DNA from: Phycisphaerae bacterium
GTDB lineage: Bacteria > Planctomycetota > Phycisphaerae > UBA1845 > PWPN01
Direction: 5' to 3'
DNA: 64,000 bases
Assembly (NCBI GenBank): GCA_030372985.1
Contig: JAUCQB010000120.1
Span: forward strand, 124,001 to 188,000
Shown: positions 1-64,000 of the stretch, one piece after another
Position numbering within the stretch: the first letter of the stretch is position 1
Layout of the letters: each line of letters starts with the position of its first letter
The notes under the pieces: model-generated
Seen by the model: the letters and a program-made list of their open reading frames with translations, nothing else
What the model was told of the DNA's origin: nothing
The model's database searches: none
Program-made: the position numbers and the translations under genes

Positions 1-494
1 TCACCCGGCGATACTTTGAGAACAGGGGGCTCAATGTCCGCGTGGAATTCAGTTGGGGAGCCACGGAGGTCAAAGCGCGCCTGGTGGACGGGATCGTCGA
101 GTTGACCGAGACCGGGTCGTCGCTGCGGGCCAACAACCTCAAGATCGTGGACGAGATACTCTCGTCCACGACGCGATTCATCGCCAACAAGCAGGCTTAC
201 GAAGACCCATGGAAGCGGGAGAAGATCGACGCCCTGGCGCTGTTGCTGAAGGGGGCGATCGAGGCGCGGGCCAAGGTCGGATTGAAACTCAATGTTCCCA
301 AGGCGAACCTGCCCAGACTTCTCGGGATCCTGCCCGCGGAACTGTCGCCGACCATCTCGTCGCTGGCCAACGAGAAATATGCGGCGGTGGAGGTTATTCT
401 TGAGGCGGTTGTGGAGAGACAACTGGTTCCGCAACTGCAGAAGGCCGGCGGAACGGGGATCGTCGTCTATCCACTGAACAAGGTCATCCCGTAG
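1..494 (+). CDS. hisG: ATP phosphoribosyltransferase, C-terminal part (truncated by window edge)
   Basis: This enzyme catalyses the first step of histidine biosynthesis, joining ATP and PRPP. The reading frame is open from base 3, so the gene begins before the window; a GTG at 42 is internal and not the real start. Visible motifs are the FSWGATEVK segment followed by [19 protein letters not shown], which forms the end of the catalytic region, then a C-terminal alpha/beta domain ending in [12 protein letters not shown], the regulatory domain of the long HisG form. The next gene starts about 105 bases downstream on the same strand. The family call is secure; how much is missing cannot be seen. 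Confidence 0.9.
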
Positions 495-599
495 CCGGTG
501 ATGGGGTCTCCCTGCGAGGCAGGCGTTTTGCCGGGGTGGCGCTTGCGCTCAACGTCCGGCAGGTGTCGGATGTTGCCGTGGGTGGGACGCGGTGAGGCA

Positions 600-3500
600 A
601 TGAGGCGTGTGATGTTGCGAACGTGGGGCCGTCAACCGTGCCGACTGCCGGTCGCGTCTCTGGCTCTGATCTGCGTGCTGGTCGGCTGCGAGAGTCCTGT
701 GCGACCGGTTGGCGGTCCGGTCCGGCTGTCGTGGCTGCCTCCGATACAGCCTCCGCCGGAGTTCGATCGCACCCGAGCTGCGCTTTCCCTTGCGGAAATA
801 CCGGATGATCCTCCCCCTCCGGCCGCCGCGGAGGAGAAGGGTGCGGAACCGTCCGAGGCCGTTCGCCGCCGACTATCGCAAGCCCGTGAACTTCTCAAGA
901 AGGGACAGCCCACCGAGGCTCTCGGGATGCTCGAACAGGTGCTGCGGACGGACGCAGGCGTGGCCGAGGCGCATCGACTTGTCGGCCTCGCCAGCCTGAT
1001 GGCCGGTAATGATGAGCGAGCGGGCCTGTCGGCCGGCCGCGCGCTGACTCTGCGTCCCAGCGATCTCGTGAGTCATTATGTCGTCGGCCGGCTGGCGGAG
1101 AAGCGACGAGAAACGGCGGGAGCCGTTCGTGCCTACCGGGCGGCGTTGAAGTGCAAGACATCGCCGGACGAGGTCCACTACCTCGTTCTGACTCATTACC
1201 GATTGGGCCTCCTGCTGGATCAGGAAAGGTACTACCTGGCCGCGGCGGAACAATTGGGCTTGTTCGAGAAGGGCGTCCGTTCCCTGGGCGGCAAGATCGA
1301 GGAGAACGCCGAGCTGGCTTCGATTGTCCGGCAGCAGCGAGGGACGGTCGCCGTTCGCCTGGCCCGGGCGCACAGCTACCTCGGAGACTACTCTGCGGCC
1401 GCCGATGCACTGAAGATCGCTGCGGCTGAATCGCCGAAAGATCTCGATCTTCGCGCCGATTGCGTGCGGATGCTTGCCCATGCCGGTCGCCTGGAAGAGG
1501 CCATGGCCGAGTCGCGCCGATTCGTCGCCGACAGTCAGGGGAACCGTGAGGCGGTCCAGTTGCTGCTGGGTTTGCATCGGGCCGCGAGCCGGGCGGAAGC
1601 GGGGGTCGCCGCCATGCGAGACGTCGTGGCCGGGCAGCCCGACAACCTGGAACTGAATCTGCTGTATTGCGACGCCCTGGCGGATGCCGGGCGATACGAC
1701 CAGGCGGCAGCGACGCTCCAGGAACTGACCGATCGGTTTCCGAAGTCCTCGGAGGCAAAATGGAAACTGATCTCGATTCAACGGCTCCGCAAAGATTGGC
1801 CGGGCTGGCTCCTGGCCCTCACCCAGATGCTGGCCGCCGATCCGGTTGTCTATGAGAAGGCCAACCGGGAGCTTGATCAGGCACCTGTGTCGATCGCGGG
1901 GCGCGTTGCCGACGAAGCCTCTTCCGAAAGCGAGATTCGGCGGCTGGTGCCCGCACAGCCCGGCGACGCCGTCCTCGCGGCGGCCTACAACTATCTTCTG
2001 GGCCATCTCTGTGACCGTCTCGATCGCATTGAAGAGGCCCGCAGCTTCTTCGACCGGTCGGCTGAGCATGTGCCGGGTTTCCTGCCGGCGACCATGGGCG
2101 TGGCCGAGCTGTACATGCACCGTTGTCGGTGGGATGACGCGATTGCGGTTCTCAAGAAGGCCTCCCAGGCCGGTCCTCCTTCGCACCTTGTGCAGCGTTT
2201 GCTGGGCCAATGTTATGACGGGCTGGACGATTGGAATCGAGCCATCGAGCACTATGAGGCCGCGATCAGGATCAACGGCGACGATGTCAACAGCATGATG
2301 CTGCTGGCAAGGCTGCACGAGCGTCGTGACCAAATCCGCGAGGCCCAGCGGCAATATCAGGCGGTCATCACCGCCAACCCGAATCACATGCCGGGTCGCG
2401 AGGGCTATATTCGCAGCCTGATGAGCGCCGGCGGGGGTTTCACATCGGCGGTGGTCGCCGGCCGGGTGGCGCTGGAGTTCGCCGAGATGCAGAGGCGAGG
2501 TCCTCGCGATCCTGCGACGATTCGGACGGCCGCTTTGCTGCGATTCCTTCAGGATCGTGATCGCCGGTCTTATGGCGACGTGTTGCGGTCACTGATTCAG
2601 ACCGATCCGGAGGACGAAAGGACTCGGGAAGATCTGGCGGCCAGCCTGCTGACCTTCCAGGACTATGAGCCTGCCCGCGAGGTGTTGGCGCAAATGGTAG
2701 CCGACTTTCCGCGATCCGGGCAGGCGGGGTGGATGATGGCCATGACCCTGACCCGGGTTCTGGAGTTCGAGGCCGCGGCCGCTGAATATCAGCGCATCCT
2801 GACCCTGCATCCGAATCGTGTGGCTTATCTACAAGCCTTAGCCGAACTCCGGATGACCCAGCAGCGATTCGACGCCGCCATTCCGATTTACGAGCGTCTG
2901 CTCGAACGGCAGGGCAAGGACGAGTTTCCTGGTGTATACCGCGGCCGGCTGATGGAGGCGTACCGCCGGCTCGGTCGTCCGGACGATGCCCGTCGGCTGG
3001 CGGAGCGATGGCTTGCCGAGATCGACCCGGAATCCAAAACCGCTGGGCCCGAGCTTGCCATTTACCGCTGGTTCCAGCTCGCGGCGGACGAGTCCGCAAA
3101 GGACTACGCCGGCTACATCCGCCGTTGCAGGGAATGGCTGAAATCCGATCCGGAGGATGCCAACGTTCGAGCGTGGCTCATCGGTCTGGCGACGGAAGCG
3201 CCGATCGGCACGGTAGGCCGATTCGGAGGCTATGGCGGACTGGTTGGGGCTGGACGTCATGACGAGGCCGTTACCCAGGTGGTCAAGTGGCTCGATGAAT
3301 CGCCGCCAGATTCGCGGCTCTTGCGCATGCTGTCCGACGTGTTTCTGGCCTCACGGCGTTTCGATGAAGCCATCGAGCTTCAGCGAAGTCTGGCGGCCGC
3401 GGCAACCAAGGTCGATGAGAAACTGGTCCTGCTCTACAGTCTTCAGACCACACACAGCCGGGCTCGCCGCTACGAGGACGCGATAGCGACCGCTCGCGAG

Positions 3501-4232
3501 TGGATGAACACCGCCGAGAAGTTGCCCGGTGACGGCCGTGGCGTGACGCGTCATGAACTGGATGGTGCGGTTTTCGAGCAGCGTCGCACCGTCGGCATGC
3601 TCATGGCTCAACAGGGCCGGACGGATGACGCGATCACCTACCTGACCGGGCTGCTGGAGCAGGAGCAGGATGAGTCGCGGCGGGTTGAGTTGTTGCGGGG
3701 CCTTTCCTACATTTTTCAGCGTCAGGGGCGGCACAATCTGGCGGAGGAATACCTTCGTCAGGCCTACCAGCTCATGCCCGCGGACGTGGGCCTGAACAAC
3801 GATTTGGGGTACACGCTGGCCGACGCAGGCAAAAACCTAACCGATGCCGAGCGGATGCTGCGGCTGGCAGTGGGTGAAAGCCCCCGCCAGGCGGCCTATC
3901 TGGACAGCCTCGGATGGGTTTTCTACAAGCAGGGCAAGCTTGACGATGCGTGCCGCTGGCTGCAGTTGGCGGCCGGCCAGGAGCACGGCGATGACGCGGT
4001 CATCCATGACCATCTGGGCGATGCCTGGTGGCGACAGGGCGAGAAGGCCAGGGCGGTCGACAACTGGCGAAGGTCGCTGGAGTTGTATGAGCGGCAACTG
4101 GCCGATGGCACCACGGAGCCGAACGAGCGCCTCGTCGCCGGTCTCAAGGATAAGCTGGCTGCGGTGGCTGCTGACAGGGAGCCGGTTGTTGCTCCTCTTG
4201 GTGTCGCGCAAGCCTCGGCACCCGCCGAGTAG
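600..4232 (+). CDS. Large TPR-repeat lipoprotein
   Basis: A protein of about 1210 residues built almost wholly of tetratricopeptide-type helical repeats, from about residue 100 to the C-terminus, so probably a scaffold for protein-protein contacts. I chose ATG at 600 because it gives a lipoprotein signal peptide: basic start MRRVMLRTWG, hydrophobic stretch, and lipobox L-V-G-C with the acceptor cysteine at residue 30. An upstream ATG at 498 would bury this signal. A proline-rich linker follows the cysteine. Repeats of the type A-x-x-x-L-G-x-x-Y-x-x-x-G-x-x-x-x-A recur throughout, and the last repeats contain the NDLGYTLADAG and LDSLGWVFYKQG pattern common in long bacterial TPR proteins. The specific role is unknown. 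Confidence 0.85.
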   Translation: MRRVMLRTWGRQPCRLPVASLALICVLVGCESPVRPVGGPVRLSWLPPIQPPPEFDRTRAALSLAEIPDDPPPPAAAEEKGAEPSEAVRRRLSQARELLKKGQPTEALGMLEQVLRTDAGVAEAHRLVGLASLMAGNDERAGLSAGRALTLRPSDLVSHYVVGRLAEKRRETAGAVRAYRAALKCKTSPDEVHYLVLTHYRLGLLLDQERYYLAAAEQLGLFEKGVRSLGGKIEENAELASIVRQQRGTVAVRLARAHSYLGDYSAAADALKIAAAESPKDLDLRADCVRMLAHAGRLEEAMAESRRFVADSQGNREAVQLLLGLHRAASRAEAGVAAMRDVVAGQPDNLELNLLYCDALADAGRYDQAAATLQELTDRFPKSSEAKWKLISIQRLRKDWPGWLLALTQMLAADPVVYEKANRELDQAPVSIAGRVADEASSESEIRRLVPAQPGDAVLAAAYNYLLGHLCDRLDRIEEARSFFDRSAEHVPGFLPATMGVAELYMHRCRWDDAIAVLKKASQAGPPSHLVQRLLGQCYDGLDDWNRAIEHYEAAIRINGDDVNSMMLLARLHERRDQIREAQRQYQAVITANPNHMPGREGYIRSLMSAGGGFTSAVVAGRVALEFAEMQRRGPRDPATIRTAALLRFLQDRDRRSYGDVLRSLIQTDPEDERTREDLAASLLTFQDYEPAREVLAQMVADFPRSGQAGWMMAMTLTRVLEFEAAAAEYQRILTLHPNRVAYLQALAELRMTQQRFDAAIPIYERLLERQGKDEFPGVYRGRLMEAYRRLGRPDDARRLAERWLAEIDPESKTAGPELAIYRWFQLAADESAKDYAGYIRRCREWLKSDPEDANVRAWLIGLATEAPIGTVGRFGGYGGLVGAGRHDEAVTQVVKWLDESPPDSRLLRMLSDVFLASRRFDEAIELQRSLAAAATKVDEKLVLLYSLQTTHSRARRYEDAIATAREWMNTAEKLPGDGRGVTRHELDGAVFEQRRTVGMLMAQQGRTDDAITYLTGLLEQEQDESRRVELLRGLSYIFQRQGRHNLAEEYLRQAYQLMPADVGLNNDLGYTLADAGKNLTDAERMLRLAVGESPRQAAYLDSLGWVFYKQGKLDDACRWLQLAAGQEHGDDAVIHDHLGDAWWRQGEKARAVDNWRRSLELYERQLADGTTEPNERLVAGLKDKLAAVAADREPVVAPLGVAQASAPAE

Positions 4233-4409
4233 CCTCTTGGCGAGGCTCCCCTTGAGTCATGGATGCCTTATGGGGTAAAGTCGAGGGAGGGGAGTGGGCA
4301 GGCTTCGGCATATTGAAGTCACGTTTTGTGCAGCCCTGCCAGGTTGACGGAGTTGGATAGCGGTCGAAAACCGGCCTGTCGCCGGCCGGTGTAATAGAGG
4401 AGACGTCGA

Positions 4410-5159
4410 ATGTCTGGTCATTCCCATTGGGCACGGATCAAACACAAGAAAGGCGTTACTGACGCCCGCCGAGGGCGTCTGTGGAGCAAGTTGGCGAGGG
4501 TCATCATCGTGGCTGCCCGCGGGGGGGGCGACCCACGGGATAACCTGCCGCTGCGCTACGCGATTGACAAAGCCCGCGAAGCCAACATGCCCAAGGATAC
4601 GATCGAGAACGCCATCAAAAAGGGCACCGGCGAACTGGGCGGCGCGAGTTACGAGAATGTTCGCTACGAAGGCTACGGAGCCGGCGGCGTCGCCATCTTG
4701 TGTGACGCCCTGACGGATAACCGCAACCGGACCGCGCCCGAGGTTAAGAAGATCTTCGAGCGTCACGGCGGGGCCCTCGGGAGCGCCGGCTGCGTGGCCT
4801 GGATGTTCAGCAGCAAAGGGCAGGTGACCGTTCCTGTCAGCGCCGCCGATGAGGACAAGATCGCCGAAATCGCTTTGGAGGCCGGGGCCGACGACTACAG
4901 GCAATCCGACGATGTCTGGGAGATCACCTGCGAGCCGGCCGCCTATGAGCCGCTGCGGGCGGCGTTAACTGCGGCCGGAATCACCCCACAGTCCTCGGAG
5001 TTGTCGATGGTACCCTCCAACACCGTCCCGGTTGACGCCGGGGCCGGCAGGAAAGTCCTCAATCTTGTCGAGGCGCTCGAGGAACATGACGATATCCAGA
5101 ATGTCTACTCCAATTTCGAGTTGCCCGACGACGTTCTGGCCTCGTTGGGGCAGGGTTAG
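4410..5159 (+). CDS. YebC/PmpR-family DNA-binding regulatory protein
   Basis: A 249-residue member of the YebC/TACO1 family, whose members act as transcriptional regulators or as translation factors that relieve ribosome stalling. The start MSGHSHWARIKHKKGVTDAR is diagnostic, followed by a segment on preserving DPRDNLPLRYAIDKA and MPKDTIENAIKKGTGE, then the variable middle and C-terminal domains ending near the DDIQNVYSNFELPDD motif. Length is the family norm. A GAGGAGAC ribosome binding site precedes the ATG at a good distance. It stands alone between the TPR lipoprotein and a DEAD-box helicase. Confidence 0.95.
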   Translation: MSGHSHWARIKHKKGVTDARRGRLWSKLARVIIVAARGGGDPRDNLPLRYAIDKAREANMPKDTIENAIKKGTGELGGASYENVRYEGYGAGGVAILCDALTDNRNRTAPEVKKIFERHGGALGSAGCVAWMFSSKGQVTVPVSAADEDKIAEIALEAGADDYRQSDDVWEITCEPAAYEPLRAALTAAGITPQSSELSMVPSNTVPVDAGAGRKVLNLVEALEEHDDIQNVYSNFELPDDVLASLGQG

Positions 5160-5324
5160 GGGTGGTACTGGACTTGTTGGCCGAGTCCTGCTATACTTAT
5201 CCGAGTTCAGTGGGCGAATAGCCATTGGATCAAGGCCAGGTACCGATGGCTTATCAGGACGCAACGTGCGGCCGCCTCATTCCCCGGCACAATCCACACT
5301 CGCCACATTCAGAAGAGATGTTTG

Positions 5325-6713
5325 ATGAGATTTGAAGACTTGCGGCTCTCAGAGCCGATCCTTCGTGCGGTGGTCGCCGAAGGCTACACCATCCCCACGC
5401 CGATCCAGGTCAAGGCGATTCCACATGTGTTGGAAGGCCGTGACGTGCTCGGCTGTGCCCAGACGGGCACCGGCAAGACGGCCGCGTTCGCGTTGCCGAT
5501 CCTGCAGCGGCTCGGTCAGACTCACCCGCGGGACCACGGGAACACCCGGACGATCCGCTTGCTGGTTCTCGCGCCGACGCGCGAACTGGCCGCCCAGATC
5601 GGCGACAGTTTCGGGGTTTATGGCCGTAACACACCCTTGCGTCACACAGTCATTTTCGGCGGTGTCAACCAGAACCCGCAGGCCCGTGCTTTGCGGGAGG
5701 GAATCGACATCCTTGTCGCTACCCCCGGCCGCTTGCTCGATCTGATGGAGCAGGGGCTTGTTGATCTACAGCATGTGCAAGTGCTGGTCCTCGACGAGGC
5801 CGACCGCATGCTGGACATGGGGTTCATCCGCGACATCCGCAGGATTGTCGCGAAGGTCCCGACGAAGCGGCAGACACTGCTGTTCTCTGCGACCATGCCG
5901 GCCGAGATCCGCGAACTGGCAAACGAAATCCTGCGAAAGCCGGTCAGTGTTCAAGTTGCGGCCGCGTCGATCGCCGCCGATACCGTCATGCAGTCCGTCT
6001 ACTTTGTTGAGAAGACGGGCAAGCCGGGGATGCTCAAGTACTTCCTCAACAACAACGCCATCACGCGGGCGCTGGTGTTTACCCGGACCAAGCATGGTGC
6101 GGATCGCGTGGCCCGGCATCTGTCACGAGCCGGCATCTGCGCCGAGGCCATTCACGGCAACAAGAGCCAGAACGCCCGCACACGAGCGATGGCCCGGTTC
6201 AAGTCCAGCTCGCCGCCGGTACTGGTCGCGACCGATATCGCCGCTCGCGGTCTGGACATTGATGAAATCTCGCACGTGATCAACTACGACCTGCCCAACG
6301 AGCCGGAAACCTACGTGCACCGTATCGGCCGGACCGGCCGGGCGGGGGCATCGGGTTTGGCGGTCTCGTTCTGCGGCAGCGAGGAACGACCGTACCTCAA
6401 AGACATCGAGCGGCTGATTCGCAGGCCGATCCCGGTGAGTCCGGACAAACCGAAGCTCGCCGTGCCCGAGACGCATCCGGCGGTGAGTCAGCCGCATCCC
6501 CAGCGGGCGACGCATTCAAACCCGCAACAGCGGCGCGGGCGGGTTGCACCTGCTCAGCATGCCATGAGAGGGACGCCGCCGGCCGTGAGAGAGCAGCACC
6601 TGCAAACGGCGTCCGTTGCGAGCGATCAGCCGCAGGCCAGACCGGTCTCTGTGGGGCATCGTACCTCCCGACGACTCAAGCCTCGCCGACGCGTCGTGCG
6701 AAGCGGATGGTGA
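5325..6713 (+). CDS. DEAD-box ATP-dependent RNA helicase (RhlE-like)
   Basis: A 462-residue RNA helicase. Helicase motifs appear in order: Q motif ([13 protein letters not shown]), Walker A AQTGTGKT near residue 46, [13 protein letters not shown], the DEAD box [15 protein letters not shown] in LLFSATMP, then ARGLDI and [10 protein letters not shown] in the second RecA domain. The core ends near residue 365 and is followed by a basic, Pro/Gln/Arg-rich tail of about 95 residues, as in RhlE-type enzymes, which probably binds RNA. A TTG at 5322 directly precedes ATG 5325; I prefer ATG. The likely role is RNA unwinding in ribosome assembly or RNA decay; the exact subfamily is uncertain. Confidence 0.93.
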
Positions 6714-6725
6714 GAGGGGTCCGGC

Positions 6726-6773
6726 GGTCTGTTGGTCTGTCAGTCTGTTGGTCTGTTGGTCAATTGGTTTGTC
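6726..6773. repeat. Octamer tandem repeat (GGTCTGTT-type)
   Basis: Six imperfect copies of an 8-bp unit, GGTCTGTT and variants, lie just after the helicase stop codon in a 143-bp intergenic stretch between convergent genes. It is a microsatellite-like sequence with no coding signal. Confidence 0.75.
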
Positions 6774-6856
6774 GGACTCGTCGGCTGAGCAGGTCGCCGT
6801 GATCGCTGCTGACGCAGTCCGTCTGATTGCGGGAGCCACTGAGTGCATAGGGGTCA

Positions 6857-7519
6857 TCAAGCCCTTCGACCGGTCAGATTGGCCTGAGAGCTGTCCCAGT
6901 CCGGGGGCGGGACGCAGGGCGTGCCGCACTCCGGGCAGCGGCCGAACTCGTAGGAGGCCCGCAGGTCATACCCGCACCTCTCGCAAAGGCCCAGACTCGA
7001 ATTGTCCAAAGACCTTGGCAGCATTCCATACACGATCGCCATAAAGGTGAACCCGATCAGGTTCAGGAATAGACCCTGCAATAGCGTGATGGCCAGAGTC
7101 GCCGGAAACGAAACCCGCACACCCATCCGGTCGGCGTACGTGATTCCCCCTCCACTCAGACAGTCCACGATCAACGAGCCGATGACACCTGGGATCACAT
7201 CGACTGCCATTCCCAGGGGGAGCAGTCCTGACAAAAAAAGGCGAACAAGATAGCCGATGCGAAAGGCCCGGGCCACCCGCGGGCGAGCCTGAAGGCGAAC
7301 CACGCATCGTGTGCCCGTAGCCCAGACGTAAACAGTGGTGACAATTGCGATGCCCGTGAGCATTGCGGCGACGTCGAAACGAAGGTTCGGTGCACCTGCC
7401 TTCAAAGCCCAGAGGAAGCTTGGAGCAGCGCTGATGCCGCAGATTGCGGTCCAGAGCATGACCCGCAGATGGAGGTCCGGGACCGGCGGGTGTGCCTGGC
7501 TGGCTTGCATGCCTGTCAT
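6857..7519 (-). CDS. Membrane protein with C-terminal CGYDLR zinc ribbon
   Basis: A 220-residue protein with about five hydrophobic segments, followed by a C-terminal zinc ribbon: CERCGYDLR, a short spacer, then CPECG near residue 200. This ribbon is very common at the ends of membrane proteins in Planctomycetota; its function is unknown. I place the start at 7519, where ATG overlaps the TGA of the upstream methyltransferase gene as ATGA, indicating translational coupling. A longer frame to 7588 would overlap the neighbour by 70 bases. No enzymatic motif is visible. Confidence 0.75.
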   Translation of the reverse strand: MTGMQASQAHPPVPDLHLRVMLWTAICGISAAPSFLWALKAGAPNLRFDVAAMLTGIAIVTTVYVWATGTRCVVRLQARPRVARAFRIGYLVRLFLSGLLPLGMAVDVIPGVIGSLIVDCLSGGGITYADRMGVRVSFPATLAITLLQGLFLNLIGFTFMAIVYGMLPRSLDNSSLGLCERCGYDLRASYEFGRCPECGTPCVPPPDWDSSQANLTGRRA

Positions 7520-8085
7520 TCTACCGCTTTGAGCAGGACCAGGAACTCGACGTTTCCTTTTTGACCCTTGATCGGGCTTTCGATCCACTGGGCGACGGCC
7601 AGCCCCTCGGCCTCGACGTGGGCACAGACGGCCTCAAAAGTGGCCTTGGCGTCAGCCGGGTCGAGTACGCCGTGCCGCAGGCGCTTGCGGTCGGTCTCAT
7701 AATGGGGTTTGACCAGGGAGATGATTCTCCCGGTGGGTTTGAGCAGCTTGATAGCCGCCGGCAGAATACGATTCTGCGGGGTCCATGCCACGTCGATGGT
7801 CACCAGGTCGACCGGTTCCGGCAGCGCGACGTGCATGGCGTTGGTCCGTTCTAAGACCACCACGCGAGGGTCTGTCCTCAGCGCATAGGCCAGGACGCCG
7901 TAGCCCGTGTCGACGGCATAGACGCGGCCGGCCCCTCGGCGGAGCAGGCAGTCCACGAAGCCCCCGACATTGCTGCCGAGGTCCGCACAGGTCCAACCGC
8001 GAGGCTCGATCTCGAAGGCGTCCAGGGCGGCAGCCAGTTTCTCTCCTGCCCGGCTGACATAAGGCTTATCACTGGGCTGAGTCAT
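7516..8085 (-). CDS. TlyA-like SAM-dependent (rRNA) methyltransferase lacking S4 domain
   Basis: A 189-residue FtsJ/TlyA-type methyltransferase. The sequence has YVSRAGEKLAAALDAF, the SAM-binding segment CADLGSNVGGFVDCLL, then RVYAVDTGYGVLAYALRTDPRV and ERTNAMH, and the catalytic-region VKPHYE, all typical of TlyA family 2'-O-methyltransferases and hemolysin A-like proteins. Classical TlyA is about 250 to 270 residues with an N-terminal S4 RNA-binding domain; here the protein begins directly at the methyltransferase core, so the S4 domain is absent. The gene is translationally coupled to the downstream zinc-ribbon membrane protein. Its RNA target is unknown. Confidence 0.85.
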   Translation of the reverse strand: MTQPSDKPYVSRAGEKLAAALDAFEIEPRGWTCADLGSNVGGFVDCLLRRGAGRVYAVDTGYGVLAYALRTDPRVVVLERTNAMHVALPEPVDLVTIDVAWTPQNRILPAAIKLLKPTGRIISLVKPHYETDRKRLRHGVLDPADAKATFEAVCAHVEAEGLAVAQWIESPIKGQKGNVEFLVLLKAVE

Positions 8086-8347
8086 GGCTCGCCTCGGAGA
8101 ACCTGGTCCGTTCCGTGGTTCATCCTCAGGGAAACAACGAGATACTACTGGCAGGGGCCGGCAGATGAAACCGTTCCGGGCGATCCGGGCTGCACAAACA
8201 GCGCCGGAGCAGGACGCGGAGACGGGATAGAACTTGCCTGGTGAGTGGCGTCAGAGACGGATCTCCGGCTTGCCGAGCTGTAACAAACACGGACGACCGA
8301 TTGATCGCCCGTGGATCATCTTGACTGGCCTGTCCGACGAGGGCAGC

Positions 8348-8620
8348 TTACGCCTTGGCTGCCAGAGCGTTGTACTTTTTCTGGAGACGTGAGATCCGCC
8401 GACTGGCGGCGTTCTTGTGAAGCGTGCCCTTTGCGGCGGTCTTGCTGATCTGTTTCATGGCGACCGTCAGGGCCTCCGCGGCCCTGGCCTTGTCGCTGGC
8501 GGCCAGGGCTGCCTCAAACTCGCGGAGGTCTGCCTTGATGGCCCGCTTGCGGCCCCGGTTCTTGGCCCGCTGCTTGGCGTTTTGTCGTATCCGCTTCTTG
8601 GCGGAGAGTGAATGAGCCAC
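8348..8620 (-). CDS. rpsT: 30S ribosomal protein S20
   Basis: A 90-residue very basic helical protein that binds 16S rRNA in the small subunit. It starts MAHSLSAKKRIRQNAKQRAK and ends with the ASRRISRLQKKYNAL helix typical of S20. The gene stands alone on the minus strand. The 262 bases between its stop and the methyltransferase start further left hold no gene that I can see. An AGAGGAGATTC ribosome binding site precedes the start. Confidence 0.96.
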   Translation of the reverse strand: MAHSLSAKKRIRQNAKQRAKNRGRKRAIKADLREFEAALAASDKARAAEALTVAMKQISKTAAKGTLHKNAASRRISRLQKKYNALAAKA

Positions 8621-8643
8621 TAGTTGAATCTCCTCTGGTTATC

Positions 8644-10071
8644 TTAACTCTTGCCGTGAAGGCCTTCTATGCGTTTCCGAACATCTCCCTTACGGTAGTT
8701 ATAGTCCCATTCTATAAGCTGACCGTAGATTTTCAAGGCTTCCGGGATGTTGCCGTCAGCCTCGAGGGAGCGCCCCAGCCAGTAATGGAGTCTCTTGCCC
8801 AGGTCGTCGTTGGGGATTTCGTAGGTCCCGATGGCCTCTCGGAAGACGTTGGCCGCCTGTTTGTGAAAGCCCTTCTCGTAGAAACACCGGCCTATGTACA
8901 GGCTGCAGCGGAACCGGTTCTTGGGTTCGTTTCGGGCCTCCTGGAGGACGGGGATGGCGTCGTCGAAGCGACCGGCCTCGAACAGCCGCCGGCCGTATTC
9001 AAAACGGTAGCTCAACTCGGTCGGGTACTGCTCCACGCGTTCCTTGTAGACGGCCAGCTCGACCTTGAGTTGCTTGGCCCTGGCGGCGTGTGCCTGCGGA
9101 TCCCTGGCTTCATCGAGCAGACGAGCCTTGCGCCGAAGCTGTTTCATGTAAATGTCGTGGGCTCGCAGCTTGTAGCGGTATTCGTCGCTCTGTTCATGGG
9201 CCTTGAGCAGGATTCTGATGGCCTTGGTTTCCTCCGCGTCCTGCTCGCGACGGCAAAGAAGATCCACGAGTTCATGGATCTTGGTTCCGTTCGTGGGATC
9301 GGCTTCGTAGCGCTGCTGGGCCTGGGCGATGAGGCTGTCGAGACGGTCGTCGGACTGGACCAGCCGGTCCTTGTCGTGAAGATCGCGCTGCGAAGCCTTG
9401 TCCACGATGGAGTCGGTGAACGACTCGGCCGACGAATATCGGCCTTTCAGGATGGTCAGTTTTCCGGCCACGTCGCGGAGGGCCACGGCCAGTTCGCCAT
9501 CGTGGGGTTTGAGGGCCCGGAGCTTCGAAAGGGCGTCCACCGCGCGGTCCATTGCCTCAATGGCCAGTGGCGGGTCGCCTTCGGCGTTCAGGTCGCCGAG
9601 CATCTCGTAGTTCTGGCGCAAGGTGATGAAGCGGGCGGGGTTCGGCTTGGCTTCATGAACGACTGCGTCGGCCAGGATCTCGCCGATCCACATGGCGGTC
9701 TTGTCGAAGCGGGCCTGGGCCGCGTTCTTGAACAAGGCTTCCATGTACCCGATGTTCCGGGGGTCCATGGACAATAACCGCTCGGCGTTGAGCATGCACG
9801 TCTTGTAGTCCTTGCCCGAGGTCTTGTACTTCATCTGGTCGACGAAGCCGACCTTTTTCGGGCCGCGAAACAAGGCCGCCGCCCGGCAGGGGTTGTGCCC
9901 CTCCTCGACGGCCTCGGGCCAATGGCCGAGCCCGAGGATGTACAGCTCGATGGCATAGTCATAGTTCTTTTTGCCGACAAGTTCCTGGGCCCTTCGGAAA
10001 CACTCCCGGGCCTTGGCGATCTCGTCGGGGCCGAACGTGGGTCTTGCCGAGATGTCGGAGCTTCTAGCCAT
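8644..10071 (-). CDS. TPR-repeat protein
   Basis: A 475-residue soluble protein without signal peptide, composed of tetratricopeptide-like helical pairs. Recognisable repeats include FRRAQELVGKKNYDYAIELY near residue 25, YRFEYGRRLFEAGRFDDAIP near 365 and CSLYIGRCFYEKGFHKQAAN near 400. A charged linker rich in Lys and Glu lies in the middle. It sits 23 bases upstream of rpsT on the same strand and may be cotranscribed with it. Function is unknown; such proteins usually mediate protein contacts. Confidence 0.8.
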   Translation of the reverse strand: MARSSDISARPTFGPDEIAKARECFRRAQELVGKKNYDYAIELYILGLGHWPEAVEEGHNPCRAAALFRGPKKVGFVDQMKYKTSGKDYKTCMLNAERLLSMDPRNIGYMEALFKNAAQARFDKTAMWIGEILADAVVHEAKPNPARFITLRQNYEMLGDLNAEGDPPLAIEAMDRAVDALSKLRALKPHDGELAVALRDVAGKLTILKGRYSSAESFTDSIVDKASQRDLHDKDRLVQSDDRLDSLIAQAQQRYEADPTNGTKIHELVDLLCRREQDAEETKAIRILLKAHEQSDEYRYKLRAHDIYMKQLRRKARLLDEARDPQAHAARAKQLKVELAVYKERVEQYPTELSYRFEYGRRLFEAGRFDDAIPVLQEARNEPKNRFRCSLYIGRCFYEKGFHKQAANVFREAIGTYEIPNDDLGKRLHYWLGRSLEADGNIPEALKIYGQLIEWDYNYRKGDVRKRIEGLHGKS

Positions 10072-10403
10072 AAGTCCTGTGTTTTTCAGGGAATCCCGAC
10101 TCGATCCGGCGTGGCATCGCAGGGTCCTTCATCGCGGCAAGCCATGTCCGATGCCCGGAGCCGCAGTGCGGGCCGCCCGCGCACGTGCCCCGCCGCGCCC
10201 CTGAGTGTGGCGCCGCCGCGTCCTTCACGCTGACCGAGGTCCTTTGTGCTCAATGGTATCACGACAGGCCCACGGGTCAAGGCGAACGGCTCCCGGCGGC
10301 TGGCCGTCAGCCGGCTGGAGTGCTATAATTGGGCCAGGATGCATAGCGGCCCGCGGTCGAGAAAAGCCTGGACGGCTTTCCCGAAGGCCGCCGATACAGG
10401 AAA
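10072..10403. other. 332-bp divergent intergenic region
   Basis: It separates a leftward TPR gene from rightward def. The right half holds a candidate promoter for def (described separately) and a 6-bp-arm inverted repeat, CGGCTG and CAGCCG with a 5-nt loop, at 10297-10313 just upstream of it. I see no gene or RNA in the left half. Confidence 0.5.
10321..10329 (+). promoter_or_regulatory. Extended -10 promoter element upstream of def
   Basis: The sequence TGCTATAAT matches an extended -10 (TGn plus a perfect TATAAT) and lies about 75 bases before the def start. No good -35 hexamer is visible at 16 to 18 bases upstream, which is common for extended -10 promoters. Inference from sequence only. 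Confidence 0.45.
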
Positions 10404-10943
10404 ATGGAGATGCTTGTCGAGACCCTGCCGTCCTCCATCGTCCGATATCCTGATCCCCGGTTGCGACGCAAATGCGAGCCGATCGAGGCTTTTGACGACG
10501 GCCTGGCGGCGCTGGTCGAGCGGATGTTTGAGATGATGTTGCGGGGGCAGGGGGTGGGCCTGGCAGCTCCACAGGTTGGCGTTTCCCGCCTTCTGTTCGT
10601 GGCCAATCCGACGGGCAAACCCGAGGACAACGCGGTCTACATCAACCCCGTTTTATCCGATCTGGTCGGGACGGTGGAGGCGGAGGAGGGGTGTTTGTCG
10701 TTCCCGGATGTCAGGGCCAACATTCGACGAGCCAGAAGGTGTCGCATCCAGGCCCGGGACCTGGCCGGCAATCCGATCGACCGGGTGGGCGAGGACCTTA
10801 TGGCCCGCATCTGGCAACACGAAATGGACCACCTTTACGGCCGGCTGATCGTCGACCGCATGAACGACACCGACAAAATCGCCAACAAGAAGCTCCTGAC
10901 CGACCTCGAATCCTCGTACGGCAGGCGATCGAAGAAGAGGTAG
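10404..10943 (+). CDS. def: Peptide deformylase
   Basis: A 179-residue metalloenzyme removing the N-formyl group from nascent proteins. All three family motifs are present: GVGLAAPQ at residues 50-57, EEGCLS with the metal ligand C97, and QHEMDH with H139, E140 and H143. The length is typical. Two ATG codons (10404 and 10410) are possible starts; a GGAG lies before the second. The basic tail after residue 165 is family-like. No methionyl-tRNA formyltransferase gene follows, unlike in many bacteria. Confidence 0.95.
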   Translation: MEMLVETLPSSIVRYPDPRLRRKCEPIEAFDDGLAALVERMFEMMLRGQGVGLAAPQVGVSRLLFVANPTGKPEDNAVYINPVLSDLVGTVEAEEGCLSFPDVRANIRRARRCRIQARDLAGNPIDRVGEDLMARIWQHEMDHLYGRLIVDRMNDTDKIANKKLLTDLESSYGRRSKKR

Positions 10944-11147
10944 TGGAGAGGGGCTTGCGGACGCCGGTTTCATCCGCTCCGTTTTCAGGAACGCCCCACG
11001 TCGCCACCGCCGCTACCGCAGGCAATCCGGGTCCCTGAACGCCCCGGCCCGCTGATCCGGCCCACACAAAGGTCGCTGTCTGCCTGGTCGACATCATTGT
11101 CTTGGTCCAGCCTGGCCGGCAGGTCATCCGGCTCGAAAACAAGTGGG

Positions 11148-11165
11148 GCCGACGCCCTCGTCGGC
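11148..11165. repeat. 18-bp dispersed palindrome, copy 1
   Basis: GCCGACG and CGTCGGC arms with a CCCT loop. The same palindrome occurs at 29933-29950 and, in the opposite orientation, at 30395-30412 inside a coding sequence, with related flanks (GGGGCC on one side). It behaves like a small dispersed palindromic element. Confidence 0.7.
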
Positions 11166-11180
11166 CCTCCCCGCACGACG

Positions 11181-11312
11181 GCTGACCGCTTGTCCCGAGC
11201 CAAGTCGAGGGGCTGACCGCTTGTCCCGAGCGAAGTCGAGGGGCTGACCGCTTGTCCCGAGCGAAGTTGAGGGGCTGACCGCTTGTCCCGAGCCAAGTCG
11301 AGGGGCTGACCG
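11181..11312. repeat. 31-bp tandem repeat, four full copies plus partial
   Basis: Units begin GCTGACCGCTTGTCCCGAGC and start at 11181, 11212, 11243 and 11274, with a partial fifth at 11305. Copies differ at one or two positions. No coding role is apparent. Confidence 0.9.
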
Positions 11313-11592
11313 TTTTCTCTTCTTGCCCGCAGTTCACGCAGATGAACGCCGATAGGGGCCGGCCACGAAAAACCCCGGAAGACAGAGCAGGCTCTGCCCG
11401 CCGACGCACGCCGAAAACGCGGACTGGCCGTCGGGGCGTGGGGGGAGTAAGGAGCCGGCCGGAAACCTGTTTCGGTCTTGTGCACGACGGCCGGCAGGGC
11501 TCACATGGACGGTCCAAGTTCTAACAAAAAGGTCTTTTCGGGTATTGCCGGGCCGAGGAACACACCCGCAAGAGCCGGTTGGCCGGCGTGTC

Positions 11593-12547
11593 CGGTTCAC
11601 CCCCACGTGCGTGGGGACAACGTCGACGACCCCGCGGCCAACCCCGACGGACTCGGTTCACCCCCACGTGCGTGGGGACAACGGTCGAGAACACGATGCT
11701 GGGCTTGGCGCCGTTCGGTTCACCCCCACGTGCGTGGGGACAACGTCCATGGCGTTGCGAGCGGTGATGGCCAAGGACGGTTCACCCCCACGTGCGTGGG
11801 GACAACCTCCTCTGCCGTACATGGCCGACAGGATCATCGCGGTTCACCCCCACGTGCGTGGGGACAACGATTGAGTGGCGTATCGGCCATCCCTGACCAC
11901 CGGTTCACCCCCACGTGCGTGGGGACAACGTCAGAATTCCCTTTGCTGAGAAGCTGTTGGCTCGGTTCACCCCCACGTGCGTGGGGACAACATACTTCGG
12001 GATGGCGATGCAGTTGACCCGCATCGGTTCACCCCCACGTGCGTGGGGACAACGATCCTGGGCATCGAGCCCTCGACCTTCCGGCGCGGTTCACCCCCAC
12101 GTGCGTGGGGACAACGCGTTGGCCTGCTGTCCAGGTAGCCCGCGATGCCCGGTTCACCCCCACGTGCGTGGGGACAACGGCCAGGCGGTGGGCCTGGCGG
12201 AAACACTCGCTCGGTTCACCCCCACGTGCGTGGGGACAACGAGCCGGGCCAGCTCGACGTTGGTCGCGGGGCCGGTTCACCCCCACGTGCGTGGGGACAA
12301 CGGCCCCATTCACCATTGCCCCGCCCGGACAGCCCGGTTCACCCCCACGTGCGTGGGGACAACGTGCGCGCATTTTTTTAAGGCCTTGGGGTACGACGGT
12401 TCACCCCCACGTGCGTGGGGACAACGACGCAATCCGCGAAGATGGGCGGCACGGTTTCGGTTCACCCCCACGTGCGTGGGGACAACTCCCTGCGGGTGAC
12501 CCGGCTGGAGGCGAGGGACGGTTCACCCCCACGTGCGTGGGGACAAC
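11593..12547 (-). CRISPR. Type I-E CRISPR array, 16 repeats and 15 spacers
   Basis: Sixteen identical 29-bp repeats, reading CGGTTCACCC...GGGGACAAC on the plus strand, start at 11593, 11654, 11716, 11778, 11840, 11901, 11963, 12025, 12087, 12150, 12212, 12273, 12335, 12397, 12458 and 12519. Spacers are 32-34 nt. On the minus strand the repeat starts GTTGTCCCCACGCACG and ends GTGAACCG, with a CCCCAC/GTGGGG stem and GCAC loop, matching the crRNA-sense orientation of other type I-E repeats. The array is therefore read leftward, in line with the cas genes, and the predicted 5' handle is GUGAACCG. No degenerate terminal repeat is seen. Confidence 0.97.
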
Positions 12548-12556
12548 ACTGAAGAA

Positions 12557-12745
12557 TCACGCCTTCCGAGGCGTTTTTACGAGGAGAAGGCCCTCGAAGT
12601 CTTGAATGGTTCGATGGGTCTGGCCGGCAGTTCGGACGGCGAAACCCTGCTCGGCGTTAGTGGTATAGACCATCATGGCTCCCGGCCGTCGTCCGCTTTT
12701 GGTGGGTCTGAGCGATTCCAGGACCTGGGTGACTTCGTCTCCGGG
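12557..12745 (-). pseudogene. cas2: cas2e remnant (C-terminal part only)
   Basis: The frame reads VLESLRP, then GAMMVYTTNAEQGFAVRTAG and DFEGLLLVKTPRKA before a natural stop. This matches the C-terminal half of type I-E Cas2 (pattern STNNEQGF.FRTHG ... DFDGLxLV). The first 40 or so residues of Cas2e, including the N-terminal beta-strand with its catalytic-site acid, are absent. Upstream it is joined out of frame to a cas1e start. The stop codon at 12557-12559 lies only 9 nt before the first repeat of the array. Canonical type I-E order is cas6e-cas1-cas2-array, exactly where this lies. Confidence 0.75.
12559..12578 (+). terminator. Stem-loop with T-run facing away from the array
   Basis: ACGCCT and AGGCGT arms with a TCCG loop, followed by TTTTT on the plus strand. 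It has the form of an intrinsic terminator for rightward transcription leaving the array, and overlaps the end of the cas2 remnant. On the minus strand, which the array uses, it would not terminate. Confidence 0.45.
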
Positions 12746-12809
12746 CATGCTCCAGGTACAGGTAACTCAGGCTGTCGTCAAAACGGGGCAATTGCCGAAG
12801 GTCTTCCAT
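12744..12809 (-). pseudogene. cas1: cas1e remnant (N-terminal about 22 codons only)
   Basis: From ATG at 12809 the frame reads MEDLRQLPRF then DDSLSYLYLEHA, the characteristic start of type I-E Cas1 (LP.....LSYLYLEHA). A GGGAGAG ribosome binding site precedes it. After about residue 22 similarity stops; the frame continues in cas2-derived DNA, out of frame, to a stop at 12657. The catalytic Glu, His and Asp of Cas1 are all missing. It begins 95 bases after cas6e, the normal place for cas1. With the cas2 remnant it looks like the scar of one deletion of roughly 1 kb, judged from usual gene lengths. Confidence 0.7.
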
Positions 12810-12904
12810 GGGCCACTCTCCCGGCGAACCGTAACGTATTTACTTTTCAAAGATCGGCCGACACCAGGGACGGTCTTAACTGGTATCGCGAGTAGCATGC
12901 ATCC

Positions 12905-13648
12905 TTACCGTACCGGCGCCACCGACAACAGCCCAAACCCAAAGGCCTTGGCGGGACCGATGCCGCAAATCAGCGTTTCGCGGAAACGATCAGCATCTGC
13001 AACTTCCAACACTCCGTCGTACAGAACAGACCGCAGACGCTGACCGCCACCAGCAGAGGGGTTCGCGTTGAGATACACATAGCCGACCTCGATGGCCGGC
13101 TGGTCCTTGAGGCGGAAGCCGCCGCTTTCGGCGCGGCGATCCAACCACTTGCACAGATGATCTGTTGGCACGGGGACGCGGCGCCCGTGGCGGCCAGGAA
13201 GCTTGTTGAGGCGATCTTCCTTGGTGAGCGTATCTTTCTTCTTTGTCGGGTTTGCCTTCAGGCGAAACCGCAGACGCCTGCCTGCTGCGAATCCCGGCTC
13301 AAACGGTCTGGTCTCAGGCGCGGCCGCCAGGAGGTAGGCGGCATTATGGAAGGCGTAGTCCCAGTCCGGTTCAATTGCGGATTGAACCACGATCACGGGA
13401 TTTCCGCCGGGCTGAGGATCCAGGCGGAAGAGAAATGCGCTGTCCACAGTACGCGGGGTGTGCACGTGCCCGAAACGGTCCGGATCGTACGGTTGGAGGA
13501 AGGCCGGGTCATCGGTCTTACAGGCCTTCGTGGGAAACGCCATACACAGGCGTTGGTGGACACGGTAGAGGTTGCGGAGCCACAACCGCCCGGGACGCGG
13601 GCGGTCAGGATTGGCTCCAACGTCAACCAGGAGGCAGGACAGATACAT
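12905..13648 (-). CDS. cas6e: CRISPR-associated endoribonuclease Cas6e (type I-E)
   Basis: A 247-residue RAMP protein that cleaves pre-crRNA at the base of the repeat hairpin and stays bound to the 3' end of crRNA in Cascade. I chose ATG at 13648, two bases after the cas5 stop, with a strong GAGGAGGT ribosome binding site inside the end of cas5; longer frames to 13747 lie in cas5. The N-terminal MYLSCLLVDV strand, the YRVHQRLCMAF helix with likely catalytic H31, and the C-terminal glycine-rich loop GIGPAKAFGFGLL are family hallmarks. It is the last intact cas gene of the operon. Confidence 0.93.
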   Translation of the reverse strand: MYLSCLLVDVGANPDRPRPGRLWLRNLYRVHQRLCMAFPTKACKTDDPAFLQPYDPDRFGHVHTPRTVDSAFLFRLDPQPGGNPVIVVQSAIEPDWDYAFHNAAYLLAAAPETRPFEPGFAAGRRLRFRLKANPTKKKDTLTKEDRLNKLPGRHGRRVPVPTDHLCKWLDRRAESGGFRLKDQPAIEVGYVYLNANPSAGGGQRLRSVLYDGVLEVADADRFRETLICGIGPAKAFGFGLLSVAPVR

Positions 13649-13650
13649 CG

Positions 13651-14763
13651 CTATTCGACCTCCTCGGCGTTCAGACGCCGGCGGCGGGTTTCCAGCGAAC
13701 GAAAGCGGATCATCTCGTCCCGCTTGGCGATGATCCTGTCGCGCCACTTCGCCTCTTCGGGGTTGATGCGGTCCAGGTCCATCCCCAGGCCGTACTCGAT
13801 CATGGTTACGGCGTCATGGCACAACCTGCATAGCGACCGGAGGTCATCGACGCTCTCCCCGCCACCAGCACGACGGTAGGTGATGTGCTGAACGGTTGTG
13901 CCCGCAGATTTGCAGAAGACACACAGGCCACGATCAGCATCCAGGCGGGTCTGACGTTTCCTGCGGTACTCGGTATTAGCATAATCCGCCCGGGGGCGCG
14001 GAGGGGGCGGGGTATGGTTCTGTCTCGGCGTACCTAGACCGATGTCTTTGCCGTCGCCGACCGTCAGTTGTCTACGGATCACCAATCTCGCCTGATGGCC
14101 GGGTACGTCGAACGACTGGGCGACGTCGTACCAGACCTCCGCTTCCGGCGGCACGGAATCGCCCGGCAGGGCGGCACTCCATTCCAGCAGACAATCCACC
14201 ACATCGGGCACGGGGTCTTCTCTTGCGCGCTTTCGCCAGGGAACGGATCGAATCGCGCTCTCAAGATCGGCAAACTCTCCCGTTCCTGGCTCATCGTTTC
14301 GACCCAGGAGCGGAACGGACGCGGCACACGACTTCCGGCCTAGGTACGGGGGCCAGGTCGGATCCAACAGCGCCGCATGCAACGAGTCGATCAGCGTGGG
14401 ATCGCCGTGGATCGCGACGAGGAAACTGGCGTCGCACAGATACTCCCTGCGGGTGAGCATCGCCCCGGGCTTGGTCTTTCCTTCGGCTTCGGCGATCCGC
14501 ATCTGCATTCCCGCGCCCACCGTCTGGTAATCCCACCACCGGACCCCCGGGCGATCGATGCGAACACCCAGTCGGAGGGCATTCAGTTCGACCAGTCGCC
14601 GCCGCGCATCCGCGCGCGAAACGCCCAGGGCCGCGCAAAGCAGGCCAACAACGCCCGACTTTGTCGGCGCCTCGGCCGTTCTTCGTATGACGAACTTCGA
14701 CCCCTGGTCGCCCCAAGATTGGAGCGGGCCTTCGAGCCGAAGGAAGAGCGTGTTCGCCCTCAT
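13651..14763 (-). CDS. cas5e: Cas5e fused to a C-terminal HNH nuclease domain
   Basis: A 370-residue protein; ordinary Cas5e is about 220 to 250. Residues 1 to about 245 are Cas5e, starting MRANTLFLRLEGPLQSWGD and containing TKSGVVGLL, REYLCDASFLVAI and PPYLGRKSC; it caps the 5' handle of crRNA in Cascade. A Pro-rich linker (TPPPPRPR, 251-258) and a basic stretch lead to an HNH domain at about 278-322: C281xxC284, VQHITY with H293 as likely general base, then DDLRSLCRLCHD with C312xxC315 and H316. The usual first His/Asp of the HH pair is Gln292. A basic helical tail follows. With no cas3 in the locus, HNH is the probable target-DNA nuclease. GGAGGT precedes the ATG; 12 bases separate it from cas7. 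Confidence 0.95.
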   Translation of the reverse strand: MRANTLFLRLEGPLQSWGDQGSKFVIRRTAEAPTKSGVVGLLCAALGVSRADARRRLVELNALRLGVRIDRPGVRWWDYQTVGAGMQMRIAEAEGKTKPGAMLTRREYLCDASFLVAIHGDPTLIDSLHAALLDPTWPPYLGRKSCAASVPLLGRNDEPGTGEFADLESAIRSVPWRKRAREDPVPDVVDCLLEWSAALPGDSVPPEAEVWYDVAQSFDVPGHQARLVIRRQLTVGDGKDIGLGTPRQNHTPPPPRPRADYANTEYRRKRQTRLDADRGLCVFCKSAGTTVQHITYRRAGGGESVDDLRSLCRLCHDAVTMIEYGLGMDLDRINPEEAKWRDRIIAKRDEMIRFRSLETRRRRLNAEEVE

Positions 14764-14775
14764 GGCCGCACCTCC

Positions 14776-15912
14776 TCACCAGACCGTAACCGTCTGGACT
14801 TCCGCCCAGTCGAAGCCGATCTCTTTGACCACTACCGCCACCAGCTCATCGAGCGACTTCAGATTCTGGTCGGCGCATGATTGATCCTTCTTTTCGTTGA
14901 GGTAGGTCAGCCGGTAACGCAGGTTGGGAGAGAACCAGAACCGCTTGTCCTTGGCGTCCTTCCCGTAGCCGGTATCCAGATCATGCACGTACTGGCCCAG
15001 TTGGGCGATGCTCTGCGACACGAGATCGCGCGGCCCCTTGCTTGGCACCGGTGACGCAAAGGCGTTGGCGTAGCTGATTGGGGTGCAGCGGCTCCTTTTG
15101 ACCTCGACAATGATGCCGTCCGGGGGATTGTGAGCCGCGAAGCTGTTCTGCTTGCCAGTGGGATTGGCCAGCGCAGCCCCACGCAGAAACGCACCGACGG
15201 TATGGGCCGCCAGGAACTCCTTGTTACCCGGGAAGCCTGCGAGATTCTTAAGCAATGTCTCCCAGTGGATGGAGAAGTATTTGTAGAAACAGGCCGAAGC
15301 GAACATCGCTTCGTCAACGTAGCCGGCGCCGGCATCCTCGCCGGGGATATCGTCGGCCGCGACATAGTAGTCTACCTCCGGGCGGGCTTCGTGTGTGGAG
15401 ATCGCATGCGCAACCTGGAGCGCGGCTTCCACCGTCGTATCCGTGAGTACACCCGTCTCCAGCATCCTGCCCGCCAGCGCCATGTCCGGAGCCGCAACGA
15501 GGCTGGAAATGAGCCTCCCGCATTGCTCGGCAAGCTGATCCGTCTCGCCGTCATGGTCTTGGAGCAGTTGAGCGATCTTCCCGATGGCCTCCTGTGTTGT
15601 GTAGACGAGCATATCGCTCTTGTTCTCGTCCTTCGGGGCGATGCCACATTTTTCCAGAAGCTTCGCTGCTCGCTTTTTCACATCGCCTTTCCCGGTCACC
15701 TTGTCAGCGACTAGCCTGGCAAGCTGGCGTGTGCGGATGCCGCCGCACAGCAGCTTGAACTGCTCGCTCGTCCGGATACTCCGCTTGATGCACTGGCTCG
15801 AAATCCGCGAGCGCATCACCCCACCGAAGTAGCAGGTCTTGGGGGCGCCCAGATCGTCGCGGTTGAGATTGCCCGGGCTATGGTTTTGAATCGCGTGGAT
15901 CTCGATCAACAT
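14776..15912 (-). CDS. cas7e: CRISPR-associated protein Cas7e (Cse4/CasC), Cascade backbone
   Basis: A 378-residue RAMP protein; six copies form the crRNA-binding backbone of type I-E Cascade. The start MLIEIHAIQNHSPGNLNRDD followed by GAPKTCYFGGVMRSRISSQC and KRSIR is diagnostic of Cas7e. Length is typical. The start has a good AAGGAG ribosome binding site and sits 21 bases after cse2. No unusual insertion is seen, so the backbone should be normal despite the altered Cas5. Confidence 0.96.
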   Translation of the reverse strand: MLIEIHAIQNHSPGNLNRDDLGAPKTCYFGGVMRSRISSQCIKRSIRTSEQFKLLCGGIRTRQLARLVADKVTGKGDVKKRAAKLLEKCGIAPKDENKSDMLVYTTQEAIGKIAQLLQDHDGETDQLAEQCGRLISSLVAAPDMALAGRMLETGVLTDTTVEAALQVAHAISTHEARPEVDYYVAADDIPGEDAGAGYVDEAMFASACFYKYFSIHWETLLKNLAGFPGNKEFLAAHTVGAFLRGAALANPTGKQNSFAAHNPPDGIIVEVKRSRCTPISYANAFASPVPSKGPRDLVSQSIAQLGQYVHDLDTGYGKDAKDKRFWFSPNLRYRLTYLNEKKDQSCADQNLKSLDELVAVVVKEIGFDWAEVQTVTVW

Positions 15913-15933
15913 ATGATTCTCCTTCGCAGAATG

Positions 15934-16419
15934 TCAGCGTGTGATTCGTAGGTACTGTCTGGCCCATTTGAGGCGTGTTTCCTCTCGTTCCCAGATGGAC
16001 AGCTCGTCGGTCAGTTGCACCCAGTCCAAGCCTGCTCCATTGTCCCTAACGAGCGAGATCGCCCACTGCAATTCGGGTTCAATCTGGTTCAGGGGGAGCA
16101 TCAGCAGTTTATCAAACTTCTCTTGCCACCGTTGCGCCGTGCGTTCGTCGGCGGCCTTCAGGCTCCCCAACCGCGAAGCAAGCGTTGCGCCGCCTGATTG
16201 GGGCATCGGGCAAAAGGCGTAGAGTTTGGTAATCAGCCAGGCCACTTCCCGACGGGGCGCTCTCTGGTTCTTCTGCCTGAGCGGCCACCAGAGACCGGCG
16301 AAGAGATCGAAGCCGTCCACCGATTCGTCGAGTGACGAACCCGCGAGATTCCGCAGTTTCCCGAGGTCCCCGGGCTTGAGCGCCTCCAGCGTCCGGATGA
16401 ATTCTTCCGTGGCCGTCAT
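15934..16419 (-). CDS. cse2: CRISPR-associated protein Cse2 (CasB/Cas11e)
   Basis: A 161-residue helical small subunit of type I-E Cascade; two copies line the belly and stabilise the R-loop. The start at 16419 (MTATEEFIRTLEAL) overlaps the cse1 stop as ATGA, so translation is coupled. Features include the ALKPGDLGKLRN and REVAWLITKLYAFCP segments and the C-terminal ERETRLKWARQYLRI helix. A longer open frame to 16599 lies within cse1 and is not used. Confidence 0.92.
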   Translation of the reverse strand: MTATEEFIRTLEALKPGDLGKLRNLAGSSLDESVDGFDLFAGLWWPLRQKNQRAPRREVAWLITKLYAFCPMPQSGGATLASRLGSLKAADERTAQRWQEKFDKLLMLPLNQIEPELQWAISLVRDNGAGLDWVQLTDELSIWEREETRLKWARQYLRITR

Positions 16420-17861
16420 GGTTCGTCGCCTTTCTTCGCCCTGGACTTCCTCGGCTCGGCAGCCGGCTTCACCGTCATCTGCGGAACGACCCCGGCAATT
16501 CGCTCGCGGCATTGAAGCGCCCGGGTGGTGAACCCGGGTGCAAGAGACTTTGCGACAACCGACGCCATCCGCCGGTATTCCTGGACCGCCTGAGCCCATC
16601 CCGCCTCAGGGCTCGTCAGCAGCTCGGAAATACGGGCAGAAACTCGCGCTTCCACCTCGGGCCGGATAGCGCCTGTCGCGGCCGTGAACTCAACGCCTCG
16701 CGAATTGGAGCCCCCGGCTTTCATCCGTGCCGGCAACTTCTTGCCTTCCTCATCCCAAATCTTGATCCTTCCGGCGGCCTCCGGTCCGGCGACGCCGTTC
16801 CATACCTGTGGTGGTATCGCGCAGGTACGTTCCCAGACATCGATGTTCTTAGCCTTGTCGGTGGCAAGACCGACCACAAGCAATTGGACATGACCCGGAT
16901 GGCCACCGAACCTGCTCAACCAGGTTGGTTCCATCAGCAGCGACGTCCACGGCTTGTCCGTCCGGAAAAGGGGTTTCGTGGGGTCTGGCGTGGTGAGGGC
17001 CTTCCTTCTCACCGATCCGTCCTTCGCTTTCCTCTTTGAATAGATGACGTGCGGATCGTCCCAAGCATCATTCTGCTGCTTTCCTGCGCTCTGGAACTCG
17101 CACATCCGAATGAGCGCCGACTCCTGCCTGCCACAGCCGATGCACAAGCCCCCTGGGCCGGCGGGGTCATGCAGCCAGACCCGTCGTGACAACATCGTGA
17201 GTCCGTTCAAGGTCGGAACCGGTGCGCCCGCGAGCAACGCCGGATTGAACTCCTCCCAAACGGGCAGTCCGAGCGATACACAGTGGATCCAGTTGAGACA
17301 AAGCGTATGCAGCAGTGACCGGCCAATAGGGACAGCGTAAATCGGCGGCGTTCCGTTGATTCCCGATTTCAAGTCGGGCAAGCCGCTCACCGAAAACAGC
17401 GGGAGCCTCAGCAGCCCCATCGTGCAACATGCGGGACAGAGACTCTCTTGGGCGTCGGTCGAATGCCTAAAATGCCAGAAGTTGTTGCCCGTCGGAATCT
17501 CCTGCAAGAGGTCGGTCGCAGCCCGTAACCGCTTGGCGCTGGGATCCTGGTAGAACCGCTTCGCGTCGCCGAGCAGGCTGAAACACTCTCGGTGTTGCTC
17601 CAACTTGGCGAACCACTCCGTCGGGAACCGCCCATCGCGGAGGATCTGGTCCTTCTCGTCTTGCCCCCGCGGATTTCCCTTGCACCAGTAAAGGATCGCC
17701 ACTAGGAACCGAATCAACGCGACGCGGTCCATCGGGTTCGGCGCCGCGATCTGGCGAATTCGGCCCGCTTCGGTCAAGGCCCTAAGGATGCCAACGCGAT
17801 CAAAGCGCCCGTCGAGGTACAGCACAGGAATCCACTTCTCATCGAGCAGGTTGTACTCCAT
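16416..17861 (-). CDS. cse1: CRISPR-associated protein Cse1 (CasA/Cas8e), Cascade large subunit
   Basis: A 481-residue large subunit that recognises the PAM and, in classical type I-E, recruits Cas3. The start MEYNLLDEKWIPVLYLDG matches the family. Two CxxC pairs (C142/C145 and C240/C243) form the usual Cse1 zinc site in the middle of the protein. The C-terminal four-helix bundle contains a stretch of basic residues, ending KSRAKKGDEP. It is the first gene of the operon, 57 bases after the predicted transcription start, with GGAGG 8 bases before ATG. Whether the Cas3-docking surface survives cannot be judged by eye, and no cas3 lies nearby. Confidence 0.94.
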   Translation of the reverse strand: MEYNLLDEKWIPVLYLDGRFDRVGILRALTEAGRIRQIAAPNPMDRVALIRFLVAILYWCKGNPRGQDEKDQILRDGRFPTEWFAKLEQHRECFSLLGDAKRFYQDPSAKRLRAATDLLQEIPTGNNFWHFRHSTDAQESLCPACCTMGLLRLPLFSVSGLPDLKSGINGTPPIYAVPIGRSLLHTLCLNWIHCVSLGLPVWEEFNPALLAGAPVPTLNGLTMLSRRVWLHDPAGPGGLCIGCGRQESALIRMCEFQSAGKQQNDAWDDPHVIYSKRKAKDGSVRRKALTTPDPTKPLFRTDKPWTSLLMEPTWLSRFGGHPGHVQLLVVGLATDKAKNIDVWERTCAIPPQVWNGVAGPEAAGRIKIWDEEGKKLPARMKAGGSNSRGVEFTAATGAIRPEVEARVSARISELLTSPEAGWAQAVQEYRRMASVVAKSLAPGFTTRALQCRERIAGVVPQMTVKPAAEPRKSRAKKGDEP

Positions 17862-17917
17862 ACCCTCATCCTCCGCGCCCGGCGATTTCCAGCGATATTT
17901 GGTAGCTGTGTCGCATG

Positions 17918-17939
17918 GGCGGGCATCCTAACGCCCGCC
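17918..17939. promoter_or_regulatory. Inverted repeat covering the cas promoter -10
   Basis: Perfect 7-bp arms GGCGGGC and GCCCGCC flank an 8-bp centre that contains the -10 hexamer of the cas promoter. It could be a repressor site. The same arms form dispersed hairpins at 55685 and 57357, so it may equally be a repeat-derived palindrome. Confidence 0.45.
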
Positions 17940-17953
17940 TAACCTCGTGTCAA
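17925..17953 (-). promoter_or_regulatory. Promoter of the cas operon
   Basis: On the minus strand a perfect -35 TTGACA (17948-17953) is followed after exactly 17 bases by TAGGAT (17925-17930), a good -10. The cse1 start lies about 57 bases beyond the predicted transcription start. This is the only strong promoter I see for the cas genes and perhaps also for the array. Confidence 0.75.
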
Positions 17954-18118
17954 GGTTTTTTTGAAGGGAAAATGGTTTGATCTGGATAAGGGCTTGAGTT
18001 AGTGGCTGTGGCCTGTCTTCCGGCATGCTCATTTCGGCGTTTGCCTGGTATGTTGATTGGCGTATTTCTGGTATTCCGCGGTTTCGCCTTCTGGTTCGCC
18101 GCGGTGGGCGGGAGAAGC

Positions 18119-18178
18119 TGTTGGCTGTTGGCTGTTGGCTATTAGCTATTAGCTTTTAGCTATTAGCTGTTAGCTGTT
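18119..18178. repeat. AGCTATTAGC-type short tandem repeat, copy 1
   Basis: A run of 7-10 bp units such as TTGGCTG, TTAGCTA and TTTAGCTA lies between the ldh stop and the cas promoter. Related runs occur at 55652-55682 and 62147-62180 in the nuo operon. The remaining sequence from 17954 to 18118 shows no gene. Confidence 0.8.
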
Positions 18179-18234
18179 GGCCGGCCGGCTTCGGCGGGGC
18201 GAGCGTGTTTGTCCGTGGTTATCGATGGAGGACT

Positions 18235-19185
18235 TCAGGCGAGGCCCACGCTTCGCTGCACGCTGCGGATGGCCTCGGCCGAGGCTTTGAGGGCGTTCAG
18301 ATCTTCGGTGGACAGTTCCGGGCAGATGAGGCGGGCGGCCCCGCTGCGGTTGACGATCGCCGGCACGCTGAGGCAGACGTCGGTCAGGCCGTATTCGCCT
18401 TGCAGCAGCGTGGACACCGTCAAAGCGCTGTTCGCGTTGCGGATAATCGCGGTGGTGATTCGCAGCAGCGCCAGGGCCACGGCGAAATTGGTCGCCCCCT
18501 TGGCCTCGATGACATGGTAGGCCGAATCGCGGACCTGGGCGGCGATTTGCTCGCGGTCCAGCGGCGGGCATTGATGCGGGCAGACGCGGCAGTAGTCGGC
18601 CAGGCGCATGCCCGCCAGCGTGGTGATGCTCCAGGCGACGACTTCGCTGTCGCCGTGCTCGCCGAGCACGTAGCCGTGGATGCTCGAAGGATCGACGCCG
18701 CAGTGACGGCTGAGGAAGAAGCGGAACCGGGCGGTGTCCAGAACGGTGCCCGAGCCGATGACACGGCCGCGAGGCAGGCCCGAGAAGCGGATGGCCGCGT
18801 AGGTCAGCACATCCACCGGGTTGGTGACCATGACCAGAACGGCCTCGCGCGTATGCTCGACGATTCGGCTGACAATCGACCGGCAGATCTCGACGTTGGT
18901 GCCGACCAGGTCCAGCCGTGACTGGCCGGGTTTCTGTGCCGCTCCCGCGGCGATGATGATGACTTCGGCGCCGGCGCAGTCGGGGTAGTCTCCCGCTCGG
19001 ACTTCCACCGGCGGCGTGAACGATTGCCCGTGGCCCAGGTCCTGTGCCTGCCCTTCGGCGCGCTGGCGATTGGCATCGATGAGGACGATTTCGCGGGCGG
19101 CACCGCGCATCTGCAGGGCAAAGGCACAAGTGCTGCCGACCTCACCGGCCCCGATGATGACGACTTTTCCGGCGGTTGTACTCAT
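18235..19185 (-). CDS. L-lactate dehydrogenase (LDH/MDH superfamily)
   Basis: A 316-residue NAD-dependent dehydrogenase interconverting pyruvate and L-lactate. Start at 19185 (MSTTAGKVVIIGAGEVG) places the GxGxxG dinucleotide site at residues 12-17. Catalytic residues are visible: R90 in GQSRLDLV, N122 in TNPVDVL, R153 in DTARFR and H177 in LGEHGDSE. The substrate-specificity position is Q84 (AAQKPG), as in lactate rather than malate dehydrogenases, where it is Arg. The gene stands alone between the cas operon and a divergent glycosidase-like gene. Confidence 0.88.
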   Translation of the reverse strand: MSTTAGKVVIIGAGEVGSTCAFALQMRGAAREIVLIDANRQRAEGQAQDLGHGQSFTPPVEVRAGDYPDCAGAEVIIIAAGAAQKPGQSRLDLVGTNVEICRSIVSRIVEHTREAVLVMVTNPVDVLTYAAIRFSGLPRGRVIGSGTVLDTARFRFFLSRHCGVDPSSIHGYVLGEHGDSEVVAWSITTLAGMRLADYCRVCPHQCPPLDREQIAAQVRDSAYHVIEAKGATNFAVALALLRITTAIIRNANSALTVSTLLQGEYGLTDVCLSVPAIVNRSGAARLICPELSTEDLNALKASAEAIRSVQRSVGLA

Positions 19186-19366
19186 GTTGGCACCTGTCCG
19201 CCCGTACGGATAGGCTGATCCGTGGCTGGTTTCCTTACACGCCCTGTCTCGCTCTCTCACGGTGCTGGCGAGCCGGGGACGGAGTGCCAGACAGACGCGC
19301 ACAGGTACGGGCGGCGCGCAAGATCATAGGCCGCGTGGTGGCCTCAACGCAGGCCGGGAGGCACGG

Positions 19367-20647
19367 ATGAACGTTTGCAGATCGTGCATGATGGTCCTTC
19401 TGGTGGTTCTGCTTGGCGGCGGCCCAGCCACGGCCGGGCAGGGCGGGGGCCCCGTGAAGCTGTCGATCACCCCCGACGGCCGGCTGATGCTCAACGGCCG
19501 TCCATACTTCTTCATCGGCTTTGCCCCCGGTCCGCCGCTCGATTTCCAGACGCCCGAGGGCGGCGATGGCTGGGCGGAAATGGCCGAGGGGGGCATGTCG
19601 GTCGTCCGCGGCGGCGCATCCCCCGGAGGATGGACGCCCCAGGCTGAGGAGCAATTTTCCCGCTATCTCGATGCGGCCCACCAGCGGGGCGTGTACGTCT
19701 GGCCGTTTCTGCGCGAGATGGTCGAGCTGAACAAGCCGGGTATGCGCGACAAGCTGGAAACCTTCATTCGCAAGTACCGCGGCCACCCGGGCATCCTCTT
19801 CTGGAAGAGCGCGGATGAGCCCGAATGGGGCAAGCTTCCGGTCGAGCCGCTCAAGGAGGCCTATGACCTCATTCGCGAGTTGGATCCGGATCGCCTGGTG
19901 TGGTTCTGCCACGCTCCTCGGGGCACACTGGAGACGCTTCGCCCGTACAGTGCGGCCTGCGACGTTCTGAGCATCGACATCTACCCGGTGAGTGAACCGC
20001 CCGGCAAGCATTCTCTCGAGGCCAACAAAGGGCTGAGCATGGTGGGGGACTACACACGGCGTACGGTGGAGCTGGCCAAGGGCGGGAAGATGCCTTTCAT
20101 GGTTCTGCAGGCTTGCTGGAGCGGCGTGAACCCGGCTCACAACCCGAAAAATCGGCTGATGTTCCCCACGTTTCGCCAGGAGCGCTACATGCTGTACCAG
20201 GCGATCATCTGCGGGGCCAATAGCGTTTCGTTTTTCGGTATGCCGGTCGCGTTGACCGGCCGTGACGCCGAACTCGGCTGGAACTGGACCTTCTGGCGCG
20301 CGGTGCTCAAGCCGCTCCTGGCCGAGATCAAGCCGGGAAGCGAACTGTATCCCGTGTTGACCCTGCCGGACTCGAAGTATCCGCTGGGTTTTACCGGCGC
20401 TCCCCAGATCGAAGCCCGCTGGAAGGAGGCGAGCGTCTACCTCTACATTCTCGCGGCCGCCCGCGAGGGCGAGACGGTCAAGGTGACGTTTTCGGGGTTG
20501 CAGGATGGTGAGGTCGCCGTGCTACACGAAAACCGTACGCTTCAGGCCGTTGATGGCTCGTTCACCGACACCTTCGCCCCGCACGACGTACACATCTACC
20601 GGGCACTTCGGGTGATGCCGCCGGCGTCGCGCCCTGCATCTCGCTGA
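19367..20647 (+). CDS. Secreted glycosidase-like TIM-barrel protein
   Basis: A 426-residue exported protein with a signal peptide (MNVCRSCMMVLLVVLLGGGPATA). The mature part resembles clan-A glycoside hydrolases: LNGRPYFFIGFAPG at the start of the barrel, KYRGHPGILFWKSADEPEW with a likely acid/base E151, and LSIDIYPVSEP later. The barrel is followed by a small beta-sandwich near the C-terminus (VKVTFSGLQDGEVAVLHEN). ATG 19367 is chosen for its GGGAGG ribosome binding site and signal peptide. Substrate is unknown; catalytic activity is inferred only from fold resemblance. Confidence 0.7.
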   Translation: MNVCRSCMMVLLVVLLGGGPATAGQGGGPVKLSITPDGRLMLNGRPYFFIGFAPGPPLDFQTPEGGDGWAEMAEGGMSVVRGGASPGGWTPQAEEQFSRYLDAAHQRGVYVWPFLREMVELNKPGMRDKLETFIRKYRGHPGILFWKSADEPEWGKLPVEPLKEAYDLIRELDPDRLVWFCHAPRGTLETLRPYSAACDVLSIDIYPVSEPPGKHSLEANKGLSMVGDYTRRTVELAKGGKMPFMVLQACWSGVNPAHNPKNRLMFPTFRQERYMLYQAIICGANSVSFFGMPVALTGRDAELGWNWTFWRAVLKPLLAEIKPGSELYPVLTLPDSKYPLGFTGAPQIEARWKEASVYLYILAAAREGETVKVTFSGLQDGEVAVLHENRTLQAVDGSFTDTFAPHDVHIYRALRVMPPASRPASR

Positions 20648-20733
20648 TAAGCGGCTGTCGACAAGGATGCTCGCGGCGAAGGGAGCCGTCCTCTCTGGAG
20701 CATGAGCGGTCCGGGACCCCGTCAAGACATCTG

Positions 20734-21147
20734 TTATCGGGGATAGAATGACCAGTTGCACTTGGGGCAATGGCCCGGTTTGGCGTCTGGAAGTCGGCGC
20801 GCTACCTTGGTGCCGTCATTGGGGCACTCGACCGCCGGAACCGCGGCAAACTTGCCACAGGAGGGGCAGCGAAACAAGACGATCCCGCCGCTCTCCCGAT
20901 TGTCGGGAGCCTTGATCCCGCCTTCCTCGGCGAGCTTCTCGTAACCGGCCGGCGTCAGACCATAGACGTGCTTGCACTCGGTGCAGATGTAGGCCATCGC
21001 CGATTCGGGCGTATCCGGCTGCTTCTCTTCCCGGTTCTTCCAGGCGACGGCGACGGCGACAATCACCAGGGCGACGAGGGCGACGGTCAGCCCGATGGTT
21101 CTCCGCTTGCCGGAGGGTTCCAACTGTTCGGCACGGCCATTACTCAT
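20734..21147 (-). CDS. Small membrane-anchored zinc-ribbon protein
   Basis: A 137-residue protein with one N-terminal membrane helix (IGLTVALVALVIVAVAVAW) and a soluble part with CxxC pairs: CTEC near residue 57, CPSC near 95, and CPKC near the end. These look like zinc ribbons of the rubredoxin-like kind. The start at 21147 is preferred over 21207 because the hydrophobic segment then lies properly near the N-terminus. Function unknown; it lies alone, convergent with the glycosidase-like gene. Confidence 0.65.
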   Translation of the reverse strand: MSNGRAEQLEPSGKRRTIGLTVALVALVIVAVAVAWKNREEKQPDTPESAMAYICTECKHVYGLTPAGYEKLAEEGGIKAPDNRESGGIVLFRCPSCGKFAAVPAVECPNDGTKVARRLPDAKPGHCPKCNWSFYPR

Positions 21148-21265
21148 AACCAGCTCCCCGATGCCCAGGTTTCTGACTGTCAGCGGCCATCGCGTTGCCT
21201 GTACCACGGCGGCTCAGACATGCCCCATGGGGGCGGCTCCCCACCGGTGCCGGCCGGCCTCCAAT

Positions 21266-22180
21266 CTACTGGGCACCATAGTTGAGGTGCGATATCCAGT
21301 CGCTTGTGCCGTGGACACAAGCCTTCGGGTTGACGATCAACTGGTTCGGTGAACACTCCTGGAAAGTCGGCGCGCCCGGACGGTGATCGAGGTTCATCTT
21401 CGAGTTGACATAGGTGTACGCCGCGTGGCCGTCAAGGAAAAGCAATGAGTGGCGGTCGAACTGTCCGTGCCAGCCGAGCATCTTGGTGTCCCGGGGCCAA
21501 CTGCCGACCAGCACGCCGCCGGTCGCGACGTCGCAGGGGTCCTCCTGGAGCAGGATCGACCGGCTGGCCCCGAATCGGCGAAAATGCTTTATGATGTTTT
21601 TCTCCAGCAGGCCCACCCGCCGTCCCAACTCGTCGGGAGAACTTCGCAGCCCCTCCACATCCTGGAGGTAGGTGTACCAGATCACATTCGATTGGTAGCT
21701 CGTGCCGGTGACTTCGTAAGCGGTCTTCTTGGAGGCGGGCTCCGTGGCGGAAAAGCGGCTCCTCACGCCGTAGTCCGAGGGGCACTCGAACACGCGAAGC
21801 TCGGTGAGATCATTCTGCACCTTGCCGTATACGTACTTGTTCAACGGCCGTACCTTTGTCGGGAAGTTGAGGGTATGGCCCCACCAGTACGCGGACAGAT
21901 AGCTCGGCTCGCCGTCCCCATTGCCTCGCTTGCCGCCGTGGTAGTTCGACGCGGGCCATCCTCCGGGCTTCGACCAGCAGAACTGATCCTTCTCGGCGCT
22001 GAGATAGGCGCTCACGGCGACGCCCAGAGACCGCAGGTTGGACAGACACAGGGCGACCTTGGCCTGTTCCCTGGCTCGTTGCAGCGACGGCAACAGGATG
22101 GAAATCAGCAGTGCGATGATGGCAACGACGACCAGGATTTCGATCAGTGTGAACGCACGAACCCGCTTTTTGCACCGCAT
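21266..22180 (-). CDS. Pseudopilin-like protein with type IV prepilin signal
   Basis: A 304-residue protein starting MRCKKRVRAFTLIEILVVVA, a textbook prepilin peptidase site and hydrophobic helix (FTLIEILVVVAIIALLISIL). This identifies a type II secretion-like pseudopilin of the large family expanded in Planctomycetota. The rest is a globular domain with FLDGHAAYTYVN near the C-terminus, a motif (LFxDGH) seen in that family. Its partner may be the similar gene at 24311. Whether it forms a pilus or serves secretion is not known. Confidence 0.85.
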   Translation of the reverse strand: MRCKKRVRAFTLIEILVVVAIIALLISILLPSLQRAREQAKVALCLSNLRSLGVAVSAYLSAEKDQFCWSKPGGWPASNYHGGKRGNGDGEPSYLSAYWWGHTLNFPTKVRPLNKYVYGKVQNDLTELRVFECPSDYGVRSRFSATEPASKKTAYEVTGTSYQSNVIWYTYLQDVEGLRSSPDELGRRVGLLEKNIIKHFRRFGASRSILLQEDPCDVATGGVLVGSWPRDTKMLGWHGQFDRHSLLFLDGHAAYTYVNSKMNLDHRPGAPTFQECSPNQLIVNPKACVHGTSDWISHLNYGAQ

Positions 22181-22695
22181 GAGGGGAGCCCCTTCTTCAA
22201 TCGCACCCGAGGCGTCTTGGGGTTGTACTCATCCTGCCCCGCCGCCGACGGCCATGTTCGCCCGGCCGCGGGGTGACACCGAACTGCTTATCGACCCTGA
22301 TAGTCTATCGCACAGAGCGGCTGCGGGCAACGGTGAAGGTCTGATGGTCGCATCATGCAGTCCCTGGTACACTAATATACGTGTTACTGTAATCAGGTCG
22401 CTTTCCAGAGTGCCCCCGGGTCGATGTTCCGGTCGGCAGCCATTTTTTCGGAGATTTCCCTTGCCGACCGGCCGGTCTCCTGGTAGCTTGGTATCCGTGG
22501 GGTTAACCGGAATCCGGGAGAGGAAAAGCACCATCCGTTCCGCTCCTCCCAGAGAAGGTTCCCCGGGTGTAGGAACATTTCGGTTGTTGAGAGGTTTGCC
22601 TTTCTGGCGGCAACCGTCTGCGTCATTTGAGCGACAGCTCAACGGTCGTCGGGCGTGTCCGGAGAAACCAGTACGGCATTGAAAGGAGGAGAACG
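22181..22695. other. 515-bp divergent intergenic region
   Basis: It lies between a leftward pseudopilin gene and the rightward PEP-CTERM gene. I see no gene, no convincing promoter pair and no RNA structure that I can name. The last 15 bases carry the ribosome binding site AAAGGAGGA for the PEP-CTERM gene. Confidence 0.45.
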
Positions 22696-24054
22696 GTGAA
22701 CAGACATGTATTCTCAATGGCTCTTGCGGTCGCCGTGATTGCTGCGGCCGCCGCGCCGGCCTGGGCGAACGTTTACGCCTCGGGCCTGGAGCAGACCGGC
22801 TCGGCGAGTTTTGACTACGTCCTCAACGAGAACGCAGACAGCGGCGTGACCGTTGAGGTGTGGGAGGTCGGCGGCGGAATGGTCTACTCGGAGAGCCTGG
22901 GTGCACAGGCCAAGGGCGCTCAATCGTGGAACTGGAACTTGACCGGCTACCAGGCCGGCAAGACCTACAAGGCCAAGATTACGGCCGCTGACGACGGGTA
23001 CGGCGGGTGGACGCAGATCAGCACTGACGATACACCCACGTCGTTCTACATACCCGTCGGCGTGTCGGTGAACAGGAATGACACCAGCTCGAACTTCGGC
23101 AGCGTCTACGTCTCCAACGCGGGGGGCGGCACGACCGGGTTCGGGCGGAATACTCCCGAGGGTCTCTATCGGCTCAAGGCTGACATATCAGAAGTCAACT
23201 CAGGTACCGCGGGCGTCACTTGGGGCGGCAGCTCCGGTCCGTGGAAGAGCGCCATCGGTGCTGATGACCGGGTGTACGTGGTAGACTTGTCGAACGACTT
23301 GGTTCACGACGTCGCGCCGGATCTGTCCTCGGCCGTCCAGTTGATCGACGCCAGCAACCGCACGGCCAACCAATGGGTCGGTGCTGTTGTCGTTGAAGGC
23401 ACCCAGGCAGCGGGCAACCGCAAGATCTACCTGGCCGACGTGAACTACAACGACACGGCCCGGAAAGGTCTGATTCAGTACAACCTGGGCGGCAATGCGA
23501 CCGTCGCGTCAGGAGACACGGGCACCCAGTACATCGGCCCCGGCTACTACGCGTTCTATCCGTACGATTACGTGCGGGACAGCAACGGTGACTGGTACGA
23601 CGCACAGTACCGATACGACGCGACGCAGGCGCCGGCCATCAGCAAGTTCCTTGATTCCGCGCCGCCGATCAACAGCGCGGCTTGGCAGACGGCGCCGACC
23701 GGCCCAAGCGGAGAGATCCTGAATGGCGGCTATTGCCTGGACATTTACGAACCATTGGGCTGGGTCGCCTACGGTAACTACTACGATGGCTTTGTCCATG
23801 TTTTCAACATGGCCGATGGGAGCTACATCACGGGCTTTGATGCGGGTACCCGGATGCGTGATATCGCCTTCGATGCGGCCGGCAACATCTACACGGTCGA
23901 CAATATGACCGAGTGGCTGAGGGTCTGGTCGCCGGGACTTGGGGCGAATTCCTTCACGACGGAGTCGGGCTTCATTCTCGTGCCCGAACCGGCGGCGATC
24001 ATTCTGCTGGCCCTGGGCGGGCTGGCTTGTGCGCGTCGGCGGCGGGCCGCCTGA
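22696..24054 (+). CDS. Secreted PEP-CTERM-anchored beta-propeller-like protein
   Basis: A 452-residue exported protein. GTG at 22696 is the start, 5 bases after a strong AAAGGAGGA site; it gives a signal peptide ending AAPAWA. The C-terminus VPEPAAIILLALGGLACARRRRAA is a PEP-CTERM sorting signal: PEP motif, hydrophobic helix, Arg cluster. Such proteins go to the envelope through exosortase in exopolysaccharide-producing bacteria. The body has repeated strands such as DDRVYVVDLSND and AAGNIYTVDN, suggesting a beta-propeller. It is closely paralogous to the N-terminal 450 residues of the protein at 25425. Confidence 0.82.
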   Translation: MNRHVFSMALAVAVIAAAAAPAWANVYASGLEQTGSASFDYVLNENADSGVTVEVWEVGGGMVYSESLGAQAKGAQSWNWNLTGYQAGKTYKAKITAADDGYGGWTQISTDDTPTSFYIPVGVSVNRNDTSSNFGSVYVSNAGGGTTGFGRNTPEGLYRLKADISEVNSGTAGVTWGGSSGPWKSAIGADDRVYVVDLSNDLVHDVAPDLSSAVQLIDASNRTANQWVGAVVVEGTQAAGNRKIYLADVNYNDTARKGLIQYNLGGNATVASGDTGTQYIGPGYYAFYPYDYVRDSNGDWYDAQYRYDATQAPAISKFLDSAPPINSAAWQTAPTGPSGEILNGGYCLDIYEPLGWVAYGNYYDGFVHVFNMADGSYITGFDAGTRMRDIAFDAAGNIYTVDNMTEWLRVWSPGLGANSFTTESGFILVPEPAAIILLALGGLACARRRRAA

Positions 24055-24065
24055 CGCAACCGGAG

Positions 24066-24143
24066 CCGGGCCAGGCCCGGCAATTTGGACGCAGTAAGAC
24101 GCCAACCCGACGGGGGCCTTTCAGGAGGCACCCGCCGGGTTGG
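24066..24143. repeat. Two hairpins after the PEP-CTERM gene
   Basis: A perfect palindrome CCGGGCC-A-GGCCCGG (24066-24080) lies 11 bases after the stop. A second stem pairs CCAACCCGACGGG (24102-24114) with CCCGCCGGGTTGG (24131-24143), 12 of 13 bases complementary. No T-run follows, so termination would not be of the classical intrinsic type. Confidence 0.55.
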
Positions 24144-24196
24144 GGTGTCCAGGGGTGATTACCCCGATGCCCGGGACAGACAGACTCAGTATTGTG

Positions 24197-24224
24197 TTGT
24201 CTTTCCCGGGCGGCCGATTATAAT
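24197..24224 (+). promoter_or_regulatory. Candidate promoter of pseudopilin gene
   Basis: TTGTCT, then 16 bases, then a perfect TATAAT (24219-24224), about 87 bases before the pseudopilin start at 24311. The -35 matches 4 of 6 consensus positions. Confidence 0.5.
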
Positions 24225-24310
24225 GGGCGTCATAGTCGTGGGAACCGCGCCCGGTCCATGTTGCACCGGGCGCAGGCTCCAGAATACTCTTTTCATTGCA
24301 GGCCACGACG

Positions 24311-25255
24311 ATGAAACGACCTGTTCAGGTGAGTATGCAACTCTTGGAATCTCGCAGGAACCGGGCTTTTACGTTGATCGAGATCCTCGTGGTGGTGGCG
24401 ATCATCGCCCTGCTGATTGCGATATTGCTGCCCTCTCTGACCAAGGCCCGCGAGTACACGCGAAACACCGTCTGCAAGTCCAACATGAGACAGGTCATGC
24501 TGGGGCACATGTTCTACCAGATGGATCACAAGGTCCTGGCGGCCACTCAGAGCAGCTTCTATCTGCGTGGGATCTGGCCACCGCCGGACCCGGAGGCAAG
24601 TCCCAGCCCGGACGGGCGTCTCAAAGGGGTAACGTGGGAGGGATCGAGGGGTACGAGCGGCTACTACGCCCAGCCCTATTACACGGACGCCAGATTCCTG
24701 CGCCAGGTGCCCCAGATCGGCACGATTTATCGCTACACGAAGGACGAGGACATTTACCTGTGCGCGGCCGACAAGCCCGGGACCGCCGATGAGACGCCCC
24801 AGGGCGGCGGAGGTAACGGACGACTCAGCTACTCCATGAACGCCTATATCGGCTGCAAGACGCCCGAGGAACTGGCCAGCTTCGTCTATGTCGAAGCGGT
24901 CAGCAACGTGCCCCTGCCGGGCGGGATTCGCTACCGATCGTTCCGATTCGGTGAACGCGTGGTGTTCGCGCCCTCGCAACTCATGTACCTGTTCGAGGAG
25001 CACCCGTTTGACAACCTCAACAACGGGTATCCCGAGGGCAATTTCAACACCCTGTACGATCGGATCACGACGCGTCACAGCCCGGCCCGGGTTCTGGAGG
25101 ACCCGAAGGCGCTGGGGCGCACCAATATCTCGTTCCTGGATTACCACGTGGAAAGCCGGATGTATCCGGCCAGGACCTGGGCCGACGAGCTGTTCACGGA
25201 GTTCGGCCAGCCCACAAAGGGAAAGAATCTGACTGCCTTTGTGCTGGGTAAGTGA
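24311..25255 (+). CDS. Pseudopilin-like protein with type IV prepilin signal
   Basis: A 314-residue protein with short basic leader and prepilin site RAFTLIEILVVVAIIALLIA, followed by a globular domain with conserved Cys in DEDIYLCAADKPG and FLDYHVESRM near the end. It belongs to the same family as the leftward gene at 21266. ATG 24311 is preferred over TTG 24296. It lies between two genes that share a long paralogous domain, which suggests the three act together at the cell surface. Confidence 0.83.
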   Translation: MKRPVQVSMQLLESRRNRAFTLIEILVVVAIIALLIAILLPSLTKAREYTRNTVCKSNMRQVMLGHMFYQMDHKVLAATQSSFYLRGIWPPPDPEASPSPDGRLKGVTWEGSRGTSGYYAQPYYTDARFLRQVPQIGTIYRYTKDEDIYLCAADKPGTADETPQGGGGNGRLSYSMNAYIGCKTPEELASFVYVEAVSNVPLPGGIRYRSFRFGERVVFAPSQLMYLFEEHPFDNLNNGYPEGNFNTLYDRITTRHSPARVLEDPKALGRTNISFLDYHVESRMYPARTWADELFTEFGQPTKGKNLTAFVLGK

Positions 25256-25424
25256 CAATCGGTTGGAGGAGGGTTCCGGCGGTTGCGCGTCTTGAGCGAC
25301 CGCCGAAAGAAGCAGCAGGCAAACGTCATTTCAATTGTGCTGTTCCGTTTGTGTGCGGTGACGGCGTTGTTGATCCGGGCGGACTCTTCAGAGGGGTGAC
25401 ACCCCCAAGGAAAGGAGCCAAATC

Positions 25425-28400
25425 ATGAGAGGGCCTCAATTCAGGCTGAACGTGAGTGTTGTTGCCGTTCTGCTCTGGCTGTGTGCCGGAGTGGCCTACG
25501 CCAACGTCTACCCATCGGGCGTGACGGTCGACACTGCGGGGTTCAACGAAAAATGCGGGACGCTCAAGGTCTCATACGTCCTCAATGAGGACGCCGACGG
25601 CGGGCATCCCAACCCCGGCGACCCGGGCGTCAAGATCGAGGTGCTGGACGTCAGCGATCCGGAGAACCCGTTCGTGGTCCGCACGGTCACCATCGCCCGC
25701 CAGAAGAAAGGCACCCATACCTTCGAGTGGGACGGCCGTGAGGACGATGGCAGCCGTGCCGATAACGGCACCGACCGGTATGCCGTGAAGATCACCGCTG
25801 CGGACCAGGGTTATTCAGTCTGGACGCAAATCAGTCTCGACCAGACGACGACGTCGTTTTACGTGCCTGTCGGTCTTTCCGTGAACAGGAATGCTGGAAG
25901 CCTACACTACGGCAGTGTGTATGTTTCCAACGCGACGACGGGCACGACCGCTTACGGACGGGCCAACCCGGAAGGAATCTACAGGCTCAAGGCCGACATG
26001 ACGGAAATCAACTCGGGCACCGCCGGGGTCACCTGGGGTGGCACGTCCGGGCCATGGAAGAGTGCCATTGGGACCGATGACCGGGTGTATGTGACGGACC
26101 TATCCAATGACTTGGTCTTCGATGTTGCTCCGGATCTGTCTGCAGCCGTCCAGTTGATCGATGCCAGCAATCGGACGACCAATCAATGGGTCGGTGGTGT
26201 TGTCGTCGAAGGCACACAGGCGGCGGGCAACCGCAAGATTTACCTGGCCAACGTCAACTACAACGACACGGCCAGGAAAGGCCTGATACAGTATACCTTG
26301 GATGCCAACCCGACGGTCACGGCGAGCGACACGGGCGTGCAGTACATCGGCCCCTCCTACTATTCGTTCTATCCGTACGACTATGTCCGAGACAGCGTCG
26401 GTGACTGGTACGGAACGCAGTACCGCTACGACCCCTCGCAGGCGGAGGCCATCGCCAAGTTCCTGGACTCCACGACGCTGCCGATCAACACGGCTTTCTG
26501 GACGACCCCCAAAGTGGCGCCTTACAACGGCGGCTATTGCCTCGACATCTGCGAGGAGAGGGGTTGGGTGGCTTACGGCAACTACTACGACGGGTTCGTT
26601 CATGTTTTCAATACGGCTGACGGCAGCTACATCGACGGTTTTGATGCGGGCAGCCGGATGCGTGATATCGCCTTCGATGCGGCCGGCAACATCTACACGG
26701 TGGATAACAGTACCGAGTGGCTGAGGGTCTGGTCTCCCGATGACGGCGCGAATTCGAAGGACTACACTACGGCCGTCGTTTCGCTGGGCAAGACCGACAC
26801 GGGCGGGCCGAGCATCACGGTCCAGCCGACAGACGTGGTCTTCTGCCCGCTCGGTACGGCGAACCTGAGCGTGACCGCTACCGGCTCTGCTCCGGCCGAT
26901 CTGACCTACCAGTGGAAGAAGAACGGCAAGGCCTTGACCGATGGTACCCAGGAAGACGGGGCGGTCGTTTCCGGCGCTACCATAGCCAATCTGACACTGA
27001 GCAACGTCCCGGACTCGTACGCGGGATCCGTGATCACTGTCGTTGTCTGCGACCAGACGGGTGCCGACACGGGCGTGGTCGTCAGCGGGCCGGCGATCCT
27101 GAAGGTCGGCATGTCCTTCATTGAGCAGCCGGCGAGTCAGACGATCTGTCAGAACACCAACGTCAGCTTCAGCGTGGGCGTCGAGGGCTCCGGCACGATC
27201 ACTTACCAGTGGGAGAAGGACCCCGTGGAGACCCCGGGGCCGCAGGTGGAGGAGTGGGCGCTCATCGACGGTGCGACCTCCAGCACCCTGTCGCTGACCA
27301 ACGTGCCGGCGACCGAGAGCGGATCGCGGTATCGCTGCGGTGTGCGAGATGCCTGCAATCCCGCGCCGTCGTTCGAGCCGAGGTACAGCGAGGTCGCCAC
27401 GCTGATCGTCCGGGACGGGCCGACCATCACCCACGTCGGTTATGGCGCCACGCTGTCGCCCGGCGCCAGCCATAAACTGCTCTGCGATATCACGGCGGTG
27501 ACCGGTAACGCCACCTTCCAGTGGAAGAAAGACACTGTCCCGATTCCTGGGGCGACCAACAGTTACTACTGGATCATCAACGCCAATTGTGACACCGACG
27601 GCGGCGTGTATTCCTGCGAGGTCACCGACGACTGCGGCACGAAGGAACGAAACACCGCCTATACCACCGCCCTTTGTGAAATCATCGTCGGTGTGACTGC
27701 TGAGGTTTGCGGCAACGATCTGGACGACGATTGCGACGGTCTGTTGAATTGCGACGACCCGGACTGCGACAACGATCCGAATTGCGTGCCGCCGTGTCCG
27801 GTGCCGTTTGCTGATGTGGACGGCGACGAGGATGTCGATCAGACTGATTTCGCAACGCTGCAGTTGTGTTTCACCGGCCAGGATCAGGCGATCCCTGCCG
27901 CCAATGCCGACCTCTGCCGTTGTCTGAACTGGGACGGCGATCTGGATATCGATGGGGACGACGTCAGCAAGTTCGAGGCTTGTGCCAGCGGGCCGGGCGT
28001 GGTCGCCAGCAAGACGTGTGCTCCCTATCCGACCGGCGACGTGGTCATCAACGAGATCTCGTATGATATGTTCACGGCAGCGGGTGGGACGGATACCGAT
28101 GACGACGAGTTTGTGGAGTTGTACAACCGGGGTACGGAGGCCGTCGACATTTCGGGCTGGACGCTCCGAGCCTCGCCTGGCAACGACTATATCATTGGCG
28201 GGTCGACGTGGCTGGCCGCCGGAGACTACTACGTCATTGGCTCGGGAAGCGTCCCCGAGGTCGATCTGATCATCTCCACGACCGATATCTGGGCGAATGA
28301 TGAGACGGCGATTGAGCTGCTGGACAAAAACCAAACCGTCAAAGACACCGTGATCTATGAGCGGTATTGGGACGGCGGTCCCGCTGTTCCTTCGCCCGAG

Positions 28401-29357
28401 GGCGGGGCTTGGGGCCAGTTCGGCACGGCCACGGACAAACAGTCACTGGCGCGATACAAGGACGGTTTGGACACCGGCAACAACGGGTACGACTTCGGGT
28501 TGCGACCGCTGACGCCGGGTAAGGACAACCTGACCGGCGGGCTCGAGCCGCCGACAGGAAAGATAGAGACGATTTACACCGTGCCGGACGTCGATACCCT
28601 TATGGTGGGGGCCTTAGTCGACGGACTGACCAGTTCATGCACCGAGGCCACGGTCATTAATCCGACCGTGGGCGGCGCTGGCAACCCCAATCCCCTAGCC
28701 ATCGCGGCGTCGCCTCAAGGCGGCAACGCGATTATCGTCGCGGATCTGCCTGGCGGAGACATGGTCGCGTCGAATGACGTCTTCCAAGGTGGCGCAAGCT
28801 ATGACCTGTGGGTCTACCTGGATACGACCACGTATGGCGTGGGTGGTGGCGAAAGCACGACGTACGGGATCGTGGGGACGACTGACTTTGTGTATAGGTT
28901 CCCGAATCCGGATAGCGCCGCAGGCTTTGGCGGCGATGTCGTCACGAGCAACGGCAACACGGGTGTTGGCTGGGTCTACCAGAAGGAGACGGATACCAGC
29001 GAGCCCGATCTGATGAGCCTGAGCCTGTGCGACTTCGGGCCCGGCGGCGACAGCAGCAACGGGCCGCTCACGCCGGCGGACTGGGATGTCAAGGCGACGC
29101 TGGATATGAAGGAGGCAGGAAGAGGTACCGGGTGGTACCGGCTCAAGCTGAAGTACACCTCGGATACCGGGTTGGTCGAGGCGTCGGTCAGCAACGTGGA
29201 AGCTGGTGGGAGCTTCACCTACTCGACCAGTTTCCAGACGCAGATCGGGTTGGTCGGCAGCTTCTACGTCGGGTACCGCGAGTCGCTGCTCAACACCGAC
29301 GGATCAGGCCCTCGCGAGAAGCTCCGGCCGGCGACGTTTGACTCGGTTGCTCCGTAA
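25425..29357 (+). CDS. Giant secreted multidomain protein (propeller-like, Ig-like, dockerin-like, lamin-tail)
   Basis: A 1310-residue exported protein with signal peptide ending GVAYA and AAAGGAG ribosome site. Residues about 27-450 are a close paralogue of the PEP-CTERM protein upstream. Then come three Ig-like domains (about 460-565, 566-665, 666-760; each with a YQW or FQW core and a later Y-x-C or V-x-V strand), a Cys/Asp-rich VCGNDLDDDCDGLLNCDDPDC motif, a dockerin-like pair of calcium loops (DVDGDEDVDQTDF and DGDLDIDGDDVSKF), a lamin-tail domain (GDVVINEISYD..DEFVELYN), and a C-terminal beta-rich part. No PEP-CTERM anchor is present. It probably binds surfaces or polymers; no catalytic motif is seen. 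Confidence 0.8.
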   Translation: MRGPQFRLNVSVVAVLLWLCAGVAYANVYPSGVTVDTAGFNEKCGTLKVSYVLNEDADGGHPNPGDPGVKIEVLDVSDPENPFVVRTVTIARQKKGTHTFEWDGREDDGSRADNGTDRYAVKITAADQGYSVWTQISLDQTTTSFYVPVGLSVNRNAGSLHYGSVYVSNATTGTTAYGRANPEGIYRLKADMTEINSGTAGVTWGGTSGPWKSAIGTDDRVYVTDLSNDLVFDVAPDLSAAVQLIDASNRTTNQWVGGVVVEGTQAAGNRKIYLANVNYNDTARKGLIQYTLDANPTVTASDTGVQYIGPSYYSFYPYDYVRDSVGDWYGTQYRYDPSQAEAIAKFLDSTTLPINTAFWTTPKVAPYNGGYCLDICEERGWVAYGNYYDGFVHVFNTADGSYIDGFDAGSRMRDIAFDAAGNIYTVDNSTEWLRVWSPDDGANSKDYTTAVVSLGKTDTGGPSITVQPTDVVFCPLGTANLSVTATGSAPADLTYQWKKNGKALTDGTQEDGAVVSGATIANLTLSNVPDSYAGSVITVVVCDQTGADTGVVVSGPAILKVGMSFIEQPASQTICQNTNVSFSVGVEGSGTITYQWEKDPVETPGPQVEEWALIDGATSSTLSLTNVPATESGSRYRCGVRDACNPAPSFEPRYSEVATLIVRDGPTITHVGYGATLSPGASHKLLCDITAVTGNATFQWKKDTVPIPGATNSYYWIINANCDTDGGVYSCEVTDDCGTKERNTAYTTALCEIIVGVTAEVCGNDLDDDCDGLLNCDDPDCDNDPNCVPPCPVPFADVDGDEDVDQTDFATLQLCFTGQDQAIPAANADLCRCLNWDGDLDIDGDDVSKFEACASGPGVVASKTCAPYPTGDVVINEISYDMFTAAGGTDTDDDEFVELYNRGTEAVDISGWTLRASPGNDYIIGGSTWLAAGDYYVIGSGSVPEVDLIISTTDIWANDETAIELLDKNQTVKDTVIYERYWDGGPAVPSPEGGAWGQFGTATDKQSLARYKDGLDTGNNGYDFGLRPLTPGKDNLTGGLEPPTGKIETIYTVPDVDTLMVGALVDGLTSSCTEATVINPTVGGAGNPNPLAIAASPQGGNAIIVADLPGGDMVASNDVFQGGASYDLWVYLDTTTYGVGGGESTTYGIVGTTDFVYRFPNPDSAAGFGGDVVTSNGNTGVGWVYQKETDTSEPDLMSLSLCDFGPGGDSSNGPLTPADWDVKATLDMKEAGRGTGWYRLKLKYTSDTGLVEASVSNVEAGGSFTYSTSFQTQIGLVGSFYVGYRESLLNTDGSGPREKLRPATFDSVAP

Positions 29358-29984
29358 GGGCCGAGTCTGAGAATTCAAGGCCCCCGGCCGGTTTCTTGTA
29401 GGAGCGGTTTCTGGCCGCGATGACAAGAGCTCCGGCAGCGATTAAAGGGCGGAGCTCCTCCGAAAGGGGGAGCTCCGCTCGCTTCTTTTGCGGATCGAGG
29501 GCTTGTGGGGTCTGGCTCCTTTTTGCCTGACGCGGTTCCCAGAATGACACGGGGAAGGTCAACGGAGCCCGTTGGCACTTGGTTACGCAGAGGAGCCTGC
29601 AAAAAGGTGCCTGACCCGCTCTCTTGCACGCCTGGCGGAATCCATTCTGCATTCTGTGAGAATGAGGATGGGAATCCTCCATGCGGAAGGCCCCAGAACG
29701 GATTCTGGGGCCAGCGGGAATCTGTTCCGCATTCGGTGAGAATGAGGAGGGGAATCCTCCATGCGGAAGGCCCCAGAACGGATTCTGGGGCCAGCGAGGA
29801 CGGATTCTGGGGCCAGCGGGAATCTGTTCCGCATTCGGTGAGAATGAGGATGGGAATCCCCCACGCGGAAGGCCCCAGAACGGATTCTGGGGCCAGCGAG
29901 GACGGATTCTGGGGCAAGCGGGGACTGGTGGTGCCGACGCCCTCGTCGGCACGCCGCGAGCCGGCATCCTTCCGCTTGCCCGGC
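29358..29984. other. 627-bp repeat-rich intergenic region
   Basis: Open frames exist on both strands but are made of repeat sequence and have no start signals or family resemblance. The region holds the palindrome-bearing tandem repeat at 29640-29920 and an 18-bp dispersed palindrome at 29933-29950. Confidence 0.6.
29640..29920. repeat. Palindrome-bearing tandem repeat, three units
   Basis: Three units of about 80 to 100 bp, each with a GTGAGAATGAGGA start, a TGCGGAAGG segment, and a perfect 24-bp palindrome GGCCCCAGAA-CGGA-TTCTGGGGCC at 29689-29712, 29769-29792 and 29871-29894. Units 2 and 3 carry an additional duplicated GGACGGATTCTGGGG piece. Confidence 0.85.
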
Positions 29985-31742
29985 TCATTGCGGCTGCGAG
30001 GTCCGAACCATCGTGTAAATCACCTGGCGATCATAAGTCCGTCCGGCCCCCTCGTAGGGACAGTGAAAATAGCCTCTGCCGGCCGCGTACATGGGCAGGC
30101 GCACCGCAGACTTCTGTCTCGCGACGTGCAGATAAAGCAGGGCCAACGGCGTCACCGTGTCGAACTTGCAGAAAACATGATCGTGGTCGGTGACAAAGAA
30201 GCCCTTGTGGAATTCGTTGCTCAGCAGGTTGTCTCCCATCTTGCCCGCGAGGTCCAGGTATTCGTCCCGCCGGGTGGCCTGGTGCAGTTCGATCAGTCCG
30301 AAGATGCTGTTGGGGTCGGCATGGTTCATGGCCAGGTCAGGGGCTGGGGCGGTATCAGGGGTGGCGCCGATATGCTCCTTCCCGAGATCAGAGGGCCGAC
30401 GAGGGCGTCGGCCCCACGAAGGGTCGGGTGTTGCTCCTATGTCGCCTAATCCGAGGCCCCGGCCGATGTTCCTGGCCGTCTGCCACATGAGCGGGTCGCG
30501 GCTCAACTTGTAGGCCAGGGCATAGGCCCAGAAGTGCAGGCCGTCGGCCGGCCGCTTTTCCAGCCAGCGGACCTCGACGTAACCGTTTCGCTTTCGGTCG
30601 GCCGGGGTTAGCTTCGTGCCGTCGATCAGCGTTGCCCAGAAGCTGTTGTCGCTGGCGTCGTAGGCGTGCCTGGCGTAGGCCGTCAGGTCGCCGACCGCCC
30701 AGCGTTTGAATTCCTCGCCCGCTGCTCCCAGTCGCTCGGCAAGCTTCAACTGGCAGATCGCCGACCGGTTGTACCGGTTCCCATAGAGGCTTGTGACCGT
30801 GGCCTCGGTGAAGCGGTTGCCGAACTCGGCTCCGAACTGCCGGGTCATTCGATCGGGCTCGATGATGCTGTAGTTGTCCGCCCCCAGACCGGTAACAGGG
30901 TGCCGGGCGTCTGCGTAGCGCTGGGCCATCCGCTTGGCCCAGACCAGCGGCCGCGGGTCGCCATCAAGCTCGTGCAACATGGCGGCGGCGTAGAACAGAT
31001 CGCTGCCGGTGAGGAAGAAGGTCAACCCCTGGCCCGCAAAGGGCACCGGCCCGCCGACGTATTCCTGCTCCCACATCCGGTCCGGGATGGGCAGATAGGC
31101 GCCGTGCCTGTTCATGTCCAGAATGTCCCATCGCAGGATGTGGCTGGCCCAGAAACTCTCGATGAACTTGCGCGTCGCCTGCTTGTCAACCTCCCACATC
31201 AGCTCGTAGAAGGGGTAACTGCTCTTGAACTCGTGTTTCCCGGCGATGCCGTTGGTGCGGCCTTCGCCGACAGGCTGGTCGGTCGCCAGGTCCCACGCCG
31301 CATGCCCTCCCCAGAAGAGCAAGCCGTTCTCATGGCGGAGGTGGTCGAGGGCGTATCGAGTCGCCTCGACCGCCGCCTGCTTGTACTTCGGGTCCCCGGT
31401 CAGGTCCGTCAGTGCCACGAGCACTCGAAACAGGTTCTGCTGGCTGGCCAGGTTCGACAGCGTCCACTCCGCCGGCATGTTCCATTTCTCTGCCTGCTCT
31501 CTGGGCAGTTTCCAGATGACCGGTTCATGCGTATCGATGTTGAGGCCGTCGGTGAAGAGGGGCGTGCGTTTGGGCCCGTATACGTCCCTGCCGTGGCGCA
31601 GGACGTTGTCGGCAAAGGTTTTGACGGCTTCCAGGTATGTCCCGGTGGCCGGTTTCTCCGACTTGGCCGGTCCGGCGTTGGTCGCCAAGGACAGAGCGGC
31701 GCACACTGACAGAAGGCGTACGCAAGTGGGTGTTATTCTCAT
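29985..31742 (-). CDS. Secreted alpha/alpha-toroid glycosidase or lyase-like protein
   Basis: A 585-residue exported protein; ATG 31742 gives a signal peptide (MRITPTCVRLLSVCAALSLA). The mature sequence has the pattern YGPKRTPLFTDGLNIDTHEPV, ASQQNLFRVLVALTDLTGDPKYKQAA and LLFWGGHAAWDL seen in helical-toroid polysaccharide-degrading proteins. The family name is not certain to me. Residues about 430-465 contain a Pro/Arg-rich insertion (WGRRPRRPSDLG) flanked by repeated IGATPD, coinciding with a dispersed palindrome in the DNA; it looks like an element inserted in frame. The expected toroid resumes afterwards (NSIFGLIELHQATRRDEYLDLA). Confidence 0.7.
   Translation of the reverse strand: MRITPTCVRLLSVCAALSLATNAGPAKSEKPATGTYLEAVKTFADNVLRHGRDVYGPKRTPLFTDGLNIDTHEPVIWKLPREQAEKWNMPAEWTLSNLASQQNLFRVLVALTDLTGDPKYKQAAVEATRYALDHLRHENGLLFWGGHAAWDLATDQPVGEGRTNGIAGKHEFKSSYPFYELMWEVDKQATRKFIESFWASHILRWDILDMNRHGAYLPIPDRMWEQEYVGGPVPFAGQGLTFFLTGSDLFYAAAMLHELDGDPRPLVWAKRMAQRYADARHPVTGLGADNYSIIEPDRMTRQFGAEFGNRFTEATVTSLYGNRYNRSAICQLKLAERLGAAGEEFKRWAVGDLTAYARHAYDASDNSFWATLIDGTKLTPADRKRNGYVEVRWLEKRPADGLHFWAYALAYKLSRDPLMWQTARNIGRGLGLGDIGATPDPSWGRRPRRPSDLGKEHIGATPDTAPAPDLAMNHADPNSIFGLIELHQATRRDEYLDLAGKMGDNLLSNEFHKGFFVTDHDHVFCKFDTVTPLALLYLHVARQKSAVRLPMYAAGRGYFHCPYEGAGRTYDRQVIYTMVRTSQPQ
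30395..30412. repeat. 18-bp dispersed palindrome inside a coding sequence
   Basis: GCCGACG-AGGG-CGTCGGC, the same element as at 11148 and 29933, here within the toroid protein gene. It encodes part of the WGRRPRRPSDLG insertion without breaking the frame. Confidence 0.75.
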
Positions 31743-32299
31743 GGGTGTTCTCTCCATACAGAGCGGCGTGCGGACCTGTGTCTCCCGCCGGCCATGGTAG
31801 CGAATTGCAGCCTGGACTGCCAAGGATCTTGGCCACGGGGCCGTAACAGATTCGGCGGGGAAATGGGGCGGTTTCTTGAAGTGATTCTTTCAGAACCGCG
31901 ACCGCAAGGAGGCGGCGCCTTGTACTGTGGCCGCCTCGTGGTCTGGCCCCTCGCTTGCCAACTTTTTGCACCAAGCGTCTTGCCGGGCTGGCTAAAGCCA
32001 GCCAAGAAAATAAGAGAAAACGAGTGGTCGCTCAAAACCGGCCCTACAAGGGCCGGCCTATCAGCCCGCCTTCGGCGGGTAAGCCCCGTCGAACGGGGCT
32101 GAACGTGAACGGCCCCGCTGGCATTCTGACCTGCTTGATGCAAAAAGTTGTTACGCTTGGGGTTCTGAAGGAGGCGGCCAGAGTGTCGCGGACCCCATTG
32201 TCACGACGTCGGGTCGCGTTGCTTGATCTTCCGTCCTGTCTGTGTCAAGCTGATGCCGTGGCTGGCTCAAAGATCGTCGGCAAGTGGAGGAAGTGTATC
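31743..32299. other. 557-bp divergent intergenic region with hairpin-rich element
   Basis: Between the leftward toroid protein and a rightward Tat-exported protein. Besides the 192-bp inverted-repeat element described separately, the left part (31743-31958) has GC-rich sequence with no gene. GGAGG at 32286-32290 serves the downstream start. Confidence 0.55.
31959..32150. repeat. 192-bp MITE-like element with 18-bp terminal inverted repeats
   Basis: CAACTTTTTGCACCAAGC at 31959-31976 is inverted at 32133-32150 with one mismatch. Between them are several strong hairpins: GGCTGGC-TAAA-GCCAGCC, CCCGCC-TTC-GGCGGG, and AGCCCCG-TCGAA-CGGGGCT. No transposase and no clear target duplication are seen. 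Confidence 0.6.
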
Positions 32300-33523
32300 A
32301 TGATCCGGCAAATCAACCGTAGGGCAATACTCAAACACGGGATAGGTGCTCTGGCAAGCACAGTTGCTGTGGGCGTGAGGGCCAGGCGATCGCTGGCGGC
32401 CGAGCCAGTCTCGTCTATCCCGGCGAATCTGAACGGCTGGCAGAAACACGGCATTGTGCTGGAGGCCACCGAGCCCTGGGAGCAGAAGGGCATCCAGAGC
32501 TTCACGTCGCCTTCCGAGCCGCTCGATGGAGACCGATGGCGGATCTGGTACTCGGCCGTGGGAACACATGAGACCGGGAAGTATACGATTGCGTATGCCG
32601 AAGGCGTGCCGGGCAAGGAGATGAAGAAATTCCCCGTGCAATGTTCGACCGGCGAACCCGGCGACGGAGCGTTCACGCTGGGGCCGCTGCCGGAGAAGTG
32701 GCGCCCCGTGCAGGTGGTTCACATTCCGCTCAAAAACGGTAAGCATCGGATCTACTTCTGGGCGCACGGGCCGGGCATCCTTCGTTATCTGGCGGCCGAC
32801 AGCGACGACGGGCACCGCTATCGCGTCGTTGACCCGCATCGGCCGGTTCTCTATCACTTTCACGACCGGGCTGCCTGGGGCGTGGCCTCGCCCGACGGGG
32901 TGATGCTGAACAGGGAGCCGAGCAAGGACCGACCGGCCGACGAGCCGATCGCCCCTTCGCATCTGCTGTCCAATGACGCGACCAACATCTACCAGTTGCC
33001 GGACGGCACGTTCGAGATGTATTCCGTCGCCTTAATCCAGGTTCCCAAGGGCGATCCGGCTTACATGCCCCACGACAATGCTCCCGGTCTCATCCGCCTG
33101 GTCGATCGGTACTTGTCCGAGGACGGCCTTCATTTCGAAAAACGGCAGCGGGTGATCGACCGCGATGCCAAGGACCCGCCGGACCAGCAGTTCTATTACC
33201 TGAGTGTGACCCATACGGACAAGGGCCGGATCGGGATGCTCGGGCACTATCGTTGCCAGGCCCAGACCATGGACCTGGAGTGGTGCTATTCCGCGGATGG
33301 CGTGCGTTGGAATCGCCCGGCGCGCAAGGCCTGGATTCCCCGTGGCGACAAGACTCAGCCGGACAGCTATGGCATCTATGCCCCAAGCTACCTCGTGCGG
33401 CGTGGCGGTCGATATCATTTGTTCTACACCGCGGTGAACAGCGCCCACAACGGCAAGGACTCGTACGGTCCGCCTCGCAGTCTGATCATGCACGCGACGA
33501 TCGACGACATCGGACGGCCGTAA
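32300..33523 (+). CDS. Tat-exported beta-propeller protein, glycosidase-like
   Basis: A 407-residue protein with a twin-arginine-type signal (MIRQINRRAILKHGIGALAS). The body has repeated strands resembling five-bladed propeller glycosidases: DGDRWRIWYSAVGTHETG, HRIYFWAHGPGILRYLAAD, GRIGMLGHYRCQAQTMDLEW and YHLFYTAVNSAHNG. Such folds occur in GH32, GH43, GH130 and relatives; I cannot assign one. ATG 32300 has GGAGG at 32286. It is followed 83 bases later by a heparinase-like gene. Confidence 0.65.
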   Translation: MIRQINRRAILKHGIGALASTVAVGVRARRSLAAEPVSSIPANLNGWQKHGIVLEATEPWEQKGIQSFTSPSEPLDGDRWRIWYSAVGTHETGKYTIAYAEGVPGKEMKKFPVQCSTGEPGDGAFTLGPLPEKWRPVQVVHIPLKNGKHRIYFWAHGPGILRYLAADSDDGHRYRVVDPHRPVLYHFHDRAAWGVASPDGVMLNREPSKDRPADEPIAPSHLLSNDATNIYQLPDGTFEMYSVALIQVPKGDPAYMPHDNAPGLIRLVDRYLSEDGLHFEKRQRVIDRDAKDPPDQQFYYLSVTHTDKGRIGMLGHYRCQAQTMDLEWCYSADGVRWNRPARKAWIPRGDKTQPDSYGIYAPSYLVRRGGRYHLFYTAVNSAHNGKDSYGPPRSLIMHATIDDIGRP

Positions 33524-33551
33524 GCCTCAGCGTCGCGTGCGCAACGCTGAG

Positions 33552-33586
33552 GAATTGAGAATTGGGAATTGAGAATTGGGAATTGA
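33552..33586. repeat. GAATTGAGAATTGG short tandem repeat
   Basis: About two and a half copies of a 14-15 bp A/T-rich unit lie between two coding genes, just upstream of a GGGGAGGAG ribosome binding site. Confidence 0.75.
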
Positions 33587-33606
33587 CGGGGAGGAGACTC
33601 GGACTC

Positions 33607-35433
33607 ATGGCTGGATCGCATCCTTTATCGACAATCTCTTTCATTATTCTGGCTTTGTCAGCGGCCTCATCATTGGCGACAGAGAATGTCCCGGCCACCC
33701 AGGCGGTCGAGAGAATGCGAGGTTGTCTCGACCGTGCGCCGGCCGATGCCGCCGAGCTTCTTCCAGGCCTGCCCAGGGCCTGTCCTCTCGACCTCAAAGG
33801 GACGTCGATCGCGAAAGCTATTCTCGACGCAGCGAAGTCTGACTCCGGGGAGATTCCGGTCGCGACCTATACGCAGTATCGCACGTTCAGAAAAACCGGC
33901 GACCGGGAGCCCTACCAGAAGCCCTATTTCGAGAAGCGGGACTTGTTGGCCAGAGCCGTTCTGGCTGCGTGGCTGCGGGGCGACTCCGCTTCGGTTGATT
34001 TCATCAATGATCTCGTCTGGAACATCTGCGAAGAGACCAACTGGGTTATCCCCGCACATGAGGGTATGGGCGAGATCGACCTGTTTGCCGCTGAGACGGC
34101 CGCGACCCTCGCGGTGACCGAGCTTCTTGTCGGTCCCAGCCTTCCGGAGGAGATTCGGGGGCGCCTTCGGGCGGAAGTACGGCGGCGCATCATCGAACCT
34201 TACCTGGACCACGGTTCAAAGTTCTGGTGGAACAACGGAGCCAACAACTGGACGGGTGTCTGCGCGGGTTCGGTCGGACAGGTGCTGCTGATTCTGGAGC
34301 CGGATCTCGAGCGACAGGCCCGTGGCTTGGCTCTTGTTGTGGATCAGCTCAATCGTTTTATCGATCGGGCATTCGAGGAAGACGGGGCCAGCACCGAGGG
34401 CATCGGCTACTGGAATTACGGCCTGGCGCATTTCGTGATCGTGGCCGAGATGCTCCGCGTTCGCACGGGCGGGACCATCGATCTGCTGGCCGGTGAGAAG
34501 ATCGGGAAGATCACAGCATACCCTGCCGCGATTGCCATCGGTCGTCATGCGTTCGCGTCTTTTTCAGACAGCCGCGAGGAGGCAAGCGTGTTGCCCTTCA
34601 TCGCAGCGAAGCTGGCAGATCGCACCGGCCATGGCGAGCTGCTGGCCCAAGTGAGTGACAAACCGCATCTCGGTCGATTGGGGTGGGTCTTGTGCAATCT
34701 CATCTGGTATGGCGACCGGGCCGGCCGCGAGCCCGTTTTCGAGGATGCAATTCTCCCCAAGGCCGGTGTCGCCCGACGCGCAGGGAAGATTGGCGAGAAA
34801 CCGGTGATTTTGGTGGCCAAGGCTGGCAACAACGCCGAGCAGCACAACCAGAACGATGTCGGCAGTTTCGTGCTGCGTGTAAGCGAAACTACCTTCTTGT
34901 GCGATCCCGGCGCGGGGCTGTACAGCGCGGCCTACTTCAGCCGCAAGCGATACGAGAACATCTTCGCCGCCTCTTATGGGCACAGTGTCCCGCGGATCGG
35001 CGGCCAGCAGCAGAAGCCGGGTGCTCAGTACCGGGGCACGCTCGACGTCGCTGACGACGGGGCCCTCAGGATTGAGTTCCACGAGGCTTATGGTATCCCT
35101 CAATTAACCCGCCTTCTGCGTACCATCCGTGTGGAGAAGAACGGTGAGGTCACGTTGACAGATGAATTTCGGTTCACCGGCGACGGCCACGAGGTTGAAG
35201 AGGCTTTTATAACCTGGCACGACGTTCGTGTGAGCGGTCCGGTGGCCCACGTGGTCAGCGACAAAGGCGAGTTGGAGGTACGCGCGGATTCCGGGGTTTT
35301 CAGAGCCGAAAGGCTGGAGGAAGCCTGCAAGGCCAACAAGAAGAAGGACGTTCTGACGCGCCTGAGCATTTCATATCCGCCGGCGTCCGCTCGCACGCTG
35401 CGGTTCGTTTTCGCTTACAGACCGGCTGATTAG
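33607..35433 (+). CDS. Heparinase II/III-like polysaccharide lyase
   Basis: A 608-residue exported protein with signal peptide (ISFIILALSAASSLA). The N-terminal part is a helical toroid (NNGANNWTGVCAGSVGQ, AFEEDGASTEGIGYWNYGL), the C-terminal part a beta-sandwich with AEQHNQNDVGSFVL and DPGAGLYSAAYFSRKRYENI, the hallmark region of heparinase II/III family lyases. The toroid NN..NW and GxGYW motifs are where substrate-binding and catalytic Tyr and His are expected. Likely substrates are uronic-acid-containing polysaccharides; the exact one is unknown. It lies in a run of carbohydrate genes with fucosidase downstream. Confidence 0.85.
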   Translation: MAGSHPLSTISFIILALSAASSLATENVPATQAVERMRGCLDRAPADAAELLPGLPRACPLDLKGTSIAKAILDAAKSDSGEIPVATYTQYRTFRKTGDREPYQKPYFEKRDLLARAVLAAWLRGDSASVDFINDLVWNICEETNWVIPAHEGMGEIDLFAAETAATLAVTELLVGPSLPEEIRGRLRAEVRRRIIEPYLDHGSKFWWNNGANNWTGVCAGSVGQVLLILEPDLERQARGLALVVDQLNRFIDRAFEEDGASTEGIGYWNYGLAHFVIVAEMLRVRTGGTIDLLAGEKIGKITAYPAAIAIGRHAFASFSDSREEASVLPFIAAKLADRTGHGELLAQVSDKPHLGRLGWVLCNLIWYGDRAGREPVFEDAILPKAGVARRAGKIGEKPVILVAKAGNNAEQHNQNDVGSFVLRVSETTFLCDPGAGLYSAAYFSRKRYENIFAASYGHSVPRIGGQQQKPGAQYRGTLDVADDGALRIEFHEAYGIPQLTRLLRTIRVEKNGEVTLTDEFRFTGDGHEVEEAFITWHDVRVSGPVAHVVSDKGELEVRADSGVFRAERLEEACKANKKKDVLTRLSISYPPASARTLRFVFAYRPAD

Positions 35434-35542
35434 CTGTCGCCGGGAGCTTGTTGGCCGGTGCCGAATCGATAAGCTATTGTTGTTTCGACGCCCGAGAGGG
35501 GCGTGATCAGAAAACCTCTAGATTCGGAGGCCACGTCAGACC

Positions 35543-37054
35543 ATGTCTGTGCTTATCCCGCTGGTTGTCTGTGTCTTGAGTGCTCCCGCGGCGGGCGAGA
35601 CCTCGGCAGGCTCAATGCCGGCCGCCCACACGGCCGGGCGATTTGAACCCACCTGGGAGTCGCTCGAACGTTACCAGGTTCCGCAATGGTACTTGGACGG
35701 CAAATTCGGCATCTTCATTCACTGGGGCGTCTATTCGGTGCCGGCATTTGGCAATGAGTGGTACCCCCGCAACATGTACGTGCAGGACTCGGCCGAGTTC
35801 AAACACCACCTGGCCACATACGGCCCGCACTCGCAGTTCGGCTACAAGGACTTCATCCCTCTGTTCAAGGCGCAAAGGTTCGACCCGGGCCGCTGGGCCG
35901 AGCTGTTCCGAAAAGCCGGAGCAAAGTTCGTTGTCCCCGTGGCGGAGCACCACGACGGCTTTGCCATGTACGACTGCAGCCTGTCGCCGTGGTGTGCCGC
36001 CAAGATCGGCCCCAAACGGGACATTATCGGCGAACTGGCCGCCGCAGTTCGAAAAGAAGGCCTGGTCTTCGGATTGTCGAGCCATCGCGCCGAGCACTGG
36101 TGGTTCTTCGACGGCGGCATGAAGTTCGATTCCGACGTGAAGGACCCGCAGTACGCGAGCCTCTACGGCCCGGCCCAGCCTGAGAAGACCAGCCGGCCGG
36201 ACAAAGCCTTCCTCGACGACTGGCTGGCTCGGACGCGCGAGCTGGTGGACAAGTATCAGCCCCAACTGGTCTGGTTCGACTGGTGGATCCAGCAGCCGGA
36301 GTTCGAACCGTATCTGCGCGAATTTGCGGCCTATTACTACAACAAAGGCGCCGAATGGGAGAAGGGCGTCGCGATCAACTACAAGTTCAAGGCGTTCCCC
36401 GACCAGGTGGCCGTGCTCGACGTCGAACGCGGACAACTGGCCGAGATCAGGCCTTTTTTCTGGCAGACGGATACCTCGATCTCCAAGAACTCGTGGGGGT
36501 ATGTCAGCAGGCAGGACTACAAATCGGCCGATTCTCTGATCGACGACCTGATTGACATCGTCAGTAAGAACGGGGCGCTGCTCCTGAACATCGGCCCCAA
36601 GCCTGACGGCACCATTCCGGAGCGCGAAGAGAGAATCCTTTTGGAGATCGGCCGGTGGCTGGAGGTCAATGGGCAAGCCATCTACAACACGCGCCCCTGG
36701 AAGGTTTATGGCGAAGGCCCGACGAAGGTCGTCGAAGGATCCATGAATGATACCAAGCGGAGCGCCTTCACCGGCGAGGACATTCGCTTTACCGCCCAAA
36801 GCGATGTGCTCTATGCGACCGTGCTGGCATGGCCCGAGAAGGGCGCGGTCACCATTCGCTCCCTGGCCAGGGGCTCAGAGCTGTGCCGTGGCGAGATCAA
36901 GGACGTGAAGCTTCTGGGCTCCAAGGATTCAATCGCGTGGGAGCGCACGGCGGATGGATTTGTTGCCAAGCTTCCGGCGCAAAGACCCTGCGAGCATGCG
37001 TTCGTACTCCGGATCGCGCCGGTGGATCGTGTCGCAGATAAGGCAGGGCAGTAG
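35543..37054 (+). CDS. Alpha-L-fucosidase (GH29)
   Basis: A 503-residue exported glycosidase releasing L-fucose from glycans by a retaining mechanism. After a signal peptide (MSVLIPLVVCVLSAPAAG) the GH29 motifs appear: WYLDGKFGIFIHWGVYSVPA with HW at 60-61, VVPVAEHHDGFAMYD with the HH pair at 136-137, GLSSHRAEHW, and QLVWFDWW with the nucleophile D246. NGALLLNIGPKPDGTIP closes the barrel. A C-terminal beta-sandwich follows. The acid/base residue is variable in this family and cannot be fixed by eye. Together with the sulfatase it suggests fucose-rich sulfated glycans. Confidence 0.94.
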   Translation: MSVLIPLVVCVLSAPAAGETSAGSMPAAHTAGRFEPTWESLERYQVPQWYLDGKFGIFIHWGVYSVPAFGNEWYPRNMYVQDSAEFKHHLATYGPHSQFGYKDFIPLFKAQRFDPGRWAELFRKAGAKFVVPVAEHHDGFAMYDCSLSPWCAAKIGPKRDIIGELAAAVRKEGLVFGLSSHRAEHWWFFDGGMKFDSDVKDPQYASLYGPAQPEKTSRPDKAFLDDWLARTRELVDKYQPQLVWFDWWIQQPEFEPYLREFAAYYYNKGAEWEKGVAINYKFKAFPDQVAVLDVERGQLAEIRPFFWQTDTSISKNSWGYVSRQDYKSADSLIDDLIDIVSKNGALLLNIGPKPDGTIPEREERILLEIGRWLEVNGQAIYNTRPWKVYGEGPTKVVEGSMNDTKRSAFTGEDIRFTAQSDVLYATVLAWPEKGAVTIRSLARGSELCRGEIKDVKLLGSKDSIAWERTADGFVAKLPAQRPCEHAFVLRIAPVDRVADKAGQ

Positions 37055-37134
37055 AGAAAGCCCGCCGGCCAACGGCCGATCCGTGGGAATCTGTTGAACC
37101 GAAATCACCCAGGCAACGGAGAGGAGTGATACAC

Positions 37135-38496
37135 ATGAAACGAAATCAGATGAGTCGCCGGGAGCTTTTGAACCATTCGGCCGTCGCGGCGGCGGGAATG
37201 GCTGCGGTTTCGCTTGCCCGTCCCGCATCGCTGCGGGCCGCCGGGGCCAATGAAAGAATCGCCATCGGCTTCATGGGTTGCGGGGGTCGAGGTACCTTTC
37301 TGCTCAACGAGATGTTTGCCCGCAACAAGAACCTTGATTTCGCCTACATGTGCGATCCGGACGCCAAGCGCCTGGCGGCCGGAATCAAAAATGCCGAAAA
37401 GGCCACCGGCAGGGCGCCCAAGGCAGCCAAGGACTACCGCGAAATCCTTGAAGACAAGAATGTCCACGCTCTCTTCGTCGTCACTCCCGATCACTGGCAC
37501 GCGCTGCCCACGATCCACGCTTGCCAGGCCGGCAAAGACGTTTATGTAGAGAAACCGGCGTCCCATAGCGTCTGGGAAGGCCGCAAAATGGTCGAGGCCG
37601 CCCGAAAGTACAACCGCATCGTGCAACTCGGCACCCAGACCCGCAGCGGGCGGTATACACGCGAGGCGGTGGAGTACATCCGTTCCGGCAAGCTCGGGAA
37701 GGTGCATCTCATTCACGTGCTCAATATGAAGGAGCGGAAGAGCATCGGGCATGCCAAGGACGCGGAGGCCCCGCCGCCGGGGGTCGATTACGACCGGTGG
37801 CTTGGCCCGGCGCCGAAACGGAAGTTCAATCCCAACCGCTTTCACTACTGCTGGCACTGGTTCTGGGACTACTCCGGCGGCGACATCATCAATGACGGTG
37901 TGCATCAGCTCGACATCGCCCGCTGGCTGGCGGGTCAGGGTTCGCCCTCCGCCGTCAGCGCCACCGGCGGTCGATTTGCCTACGACGACGACCAGGAGAC
38001 GCCAGACACGCAGGTGGTGACCTGGGACTTCGACAAGCTGACGATGGTTTTCGAGAACGTCCTCTGGGCCCCGTACATGAAGAAGATGGAATGGAACACG
38101 CGGGACACCGACGCGTACCCCAACTGGCCGTTTGACGGGATGCGGATCGAGGTCTACGGGGAGAAGGGGCTGATGTTCTTCGAGCGGCACGGCGGCGGGT
38201 GGCAGGTCTTTGACGAGTCGGAAAAGCCGATCAGCCAGTCCAACGATCGGCATCCGCATTACGCTCATCTGGACAATTTCTTCGAGTGCCTTAAGTCGCG
38301 AAAACGGCCGAATGCCGACATCGAAGAGGGTCATCTTTCAACGGTGCTGTGCCAGATCGGCAACATTTCGTATCGATGCGACGGCCGGAAGCTGAAATGG
38401 GACGGCAAGCAGGAGACGTTCGACAACGACGAGGAGGCCAACGGCTATTTGAAGCGAACGTATCGCGATCCGTACGTGGTGCCGGAAACGGTGTGA
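37135..38496 (+). CDS. Tat-exported Gfo/Idh/MocA-family oxidoreductase
   Basis: A 453-residue NAD(P)-dependent oxidoreductase-like protein with a Tat signal (SRRELLNHSAVAAAGMAA). The Rossmann part starts RIAIGFMGCGGRGTFL, then VTPDHWHALPTIHACQAGKDVYVEKPASHS, where EKP is the family lysine motif, and GTQTRSGRYTREAVEYI. The second domain contains WHWFWDYSGGDIINDGVHQLDIARW, typical of the many exported members in Planctomycetota. GAGAGGAG precedes ATG 37135; a GTG at 37126 is less likely. Its substrate is unknown; family members oxidise or hydrolyse sugars, some with bound NAD. Confidence 0.9.
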   Translation: MKRNQMSRRELLNHSAVAAAGMAAVSLARPASLRAAGANERIAIGFMGCGGRGTFLLNEMFARNKNLDFAYMCDPDAKRLAAGIKNAEKATGRAPKAAKDYREILEDKNVHALFVVTPDHWHALPTIHACQAGKDVYVEKPASHSVWEGRKMVEAARKYNRIVQLGTQTRSGRYTREAVEYIRSGKLGKVHLIHVLNMKERKSIGHAKDAEAPPPGVDYDRWLGPAPKRKFNPNRFHYCWHWFWDYSGGDIINDGVHQLDIARWLAGQGSPSAVSATGGRFAYDDDQETPDTQVVTWDFDKLTMVFENVLWAPYMKKMEWNTRDTDAYPNWPFDGMRIEVYGEKGLMFFERHGGGWQVFDESEKPISQSNDRHPHYAHLDNFFECLKSRKRPNADIEEGHLSTVLCQIGNISYRCDGRKLKWDGKQETFDNDEEANGYLKRTYRDPYVVPETV

Positions 38497-38547
38497 CCAG
38501 TGGAGCGCTCGCGCATGCATGCCCGTGGATGGATCAGGCCCTCTGTC

Positions 38548-38630
38548 GCCCCTTCGGGGCTGACGGGTTTTGGCGATGCCGGTACCAGGGGCTTGCGCCC
38601 CTGGCTACATACCTGTGCCCCGTTGGGGCA
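38548..38630. repeat. Three consecutive hairpins, structured intergenic repeat
   Basis: GCCCC-TTC-GGGGC (38548-38560), CCAGGGGC-TTGC-GCCCCTGG (38585-38604) and TGCCCC-GTT-GGGGCA (38616-38630). The stems resemble those in the element at 31959-32150. They lie before the preferred start of the next gene, within a longer open frame. Confidence 0.65.
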
Positions 38631-38724
38631 GGAAAATGGCTGGCGTGCCGAAAACAGTCAGGAGTTAAATGCCTGTACGGCGTTGGGGCTTGGGACTGGT
38701 CGGCGGGCTGGAGAGACAGGGCGG

Positions 38725-41073
38725 TTGCGCAGCGGAAGGCGAGCGACGCTCATATGCCGGCTGGTCTTTGTAGCGATTGCACTACTGCGCATCTCGACTC
38801 CGAGTTTGTTTGCTGAATCCATTGCAGCACCCGAACAACTGCCCGGTACAGCCCGACTGACCGCTGCCGGCGATTGGGCGATGGAGATGGTCGCCAGGAT
38901 CGACAGGTATCTGTTGCGGAAGACCGAGGCATCGATCGCCGGCCGCGAGCAGTTCTGGCATCGCGATTTCAGCTCAGTCGAGGCGTACCTCAAGTCGGTC
39001 GAGCCGAACCGGGGCGAATTCGCCAGAATCATCGGGGTTGTGGAGCCTCGCCGGAAGGCGACCGGCATCCAGTTGATGGCCACGACCACGCAGCCATCCG
39101 CTCTCGGTCGTGGCAACGACTATATGATCAATCGAGTGCGCTGGCCGGTGCTCGACGGCATGGACGCTGAAGGCCTGTTTCTGCAGCCCAAAGGCGAGCC
39201 AGTCGTCTGTGTAGTGGCGATACCTGATGCTGACTGGACTCCGGAAATGCTCGCGGGGCTTGCCCCCGGCGTGGACTCCGCTTGCCAGTTCGCTCGGCGG
39301 CTGGCCGAGATCGGCTGCCAGGTGCTCATCCCGACGCTCATCGATCGTGGCAGCCGGCTGTCCGGCAACCCGGCGATCCGCATGACCAACATCCCGCATC
39401 GGGAGTTCATCTACCGGATGGCTTTCCAGATGGGCCGGCACATCATCGGGTACGAGGTCCAGAAGGTCCTCGCGGCCGTGGACTGCTTTCATAGCGGTGC
39501 GGCTGGTGACAAGCTGCCCATCGGCGTCATCGGTTACGGCGAGGGCGGCCTCGTGGCGTTCTACGCCGCGGCGATTGACCTGCGGATCGATGCGGTTTGC
39601 GTCAGTGGCTACTTTCAGCCGCGCGAGCAGGTCTGGGCCGAGCCGGTCTATCGGAATGTGTGGAACCTGCTGCGTGAATTCGGCGATGCCGAAATCGCGA
39701 GCCTGGTGGCCCCCCGGCCACTGGTTATCGAGGCCGGCCGAGGTCCGGAGGTCACCAATCCGCCGGCCGATCCCGGCGGGCGCAGCCAGGCCTCGTCCGG
39801 CAGACTCGTCACGCCGCCGCGAGAATCGGTGGTCCACGAGTTCAAGCGGGCTAAAGCTCTGTACGAGAAGGTTGGCGTTTCCGACAGGATTCAGCTTGTT
39901 GCTCCGGATGACGTGAAGGCGGGTCCGGGCACTGACCCGGCCATCGAGGCCTTCCTGGCCACCCTGGGATATCAGGGGCCGCTCAAGCCCGCTGGTGGCG
40001 CTCCTGCCGTGTTCGCAGAAGGCGATATCGAGGTCGACACTCGTCTGGGCCGGCAGTTCCGCCAGCTTGTCGATTACACGCAGCGGCTGGTTGGCGAATC
40101 GGGCGAACGCCGCCGCCAGTTCTGGTCAAAGGCAGACGCATCCTCGCTCGACAGATGGCAGAAATCGTGCGAGTACTATCGCAACTGCTTGTGGGACGAG
40201 GTCATTGGCCGATGCCCACCGCCCGGTGACAATATCAACCCGAGATCGCGGCGGATCATGGACAACGACAAGTGGGCGGGCTATGAGGTTGTTCTCGACG
40301 TCTATCCTGATGTGGTCGCGTATGGAATCCTGCTGCTGCCCAAGGACATCAAGCCCGGCGAGCGGCGTCCGGTGGTTGTTTGCCAGCACGGTCTGGAGGG
40401 TCGACCGGACAAGGTTGTTGATCGGTCCGTCACATCTCCCTACAACGCTTTCGGAGCGGACCTGGCCGATCGCGGTTACATCGTTTTTGCCCCGCAGAAC
40501 CCGTACATTGGCGGAGACGCCTTTCGTCTCCTGCAGCGCAAGGCCAACCCCCTCAAGCTTTCGCTGTTCTCGTTCATCACCGCCCAGCACCAGCAGATTC
40601 TCCGCTGGCTGGCCGGGCAGCCTTTCGTCGATCCGCAGCGTATCGCCTTCTATGGCCTCTCCTACGGCGGCAAGACGGCCATGCGCGTGCCGGCGCTGCT
40701 GCCCGAATACTGCCTGAGCATCTGCTCCGGTGATTTCAACGAGTGGATCGTCAAGACGACTTCGGTGGACCTCGTCGGCAGCTACATGTTCACCTACGAG
40801 TACGAGATCCACGAATTCGACATGGGCAATACGTTCAACTACGGCGAACTGGCCGGCCTGATCGCCCCCCGGCCGTTCATGGTCGAGCGGGGCCACGACG
40901 ACCCGGTCGGCATAGACGAGTGGGTCTCATACGAATACGCCAAGGTCCGGCGGCTCTATCTGAAGCTGGGGATCCCCGACCTGACGGAGATCGAGTACTT
41001 CAACGGCCGGCACGAGATTCACGCGGTGGGCACGTTCGCTTTCCTTCAGAAGCACCTTGCCTGGCCCCAATAG
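38725..41073 (+). CDS. Secreted protein with two alpha/beta-hydrolase domains (esterase-like)
   Basis: About 782 residues from TTG 38725, chosen because it gives a signal peptide (LICRLVFVAIALLRIS...LFA) and avoids the hairpin repeat at 38548-38630; an ATG at 38500 would add 75 repeat-derived residues. The C-terminal half is an acetyl-xylan-esterase-like hydrolase with nucleophile S646 in GLSYGG, acid near D725/D726 in GHDDP, and H763 or H766 in GRHEIH. The N-terminal half has the same fold pattern but its nucleophile elbow reads GYGEGG, with E273 in place of Ser, so it is probably inactive. Function may be deacetylation of polysaccharides. Confidence 0.75.
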   Translation: MRSGRRATLICRLVFVAIALLRISTPSLFAESIAAPEQLPGTARLTAAGDWAMEMVARIDRYLLRKTEASIAGREQFWHRDFSSVEAYLKSVEPNRGEFARIIGVVEPRRKATGIQLMATTTQPSALGRGNDYMINRVRWPVLDGMDAEGLFLQPKGEPVVCVVAIPDADWTPEMLAGLAPGVDSACQFARRLAEIGCQVLIPTLIDRGSRLSGNPAIRMTNIPHREFIYRMAFQMGRHIIGYEVQKVLAAVDCFHSGAAGDKLPIGVIGYGEGGLVAFYAAAIDLRIDAVCVSGYFQPREQVWAEPVYRNVWNLLREFGDAEIASLVAPRPLVIEAGRGPEVTNPPADPGGRSQASSGRLVTPPRESVVHEFKRAKALYEKVGVSDRIQLVAPDDVKAGPGTDPAIEAFLATLGYQGPLKPAGGAPAVFAEGDIEVDTRLGRQFRQLVDYTQRLVGESGERRRQFWSKADASSLDRWQKSCEYYRNCLWDEVIGRCPPPGDNINPRSRRIMDNDKWAGYEVVLDVYPDVVAYGILLLPKDIKPGERRPVVVCQHGLEGRPDKVVDRSVTSPYNAFGADLADRGYIVFAPQNPYIGGDAFRLLQRKANPLKLSLFSFITAQHQQILRWLAGQPFVDPQRIAFYGLSYGGKTAMRVPALLPEYCLSICSGDFNEWIVKTTSVDLVGSYMFTYEYEIHEFDMGNTFNYGELAGLIAPRPFMVERGHDDPVGIDEWVSYEYAKVRRLYLKLGIPDLTEIEYFNGRHEIHAVGTFAFLQKHLAWPQ

Positions 41074-41134
41074 GGCGGCTGGTCCAGGTTCTTCCTGAAC
41101 CTGGGTTCACGATTGATGATGTCCGGGGCATGCG

Positions 41135-41521
41135 TCACCCGGCCTGCCCTTCCCACCATGCGACCAACTCAGCCGTGGTCATCATTCCGCTGGCCACGGC
41201 CAGCGTAACCTTCTCCAACTTGCGGGGAGGAGGCAAACGCTTTGTTCCGTTCACGTCGAGAAAGACCAGGGCAGCCATGACCGCCACGCGTTTGTTGCCG
41301 TCGTGGAACGGATGGTCTTGACAAAGATGGAAGTGGTAGGCGGCCGCCATGGCCGCAAGAGACGGGTGAAGCCACTTCTCCGTGAAACGAGCCTGCGGAG
41401 TCATGACTGCCGACTGCAGGAGACCGGGGGCGCGGACCCCGCCCAGGCCGCCTTCGTGGCATATCGTATCCTCGTGGATAGTCAAGACGTTGTCGACGCT
41501 CAGGAAGCGGATCAACTTCAT
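41135..41521 (-). CDS. doc: Doc (death-on-curing) family toxin, Fic fold
   Basis: A 128-residue Fic-fold protein. The core motif HPFHDGNKR (H70 to R78) matches the Doc/Fic active site HxFx(D/E)xNKR. Doc phosphorylates and inactivates elongation factor Tu in the P1 system. The gene starts 6 bases after its AbrB-type partner, forming a two-gene operon. The chromosomal role could be plasmid-like addiction or stress response. The pairing with an AbrB-fold antitoxin instead of Phd is known in other bacteria. Confidence 0.9.
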   Translation of the reverse strand: MKLIRFLSVDNVLTIHEDTICHEGGLGGVRAPGLLQSAVMTPQARFTEKWLHPSLAAMAAAYHFHLCQDHPFHDGNKRVAVMAALVFLDVNGTKRLPPPRKLEKVTLAVASGMMTTAELVAWWEGQAG

Positions 41522-41527
41522 TCGCGA

Positions 41528-41755
41528 TCACTCCGCCAGCCGCTTCAGTGTCTTGGCGTAGCGTTTTCGCAGCTTGCGGACCGAGGCCGAGACGGCATCG
41601 GTCCCGACGCCGACGTTGACTGGGGTGACGATCAATGCTTGGCCGCTGACGGTGACCTGCAGGGGGGTATCGGCGTCGATTCCCATTGCATCGAGGATGG
41701 ATTTCTCGATAACGAGTGCCTGACTGTTGCCGTGCTTCTTCAAGGTCTTGACCAT
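41528..41755 (-). CDS. AbrB/MazE-family antitoxin
   Basis: A 75-residue swapped-hairpin DNA-binding protein: MVKTLKKHGNSQALVIEKSI, DADTPLQVTVSGQALIVTPV, followed by a basic C-terminal helix that probably binds the Doc toxin. The start at 41755 has an AGGAGGA site 5 bases upstream; a longer frame to 41782 is less likely. It most likely represses its own operon through the palindromes upstream. Confidence 0.87.
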   Translation of the reverse strand: MVKTLKKHGNSQALVIEKSILDAMGIDADTPLQVTVSGQALIVTPVNVGVGTDAVSASVRKLRKRYAKTLKRLAE

Positions 41756-41764
41756 GGCGTTCCT

Positions 41765-41789
41765 CCTGATCAGGTATAACAATGTTATA
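41765..41789. promoter_or_regulatory. Palindromic operator candidates of the toxin-antitoxin operon
   Basis: CCTGATCAGG (41765-41774) is a perfect 10-bp palindrome, directly followed by TATAAC-AAT-GTTATA (41775-41789), a perfect 15-bp inverted repeat. Both lie within 35 bases of the antitoxin start, where AbrB-type antitoxins usually bind, and the A/T-rich one may overlap the -10. Confidence 0.6.
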
Positions 41790-41913
41790 ACCGGATCGCG
41801 ACCCGGTCAAGGGGGGCGAGAATCCTCGTCGCATTCCCTTCACTGGTCCTGCCGCTTGGCTCAGGATACAGTATTCGCGAAATTCGACGGCGCCTTTTTT
41901 CGAGGATCCAGCC

Positions 41914-43515
41914 ATGACGCGCTCAATAAGTCTTATCCGATTACCCCGTTTCTTCGCGGCTTCAGCGATTCTTATCACCGGTGTCTCGGCACTTAGTGCC
42001 GCCGACCGTCCCAACATCCTGTTCCTGATGGCCGATCAGTTTCGGGGCGACTGCCTTGGGGCGGATGGGAATCGCGTCATTCACACGCCGAACCTCGATC
42101 GTCTTGCGGCCGAGGGAGCCCGATTTCGCTGTGCGTACTCGTGTACGCCTTCGTGTACGCCGGCGCGGGCGGCGCTGCTGACCGGCCTGGGCCCGTGGCG
42201 AAACGGGATGTTGGGATACTCGCGCGTGGGGGTGAAATACAAGCACGAAAAGCCGCGCATGCTGCATGATGCCGGCTACTACACACTCGGCATCGGCAAG
42301 ATGCACTACCATCCCCAGCGGAACCTGCACGGGTTCCATCAGACGATTCTGGACGAATCCGGTCGTGCAGAGTCGCCCGACTATCGAAGCGACTACCGGA
42401 GCTGGTTCTGCTCGCTGGCTCCCTCTCTCGATCCCGACGTGACCGGCATCGGTTGGAACGACTACCGTCCCGGAACGTACGCATTGCCGGAAAACCTTCA
42501 CCCGACGCGATGGACCGGCGACACGGCCGTCAACTTCCTGAAGACATATCAGCGCCAGGAGCCGTTCTTCCTGAAAGTCTCCTTTGCCCGTCCGCACAGC
42601 CCGTACGATCCGCCGGAGCGGTTCATGAAGATGTACGAGAATGCCGACGTGCCGCCCGCGGCGATTGGTGATTGGTCGAGCATCAACGATGTCAAAGCAG
42701 ACCCCAAGAACCATACTCTTTGGCGGGGCAACCTCGGGCACGAGCAGCCGATCAGGTCGAAGCGAGCGTATTACGGCTCCGTCAGCTTCATCGACGAGCA
42801 GATCGGCCGAATTCTGGCCGCCTTGAAGGAACGCGGCTGGCTTGACAACACGCTGATTCTCTTCACTTGCGACCACGGTGACATGCTCGGCGACCATCAC
42901 TTGTGGCGCAAGACCTATGCCTATGAGGGTTCGGCTCGTGTTCCCATGCTGGTGCGCTGGCCGGCGAGTCTGGCCGCTACGCGAGGCCAGGTTCTGATGC
43001 AGCCGGTCGAGCTGCGCGACGTCCTGCCCACTTTCCTGGATGCCGCCGGTGTGGAGATGGACGAACGCGAGTTCGACGGCCGTAGCCTGCTCGAACTGAT
43101 TCGCGGTCGCTCCGAGAAATGGCGGCGCTGGATCGATCTCGAGCACAGCCGTTGTTACGCAGGCTCTGAATCCTGGAACGCGCTGACCGACGGGCAGACC
43201 AAGTACATTTTCTACGCCGACAGCGGCAGGGAGCAGCTCTTCGACTTGAAGGCGGACCCCAGGGAGCTGCACGACCTGGCGGCTGACCCGGCGCAGCAGG
43301 ACAGGCTGCGTGTTTGGCGCGAGCGTTTGATCAAGCACCTGGCTGAGCGAGGCGACTTTTTCGTCAAGGACGGCAGGCTGGCTGTGCGAACGTCGTCCAT
43401 GCTCTACAGCCCCAATTACCCCAAGGTCGAAGATGAGGAAGGGGCGGCCGTCGGTGAGTCGAAGAAACCCGCCCCAACAAGGCCGGCCGCAAACGTGGGC
43501 AAGACAGCGTCGTGA
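41914..43515 (+). CDS. Type I sulfatase
   Basis: A 533-residue exported sulfatase removing sulfate esters from carbohydrates. A signal peptide ends LSAA, then DRPNILFLMADQFRGDCLG with metal ligand D41. The formylglycine site is C81-T-P-A-R (CxPxR) in SCTPSCTPARAALLTG, a Cys-type site needing a formylglycine-generating enzyme. Further metal-site segments are TCDHGDMLGDHHLW and the RVPMLVRWP strand. The call is firm; the substrate is unknown. It sits near fucosidase and lyases, suggesting sulfated marine-type or mucin-type glycans. Confidence 0.93.
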   Translation: MTRSISLIRLPRFFAASAILITGVSALSAADRPNILFLMADQFRGDCLGADGNRVIHTPNLDRLAAEGARFRCAYSCTPSCTPARAALLTGLGPWRNGMLGYSRVGVKYKHEKPRMLHDAGYYTLGIGKMHYHPQRNLHGFHQTILDESGRAESPDYRSDYRSWFCSLAPSLDPDVTGIGWNDYRPGTYALPENLHPTRWTGDTAVNFLKTYQRQEPFFLKVSFARPHSPYDPPERFMKMYENADVPPAAIGDWSSINDVKADPKNHTLWRGNLGHEQPIRSKRAYYGSVSFIDEQIGRILAALKERGWLDNTLILFTCDHGDMLGDHHLWRKTYAYEGSARVPMLVRWPASLAATRGQVLMQPVELRDVLPTFLDAAGVEMDEREFDGRSLLELIRGRSEKWRRWIDLEHSRCYAGSESWNALTDGQTKYIFYADSGREQLFDLKADPRELHDLAADPAQQDRLRVWRERLIKHLAERGDFFVKDGRLAVRTSSMLYSPNYPKVEDEEGAAVGESKKPAPTRPAANVGKTAS

Positions 43516-43662
43516 AGACGCGGGTGTGGCACCAAGCAAAAACGCAGAAACAATGATAGTGTGGGACCGGCATCTTGCCGGTCAACGACGGGCCGGAAGT
43601 CCGCCCCGGGCAAGATTCGCCCTGGTCCGGCGTGGCGACCGCGTCAAACCCATCCCACACTG

Positions 43663-45939
43663 TCAAGGACTCTGCGTTCCTACTTTGATTTCACAGCTTG
43701 ATCGAGCCGCGTCCTGTTCGTCTTGGGCTGTCATCAGCGCCGACTTGTCCGCCTTGGCAAAAAACGCCGTTGCCCCATCCTTCGCCAGTGATGCGATCTC
43801 CTCGGCCGACATGGCCCGCCCCAGCACCAGCACGTCATCCACGTTGCCCATCAACTGTTCGTCGCTGCCGCGATGCGCATCCTCGCCGATCAGCAGGTTG
43901 CGGGCGAGCTTCACGGGCTCGCCGCCGGGTATCCATTGTTGGCCGATTGACTTGCCATCCAGATAGAACGTTACACACCCGTCATCGTAAACGACCGCCA
44001 GATGGTGATACTTGCCATCGGCGAACGTCACTGCATCTGATTCCACCTCGAGCCCTTTGCAGACCAGGCGCAGGCCGTTGAGCATGCGGCCGCTCGGATC
44101 AAAGTCGAAGATGAACTCAGCGTTGCTCACCGGGAAGTTGCCGTTGTATGCACTGAACAGCCGGGCATGCTTGTTGTTGCTGTTCTTGGCCATGGCGGCC
44201 AGTGTGAAGTGCCTGCCCAGGTCATCCGTGCCGAGAATCTCCACGCGGTTCCACGGACGCCATGGTGAGCCGACCACGAGCGACCTCTGGCCGAACGCCG
44301 GGTCCGGATTCTTGTGATCCAGCGTGGACGTCCCGAGGTTGCGCAGGGCTTGCAGCCCGTCGCCGCCGAGCATGTCCGACCAGGCTTCGGTGTTGCCCTC
44401 GAACGTGTAGAGAGCCTGCAGAACCGGAACAGGGGGCTCGTTGATCAACTTGGCGTTCTGACCCGCCATAAACGAGTAAAGACGGCCATGGTCAAGGATG
44501 AATCGGAACCGCACCGGACCTCCGCTCGGGAGCTCCTTCTTCGTCTTCCAACTGACCGTACCGCGAATCGCATCGCCGGTCAGCGGTTCACAGTCGTCGC
44601 GTCCGTAGCCGGCGATGACCTGGCCGTCGGCGCCGATGAGTTCCACCCGAATCGACCCGCCTCGGGCGTGGTAGTTGACCTGGAGTGGGCCGTCGACGTT
44701 CTCGAATCGCTTGGTCAGCACTTCACCGGGCAATTCGTCCGCGTCGAGGGAGGCAAAGCCGTCCTTGCGCAGCTTGGCCAGCCCAATTGCCGATCGATAC
44801 GGCAGCAGGTCATGCTCTTCGTCGTAGCCGGTGTAGAAAGCCCATAATTCGTCGCCGACCAGCAGCGGCGTCGGGGCAAACACCATGCCTCGGTCGAACT
44901 CTCTGTACTTGCCGATGTCCAGTAGCGGCGGCCGGCTGACGCTGTCCAGGGCGTAGATGTGGCGCACGGAGGTGTCCGGCTCCTCGCGCAGCCAGTGGAC
45001 GCCGTCGCGGCTGCTCACCAGTTCCAGCCACAGAGGCCCATGGAAGTAGCCCTCGGGCTCCTCGGCCCGGTAGATCTGGAGCAGGCCGATGTACATGGTC
45101 TCATACGGCAGAACCGGGCAGGCGTAGAAATGGGTTCGCTGGACCGTCTCGGGCTTGCACCAGAGGTCGTCGACGTCATCCGGAGCCATGACCATGCGAA
45201 GCGGAGGGAACTTGGTCGGATCGGTTGTTTCGCTGAAGCCCACGACCCTGCGGCGAAGCCCGCTCACACAGCCATTGCCCCCGCCCTTCACCGTGCAACG
45301 GAACCGCCTGGTGTGCGGGTCCCAGTAGAAATGGCTCGTGTCACCACCGGAAACGATCTTCTCCGTGGACTCTTGTTTCCAGTTCAGGCCGTCGGGCGAC
45401 GAGAACGCATGGTACATACCCCCGACGCCCTGGTAGCGCTTCTGTGGATCTTTTTCCCATGGAGTGTGCATCACATGCCCGGGGCCATGTGGAACAATAT
45501 TGTTGTTCTTGGTCCCGTCACCGCTCCATTCGTACAGCCCGAGATTGGGCTTTTCCCACTTGAGCCCGTCCTTGCTCACCGCGTAGCACATGAACGAGCC
45601 CCGTCCTTTCCTCGACGACTTGTCTTCGGTCCAGCAGTAATACCACATCCGAAACCCCGTGCCGTCCTCACCGGGCAGGACGGTGCACGCGGCAACGACG
45701 TGGGCCTCCCAGGGCTTGTCCACGACAATGAGCGGATTGTCCGGGTGCTTGTGGAACGCGTGATACCGCCGCACGACGTTCTGCTTCGATGCGATGAGAT
45801 AATCATCGATGAATAGTTGCCAAGGGCCGGTCATCTGTTCCGTGGCTCGCACCGGCTCAACGGCCGAGGATGGAGATATGCCGATGGCAGTCGGGACAAG
45901 GAAAAGTAGAGTGGGCAGATAGCTGGTCCGCTGAGTCAT
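43663..45939 (-). CDS. Secreted beta-propeller protein with C-terminal LamG-like domain
   Basis: A 758-residue exported protein; ATG 45939 has GGAGG upstream and a signal peptide (YLPTLLFLVPTAIGIS). Residues about 30-450 look like a five-bladed propeller glycosidase-type domain (PWQLFIDDYLIASKQNVVRR, FRMWYYCWTEDK, YGLKWEKPNLGLYEW-like strands). Residues about 540-735 form a concanavalin/LamG fold (YTFEGNTEAWSDMLGGDGLQ, KYHHLAVVYDDGCVTFYLDG, GNVDDVLVLGRAMSAEEIAS), a carbohydrate-binding type. It is convergent with the sulfatase. Catalytic residues are not assignable. Confidence 0.75.
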   Translation of the reverse strand: MTQRTSYLPTLLFLVPTAIGISPSSAVEPVRATEQMTGPWQLFIDDYLIASKQNVVRRYHAFHKHPDNPLIVVDKPWEAHVVAACTVLPGEDGTGFRMWYYCWTEDKSSRKGRGSFMCYAVSKDGLKWEKPNLGLYEWSGDGTKNNNIVPHGPGHVMHTPWEKDPQKRYQGVGGMYHAFSSPDGLNWKQESTEKIVSGGDTSHFYWDPHTRRFRCTVKGGGNGCVSGLRRRVVGFSETTDPTKFPPLRMVMAPDDVDDLWCKPETVQRTHFYACPVLPYETMYIGLLQIYRAEEPEGYFHGPLWLELVSSRDGVHWLREEPDTSVRHIYALDSVSRPPLLDIGKYREFDRGMVFAPTPLLVGDELWAFYTGYDEEHDLLPYRSAIGLAKLRKDGFASLDADELPGEVLTKRFENVDGPLQVNYHARGGSIRVELIGADGQVIAGYGRDDCEPLTGDAIRGTVSWKTKKELPSGGPVRFRFILDHGRLYSFMAGQNAKLINEPPVPVLQALYTFEGNTEAWSDMLGGDGLQALRNLGTSTLDHKNPDPAFGQRSLVVGSPWRPWNRVEILGTDDLGRHFTLAAMAKNSNNKHARLFSAYNGNFPVSNAEFIFDFDPSGRMLNGLRLVCKGLEVESDAVTFADGKYHHLAVVYDDGCVTFYLDGKSIGQQWIPGGEPVKLARNLLIGEDAHRGSDEQLMGNVDDVLVLGRAMSAEEIASLAKDGATAFFAKADKSALMTAQDEQDAARSSCEIKVGTQSP

Positions 45940-46725
45940 GATGCCCTCCAAAGGAATGGTGATGGCCTCGAGACAACGATTGTCGGTCAACAGGATAAGG
46001 CAACTTCTGGCGACAAAGCAAGGCCGGAGGCCCCAAGTCTGCGGGGCTTTGTTGGCCTGGAGCATTGCGGAGTGTTTCGCAGCTCCGGATGCTCGTGGAA
46101 CCGGGGAACGTTTGTCGGTTTTTCAACGAAGTCTGCGGGAATCGCCCTTGGGAGCAAGGCGCGGGCGGGGTCCCGGAGCCGGCTCGCGTGGGAGCCAGGC
46201 TCAGGAAGTCGAGATGCTGGCCCGTTAGGGCTGGCTGAGCGCACAGGGACAATCTGCAGGGTTTCGAGGCAACAAGTTGTTCACAGCCGCGTTTGTTCGT
46301 TGTGTGACCGGGTCTCGATTGACTCGGGAAGGCTGAACGCAGCTTGGAGGAGGCTAACCGCTTTTCACGTGCGGCTGTGCGGCGGCATCATAGTCGTAGC
46401 TTCTTATTTCTCATGGGCTTAGCGTCAATGTCGGCGAGGGGCAGCCCGTGGGACTGAGACCGAAAGAGTGTCTTGGGCAGGAACCCGATAACCTGCTGAG
46501 TACGTGAGGCAAGTCGCGTCACGCACGTTCTCTGCGAGGCTCGGTTCTTCGGATGGAGAGCCGAACACCTGCGAACACCGGGCACTGGGGTTCCCTTGAG
46601 GTGTCAGGCGCCCTTGGGCTCGTTCCGAGGCGCGAAAGGGGCTGGGGACAATGGAGGCAAGGCTTCGGTGCAGCGGACATGGGCAGTACAATGCAGGTTC
46701 GGAATCGGTGAATAGGAGACAGGAT
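45940..46725. other. 786-bp intergenic region without recognised gene
   Basis: The longest gene-free stretch here, between divergent genes. Short open frames on both strands (for example leftward 46388-46585) resemble no family known to me. It holds several GC hairpins and a T-rich patch near 46400. A CTGAGA...ACCC..ACCTG string near 46461-46498 recalls a thiamin-pyrophosphate riboswitch but lacks the 3' half. The last part carries AGGAG for the next gene. Confidence 0.4.
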
Positions 46726-48012
46726 ATGTTGGGGATCAGACCTGTGGTGGGCTTCACCTTCATCGGGGTCCTGTGCCTGAGTTTGGTGCCTTTGGTCGGC
46801 GCCCAGGAGGCTGAGCAGGATGGCGGGCGGGGATCACGGCGGCGCGGTCCGCGCGGCAGCCGACAAGACAACCAGCAGGGTGTTCAGCAGGGCGACGGGC
46901 AGGACGGTCAGCAGGGTGCTCAGCAAGGCGGGCCTCGCGATCGTGGGCCGGGCGGGCCAAGGGAAGGTCGGGGGCGGGACAGAGGCCCGGACCGCAGAGA
47001 CCGGCGCGATCGAGGCGGCCCGCGTACGTTCACGCCCGAAGATCGAGAACGGTTTTACGGCGAGATGGTTGATCGTGCCGTGGAGCGAGCGACCAGTACG
47101 TATGAACTCACTGATGAGCAGCAAACCCAGGTGCGTACGAGGATGGAGCAACTCCGTGACCAACAGAGAACATACTCCGAGCAGCACCGACAGGAGTTCG
47201 ACAACATTCGAACGGAGATGGAGCAGTTGAGAGAAAGCGGCGCCGGCTTCGGATCGCCGCAGGCTCGGGAGTTGTTCCGGCGAATGGAAACGCTCCGCGA
47301 GCAGTCGCCGCTGATGAACCGCGATACCGTGATATCCGAGGTGGAGAAACTGTTACCGCCCGAGCAGGTCGAAAAGGGCCGTGCCCGCCACGAGGCGGAG
47401 CACGCAGAATGGGACCGCCGACGTGAAGAAATGCGACGCCAGTGGGAAGAGCGGCGACGGCAGGAGGGCGACCAGCCTTCCCTTGGTGACGAGGGCAGGA
47501 TGCGGTTCTTCAGAGACCGCGGTGACCGAGGCCGTCGCGATGGCCAACCACAGGGGCAGGAGGATCAGGACCAGCAGGGAGAAGGCCAGGAGCAAGAAGG
47601 ACAGTGGGGACAGGTTGACGGCGGGCGGGTCGTGCAGCCGCTGGTCGAAGACCCCCTTGGTCCCTGGGATCGGTATGTTCGTGACTTCAGCCGCCGGTAT
47701 CGACTCGATGATTCGCAACGGGCGACCGCTCAATCGATTCTGCGCGAGATGCACGAGCGCCGCGAGGTCTACGAACAGGCGCACCGGGAAGACTACGAGG
47801 CAGCCCGGTCGCTGGAAGGTCAGGATCAACAGAAGCGGTTGGCCCAGTTGAATCAGCCGATCGAGTTTCTCTTCAGCCAGCTCAAGAGTCGGCTGGAGCG
47901 AATCCCGACGACCGAGCAGAGACGGGCGGCAGGCGAACTCCGGACCACCAGCCGGCCGGCGACTCCGTCCTCGGCCCCGGCAGAGGCGACCTCGCAGCCG
48001 GCAGGCGGCTGA
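46726..48012 (+). CDS. Exported Gln/Arg/Gly-rich coiled-coil protein
   Basis: A 428-residue protein with an N-terminal signal (VGFTFIGVLCLSLVPLVGA) then a low-complexity region of Gly, Arg, Asp and Gln to about residue 105. Two helical stretches follow, each with the periodic pattern LTDEQQTQVRTRMEQLRDQQ and DDSQRATAQSILREMHERRE, separated by another Gln/Gly-rich linker. The helical parts resemble Spy/CpxP-like periplasmic helix-hairpin proteins, but that is a guess. ATG 46726 follows AGGAG by 7 bases. The region is GC-rich and compositionally unlike its neighbours. Confidence 0.65.
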   Translation: MLGIRPVVGFTFIGVLCLSLVPLVGAQEAEQDGGRGSRRRGPRGSRQDNQQGVQQGDGQDGQQGAQQGGPRDRGPGGPREGRGRDRGPDRRDRRDRGGPRTFTPEDRERFYGEMVDRAVERATSTYELTDEQQTQVRTRMEQLRDQQRTYSEQHRQEFDNIRTEMEQLRESGAGFGSPQARELFRRMETLREQSPLMNRDTVISEVEKLLPPEQVEKGRARHEAEHAEWDRRREEMRRQWEERRRQEGDQPSLGDEGRMRFFRDRGDRGRRDGQPQGQEDQDQQGEGQEQEGQWGQVDGGRVVQPLVEDPLGPWDRYVRDFSRRYRLDDSQRATAQSILREMHERREVYEQAHREDYEAARSLEGQDQQKRLAQLNQPIEFLFSQLKSRLERIPTTEQRRAAGELRTTSRPATPSSAPAEATSQPAGG

Positions 48013-48144
48013 GAGAGCACCGCCCGAGGGCATACGGCGGGCAGGTGACCGAGACGGTCGCTCACATCACCGTCGAGCAACGAGGCCTCGGCTGGAGCCG
48101 CGTCCCCTCGCTACCATCGTCGGGCAGGCCCGGCTCGGTGTGAA

Positions 48145-49317
48145 TCATGCATCCGACAGGCGATTCAGCACCTCGATGCCGTAGATGAGCGCCCTTGGCA
48201 GGTGGAAGGGGTCCTTGACCGGCAGGGCGACGATATCCGTGATGGGGCGGCCCTGCCGATCGAGTTTCTGGGTCCATTCGCCGTGGGGCTTCACGGGGTA
48301 GTGGCTGAAGCTGTAGTCGTGAATCCGCTGATACCATTCGAGACACCATTCCTGTCGGGAGATCTCGTACGCCAGCAGCGTAGCATACAGGGCTTCTGTG
48401 TGGGGCCACCACAGCTTGGTGTCCGGGAACCGCCAGGCCACGTCCGAACGGCCATCGGCATCAACAGCGAGAAACAACCCACCGTATTCGTTGTCCCAGC
48501 CAATCTCGAGATGACGGCGGATGGCTTTGATGGCCTGCTCGATGACAATTGAGTCACCGGTTTCCAGGGCGATGTGGAGTTGCATCCACATGGACTCGAT
48601 CGCGTGGCCGGGCAAGACCACGGTGCCCTCAGGCGGAGGAATCTCGTTGCCGGCCAGATCCAGCCATTCCAGAACCAATCCCCGGGCGGGTCGAAGAAAA
48701 GACTCCATGACGCGCTGATGATGGCGGAGCATGGCGGCTTTGACCATCAGATCACCTGTTGCATCAGCTAATTCATGGTAGACGATCGAAAACAGCATGC
48801 TGATGCCGTGGTTCATGCGCCCGGCTGGAATGGGATATGGCCACGCGGGAGGTGGATCGTTGCCGTTGAGGGTTTTCTCGGCGGCGGCAAAAGTCGCCAT
48901 CGCCAGGTCCAGGAAGGCCTGTTTGCGGCTTGCCCGCCAGAGCTCAACGAGCCCGTAGATCGCAAAACCGTCGGTATAAATGCTCTCGAAACCCCGCTGG
49001 ATCTTGCCATCTCCGTCCATCAGCAGTGGCCAGTGTCCGTCCTCCAACGGGCCATGGTCTGCGAGAAAAGAGCTGATCCCCGTTGCTGTCTTCAGCCACT
49101 CGGGTCGCTGTTGCACAGTGTTGTACAGTTTGCTGAACACCCAGACCGCCCGCCATTGCGACCATCCCCAGCGATCGCGGCTGACCAGCGTGCCGTCATC
49201 CCGGATGCATGTGTTGATGCCGCCGTTGGCGTCGATGGCATGGCGCATCCAGAACGGGACCACATCTTCGAGCAGCGTTGTGCCATATTGCTCGCGCAGT
49301 TGGACGAAGTCGATCAT
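48145..49317 (-). CDS. AGE-family epimerase/isomerase
   Basis: A 390-residue (alpha/alpha)6-barrel enzyme of the N-acylglucosamine 2-epimerase family, which also contains cellobiose 2-epimerases and mannose isomerases. Recognisable parts are VVPFWMRHAIDANGGINTCI, WSQWRAVWVFSKLYN, FAIYGLVELWRAS, PGHAIESMWMQL with the conserved His, and KLWWPHTEALYATLLAY near the C-terminus. These are the positions of the active-site His pair and Arg. ATG 49317 is chosen over GTG 49326. No signal peptide, so it acts in the cytoplasm on released sugars. Confidence 0.88.
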   Translation of the reverse strand: MIDFVQLREQYGTTLLEDVVPFWMRHAIDANGGINTCIRDDGTLVSRDRWGWSQWRAVWVFSKLYNTVQQRPEWLKTATGISSFLADHGPLEDGHWPLLMDGDGKIQRGFESIYTDGFAIYGLVELWRASRKQAFLDLAMATFAAAEKTLNGNDPPPAWPYPIPAGRMNHGISMLFSIVYHELADATGDLMVKAAMLRHHQRVMESFLRPARGLVLEWLDLAGNEIPPPEGTVVLPGHAIESMWMQLHIALETGDSIVIEQAIKAIRRHLEIGWDNEYGGLFLAVDADGRSDVAWRFPDTKLWWPHTEALYATLLAYEISRQEWCLEWYQRIHDYSFSHYPVKPHGEWTQKLDRQGRPITDIVALPVKDPFHLPRALIYGIEVLNRLSDA

Positions 49318-49467
49318 GATCTCCACTTACCGTTTCAAGACTGGCTTTTCGCCGACGATACTCTATGCTGACTGCCCCGGTCGGCGGCCGAACGCTCGGC
49401 CGCTTCGGGCAAGAAGAAGAGGATACACGGTCCGAGTGCGTTTACCAAGCTGCCAGGGGGATGTTGA

Positions 49468-52400
49468 ATGATGACCGGTCTGTCGGTTGCGGTCGTAATG
49501 TCAGGTATCGCGCTGACCGCTCCAGATGCGCGTGTGCCCGACAAGGGGCAGGTTTTCGCCGGTGTTCAGTTGATCAGCGGCGGGAGGCCGGCCTGCGCGA
49601 TCATATACCCGTCGAAAGACGAGGTCTGGCGAACAATGGCCGCTCGCGTGGCGGAGAGCATCGCCTCGCTCGGGGTGTCCGGTGTTCGCATGCTGCCGGA
49701 CACGCAGGCCGTGCCGGAGCGACTCGGTCCGCTCCGGGAGGATCTGCAAGCGATCAGCCTCATTCTGATGGGAGATCTCAACAGCAATCGTGCCATTTTT
49801 CCCCACTATGCCAACTATTACACCTGCTGCGATGCCCGATATCCCGGTGACGGCGGCTACGAACTGAGGACCATCGTCCGGCCGTTCGGCGTTGACAAAA
49901 GCTGCTTGATTGTCGGAGCGGCAAAGGCTGCTGACGGCGAAGCTGCTATCGAGTCGTTGACTGAAATGATCCGGGGTCTGAAATCCGGGCCGGACGTCGA
50001 ACTGCCTTATATTCTCAGGGTGAAACCGGGCAAAGAGGTCGCTGGCCTGTTTGAGCCTGCCGTCGAGTGGCTGCGGCAGGGTGGCGGAGCCCGGCCGTTC
50101 GAAAAGGAAAGCCCGTACTCGCTGATGCTCGATCTGTTCACCTACGCTGCTCATCTCTACTTCTACACCGGTGACGAAAGCTTTGCCCGGCGCGCGAGAG
50201 AAGCGATTCTGCAACTCGTCGATCGCGAGCCGGAAAAAGCCCGGACCGGCGACTACGCCATGGAAAACCTCGCGGCCGCCTGGCGGCGGGTTTGCATGTG
50301 CCCGGTTTTCTCGCTCGAGGAACGGGCACGGGTCGACAGAGCGTTGTACGGAACGGCGACCGAACAATCCAAGGCCTGGTGGCGACTCAGCGATGGCTCG
50401 AAGGGTATTGGCTGCCGGCACCATACGACCGGCATGCTGGCGTGGTGGACCTTGATCCGCGTCTTGCAGGAAGTAGGTCATCTGGATGCTGAGGCACGCG
50501 AGCAGTTGCACGAATGGCGAGGCGAGGCGGAGGAATACCTCAACGGCCTGAGACGCCACTACGCCGACGACCAGGACGATTATCAGTCAATCGACTCGGT
50601 TCAGAACACCGCAAGCTACTGTCTCCAGACCGGTGACCTTGCCTGGTACCGTAACGGTTTGGCCGATCGGGCGGCCCGCAAACTGCTCTCCATCACCGAC
50701 AACCGGGGCTGGTACGCCGGCATTCAGGGCTACGGCGAGGCCCTGCCCGGCTGGGAACGCTTCACCCTGAACGGCGGCCTTCTGCTCGGATCATGCGCCT
50801 TCGTTTACAGCGATGGGGCGTACGACCAGGCCTTGGGGCGGCTGGCTTCGCTGGGCAATTCTTGGGGTTCATTACAGCCGGCCGGCATCCATCAGTTTGC
50901 AGGCCCTCGCCTCGTGGGACCGGCCCGCGCCAGGCTCGATGCCTTCATGGATGTGTTGCGTCTGACCCCGTACCGCCTCGACCTGCTCAACGCCGGCGAT
51001 TTCCTCAACAGCCCGCTGATGGACGGCTACGCGGTGACCGGCATTCGCGCCCCTCACGTCAGTAGTGACCTGGCGTTCGATAAGGTGGTCATCCGCGGCC
51101 TGCTGCCTGAAAGCGTCTACCTGCTGCTGCAGGGTTTCTCGGGCACGTCGCTGAGCACCATCGACATGAATTCCATCATTCGCTACGGCGACCTCGGCAA
51201 GCTCTGGCTCGTTCATAACACCGGGCGGCGATCACTCTACTTCAAGAACGGCGTTCACGTCTCCAGCGGCATTGATGAGATTCCGGCCCCTGCGGCCTGC
51301 GAACTACTCGATCACGCGAGTTTCGGAGATGTTGCCATGGTGGCCAGCCGCGTGCCCGATTACCGCGGGACGGATTGGACCAGGCACGTCTTCGTCCTGT
51401 CGACACGCTTCACCCTGGTTCTCGATCATCTGCGGATCGACAAGCCCGGCCGATACATGGCCTGCTGCAACTGGCGGACGCCCGGCTTCGCTTCGCTTGA
51501 GGAGGCAACGTGGAAATCCGTTCAGGATGACGCTTTCTTTACGTTAACCGAGGCCGACCCCGGAAACTCGTGGAGCCGGCGATCGCCGATCAGGGACGGC
51601 GCCACGCGCCCGACCACGTTGCGGCAGCGCCGCGTGCTCGATGCCAGGGGTGGCGAGGAACTCTTTTTCGCAAATCTCATTCAGGTATCGGGGCCCGATC
51701 GTCCCGGAGGCCTCGGAATCCGGCGTGTGGCCCCGAACGCAGTCATGGTCGCGTCATGGCCGCAGGGCGGGTCGCCGGCGGCCGGCCCAGTGGCGCCTGC
51801 CGGGGCTTCTCTTGTTGCCGCTGGTCGAAACGGAATCGAGCTCGGATCGCTGAAGACCGACGCAACAATGCTCATTCTGAATACCGAGGGCGCGTGGCTG
51901 GCAGGAGGAACGTCACTGCGGCTGCAATCGGAGACGTTCGCGCCCGAGGCCGGGCGAATCTCGGCCAAAGGATCCTGGACGAACATTGTTGCCTCGCTGC
52001 TCGCTGGACTGTGCCGCAAGGAAGTCCCCAGAGAGCAGGAGCCGCGGCCCAGGGCACCGAGTGTTGCAGATGCTCCCTCTCCCGTCTGGACTCTCAAGAT
52101 CCCCGGCTCGCGGGGAGGCCTGGTTGATGGCGTCCAACTGGTCGCAGAGCGCCATGTCAGCGGCCCGAGCATCCTGGCGACGGATTGGATCCTTCCGCTG
52201 TTGCGGGCCGAGCCGAGACTGCAGCCTGGAACCAGCGGCGGATTCGATCTGAGGCCTCCCGAGTCGCGCAGGGCGGCCCGTCCGTCAGCCTCTTCCATGC
52301 TGGCCGAGGTCACGCTTGCGCCGTTGAAAGACTCATCATTCCGGCTTGTGCTTCCTGAGGCGTCAACGATTAGCGAGATCACTCTCTTTGGTGAGTCGGC

Positions 52401-53763
52401 CGGAGAGGATGCCCCTTCTCTGACGCCGGCGGAACTGGTCACGGAATTGACTTTCAGCGGCGATGGCTTCAACAAAGACCTTCGTACTCGGACTGTCCGT
52501 GCATGGCGGCAGCCGACTCATCACGCCCTCTACAAGGGTCATGATTATGTCTTCGAGACCTATCAGTTGGCGGGCTTGAACGAGCATGCGCGCGAGGTTC
52601 GGGTTCACGTTGTCGACGGCCCGACGGACGAGATGCCGCTCTCGGAGGTTCACGTTCGCACGGCCGGCGCCGGCGGCGTCCAGCCGGTGCAAACCAGAGC
52701 CATCGACCTTGACGGCGACGGCAGCGACGAAATCCTGGCCTGGACCCCCGAGGGAGAATTGGCGGTCGCGCGAGCCGACGGTTCGCCGCTGTGGCACAAG
52801 AGCTGGGCGGAGGGCGTGGTCACGGTCGACGCCTGGGATCTGGAAGACGACGGCCATCGCGAGGTATTCGTCAGTCGCAGTGATCGCCGTGTGGACGTGC
52901 TGAATCTGGACGGCTCGCCTCGCTGGCATCGTGATTTCTCGCGGATGCGGCAGGAAACCGGCGAACGATTGTATGGTGATGGCAGCCTGGTCTATGGCAT
53001 GGTCGCATGGAGGCCCGAGGGGGCGGCCGAAAAACAGGTCCTTTGCACCTCGTATTTCTTCTCCGCGACGCTGGATGCCCAGGGCCGTCTGCAGAAGTAC
53101 TTCAGGCGGTCGGGACACCACGCTGGCATTCGAGAAGTGCCGCGCCGCTTCGCCGCGGACGGCCAGTTTGCGATTCGTTGCGACATCCCCTGGGTCGGCC
53201 CCGTGCCGCTCGAATGGTGGGATGGGAAGGCCGATGAGGCCGTGGCCACCTGCAACGTTCCCAATGGCCCGCTGGTGCACTTCGAGCTCGACGATTTTGA
53301 TGTTGATGGCAGAGTGGAAGCATTTTTAGCCAGCGAGGAAGGAGTCGGGCTCTATGGCCGAACCGAGCCGGCGGTGAAGTGGCAGCACTCCACGGATGCG
53401 CCTTGTGTCGGCGCAGCGGCCGTAAAAATTGACGATCGCCATGCTGCCACATTCATTTATGGCCGGGAGGATGGGTACGTTTTCGTGGTCGGCGCCGACG
53501 GCAGGGTTATCAACAGTACGCTCCTTGATGAGCCCTTGACCTGTCTGACGGCCCTCCGCGGCGCAAGTGGGCAAGTCGTGGTCCTGGCCGGCACGCGTGC
53601 ATCATTGCGATGCCTGAGGGCGGATGACCTACGCGAGACGTGGCGACGAGCGGGTTCCCACGTGCGACTGGGGTTGTTCTCGATTCGAGGCACGAAACAC
53701 GTCCTGGCCATCAGACCGGACGGAACAATGGACGCCTTCATGGCGTTTCACGTGTGTCCGTGA
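49468..53763 (+). CDS. Very large secreted lyase-like protein with C-terminal propeller repeats
   Basis: A 1431-residue protein with a weak signal sequence (MMTGLSVAVVMSGIALTAPDA). Residues about 180-500 form a helical toroid (FTYAAHLYFYTGDESFARRA, GCRHHTTGMLAWW, QNTASYCLQTGDLAWYRNGL) and about 500-800 a beta-sandwich (LWLVHNTGRRSLYFKNGV, HVFVLSTRFTLVLDHLRID), the arrangement of alginate/heparin-type lyases. The C-terminal 360 residues hold FG-GAP/VCBS-like repeats (AIDLDGDGSDEILAWTPEGE, DLEDDGHREVFVSR, DDFDVDGRVEAFLAS). The two-part build suggests a lyase joined to an adhesion propeller. Substrate unknown. Confidence 0.72.
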   Translation: MMTGLSVAVVMSGIALTAPDARVPDKGQVFAGVQLISGGRPACAIIYPSKDEVWRTMAARVAESIASLGVSGVRMLPDTQAVPERLGPLREDLQAISLILMGDLNSNRAIFPHYANYYTCCDARYPGDGGYELRTIVRPFGVDKSCLIVGAAKAADGEAAIESLTEMIRGLKSGPDVELPYILRVKPGKEVAGLFEPAVEWLRQGGGARPFEKESPYSLMLDLFTYAAHLYFYTGDESFARRAREAILQLVDREPEKARTGDYAMENLAAAWRRVCMCPVFSLEERARVDRALYGTATEQSKAWWRLSDGSKGIGCRHHTTGMLAWWTLIRVLQEVGHLDAEAREQLHEWRGEAEEYLNGLRRHYADDQDDYQSIDSVQNTASYCLQTGDLAWYRNGLADRAARKLLSITDNRGWYAGIQGYGEALPGWERFTLNGGLLLGSCAFVYSDGAYDQALGRLASLGNSWGSLQPAGIHQFAGPRLVGPARARLDAFMDVLRLTPYRLDLLNAGDFLNSPLMDGYAVTGIRAPHVSSDLAFDKVVIRGLLPESVYLLLQGFSGTSLSTIDMNSIIRYGDLGKLWLVHNTGRRSLYFKNGVHVSSGIDEIPAPAACELLDHASFGDVAMVASRVPDYRGTDWTRHVFVLSTRFTLVLDHLRIDKPGRYMACCNWRTPGFASLEEATWKSVQDDAFFTLTEADPGNSWSRRSPIRDGATRPTTLRQRRVLDARGGEELFFANLIQVSGPDRPGGLGIRRVAPNAVMVASWPQGGSPAAGPVAPAGASLVAAGRNGIELGSLKTDATMLILNTEGAWLAGGTSLRLQSETFAPEAGRISAKGSWTNIVASLLAGLCRKEVPREQEPRPRAPSVADAPSPVWTLKIPGSRGGLVDGVQLVAERHVSGPSILATDWILPLLRAEPRLQPGTSGGFDLRPPESRRAARPSASSMLAEVTLAPLKDSSFRLVLPEASTISEITLFGESAGEDAPSLTPAELVTELTFSGDGFNKDLRTRTVRAWRQPTHHALYKGHDYVFETYQLAGLNEHAREVRVHVVDGPTDEMPLSEVHVRTAGAGGVQPVQTRAIDLDGDGSDEILAWTPEGELAVARADGSPLWHKSWAEGVVTVDAWDLEDDGHREVFVSRSDRRVDVLNLDGSPRWHRDFSRMRQETGERLYGDGSLVYGMVAWRPEGAAEKQVLCTSYFFSATLDAQGRLQKYFRRSGHHAGIREVPRRFAADGQFAIRCDIPWVGPVPLEWWDGKADEAVATCNVPNGPLVHFELDDFDVDGRVEAFLASEEGVGLYGRTEPAVKWQHSTDAPCVGAAAVKIDDRHAATFIYGREDGYVFVVGADGRVINSTLLDEPLTCLTALRGASGQVVVLAGTRASLRCLRADDLRETWRRAGSHVRLGLFSIRGTKHVLAIRPDGTMDAFMAFHVCP

Positions 53764-53918
53764 CCACCGGCGCTGCTGCAGCAAGCAACCCCTGAGCCGG
53801 AGCGAGACTTCGAATCGGTACGTGTCTGCCATCAGGCCGGCGGCCTGGTACGGAAGTGGCCGGTGGTATCGTCACCGGATCACTCCGTTTCTGGAGAGAT
53901 GAGTCACCGTTATGGTTG

Positions 53919-55559
53919 TCAGCGGTTTCGCTCGATGTCGGCAGCAGCCTTTGCGCTGACGGCGGTGGGGGGCAGTGCTTGTGCATTGACCTGGGTGAGA
54001 TTGGATGAGGCCTTGCGAGCGTATTCGCCCAGCGGGGCGAAGAGCACGGTACCCAGCAGGATCAGGCCCGCCGCGCAGAGGTTGGCCAGCACGGCCCCGC
54101 CGACCGGCGGCGTGAACGCCGGCTGTTGTGTATCGTCCGCCAGGTACATCTGGCGGATGACTCGCACGTAGTAGTACAGACTGATCGCGGTGTTGACCAC
54201 CGCGACGACCACCAGACCCCACAGCCACGTCTGACCGGCAGCGGCCTTTCCCAAGGCAACCAGCAGCCACCACTTGGCCGCGAAACCCCCCAGCGGCGGC
54301 AGGCCCACCAACGAAAACAGGCACACGGCCAGCGGCAGGGCCAGCCATGGGGCCCGCCTCCCCAAGCCGGTAAAAGCGGACAGCCGATCGCTTCTTGTCT
54401 GCCAGACCACCATCGCCGTGACGCCGAACGCGCCGAGGTTCATCATCGCGTAGACCAGGATGTAGGCAACGAGAGCGGCGAGGGCGATGTTGGTGCCGGC
54501 TGCGTCGTGCGGAAGTAGAATCGCGGCTGCCATCATCATATAGCCGGCATGGGCAATCGATGAGTACGCCAGCATCCGTTTGACGCTTTCCTGCCTCAAG
54601 GCCGCGAGGTTGCCGATGGTGCAGGTGACCGCCGCAAGGATGCCGATGCTCCAGGCCAATGGCCCCATCAGGTCGGCGGTTGTGGCGGTCATGGTCCCAA
54701 CGAGCCTGATCAGCAGGCCGAGGGCTGCCGCTTTGCTGGCTACGCTCAGCCAGGTGGTGACTTCGATGGGGGCGCCTTCGAATACGTCGGGGCACCAGAA
54801 GTGGAAGGGCACTGCGGCGATCTTGAAGGTGATGCCCGCGCCGGTTGCGGCCAGGCCGACCCAAGCGGCCGGCCCCAGTACGGCCTTACCGGCCGCCACC
54901 TTCGCCATGCCCGCCGCGAGGTCCAGCGTCCCCAGACTTCCGTAGAGCAGCGTGATACCGAAGACCATGATGGATGCACTGGCCGCGCCGAAAAGAACGT
55001 ATTTGAGCGAGGCCTCGGCTCCTGCTCGTGAACGTTTGTCTGCTGCGACGACGGCATAACTGGGGAGCGAAGCCGTCTCGATGGCGATGAGCATGACCAA
55101 CAGGTTGGCGGTGCTGGTCATCAGGACCATGCCGAGGGCGCTGCTGAGCAGCAGAACGAAGAACTCCGGCCCGGCGGGAGCGGGGCGGACCTCCGGTTGC
55201 AGGTCGCCACGACCGGCCGACCGGCCTGTGAGCCACAACAGGATGACCGCTCCGAGGAGAAGCATCAGCAACGTGCGGAAGAAGACGGTGAAATTGTCCG
55301 CCAGTAGCATGGGGGAGGTGCCCTGTGGGGCCATAGCCGACCGACCGCCGTCGGTCACGGAGGGAGCAACGGCCCGCGTCAGCACCAGCGTCAGGAGCAC
55401 GCCGATCAGAGAAACTGCTGCCGCCAGTCGCCCGCTTCTTCTAGCCGGGAGGCAGACCAGCAGCACGGCCGCGATTGTGCCGACCAGGGCCAGTTCCGGC
55501 GCGCACAGCCACAGGTCGCCGCTCGTCGGTCGCCAGATTGTCGCCAGGAGGTCGTGCAT
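53919..55559 (-). CDS. nuoN: NADH-quinone oxidoreductase subunit N
   Basis: A 546-residue antiporter-like membrane subunit of complex I, with about 14 hydrophobic helices. Family signatures include LFMLIAIETASLPSYAVVA-like text (VMLIAIETASLPSYAVVAAD), KIAAVPFHFWCPDVFEGAP with the conserved Lys, and RMLAYSSIAHAGYMMM. It is the last gene of the leftward nuo operon. Start ATG 55559 (MHDLLATIW) is preferred over the upstream frame to 55649. It is separated from nuoM by 142 bases that contain a hairpin and a short tandem repeat. Confidence 0.93.
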   Translation of the reverse strand: MHDLLATIWRPTSGDLWLCAPELALVGTIAAVLLVCLPARRSGRLAAAVSLIGVLLTLVLTRAVAPSVTDGGRSAMAPQGTSPMLLADNFTVFFRTLLMLLLGAVILLWLTGRSAGRGDLQPEVRPAPAGPEFFVLLLSSALGMVLMTSTANLLVMLIAIETASLPSYAVVAADKRSRAGAEASLKYVLFGAASASIMVFGITLLYGSLGTLDLAAGMAKVAAGKAVLGPAAWVGLAATGAGITFKIAAVPFHFWCPDVFEGAPIEVTTWLSVASKAAALGLLIRLVGTMTATTADLMGPLAWSIGILAAVTCTIGNLAALRQESVKRMLAYSSIAHAGYMMMAAAILLPHDAAGTNIALAALVAYILVYAMMNLGAFGVTAMVVWQTRSDRLSAFTGLGRRAPWLALPLAVCLFSLVGLPPLGGFAAKWWLLVALGKAAAGQTWLWGLVVVAVVNTAISLYYYVRVIRQMYLADDTQQPAFTPPVGGAVLANLCAAGLILLGTVLFAPLGEYARKASSNLTQVNAQALPPTAVSAKAAADIERNR

Positions 55560-55651
55560 GTTCAGCTTTCCGCCCGCTTGTCCCCTCACGGGTGCCCCAT
55601 CGCTAAAGCGGCTGGCCAACCGCAACTTATGGGCCAATCCTCCACACATCG

Positions 55652-55682
55652 CAGCTAATAGCTAACAGCTAAAAGCTGATAG
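55652..55682. repeat. AGCTAATAGCTAACAGC short tandem repeat, copy 2
   Basis: Units AGCTAATA, GCTAACA, GCTAAAA between nuoM and nuoN, directly adjoining a GGCGGGC hairpin. Related runs lie at 18119 and 62147. Confidence 0.8.
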
Positions 55683-55701
55683 CCGGCGGGCAAAGCCCGC
55701 C

Positions 55702-55705
<4 letters not shown>
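55683..55705. repeat. GGCGGGC-AAA-GCCCGCC hairpin containing the nuoM stop
   Basis: Perfect 7-bp arms with a 3-nt loop at 55685-55701, with flanks CC and CTAC. The CTA gives the TAG stop of nuoM on the minus strand. An identical 23-bp element ends nuoL at 57355-57377. Confidence 0.8.
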
Positions 55706-57300
<1,595 letters not shown>

Positions 57301-57329
57301 CGCTCGCGTTCCTCTGCGTCGGGGTGCCG

Positions 57330-57377
57330 TGCCCACGGCTCTGCGTGGGCATGACCGGCGGGCAAAGCCCGCCCTAC
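57330..57377. repeat. Two hairpins between nuoL and nuoM
   Basis: TGCCCACG-GCTCTG-CGTGGGCA (57330-57351) and GGCGGGC-AAA-GCCCGCC (57357-57373). The second is the same element as at 55683-55705 and again supplies the TAG stop codon of the upstream gene. Confidence 0.8.
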
Positions 57378-59533
57378 CATGGCCACACCATCACCAGCAG
57401 CACCAGTGTCGCGGTTCCGACGGCGAACAAGACGTAATTCCGGATCCGTCCCACCTGCGGCGTCCTCGCAAGGCCGCCGAACGCCATCGTTACTCTGCCG
57501 AGCCCATTCACCGCTCCATCCACTCCGATTGCGTCCAACACGTTGCCGGCGATCCATGACACGCGTTCCGTGATGAGGGCCGACAGGTTAACCAGCCCGT
57601 CGATAATCCATTTGTCGAAGGCGTATGAGACGGCCTTGACCGCGTGAGTGCCGCCGACGAGTACCAGTCCGTACAGTTCGTCGAAGTAGAACTTGTGCTC
57701 CAGCAGCCTGTGGATCGTCGGCAGCTTCTGAGCGATGATCGCGGCCGTCTCCAGGCCCTTGCGATAAACCAGAATCGCGATCACGAAGCCAACTACGAAT
57801 GCTCCGCCGACGATACCGGCCAGCGCCTTGTGGGCGTGGTGCAGCGCCTCGCCGTCGATCGACGGCACCATGAATCCGGCCGGGACTGCCTCGGCCACCA
57901 GGTGCCTGAACAGGAAGTAGCTCGAAAACACCGTCCCGATCGCCAGTACCACCAGCGGAACATACATCAGCGGGATTTCGTGAGCATGCTCGTGCACGTG
58001 GGGATCACGCGGCTTGCCCATGAAGGTCATCCACCAGCATCGCATCATGTAGAACGGGGTCACATAGGCGATGATGATCGGAATCCAGAACAGCCAGCGG
58101 CGCAGCGGTGGAGCGGCACGCCCGGCTGTTCCCGGGGTGGTATGGTCAAGCATCGGCTCAGCCGACGCACCCGCATGCTCCGCTGTGGCCGCGTGTTCAC
58201 CGCCGTAAGCCCGTTCATACGCCACCGCCAGGATCTCATCCTTGCTGAAGTAACCGCCCAATCCGAAAGGAGTGTGCCCCGGCATCCAGACGGCCGGGAT
58301 GCCCGCGCCGGCTATGGCCAGCACGCCGACCAGGAACGTCCAACAGGTCACCGGCATCTTGGTCCGCAGGCCGCCCATCCTGCGCATGTCCTGCTCGTGA
58401 TGGCAGCCCTCGATCACCTGGCCCGAGCCGAGGAACATCAGAGCCTTAAAGAACGCGTGGGTGAGCAGGTGGAACAGCGCTCCCACCCACGCCCCGACGC
58501 CCATGCCCAGGATCATGTAACCAAGCTGTGAAATCGTCGAATAGGCGAGCACCTTCTTAATGTCGGTCTGGACGATGGCCACCAAAGCGGCGATGGTCAG
58601 AGTAATGCAGCCGATGACGGCGATGAATGTCTGGACGTCCGGTGTCAGGAGCACGAAGATCCGTGCAACCAGATAGACACCCGCGGCGACCATCGTGGCA
58701 GCATGGATCAGGGCGCTGACCGGCGTTGGGCCTTCCATGGCGTCCGGCAGCCACACGTGCAGCGGGAACTGGGCGCTCTTGCCGATCGCCCCGCAGAACA
58801 GCAGCATACCCATCCAAGTGGCCAGGCTGTACCCGAGCAGCGTGTGCGTGAACAACGGTGAGCTTCCGTCGTCATGTGCCCGGGCGAAGGCCGCGGCCGC
58901 ACCGCTCAGCGAAAAATCGCCCAGGTACAGGAAGACCATCCCCAGGCCTATGATGAACCCCATGTCCCCCACGCGGTTGACGACGAAGGCCTTGATGGCC
59001 GCGTCAGACGCGCTCTTTTTGTGGAAGTAGAAGCCGATCAGCAGGTACGAACATACGCCGACCAATTCCCAGAACACAAACAACAAGAGCAGGTTGTTCG
59101 AAATCACCAGCCCGAGCATGCTGAAGCCGAACAGCGACAGGTAGGTGAAGAAGCGGTGGAACTTGCTCTGGCCGTCAATCTCGTCGCTGTGGCCGGCCAT
59201 GTAACCGATGCTGAAGACGAAGATGCAGGTTGAGACGAAGCTGACCATGAAGAACATGATCACCGTCAGGCTGTCGAGGTTGACGCCGAAAGTGATGGGA
59301 ACGCTGCCGAGGGTGGCCCAGTGAAAGACGGCCGGAACGGGGCGGTCGGCTGCGGCCAGGCCTTGCCACTTAATCAGCACGATCGTTGCCAGCAGGCAGC
59401 TTGTCGCGATTCCGGCCGTCGCCACCCAACCGGCCCACGGCTTGCCGATTCGCGAGCCGAACAGAGCGAGCACTACGAAGCTCAGCAGCGGGGCCGCAAC
59501 ACCCAGCACCAGCATGGTTTCCAGACCAGACAT
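57374..59533 (-). CDS. nuoL: NADH-quinone oxidoreductase subunit L
   Basis: A 719-residue membrane subunit, the largest antiporter-like part of complex I. Signatures: GVNLDSLTVIMFFMVSFVST, FFTYLSLFGFSMLGLVIS, FWELVGVCSYLLIGF with the conserved Glu, AQFPLHVWLPDAMEGPTPVS with the key Lys, and TISQLGYMILGMGVG. The C-terminal lateral helix region is present (about residues 580-719). Start is 59533 or 59539; GGAAGG is better spaced for 59533. It lies 33 bases after nuoK. Confidence 0.95.
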   Translation of the reverse strand: MSGLETMLVLGVAAPLLSFVVLALFGSRIGKPWAGWVATAGIATSCLLATIVLIKWQGLAAADRPVPAVFHWATLGSVPITFGVNLDSLTVIMFFMVSFVSTCIFVFSIGYMAGHSDEIDGQSKFHRFFTYLSLFGFSMLGLVISNNLLLLFVFWELVGVCSYLLIGFYFHKKSASDAAIKAFVVNRVGDMGFIIGLGMVFLYLGDFSLSGAAAAFARAHDDGSSPLFTHTLLGYSLATWMGMLLFCGAIGKSAQFPLHVWLPDAMEGPTPVSALIHAATMVAAGVYLVARIFVLLTPDVQTFIAVIGCITLTIAALVAIVQTDIKKVLAYSTISQLGYMILGMGVGAWVGALFHLLTHAFFKALMFLGSGQVIEGCHHEQDMRRMGGLRTKMPVTCWTFLVGVLAIAGAGIPAVWMPGHTPFGLGGYFSKDEILAVAYERAYGGEHAATAEHAGASAEPMLDHTTPGTAGRAAPPLRRWLFWIPIIIAYVTPFYMMRCWWMTFMGKPRDPHVHEHAHEIPLMYVPLVVLAIGTVFSSYFLFRHLVAEAVPAGFMVPSIDGEALHHAHKALAGIVGGAFVVGFVIAILVYRKGLETAAIIAQKLPTIHRLLEHKFYFDELYGLVLVGGTHAVKAVSYAFDKWIIDGLVNLSALITERVSWIAGNVLDAIGVDGAVNGLGRVTMAFGGLARTPQVGRIRNYVLFAVGTATLVLLVMVWPW

Positions 59534-59566
59534 CCGCATCCTTCCAGGTCCGCCAACCCGTCCGGG

Positions 59567-59878
59567 TCAGCCGCTCAGCCTGCTGCCCTGGTCAACGTCG
59601 ATCGTCGCCAGGTTGGCGTAGTAGTTCACGAATATCGCGATCGCCACGGCCGCCTCGGCCGCCGCCAGGACAATCACGAAAATGGCCGCGATCTGCCCAT
59701 CGATCTCGCCCACCTGATAACGGGCAAAAGCCACCAGGTTGATGTTCGCGGCGTTAAGCACCAGTTCGACGCCGATCAGGATTCCGATGGCGTTTCGCTT
59801 GACGATCATCGAGAAGAGTCCGCAGCAGAACATGAACGCCGCCAGAATCAGGTACTGATTCAATCCCACAGTCAGCAT
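59567..59878 (-). CDS. nuoK: NADH-quinone oxidoreductase subunit K
   Basis: A 103-residue three-helix membrane subunit of complex I. MLTVGLNQYLILAAFMFCCG starts the protein; conserved Glu residues appear in GILIGVELVLNAANINLVAF and VLAAAEAAVAIAIFV, which are the proton-path acids of NuoK. ATG 59878 lies 11 bases after the nuoJ stop. Length is normal. Confidence 0.95.
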   Translation of the reverse strand: MLTVGLNQYLILAAFMFCCGLFSMIVKRNAIGILIGVELVLNAANINLVAFARYQVGEIDGQIAAIFVIVLAAAEAAVAIAIFVNYYANLATIDVDQGSRLSG

Positions 59879-59889
59879 GCCAGGCTCCG

Positions 59890-60492
59890 TCAATCCTGAT
59901 CGCGGCGGCACAAATAGGCCGCTCCGATCATCACCGCCAGCAGCAGAACGCTGGCCACTTCAAAGGGCAGCAGGTACGTCGTCAGCAGCGATTCGCCGAT
60001 CTGGGCAACGGTGTAATCGCCGCCGGTTTTCCCGCCGGCCCAGGTTGTCCGGATCAGGACCATGACCAGCCCGACGAACAACCCCACACACGCCAGGACT
60101 CCTCCGATGACTTCAATCCGTTTTGGGGCGAACCGGATTCTCGGCGACTGACTGGTCAGCATGATTCCGAAGATGATGACGATCAACGTGCCGCCGGCGT
60201 AGACGATCAACTGAATCGCCCCCAGGAAGTTGGCCGCCATCAGGAAGTAGAGCCCCGCGGCCGTGCCCAATGTCCCAAACAGACAGACGGCCATTCGCAC
60301 CACGTTCGAGAACAACACGCATCCCAGCGCACACAAGGCCGCGACGCCGCCGATCACGTAGAACATGACCGCCTCGATGTGCGGGCTGATGGGGACCGTG
60401 GCATCGGCGGCCTCCTGTGCGAGGGCCGTGCCGGCCATACCCGCAACCATCGTCACCATGATGATCCAGCGATATCGCAGCATCCCATTCAT
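59890..60492 (-). CDS. nuoJ: NADH-quinone oxidoreductase subunit J
   Basis: A 200-residue membrane subunit of complex I. ATG 60492 overlaps the nuoH stop as ATGA, so nuoJ is translationally coupled to nuoH with no room for nuoI. The signature AANFLGAIQLIVYAGGTLIVIIFGIML and a C-terminal helix (EVASVLLLAVMIGAAYL) are typical. An N-terminal extension of about 35 residues resembles a signal peptide (IIMVTMVAGMAGTALA), unusual for this subunit. Confidence 0.93.
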   Translation of the reverse strand: MNGMLRYRWIIMVTMVAGMAGTALAQEAADATVPISPHIEAVMFYVIGGVAALCALGCVLFSNVVRMAVCLFGTLGTAAGLYFLMAANFLGAIQLIVYAGGTLIVIIFGIMLTSQSPRIRFAPKRIEVIGGVLACVGLFVGLVMVLIRTTWAGGKTGGDYTVAQIGESLLTTYLLPFEVASVLLLAVMIGAAYLCRRDQD

Positions 60493-62141
60493 GCTCCCGG
60501 CAGGTGTTTGACTGCCAGCGTCCCGACCAGCTTCCGGCGGTGAATCAGGCCGTGGCACATGATCACTACGAATCCGGCCGCAAGACCTGCCCCGACCAGT
60601 GTCATCGCGATATTCGCGATCCGCGCGACCCGCCCGTCGGCCGGCACCCATAATATCCAAAACGTGTTGGCCAGCAGCAGGACCATGGTCATCGGCAGCA
60701 GCACCTGCACGCAGGTGTACATCACCTGGTCGATACGCAGCCGCGGCAGCGTCCAGCGCAGCCACAGATGGCAGAAGATGAAGAAAAAGCACTTGGCGAT
60801 GAACCACAGCGGGCCGCTGAACAGCAGACCGTGAACCGCCCGTTGCAGCAGACTGCCCTGGGCCCAGGCGCTGCCCCAGGATGCCGGCAGCGGTGAGTGC
60901 CAGGCGCCGAAGAACAGGATCACCGTCAGCCCGGCGATGATAAACATGGCTGCGTATTCTGCGAAGAAATACAGGGCCCAGCGAAAGCCGCTGTATTCAG
61001 TGTGGAAGCCGGCGACCAGCTCGCTCTCCGCCTCAGGCAGGTCGAACGGGGCCCGCTTGCAGCTTGCCAGCGACGAGATGAAGAAGGTAAACGCGGCCAC
61101 GAAGGTGAACGGGTTGGAAAACGCCAGCCAAGTGTGGAAGCCGCCTGCCTGGAACTCGCCGCCGATTCGGGACAGTTGCAGCGTGCCGACGGTCATGATC
61201 ACCACCAGCAGCGACATGCCCATCGGAATCTCGTAGGACACCATCTGGCAGGCCACGCGAATTGCCCCGTAGACGCTCCACTTGTTGTTCGAGGCCCAGC
61301 CGCCGACGATCACGCCGACCACGTCAACACCGAGCATCGAGAAAATGAAGAGCAGGGTGACGTCGAGGTCGCGGAACACCCAGCCGGCCCCGAAGGGCAG
61401 GGCGATGAACGCCGAGAACACCGGTACCCAGGCCAGGTAGGGGGCCAGCCTGAACACCAGGCGATCGGCCTCGGTTGGGATCAGGTCTTCCTTCTGTACC
61501 AGTTTCAGGCCGTCCGCCATGCATTGGGCCCAGCCGTGCCACCTGCCGACCCGCATGGGGCCGAGGCGGCTCTGGATGCGCCCGGCGATTTTGCGCTCCC
61601 ACCAGATGGCAAACATGGCGTTGAGGCACACCCAGCCGAGCAGGGCGATCACGCCGATGGCGTCTCGCGTCAGACTGAACTGTAGCATCCACAACGGCCA
61701 GGCCCACATGACCCAGTGGCCTTCGCGTTCCAGCACCCATTGGATGTTGCTGATGGTCAACCCGGCGCCGTATGTGTCCTCCACGTCCAGGATGTGATCG
61801 ACGTAGCCATACAAGAGCGAACAGGCCCACACCACGAGGATCAGCCCGGCCACTGAGCCCCAGAAGAGCAACGGAGCAAGTCTGGCCAGGAGGCGACCGA
61901 TTTCAGCGTACCAGCGGATGGAAACGGCGGTGCCGGCGGCCGCGCAGAACCATGCGAACAATCCGGCCGTGCCGAACACCACGACAGGGTTGCGCTCGAA
62001 CTTCACAACGGCCAGGCCCAGGCCGACCAGCGTTCCCGCGCCCAATACCAGCGAGAGCAGGACGGCAACGCCAATGGCCCTGCCCCTTTGGGCATGGTCT
62101 CGCTTCGGGTTGATGATGTCCTGCGCCGTCAACTGAGCCAT
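60489..62141 (-). CDS. nuoH: NADH-quinone oxidoreductase subunit H with N-terminal membrane extension
   Basis: A 550-residue protein; usual NuoH is about 330. The conserved start region FAIWWERKIAGRIQSRLGP lies near residue 178 instead of about 40, so roughly 140 residues with about three membrane helices have been added. The core has LKLVQKEDLIPTEADRLVF, GWASNNKWSVYGAIRVACQMVSYE-like text and PFDLPEAESELVAGFHTEYSG with its Glu-rich quinone-site loop. NuoH couples quinone reduction to the membrane arm. Its start is preceded by a TAGCTA repeat and not by a clear ribosome binding site. Confidence 0.92.
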   Translation of the reverse strand: MAQLTAQDIINPKRDHAQRGRAIGVAVLLSLVLGAGTLVGLGLAVVKFERNPVVVFGTAGLFAWFCAAAGTAVSIRWYAEIGRLLARLAPLLFWGSVAGLILVVWACSLLYGYVDHILDVEDTYGAGLTISNIQWVLEREGHWVMWAWPLWMLQFSLTRDAIGVIALLGWVCLNAMFAIWWERKIAGRIQSRLGPMRVGRWHGWAQCMADGLKLVQKEDLIPTEADRLVFRLAPYLAWVPVFSAFIALPFGAGWVFRDLDVTLLFIFSMLGVDVVGVIVGGWASNNKWSVYGAIRVACQMVSYEIPMGMSLLVVIMTVGTLQLSRIGGEFQAGGFHTWLAFSNPFTFVAAFTFFISSLASCKRAPFDLPEAESELVAGFHTEYSGFRWALYFFAEYAAMFIIAGLTVILFFGAWHSPLPASWGSAWAQGSLLQRAVHGLLFSGPLWFIAKCFFFIFCHLWLRWTLPRLRIDQVMYTCVQVLLPMTMVLLLANTFWILWVPADGRVARIANIAMTLVGAGLAAGFVVIMCHGLIHRRKLVGTLAVKHLPGA

Positions 62142-62146
62142 GCGGT

Positions 62147-62180
62147 CAGCTAACAGCTAATAGCTAAAAGCTAATAGCTG
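62147..62180. repeat. CAGCTAACAGCTAATAGC short tandem repeat, copy 3
   Basis: A run of GCTAACA, GCTAATA and GCTAAAA units fills most of the 42 bases between nuoD and nuoH, ending a few bases before the nuoH start. Confidence 0.8.
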
Positions 62181-62183
62181 CCC

Positions 62184-63386
62184 TTATCGATCTACTTCCC
62201 CTAACACGATATCTATGCTCCCAATGATCGCCGGCACGTCCGCCAGCAATACCCCCCGACACACATGATGGGTGATGGAGAGATTACAGAAGCACGGCCC
62301 GCGGGCCTTAAGCCGGTACGGAACGGGCGAGCCGTCCCCCACGATGAGGAAGCCGAGTTGGCCGCGAGGGTTCTCCGCCTCGAGATACACCTCGTTTTTC
62401 GGCAAAACCAGCGACCTCGGCAGCTTGGTTCTCACCTCGCCCTCCGGGATCTGTTGGATGCACTGCCGCAGAATCCGCACCGACTGCTTCATCTCCTCCA
62501 TGCGGACGAAATAGCGGTTCCAGCTATCGCCCATGACCACGCTCGGGGGGATGCCGTCGGATCCGCCGTCCACGCCGACCGGGACGTCGAACTCGAACCG
62601 GTCGTAGATGTCATAGGGCGCACACTTGCGCAAATCCCACTTCACGCCGCAGGCTCTCAGGCACGGGCCGGTGAGCCCATAAGCGATCGCATCCTGCGAC
62701 GAAATCACACCGACGTTGGCGGTGCGCTTCACGAAAATGTGGTTGTAGCTCAGCAGGTTGTTGTACTCGTCAATCTTGGGTTCGAAGAAGTCCAGGAACT
62801 CGGCCATTTTCTCCAGGAACCGCTCGGGCAGGTCGGCGATCACGCCACCGATGCTGATGTAGCTGTAGGTCAGTCTCGCCCCGCACGCGGCCTCGAACAG
62901 GTCTAAAATGTACTCGCGCTCGCGGAACGCGTACAGCACGGCGGTGAACGAGCCCATGTCCAGGCCGAACGTGCCGAAGGCCACCAGGTGCGACGCGATC
63001 CGATTCAGCTCCGCCATGATGATCCGGATGTACCTGGCCCTCTCGGGGACCTCGATGCCCGCCAGTTTCTCGATCGCCATGCTGTAGGCGTGGTTGTTGT
63101 TCATCGCTGCCAGATAGTCCATCCGGTCGGTCATGGGGATAAATTGCACCGGCGTGAGGTTCTCGCCGATCTTCTCGGCACAGCGATGCAGGTAGCCGAT
63201 GTGCGGCGTGGCTTCGACGACGAGTTCGCCGTCGGTTCGCAGCACCAGCCGCAGCACCCCGTGGGTGCTGGGGTGCTGCGGACCCATATTGATGAGCATC
63301 TCCTCCGTACGGATGTCGCCCTCCGCGGAGGTCCGGTCATGGTCGATCAGCAGATCGGGTTGGCTGTACAGAATCCTGTCACTCAT
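62184..63386 (-). CDS. nuoD: NADH-quinone oxidoreductase subunit D
   Basis: A 400-residue peripheral-arm subunit of complex I, related to NiFe-hydrogenase large subunits, forming part of the quinone site. Signatures: MLINMGPQHPSTHGVLRLVL, PHIGYLHRCAEKIGENLT, TDRMDYLAAMNNNHAYSMAI, and FCNLSITHHVCRGVLLADVP-like C-terminal text followed by IIGSIDIVLGEVDR. The quinone-site His in HPSTHG is present. It is 12 bases downstream of nuoC. Confidence 0.96.
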   Translation of the reverse strand: MSDRILYSQPDLLIDHDRTSAEGDIRTEEMLINMGPQHPSTHGVLRLVLRTDGELVVEATPHIGYLHRCAEKIGENLTPVQFIPMTDRMDYLAAMNNNHAYSMAIEKLAGIEVPERARYIRIIMAELNRIASHLVAFGTFGLDMGSFTAVLYAFREREYILDLFEAACGARLTYSYISIGGVIADLPERFLEKMAEFLDFFEPKIDEYNNLLSYNHIFVKRTANVGVISSQDAIAYGLTGPCLRACGVKWDLRKCAPYDIYDRFEFDVPVGVDGGSDGIPPSVVMGDSWNRYFVRMEEMKQSVRILRQCIQQIPEGEVRTKLPRSLVLPKNEVYLEAENPRGQLGFLIVGDGSPVPYRLKARGPCFCNLSITHHVCRGVLLADVPAIIGSIDIVLGEVDR

Positions 63387-63398
63387 GGTGGACCGGCT

Positions 63399-63935
63399 TC
63401 AACTCCCGGAAGGTCTGGGTTTGCTCGGCGGCGTTCCCGGTATTCCGTGATAATCCTCTGGAGACTCATAGTCTTTTCGCAGCGGATGGCCCTTCCAGTC
63501 ATCCGGGCACAGAATCCGCCGCAACCCCGGGTGTCCGTCGAACACGACTCCCAGCATGTCAAAAACCTCCCGTTCGTGCCAATCCGCCGCCGGCCACACG
63601 TCGGCAGCCGAAGGGATATGACCGCCTTCTCGCGGCACCATGACGCGAATGGCAATCTCGTTGTCGCCCGTCCAGTAGGACCCCACGACTTTCGGCGGAC
63701 GAAGCGACGTCAGGTCGTAGATGATCTCGATCTGGTTCCGCTCGGGCAGATCGACGCCGCTGACGCATCGCAGCATGTTGAGACGCAGGCGGTCGTCGTC
63801 GCGCAGGAACAGGGCAATGTCATGCCATCGATCGGCCGTCACGCTGACCGACGGGTGGCTGGTGCTCATCTCGGCCACAACGACGGCATCTCCAAAGGTT
63901 GTCTGCAGGATGTCCGCAATCTCTTCAGGTGCCAT
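63399..63935 (-). CDS. nuoC: NADH-quinone oxidoreductase subunit C
   Basis: A 178-residue 30-kDa-type subunit of the peripheral arm. Motifs: LRCVSGVDLPERNQIEIIYDL, IPSAADVWPAADWHEREVFDMLGV, and GHPGLRRILCPDDWKGHPLRKDYESPEDYHG, the diagnostic C-terminal signature. NuoC is separate, not fused to NuoD. It starts three bases after the stop of the preceding reading frame. Confidence 0.95.
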   Translation of the reverse strand: MAPEEIADILQTTFGDAVVVAEMSTSHPSVSVTADRWHDIALFLRDDDRLRLNMLRCVSGVDLPERNQIEIIYDLTSLRPPKVVGSYWTGDNEIAIRVMVPREGGHIPSAADVWPAADWHEREVFDMLGVVFDGHPGLRRILCPDDWKGHPLRKDYESPEDYHGIPGTPPSKPRPSGS

Positions 63936-63938
63936 AGT

Positions 63939-64000
63939 TCACGCCAGCGGTATCGGCGGCTGGGCCTTCGGTGCTTCCGGCTCGCGGGCGATGGTGCGAG
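63939..64000 (-). CDS. nuoB: Probable nuoB, C-terminal tail only (truncated by window edge)
   Basis: The leftward frame entering from the window edge ends RTIAREPEAPKAQPPIPLA and then TGA, three bases before nuoC. About 20 residues are visible, with no diagnostic motif. The call as nuoB rests on operon order (nuoB precedes nuoC in most complex I operons). Confidence 0.5.
   Translation of the reverse strand, partial: RTIAREPEAPKAQPPIPLA

Follow-up and report, generated by a model that had tools for sequence, protein, structure and literature searches.

A type I-E2 (Cas5-HNH) CRISPR effector in a Planctomycetota bacterium, with cas1 and cas2 remnants beside its array

We examined a 64,000-nucleotide stretch of DNA (the window) from a 245 kb contig in the 6.45 Mb genome of a Phycisphaerae bacterium. 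The window contains a complete five-gene type I-E effector operon on the minus strand (12905-17861), adjoining a CRISPR array of 16 repeats (Table 1). Pfam and NCBIfam searches identified the genes as cas8e, cas11, cas7, cas5-HNH, and cas6, and the operon and array are flanked by ldh (lactate/malate dehydrogenase) and def (peptide deformylase), as had been recognized in an initial annotation made from the sequence alone. All five effector genes have open frames. The start of cas11 overlaps the stop of cas8e, and cas6 begins two bases past the cas5-HNH stop, at a probable ATG (13648) whose Met, residue 34 of a longer open reading frame, is also where the CRISPR_assoc domain begins. For cas11, the 161-residue form served as the query in the locus comparison. 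The solved chain closest to the window Cas8 is 8yb6_J of a Cas5-HNH Cascade (2.5e-73).

Table 1. Features of the CRISPR-Cas locus (window positions)
Feature	Position	Strand	Supporting match
cas8e (Cse1), large subunit, 481 aa	16416..17861	(-)	Pfam CRISPR_Cse1, 1.9e-48
cas11 (Cse2), 161 aa from inner ATG	15934..16419	(-)	Pfam CRISPR_Cse2, 5.3e-15, scored on the longer cas11 ORF to 16599
cas7 (Cse4), backbone subunit, 378 aa	14776..15912	(-)	Pfam Cas_CT1975, 1.6e-88
cas5-HNH, 370 aa: Cas5e domain, linker, HNH nuclease, C-terminal helix	13651..14763	(-)	
HNH core, residues 281-316: C281/C284, Q292-H293, C312/C315, H316	13816..13923	(-)	
cas6e	12905..13648	(-)	Pfam CRISPR_assoc, 4.2e-43
cas1 remnant, first ~25 codons	12741..12809	(-)	tblastn, 75% over 20 aa to Cas1 of related locus L013
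cas2 remnant, last ~44 codons	12557..12694	(-)	HMM of 18 relatives, E 4.2e-13
CRISPR array: 29-nt repeat GTTGTCCCCACGCACGTGGGGGTGAACCG in 16 identical copies, with 15 spacers (32-34 nt)	11593..12547	(-)	

The initial annotation had read the cas5 product as a Cas5e protein with a fused HNH nuclease, and profile searches agree with this reading. Pfam Cas_Cas5d matched residues 5-221 (2.6e-41), NCBIfam casD_Cas5e matched the protein at 1e-45, and Pfam HNH (PF01844) matched residues 284-319 with an E value of 6.3e-5 and 23.5 bits, over the curated cut-off of 21.4. The HNH match remained significant, at 1.2e-5, when residues 244-370 were searched alone, a check of the kind that the annotation had proposed; a weak NCBIfam IscB match across the HNH part (6.3e-5) fell far under its cut-off. 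The residues picked out as the HNH motif, C281, C284, H293, C312, C315, and H316, are all present, and none of them varies across the 23 aligned Cas5-HNH proteins. A distant Cas5-HNH protein (L142:829-1998, genome G378) keeps His-His and the final His and has no paired zinc-type cysteines, so not every member of the family keeps the full motif.

In a phmmer search of the PDB, the top match of the window Cas5-HNH was chain 8yb6_A (E 5.9e-116), and its pairwise identity with the solved Cas5-HNH is 53%. An AlphaFold model of the protein (mean pLDDT 82.4, pTM 0.64) was compared with solved structures using Foldseek, in which the top seven matches were chains of Cas5-HNH Cascades (8zlu, 8yha, 8yb6, 8zp7, 9jxs, 8zp9, and 8zol), with plain Cas5e chains ranking after them. 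The rmsd was 17-19 angstrom against the first five, which are full-length chains, so the model recognizes folds and does not predict the placement of the HNH domain. Against 8zp9 and 8zol, in which 227 and 205 residues are modelled (presumably those of the Cas5 portion), the rmsd was 3.8 and 2.6 angstrom. The predicted folds of the window protein match those of Cas5-HNH Cascade chains, HNH placement lying outside what the model predicts. Gene content, motif, and domain folds are direct observations at this locus.

To place the protein among its relatives, we used a contig scan that yielded 156 confirmed loci, of which the best 80 were kept. Among these best 80 of 156, 22 (L013-L034) encode Cas5-HNH, from Planctomycetota, Chloroflexota, Armatimonadota, Cloacimonadota, Pseudomonadota, a Deltaproteobacteria bin (Myxococcota in the tree listing), and one Thermoplasmata archaeon. 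Further searches matched 12 genomes among 200 relatives, 18 among 397 of the same class, and 6 among 392 of the same phylum; each count includes the genome under study, and some of the matches are plain or partial Cas5. In a maximum-likelihood tree built on the Cas5 portion, with 89 rows (60 without the HNH motif), all 29 HNH-bearing rows lie on one side of a single branch with support 98/95, and this clade recurred in 97% of 200 bootstrap trees; HNH presence requires 1 change on the tree, against a shuffled mean of 24.6. The window Cas5, whose phylogeny the annotation had also suggested as a check, falls inside this clade and groups with L013 and L014, to which it is 75% and 73% identical. 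Since the HNH proteins form a single clade, one fusion event is enough, probably followed by transfer between phyla. The archaeal member (L020:10001-11083) lies on a 799-kb contig of its Thermoplasmata bin and groups with a Chloroflexi sequence, reflecting either cross-domain transfer or mis-binning. At another locus (L130:1501-2064, also scanned as L162), the front part of Cas5-HNH is replaced by an apparent Rhs/YD-repeat reading frame, leaving the locus broken.

The interval from the cas6 stop (12905) to the first repeat (12547) holds a scar, in which a fragment of cas1 is followed by one of cas2, both on the strand and in the order expected; the initial annotation mentions neither. The cas1 piece matched an HMM of 18 relatives at model positions 4-41 (E 1.4e-6), and the cas2 piece corresponds to model positions 83-126, in a frame that differs from that of the cas1 piece. 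A cas1 beginning and a cas2 end that are out of frame with each other point to an internal deletion, which removed the greater part of cas1 together with the front of cas2. The stop of the cas2 remnant is 9 nt before the array, the same distance as for intact cas2 in L013 and L021; in 13 loci measured, this gap spans 9 to 83 nt. A Cas1 search of the genome under study gave 0 matches, compared with matches in 9 of 14 control genomes; of 22 other Cas5-HNH genomes, 20 encode Cas1. Among 37 Cas5-HNH loci readable past cas6, a count that leaves out the cut loci L014, L027, and L149/L166 and includes L162 despite its broken cas5, 34 have cas1 and three do not: the window, L026, and L028. In L026 (8797-9064), only the cas2 end is left (E 4.8e-12), with no cas1, and no Cas1 was found in its genome. 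In L028 (11851-11941), there is no trace of cas1-cas2 and the array begins 86 nt past the cas6 stop; the genome has one Cas1, which shares a contig with a Cas3 and is not on the contig of L028. The three different end points indicate separate losses. The cas2 end kept beside the array may serve as a leader.

The array comprises 16 exact repeat matches (0 expected), with its leader side at 12547, and the repeat did not turn up elsewhere in the genome when up to 3 mismatches were allowed. When patterns of 8 of the 15 spacers were searched against viral contigs, one matched and seven did not. The match was to spacer 14, which translates to NGAKPSIVFST in one frame and agrees with an IMG/VR contig at 28 of 33 positions (mismatches at 6, 24, 25, 28, and 29), inside a gene called as a phage portal (Pfam, 1.6e-62) that adjoins a terminase gene. 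AGG, which is a PAM of E. coli type I-E, stands on the 5' side of the match, and mismatches 6 and 24 fall at the every-sixth positions that type I-E leaves unpaired. The match is suggestive of an anti-phage past, a lone 20-base match in so large a collection not being beyond chance on its own. In phage records, 13 of 50,697 had partial matches (80-90%, E ~0.5), all crossing spacer joints, and these were set aside. The joined spacers gave no full match in the bacterium's own genome outside the array, the best partial match (26 bases, 92%) falling on spacer 13 and its joint. Imperfect short tandem repeats occupy 18116-18181, between ldh and cas8e; a 15-nt match of spacer 10 to these is probably due to chance and was set aside. 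Just past the far end of the array (11180-11303), a 31-nt repeat occurs in four nearly identical copies.

With cas1-cas2 destroyed and no Cas1 found elsewhere in the genome, the array should be a fixed memory, and the effector should interfere with targets but not learn by itself. The same scar and the same lack of Cas1 would also be expected if the whole system were decaying, cas1-cas2 having been lost first and the effector remaining intact only through recency, without selection. The distribution among close relatives could be read in this way, because no Cas5-HNH occurs among the 12 same-family genomes listed (G023-G034), where the sole match, in G024, is a plain Cas5e. We regard such decay as possible but rather doubtful: the five effector genes are open with the invariant Cas5-HNH columns kept, all 16 repeats are identical, and the array-abutting cas2 end, where the leader would lie, has been spared, although none of these observations dates the loss. 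The reading of an effector with fixed memory describes one that is apparently intact and of an already known variant, its dead adaptation module being its own twist.

Absence of cas3 had been noted for the window in the initial annotation, and searches with E. coli Cas3, Cas1, and Cas2 likewise gave no match in the window at E<=1e-3. The annotation had also pointed to the complete genome as the place where a cas3 might yet be found. There, Cas3 models matched the core at three places and the HD domain at one, all below curated cut-offs; these four matches were read from their sequences as Mfd, a DEAD-box helicase, RecG, and an HDOD/histidine-kinase protein and were dropped, leaving no Cas3. 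The core model matches all 14 of 14 control genomes and exceeds the cut-off in 6, so sub-cut-off matches of this kind are common. As the assembly comprises 272 contigs, at completeness 99 and with 6.44% contamination, the evidence that cas3 and cas1 are missing is strong, not absolute. Among the best 80 of 156 relatives, the E. coli Cas3 probe matched 0 of 22 Cas5-HNH loci compared with 51 of 58 plain Cas5e loci; for those of the same best 80 of 156 with at least 8 kb upstream of cas5, cas3 was present at 0 of 13 Cas5-HNH and 40 of 40 plain Cas5e loci. The probe found no match in 11 more flanked Cas5-HNH stretches (L153, L155-L159, L161, and L163-L166, the last being the contig of L149), and there was no Cas3 match in L160, which ends inside cas7, or in L162.

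Cas3 over cut-off was found in 6 of the 22 other Cas5-HNH genomes, always on a contig other than that of Cas5-HNH, which ties its absence to the locus and not always to the genome. With Cas1 in 20 of these 22 genomes, and with further sub-cut-off matches to the Cas3 core (70-82 bits, in long frames) in G022, G105, and G005, one might suppose that the complex borrows Cas3 or adaptation proteins in trans from another system. We consider borrowing of this kind highly improbable, for neither Cas3 nor Cas1 was found in the window's own genome, and none of six further Cas5-HNH genomes (completeness 92-96%) has Cas3 over cut-off. In addition, human-cell editing by the Candidatus Cloacimonetes Cas5-HNH system, described as yielding indels in dependence on HNH, already points to Cas3-free interference in a relative (PMC10910872).

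The Cas5-HNH kind itself is already known, and the 2023 survey to which the annotation referred exists (Altae-Tran 2023); it sets out a type I-E-related system of five genes with Cas5-HNH, cas3 being absent from most examples (PMC10910872). The variant is named I-E2 in a 2025 classification (PMC12669027). The Cloacimonetes system is reported to cut double-stranded DNA in a PAM-dependent manner beyond the PAM-distal end of the protospacer, 3-4 bp past it on the target strand and 8 bp on the non-target strand, and to cut single-stranded DNA collaterally (PMC10910872). Since its solved Cas5 is 53% identical to that of the window, the Cas3-free cutting at a defined place that the annotation had proposed gains support by analogy. 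The two systems (PMC10910872; PDB 8yb6, 8yha, 8zlu, 8zp7, and 9jxs) have in common five genes without cas3, HNH at the C-terminus of Cas5e, a TTVQH motif, and spacers of ~32 nt. Unlike the Cloacimonetes system, the window has a Planctomycetota host and has lost cas1-cas2 down to a scar, and its Cas5 is without ~20 residues of a loop present in the Cloacimonetes protein.

The usual HNH residues include a His or Asp in the first position of the pair, plus an Asn. In the window protein, the first position of the pair is Gln292, and the position taken for the usual Asn is Asp. Gln292 had been singled out as a point of difference, a view we dropped: the solved Cas5-HNH has the same residue, as do 20 of 23 aligned proteins (window included), with His in the other 3 (L025, L026, and L034). 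Among further proteins, His is found in the divergent L131/L156, L132, L155, L157, L158, and L149 and in the fused L133, and Gln in L153, L160-L162, L141, L143, and L144. Gln is the usual state at this position near the window and in the solved enzyme. That these substitutions render the HNH catalytically dead, the complex only binding and silencing DNA, is very unlikely, because the solved Cloacimonetes chain carries the same two residues and the Cloacimonetes complex, presumably comprising the same proteins as those solved, is reported to cut DNA HNH-dependently (PMC10910872).

Two other systems place the locus further. Canonical type I-E, the Cascade-Cas3 of E. coli, shares the subunit set with the window, and its repeat has the same 29-nt shape and a similar 5' handle; in contrast to it, the window system yielded no Cas3 in locus or genome, carries its nuclease on Cas5, and retains cas1-cas2 only as remnants. 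In type I-F4 (Cas8-HNH of Selenomonas), an HNH built into Cascade likewise replaces Cas3, as described in PMC11459484, but there it resides in Cas8 on an I-F backbone instead of in Cas5 on an I-E backbone, and the window Cas8, of Cse1 type by Pfam, gave no HNH match.

Taken from the Cloacimonetes system and canonical type I-E, the following course would apply to the window complex. Cas6 would process the pre-crRNA into guides that each retain an 8-nt 5' handle (GTGAACCG), and Cas5-HNH, Cas7, Cas11, Cas8, and Cas6 would assemble into Cascade on each guide. Cas8 would license targets that carry a PAM, and completion of the R-loop would allow the HNH of Cas5, held near Cas6 and Cas11, to cleave both strands, without Cas3, a few bases past the PAM-distal end. 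A commentary describes the HNH as sandwiched by Cas6 and Cas11 and moving with Cas6 upon target binding (PMC11822464). Overall, the window locus is very probably a type I-E2 (Cas5-HNH) effector in Planctomycetota that cuts without Cas3 and holds its array as fixed memory.

At two related loci, Cas5, HNH, and Cas6 are joined in one ORF: L034:8072-9985 (637 aa; Pfam Cas5 14-196, Cas6 431-633), from a Planctomycetaceae bin, and L133:772-2661 (630 aa; Cas5 14-203, Cas6 424-629), from a genome of the window's order. Pfam at E 0.001 reports no HNH in either protein, and the HNH assignment there is based on motif and alignment. The two are sisters in the tree (100/100), and tblastn scans of L034 and L159 gave no cas11 match beside the fusions. 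A search for a third fusion with the L133 protein in 392 phylum genomes gave 6 matches, none extending past residue 389 of 630. The close spacing of cas5-HNH and cas6 in the window, together with the one-ORF fusions, fits the reported contact between HNH and Cas6. In the literature searched, we found no previous description of a scar like this one or of Cas5-HNH fused to Cas6; what appears new at the window locus is the cas1/cas2 scar between cas6 and the array.

A broader reading, which we offer tentatively, is that I-E2 effectors have repeatedly been kept as fixed-memory weapons through leader-sparing deletions, and that in L034 and L133 the HNH joins Cas5 to Cas6. In the window lineage and L026, deletions removed all or most of cas1 and the front of cas2 and spared the array-abutting cas2 end, as if selection kept a leader or promoter while discarding adaptation. 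In L034 and L133, the HNH might link Cas5, at the 5' handle end, to Cas6, at the 3' hairpin end, closing the Cascade ring in a single covalent chain, and such fusions could let the complex be built from fewer chains. One experimentally studied Cas5-HNH system is reported in PMC10910872, that of Cloacimonetes; the window adds a Planctomycetota member to the family, and our comparison shows the Gln active-site variant to be usual among close relatives and gives a clean cas3 contrast between HNH and plain Cas5e loci. Cas3-less Cascades make a defined cut instead of shredding their target, which is useful for editing.
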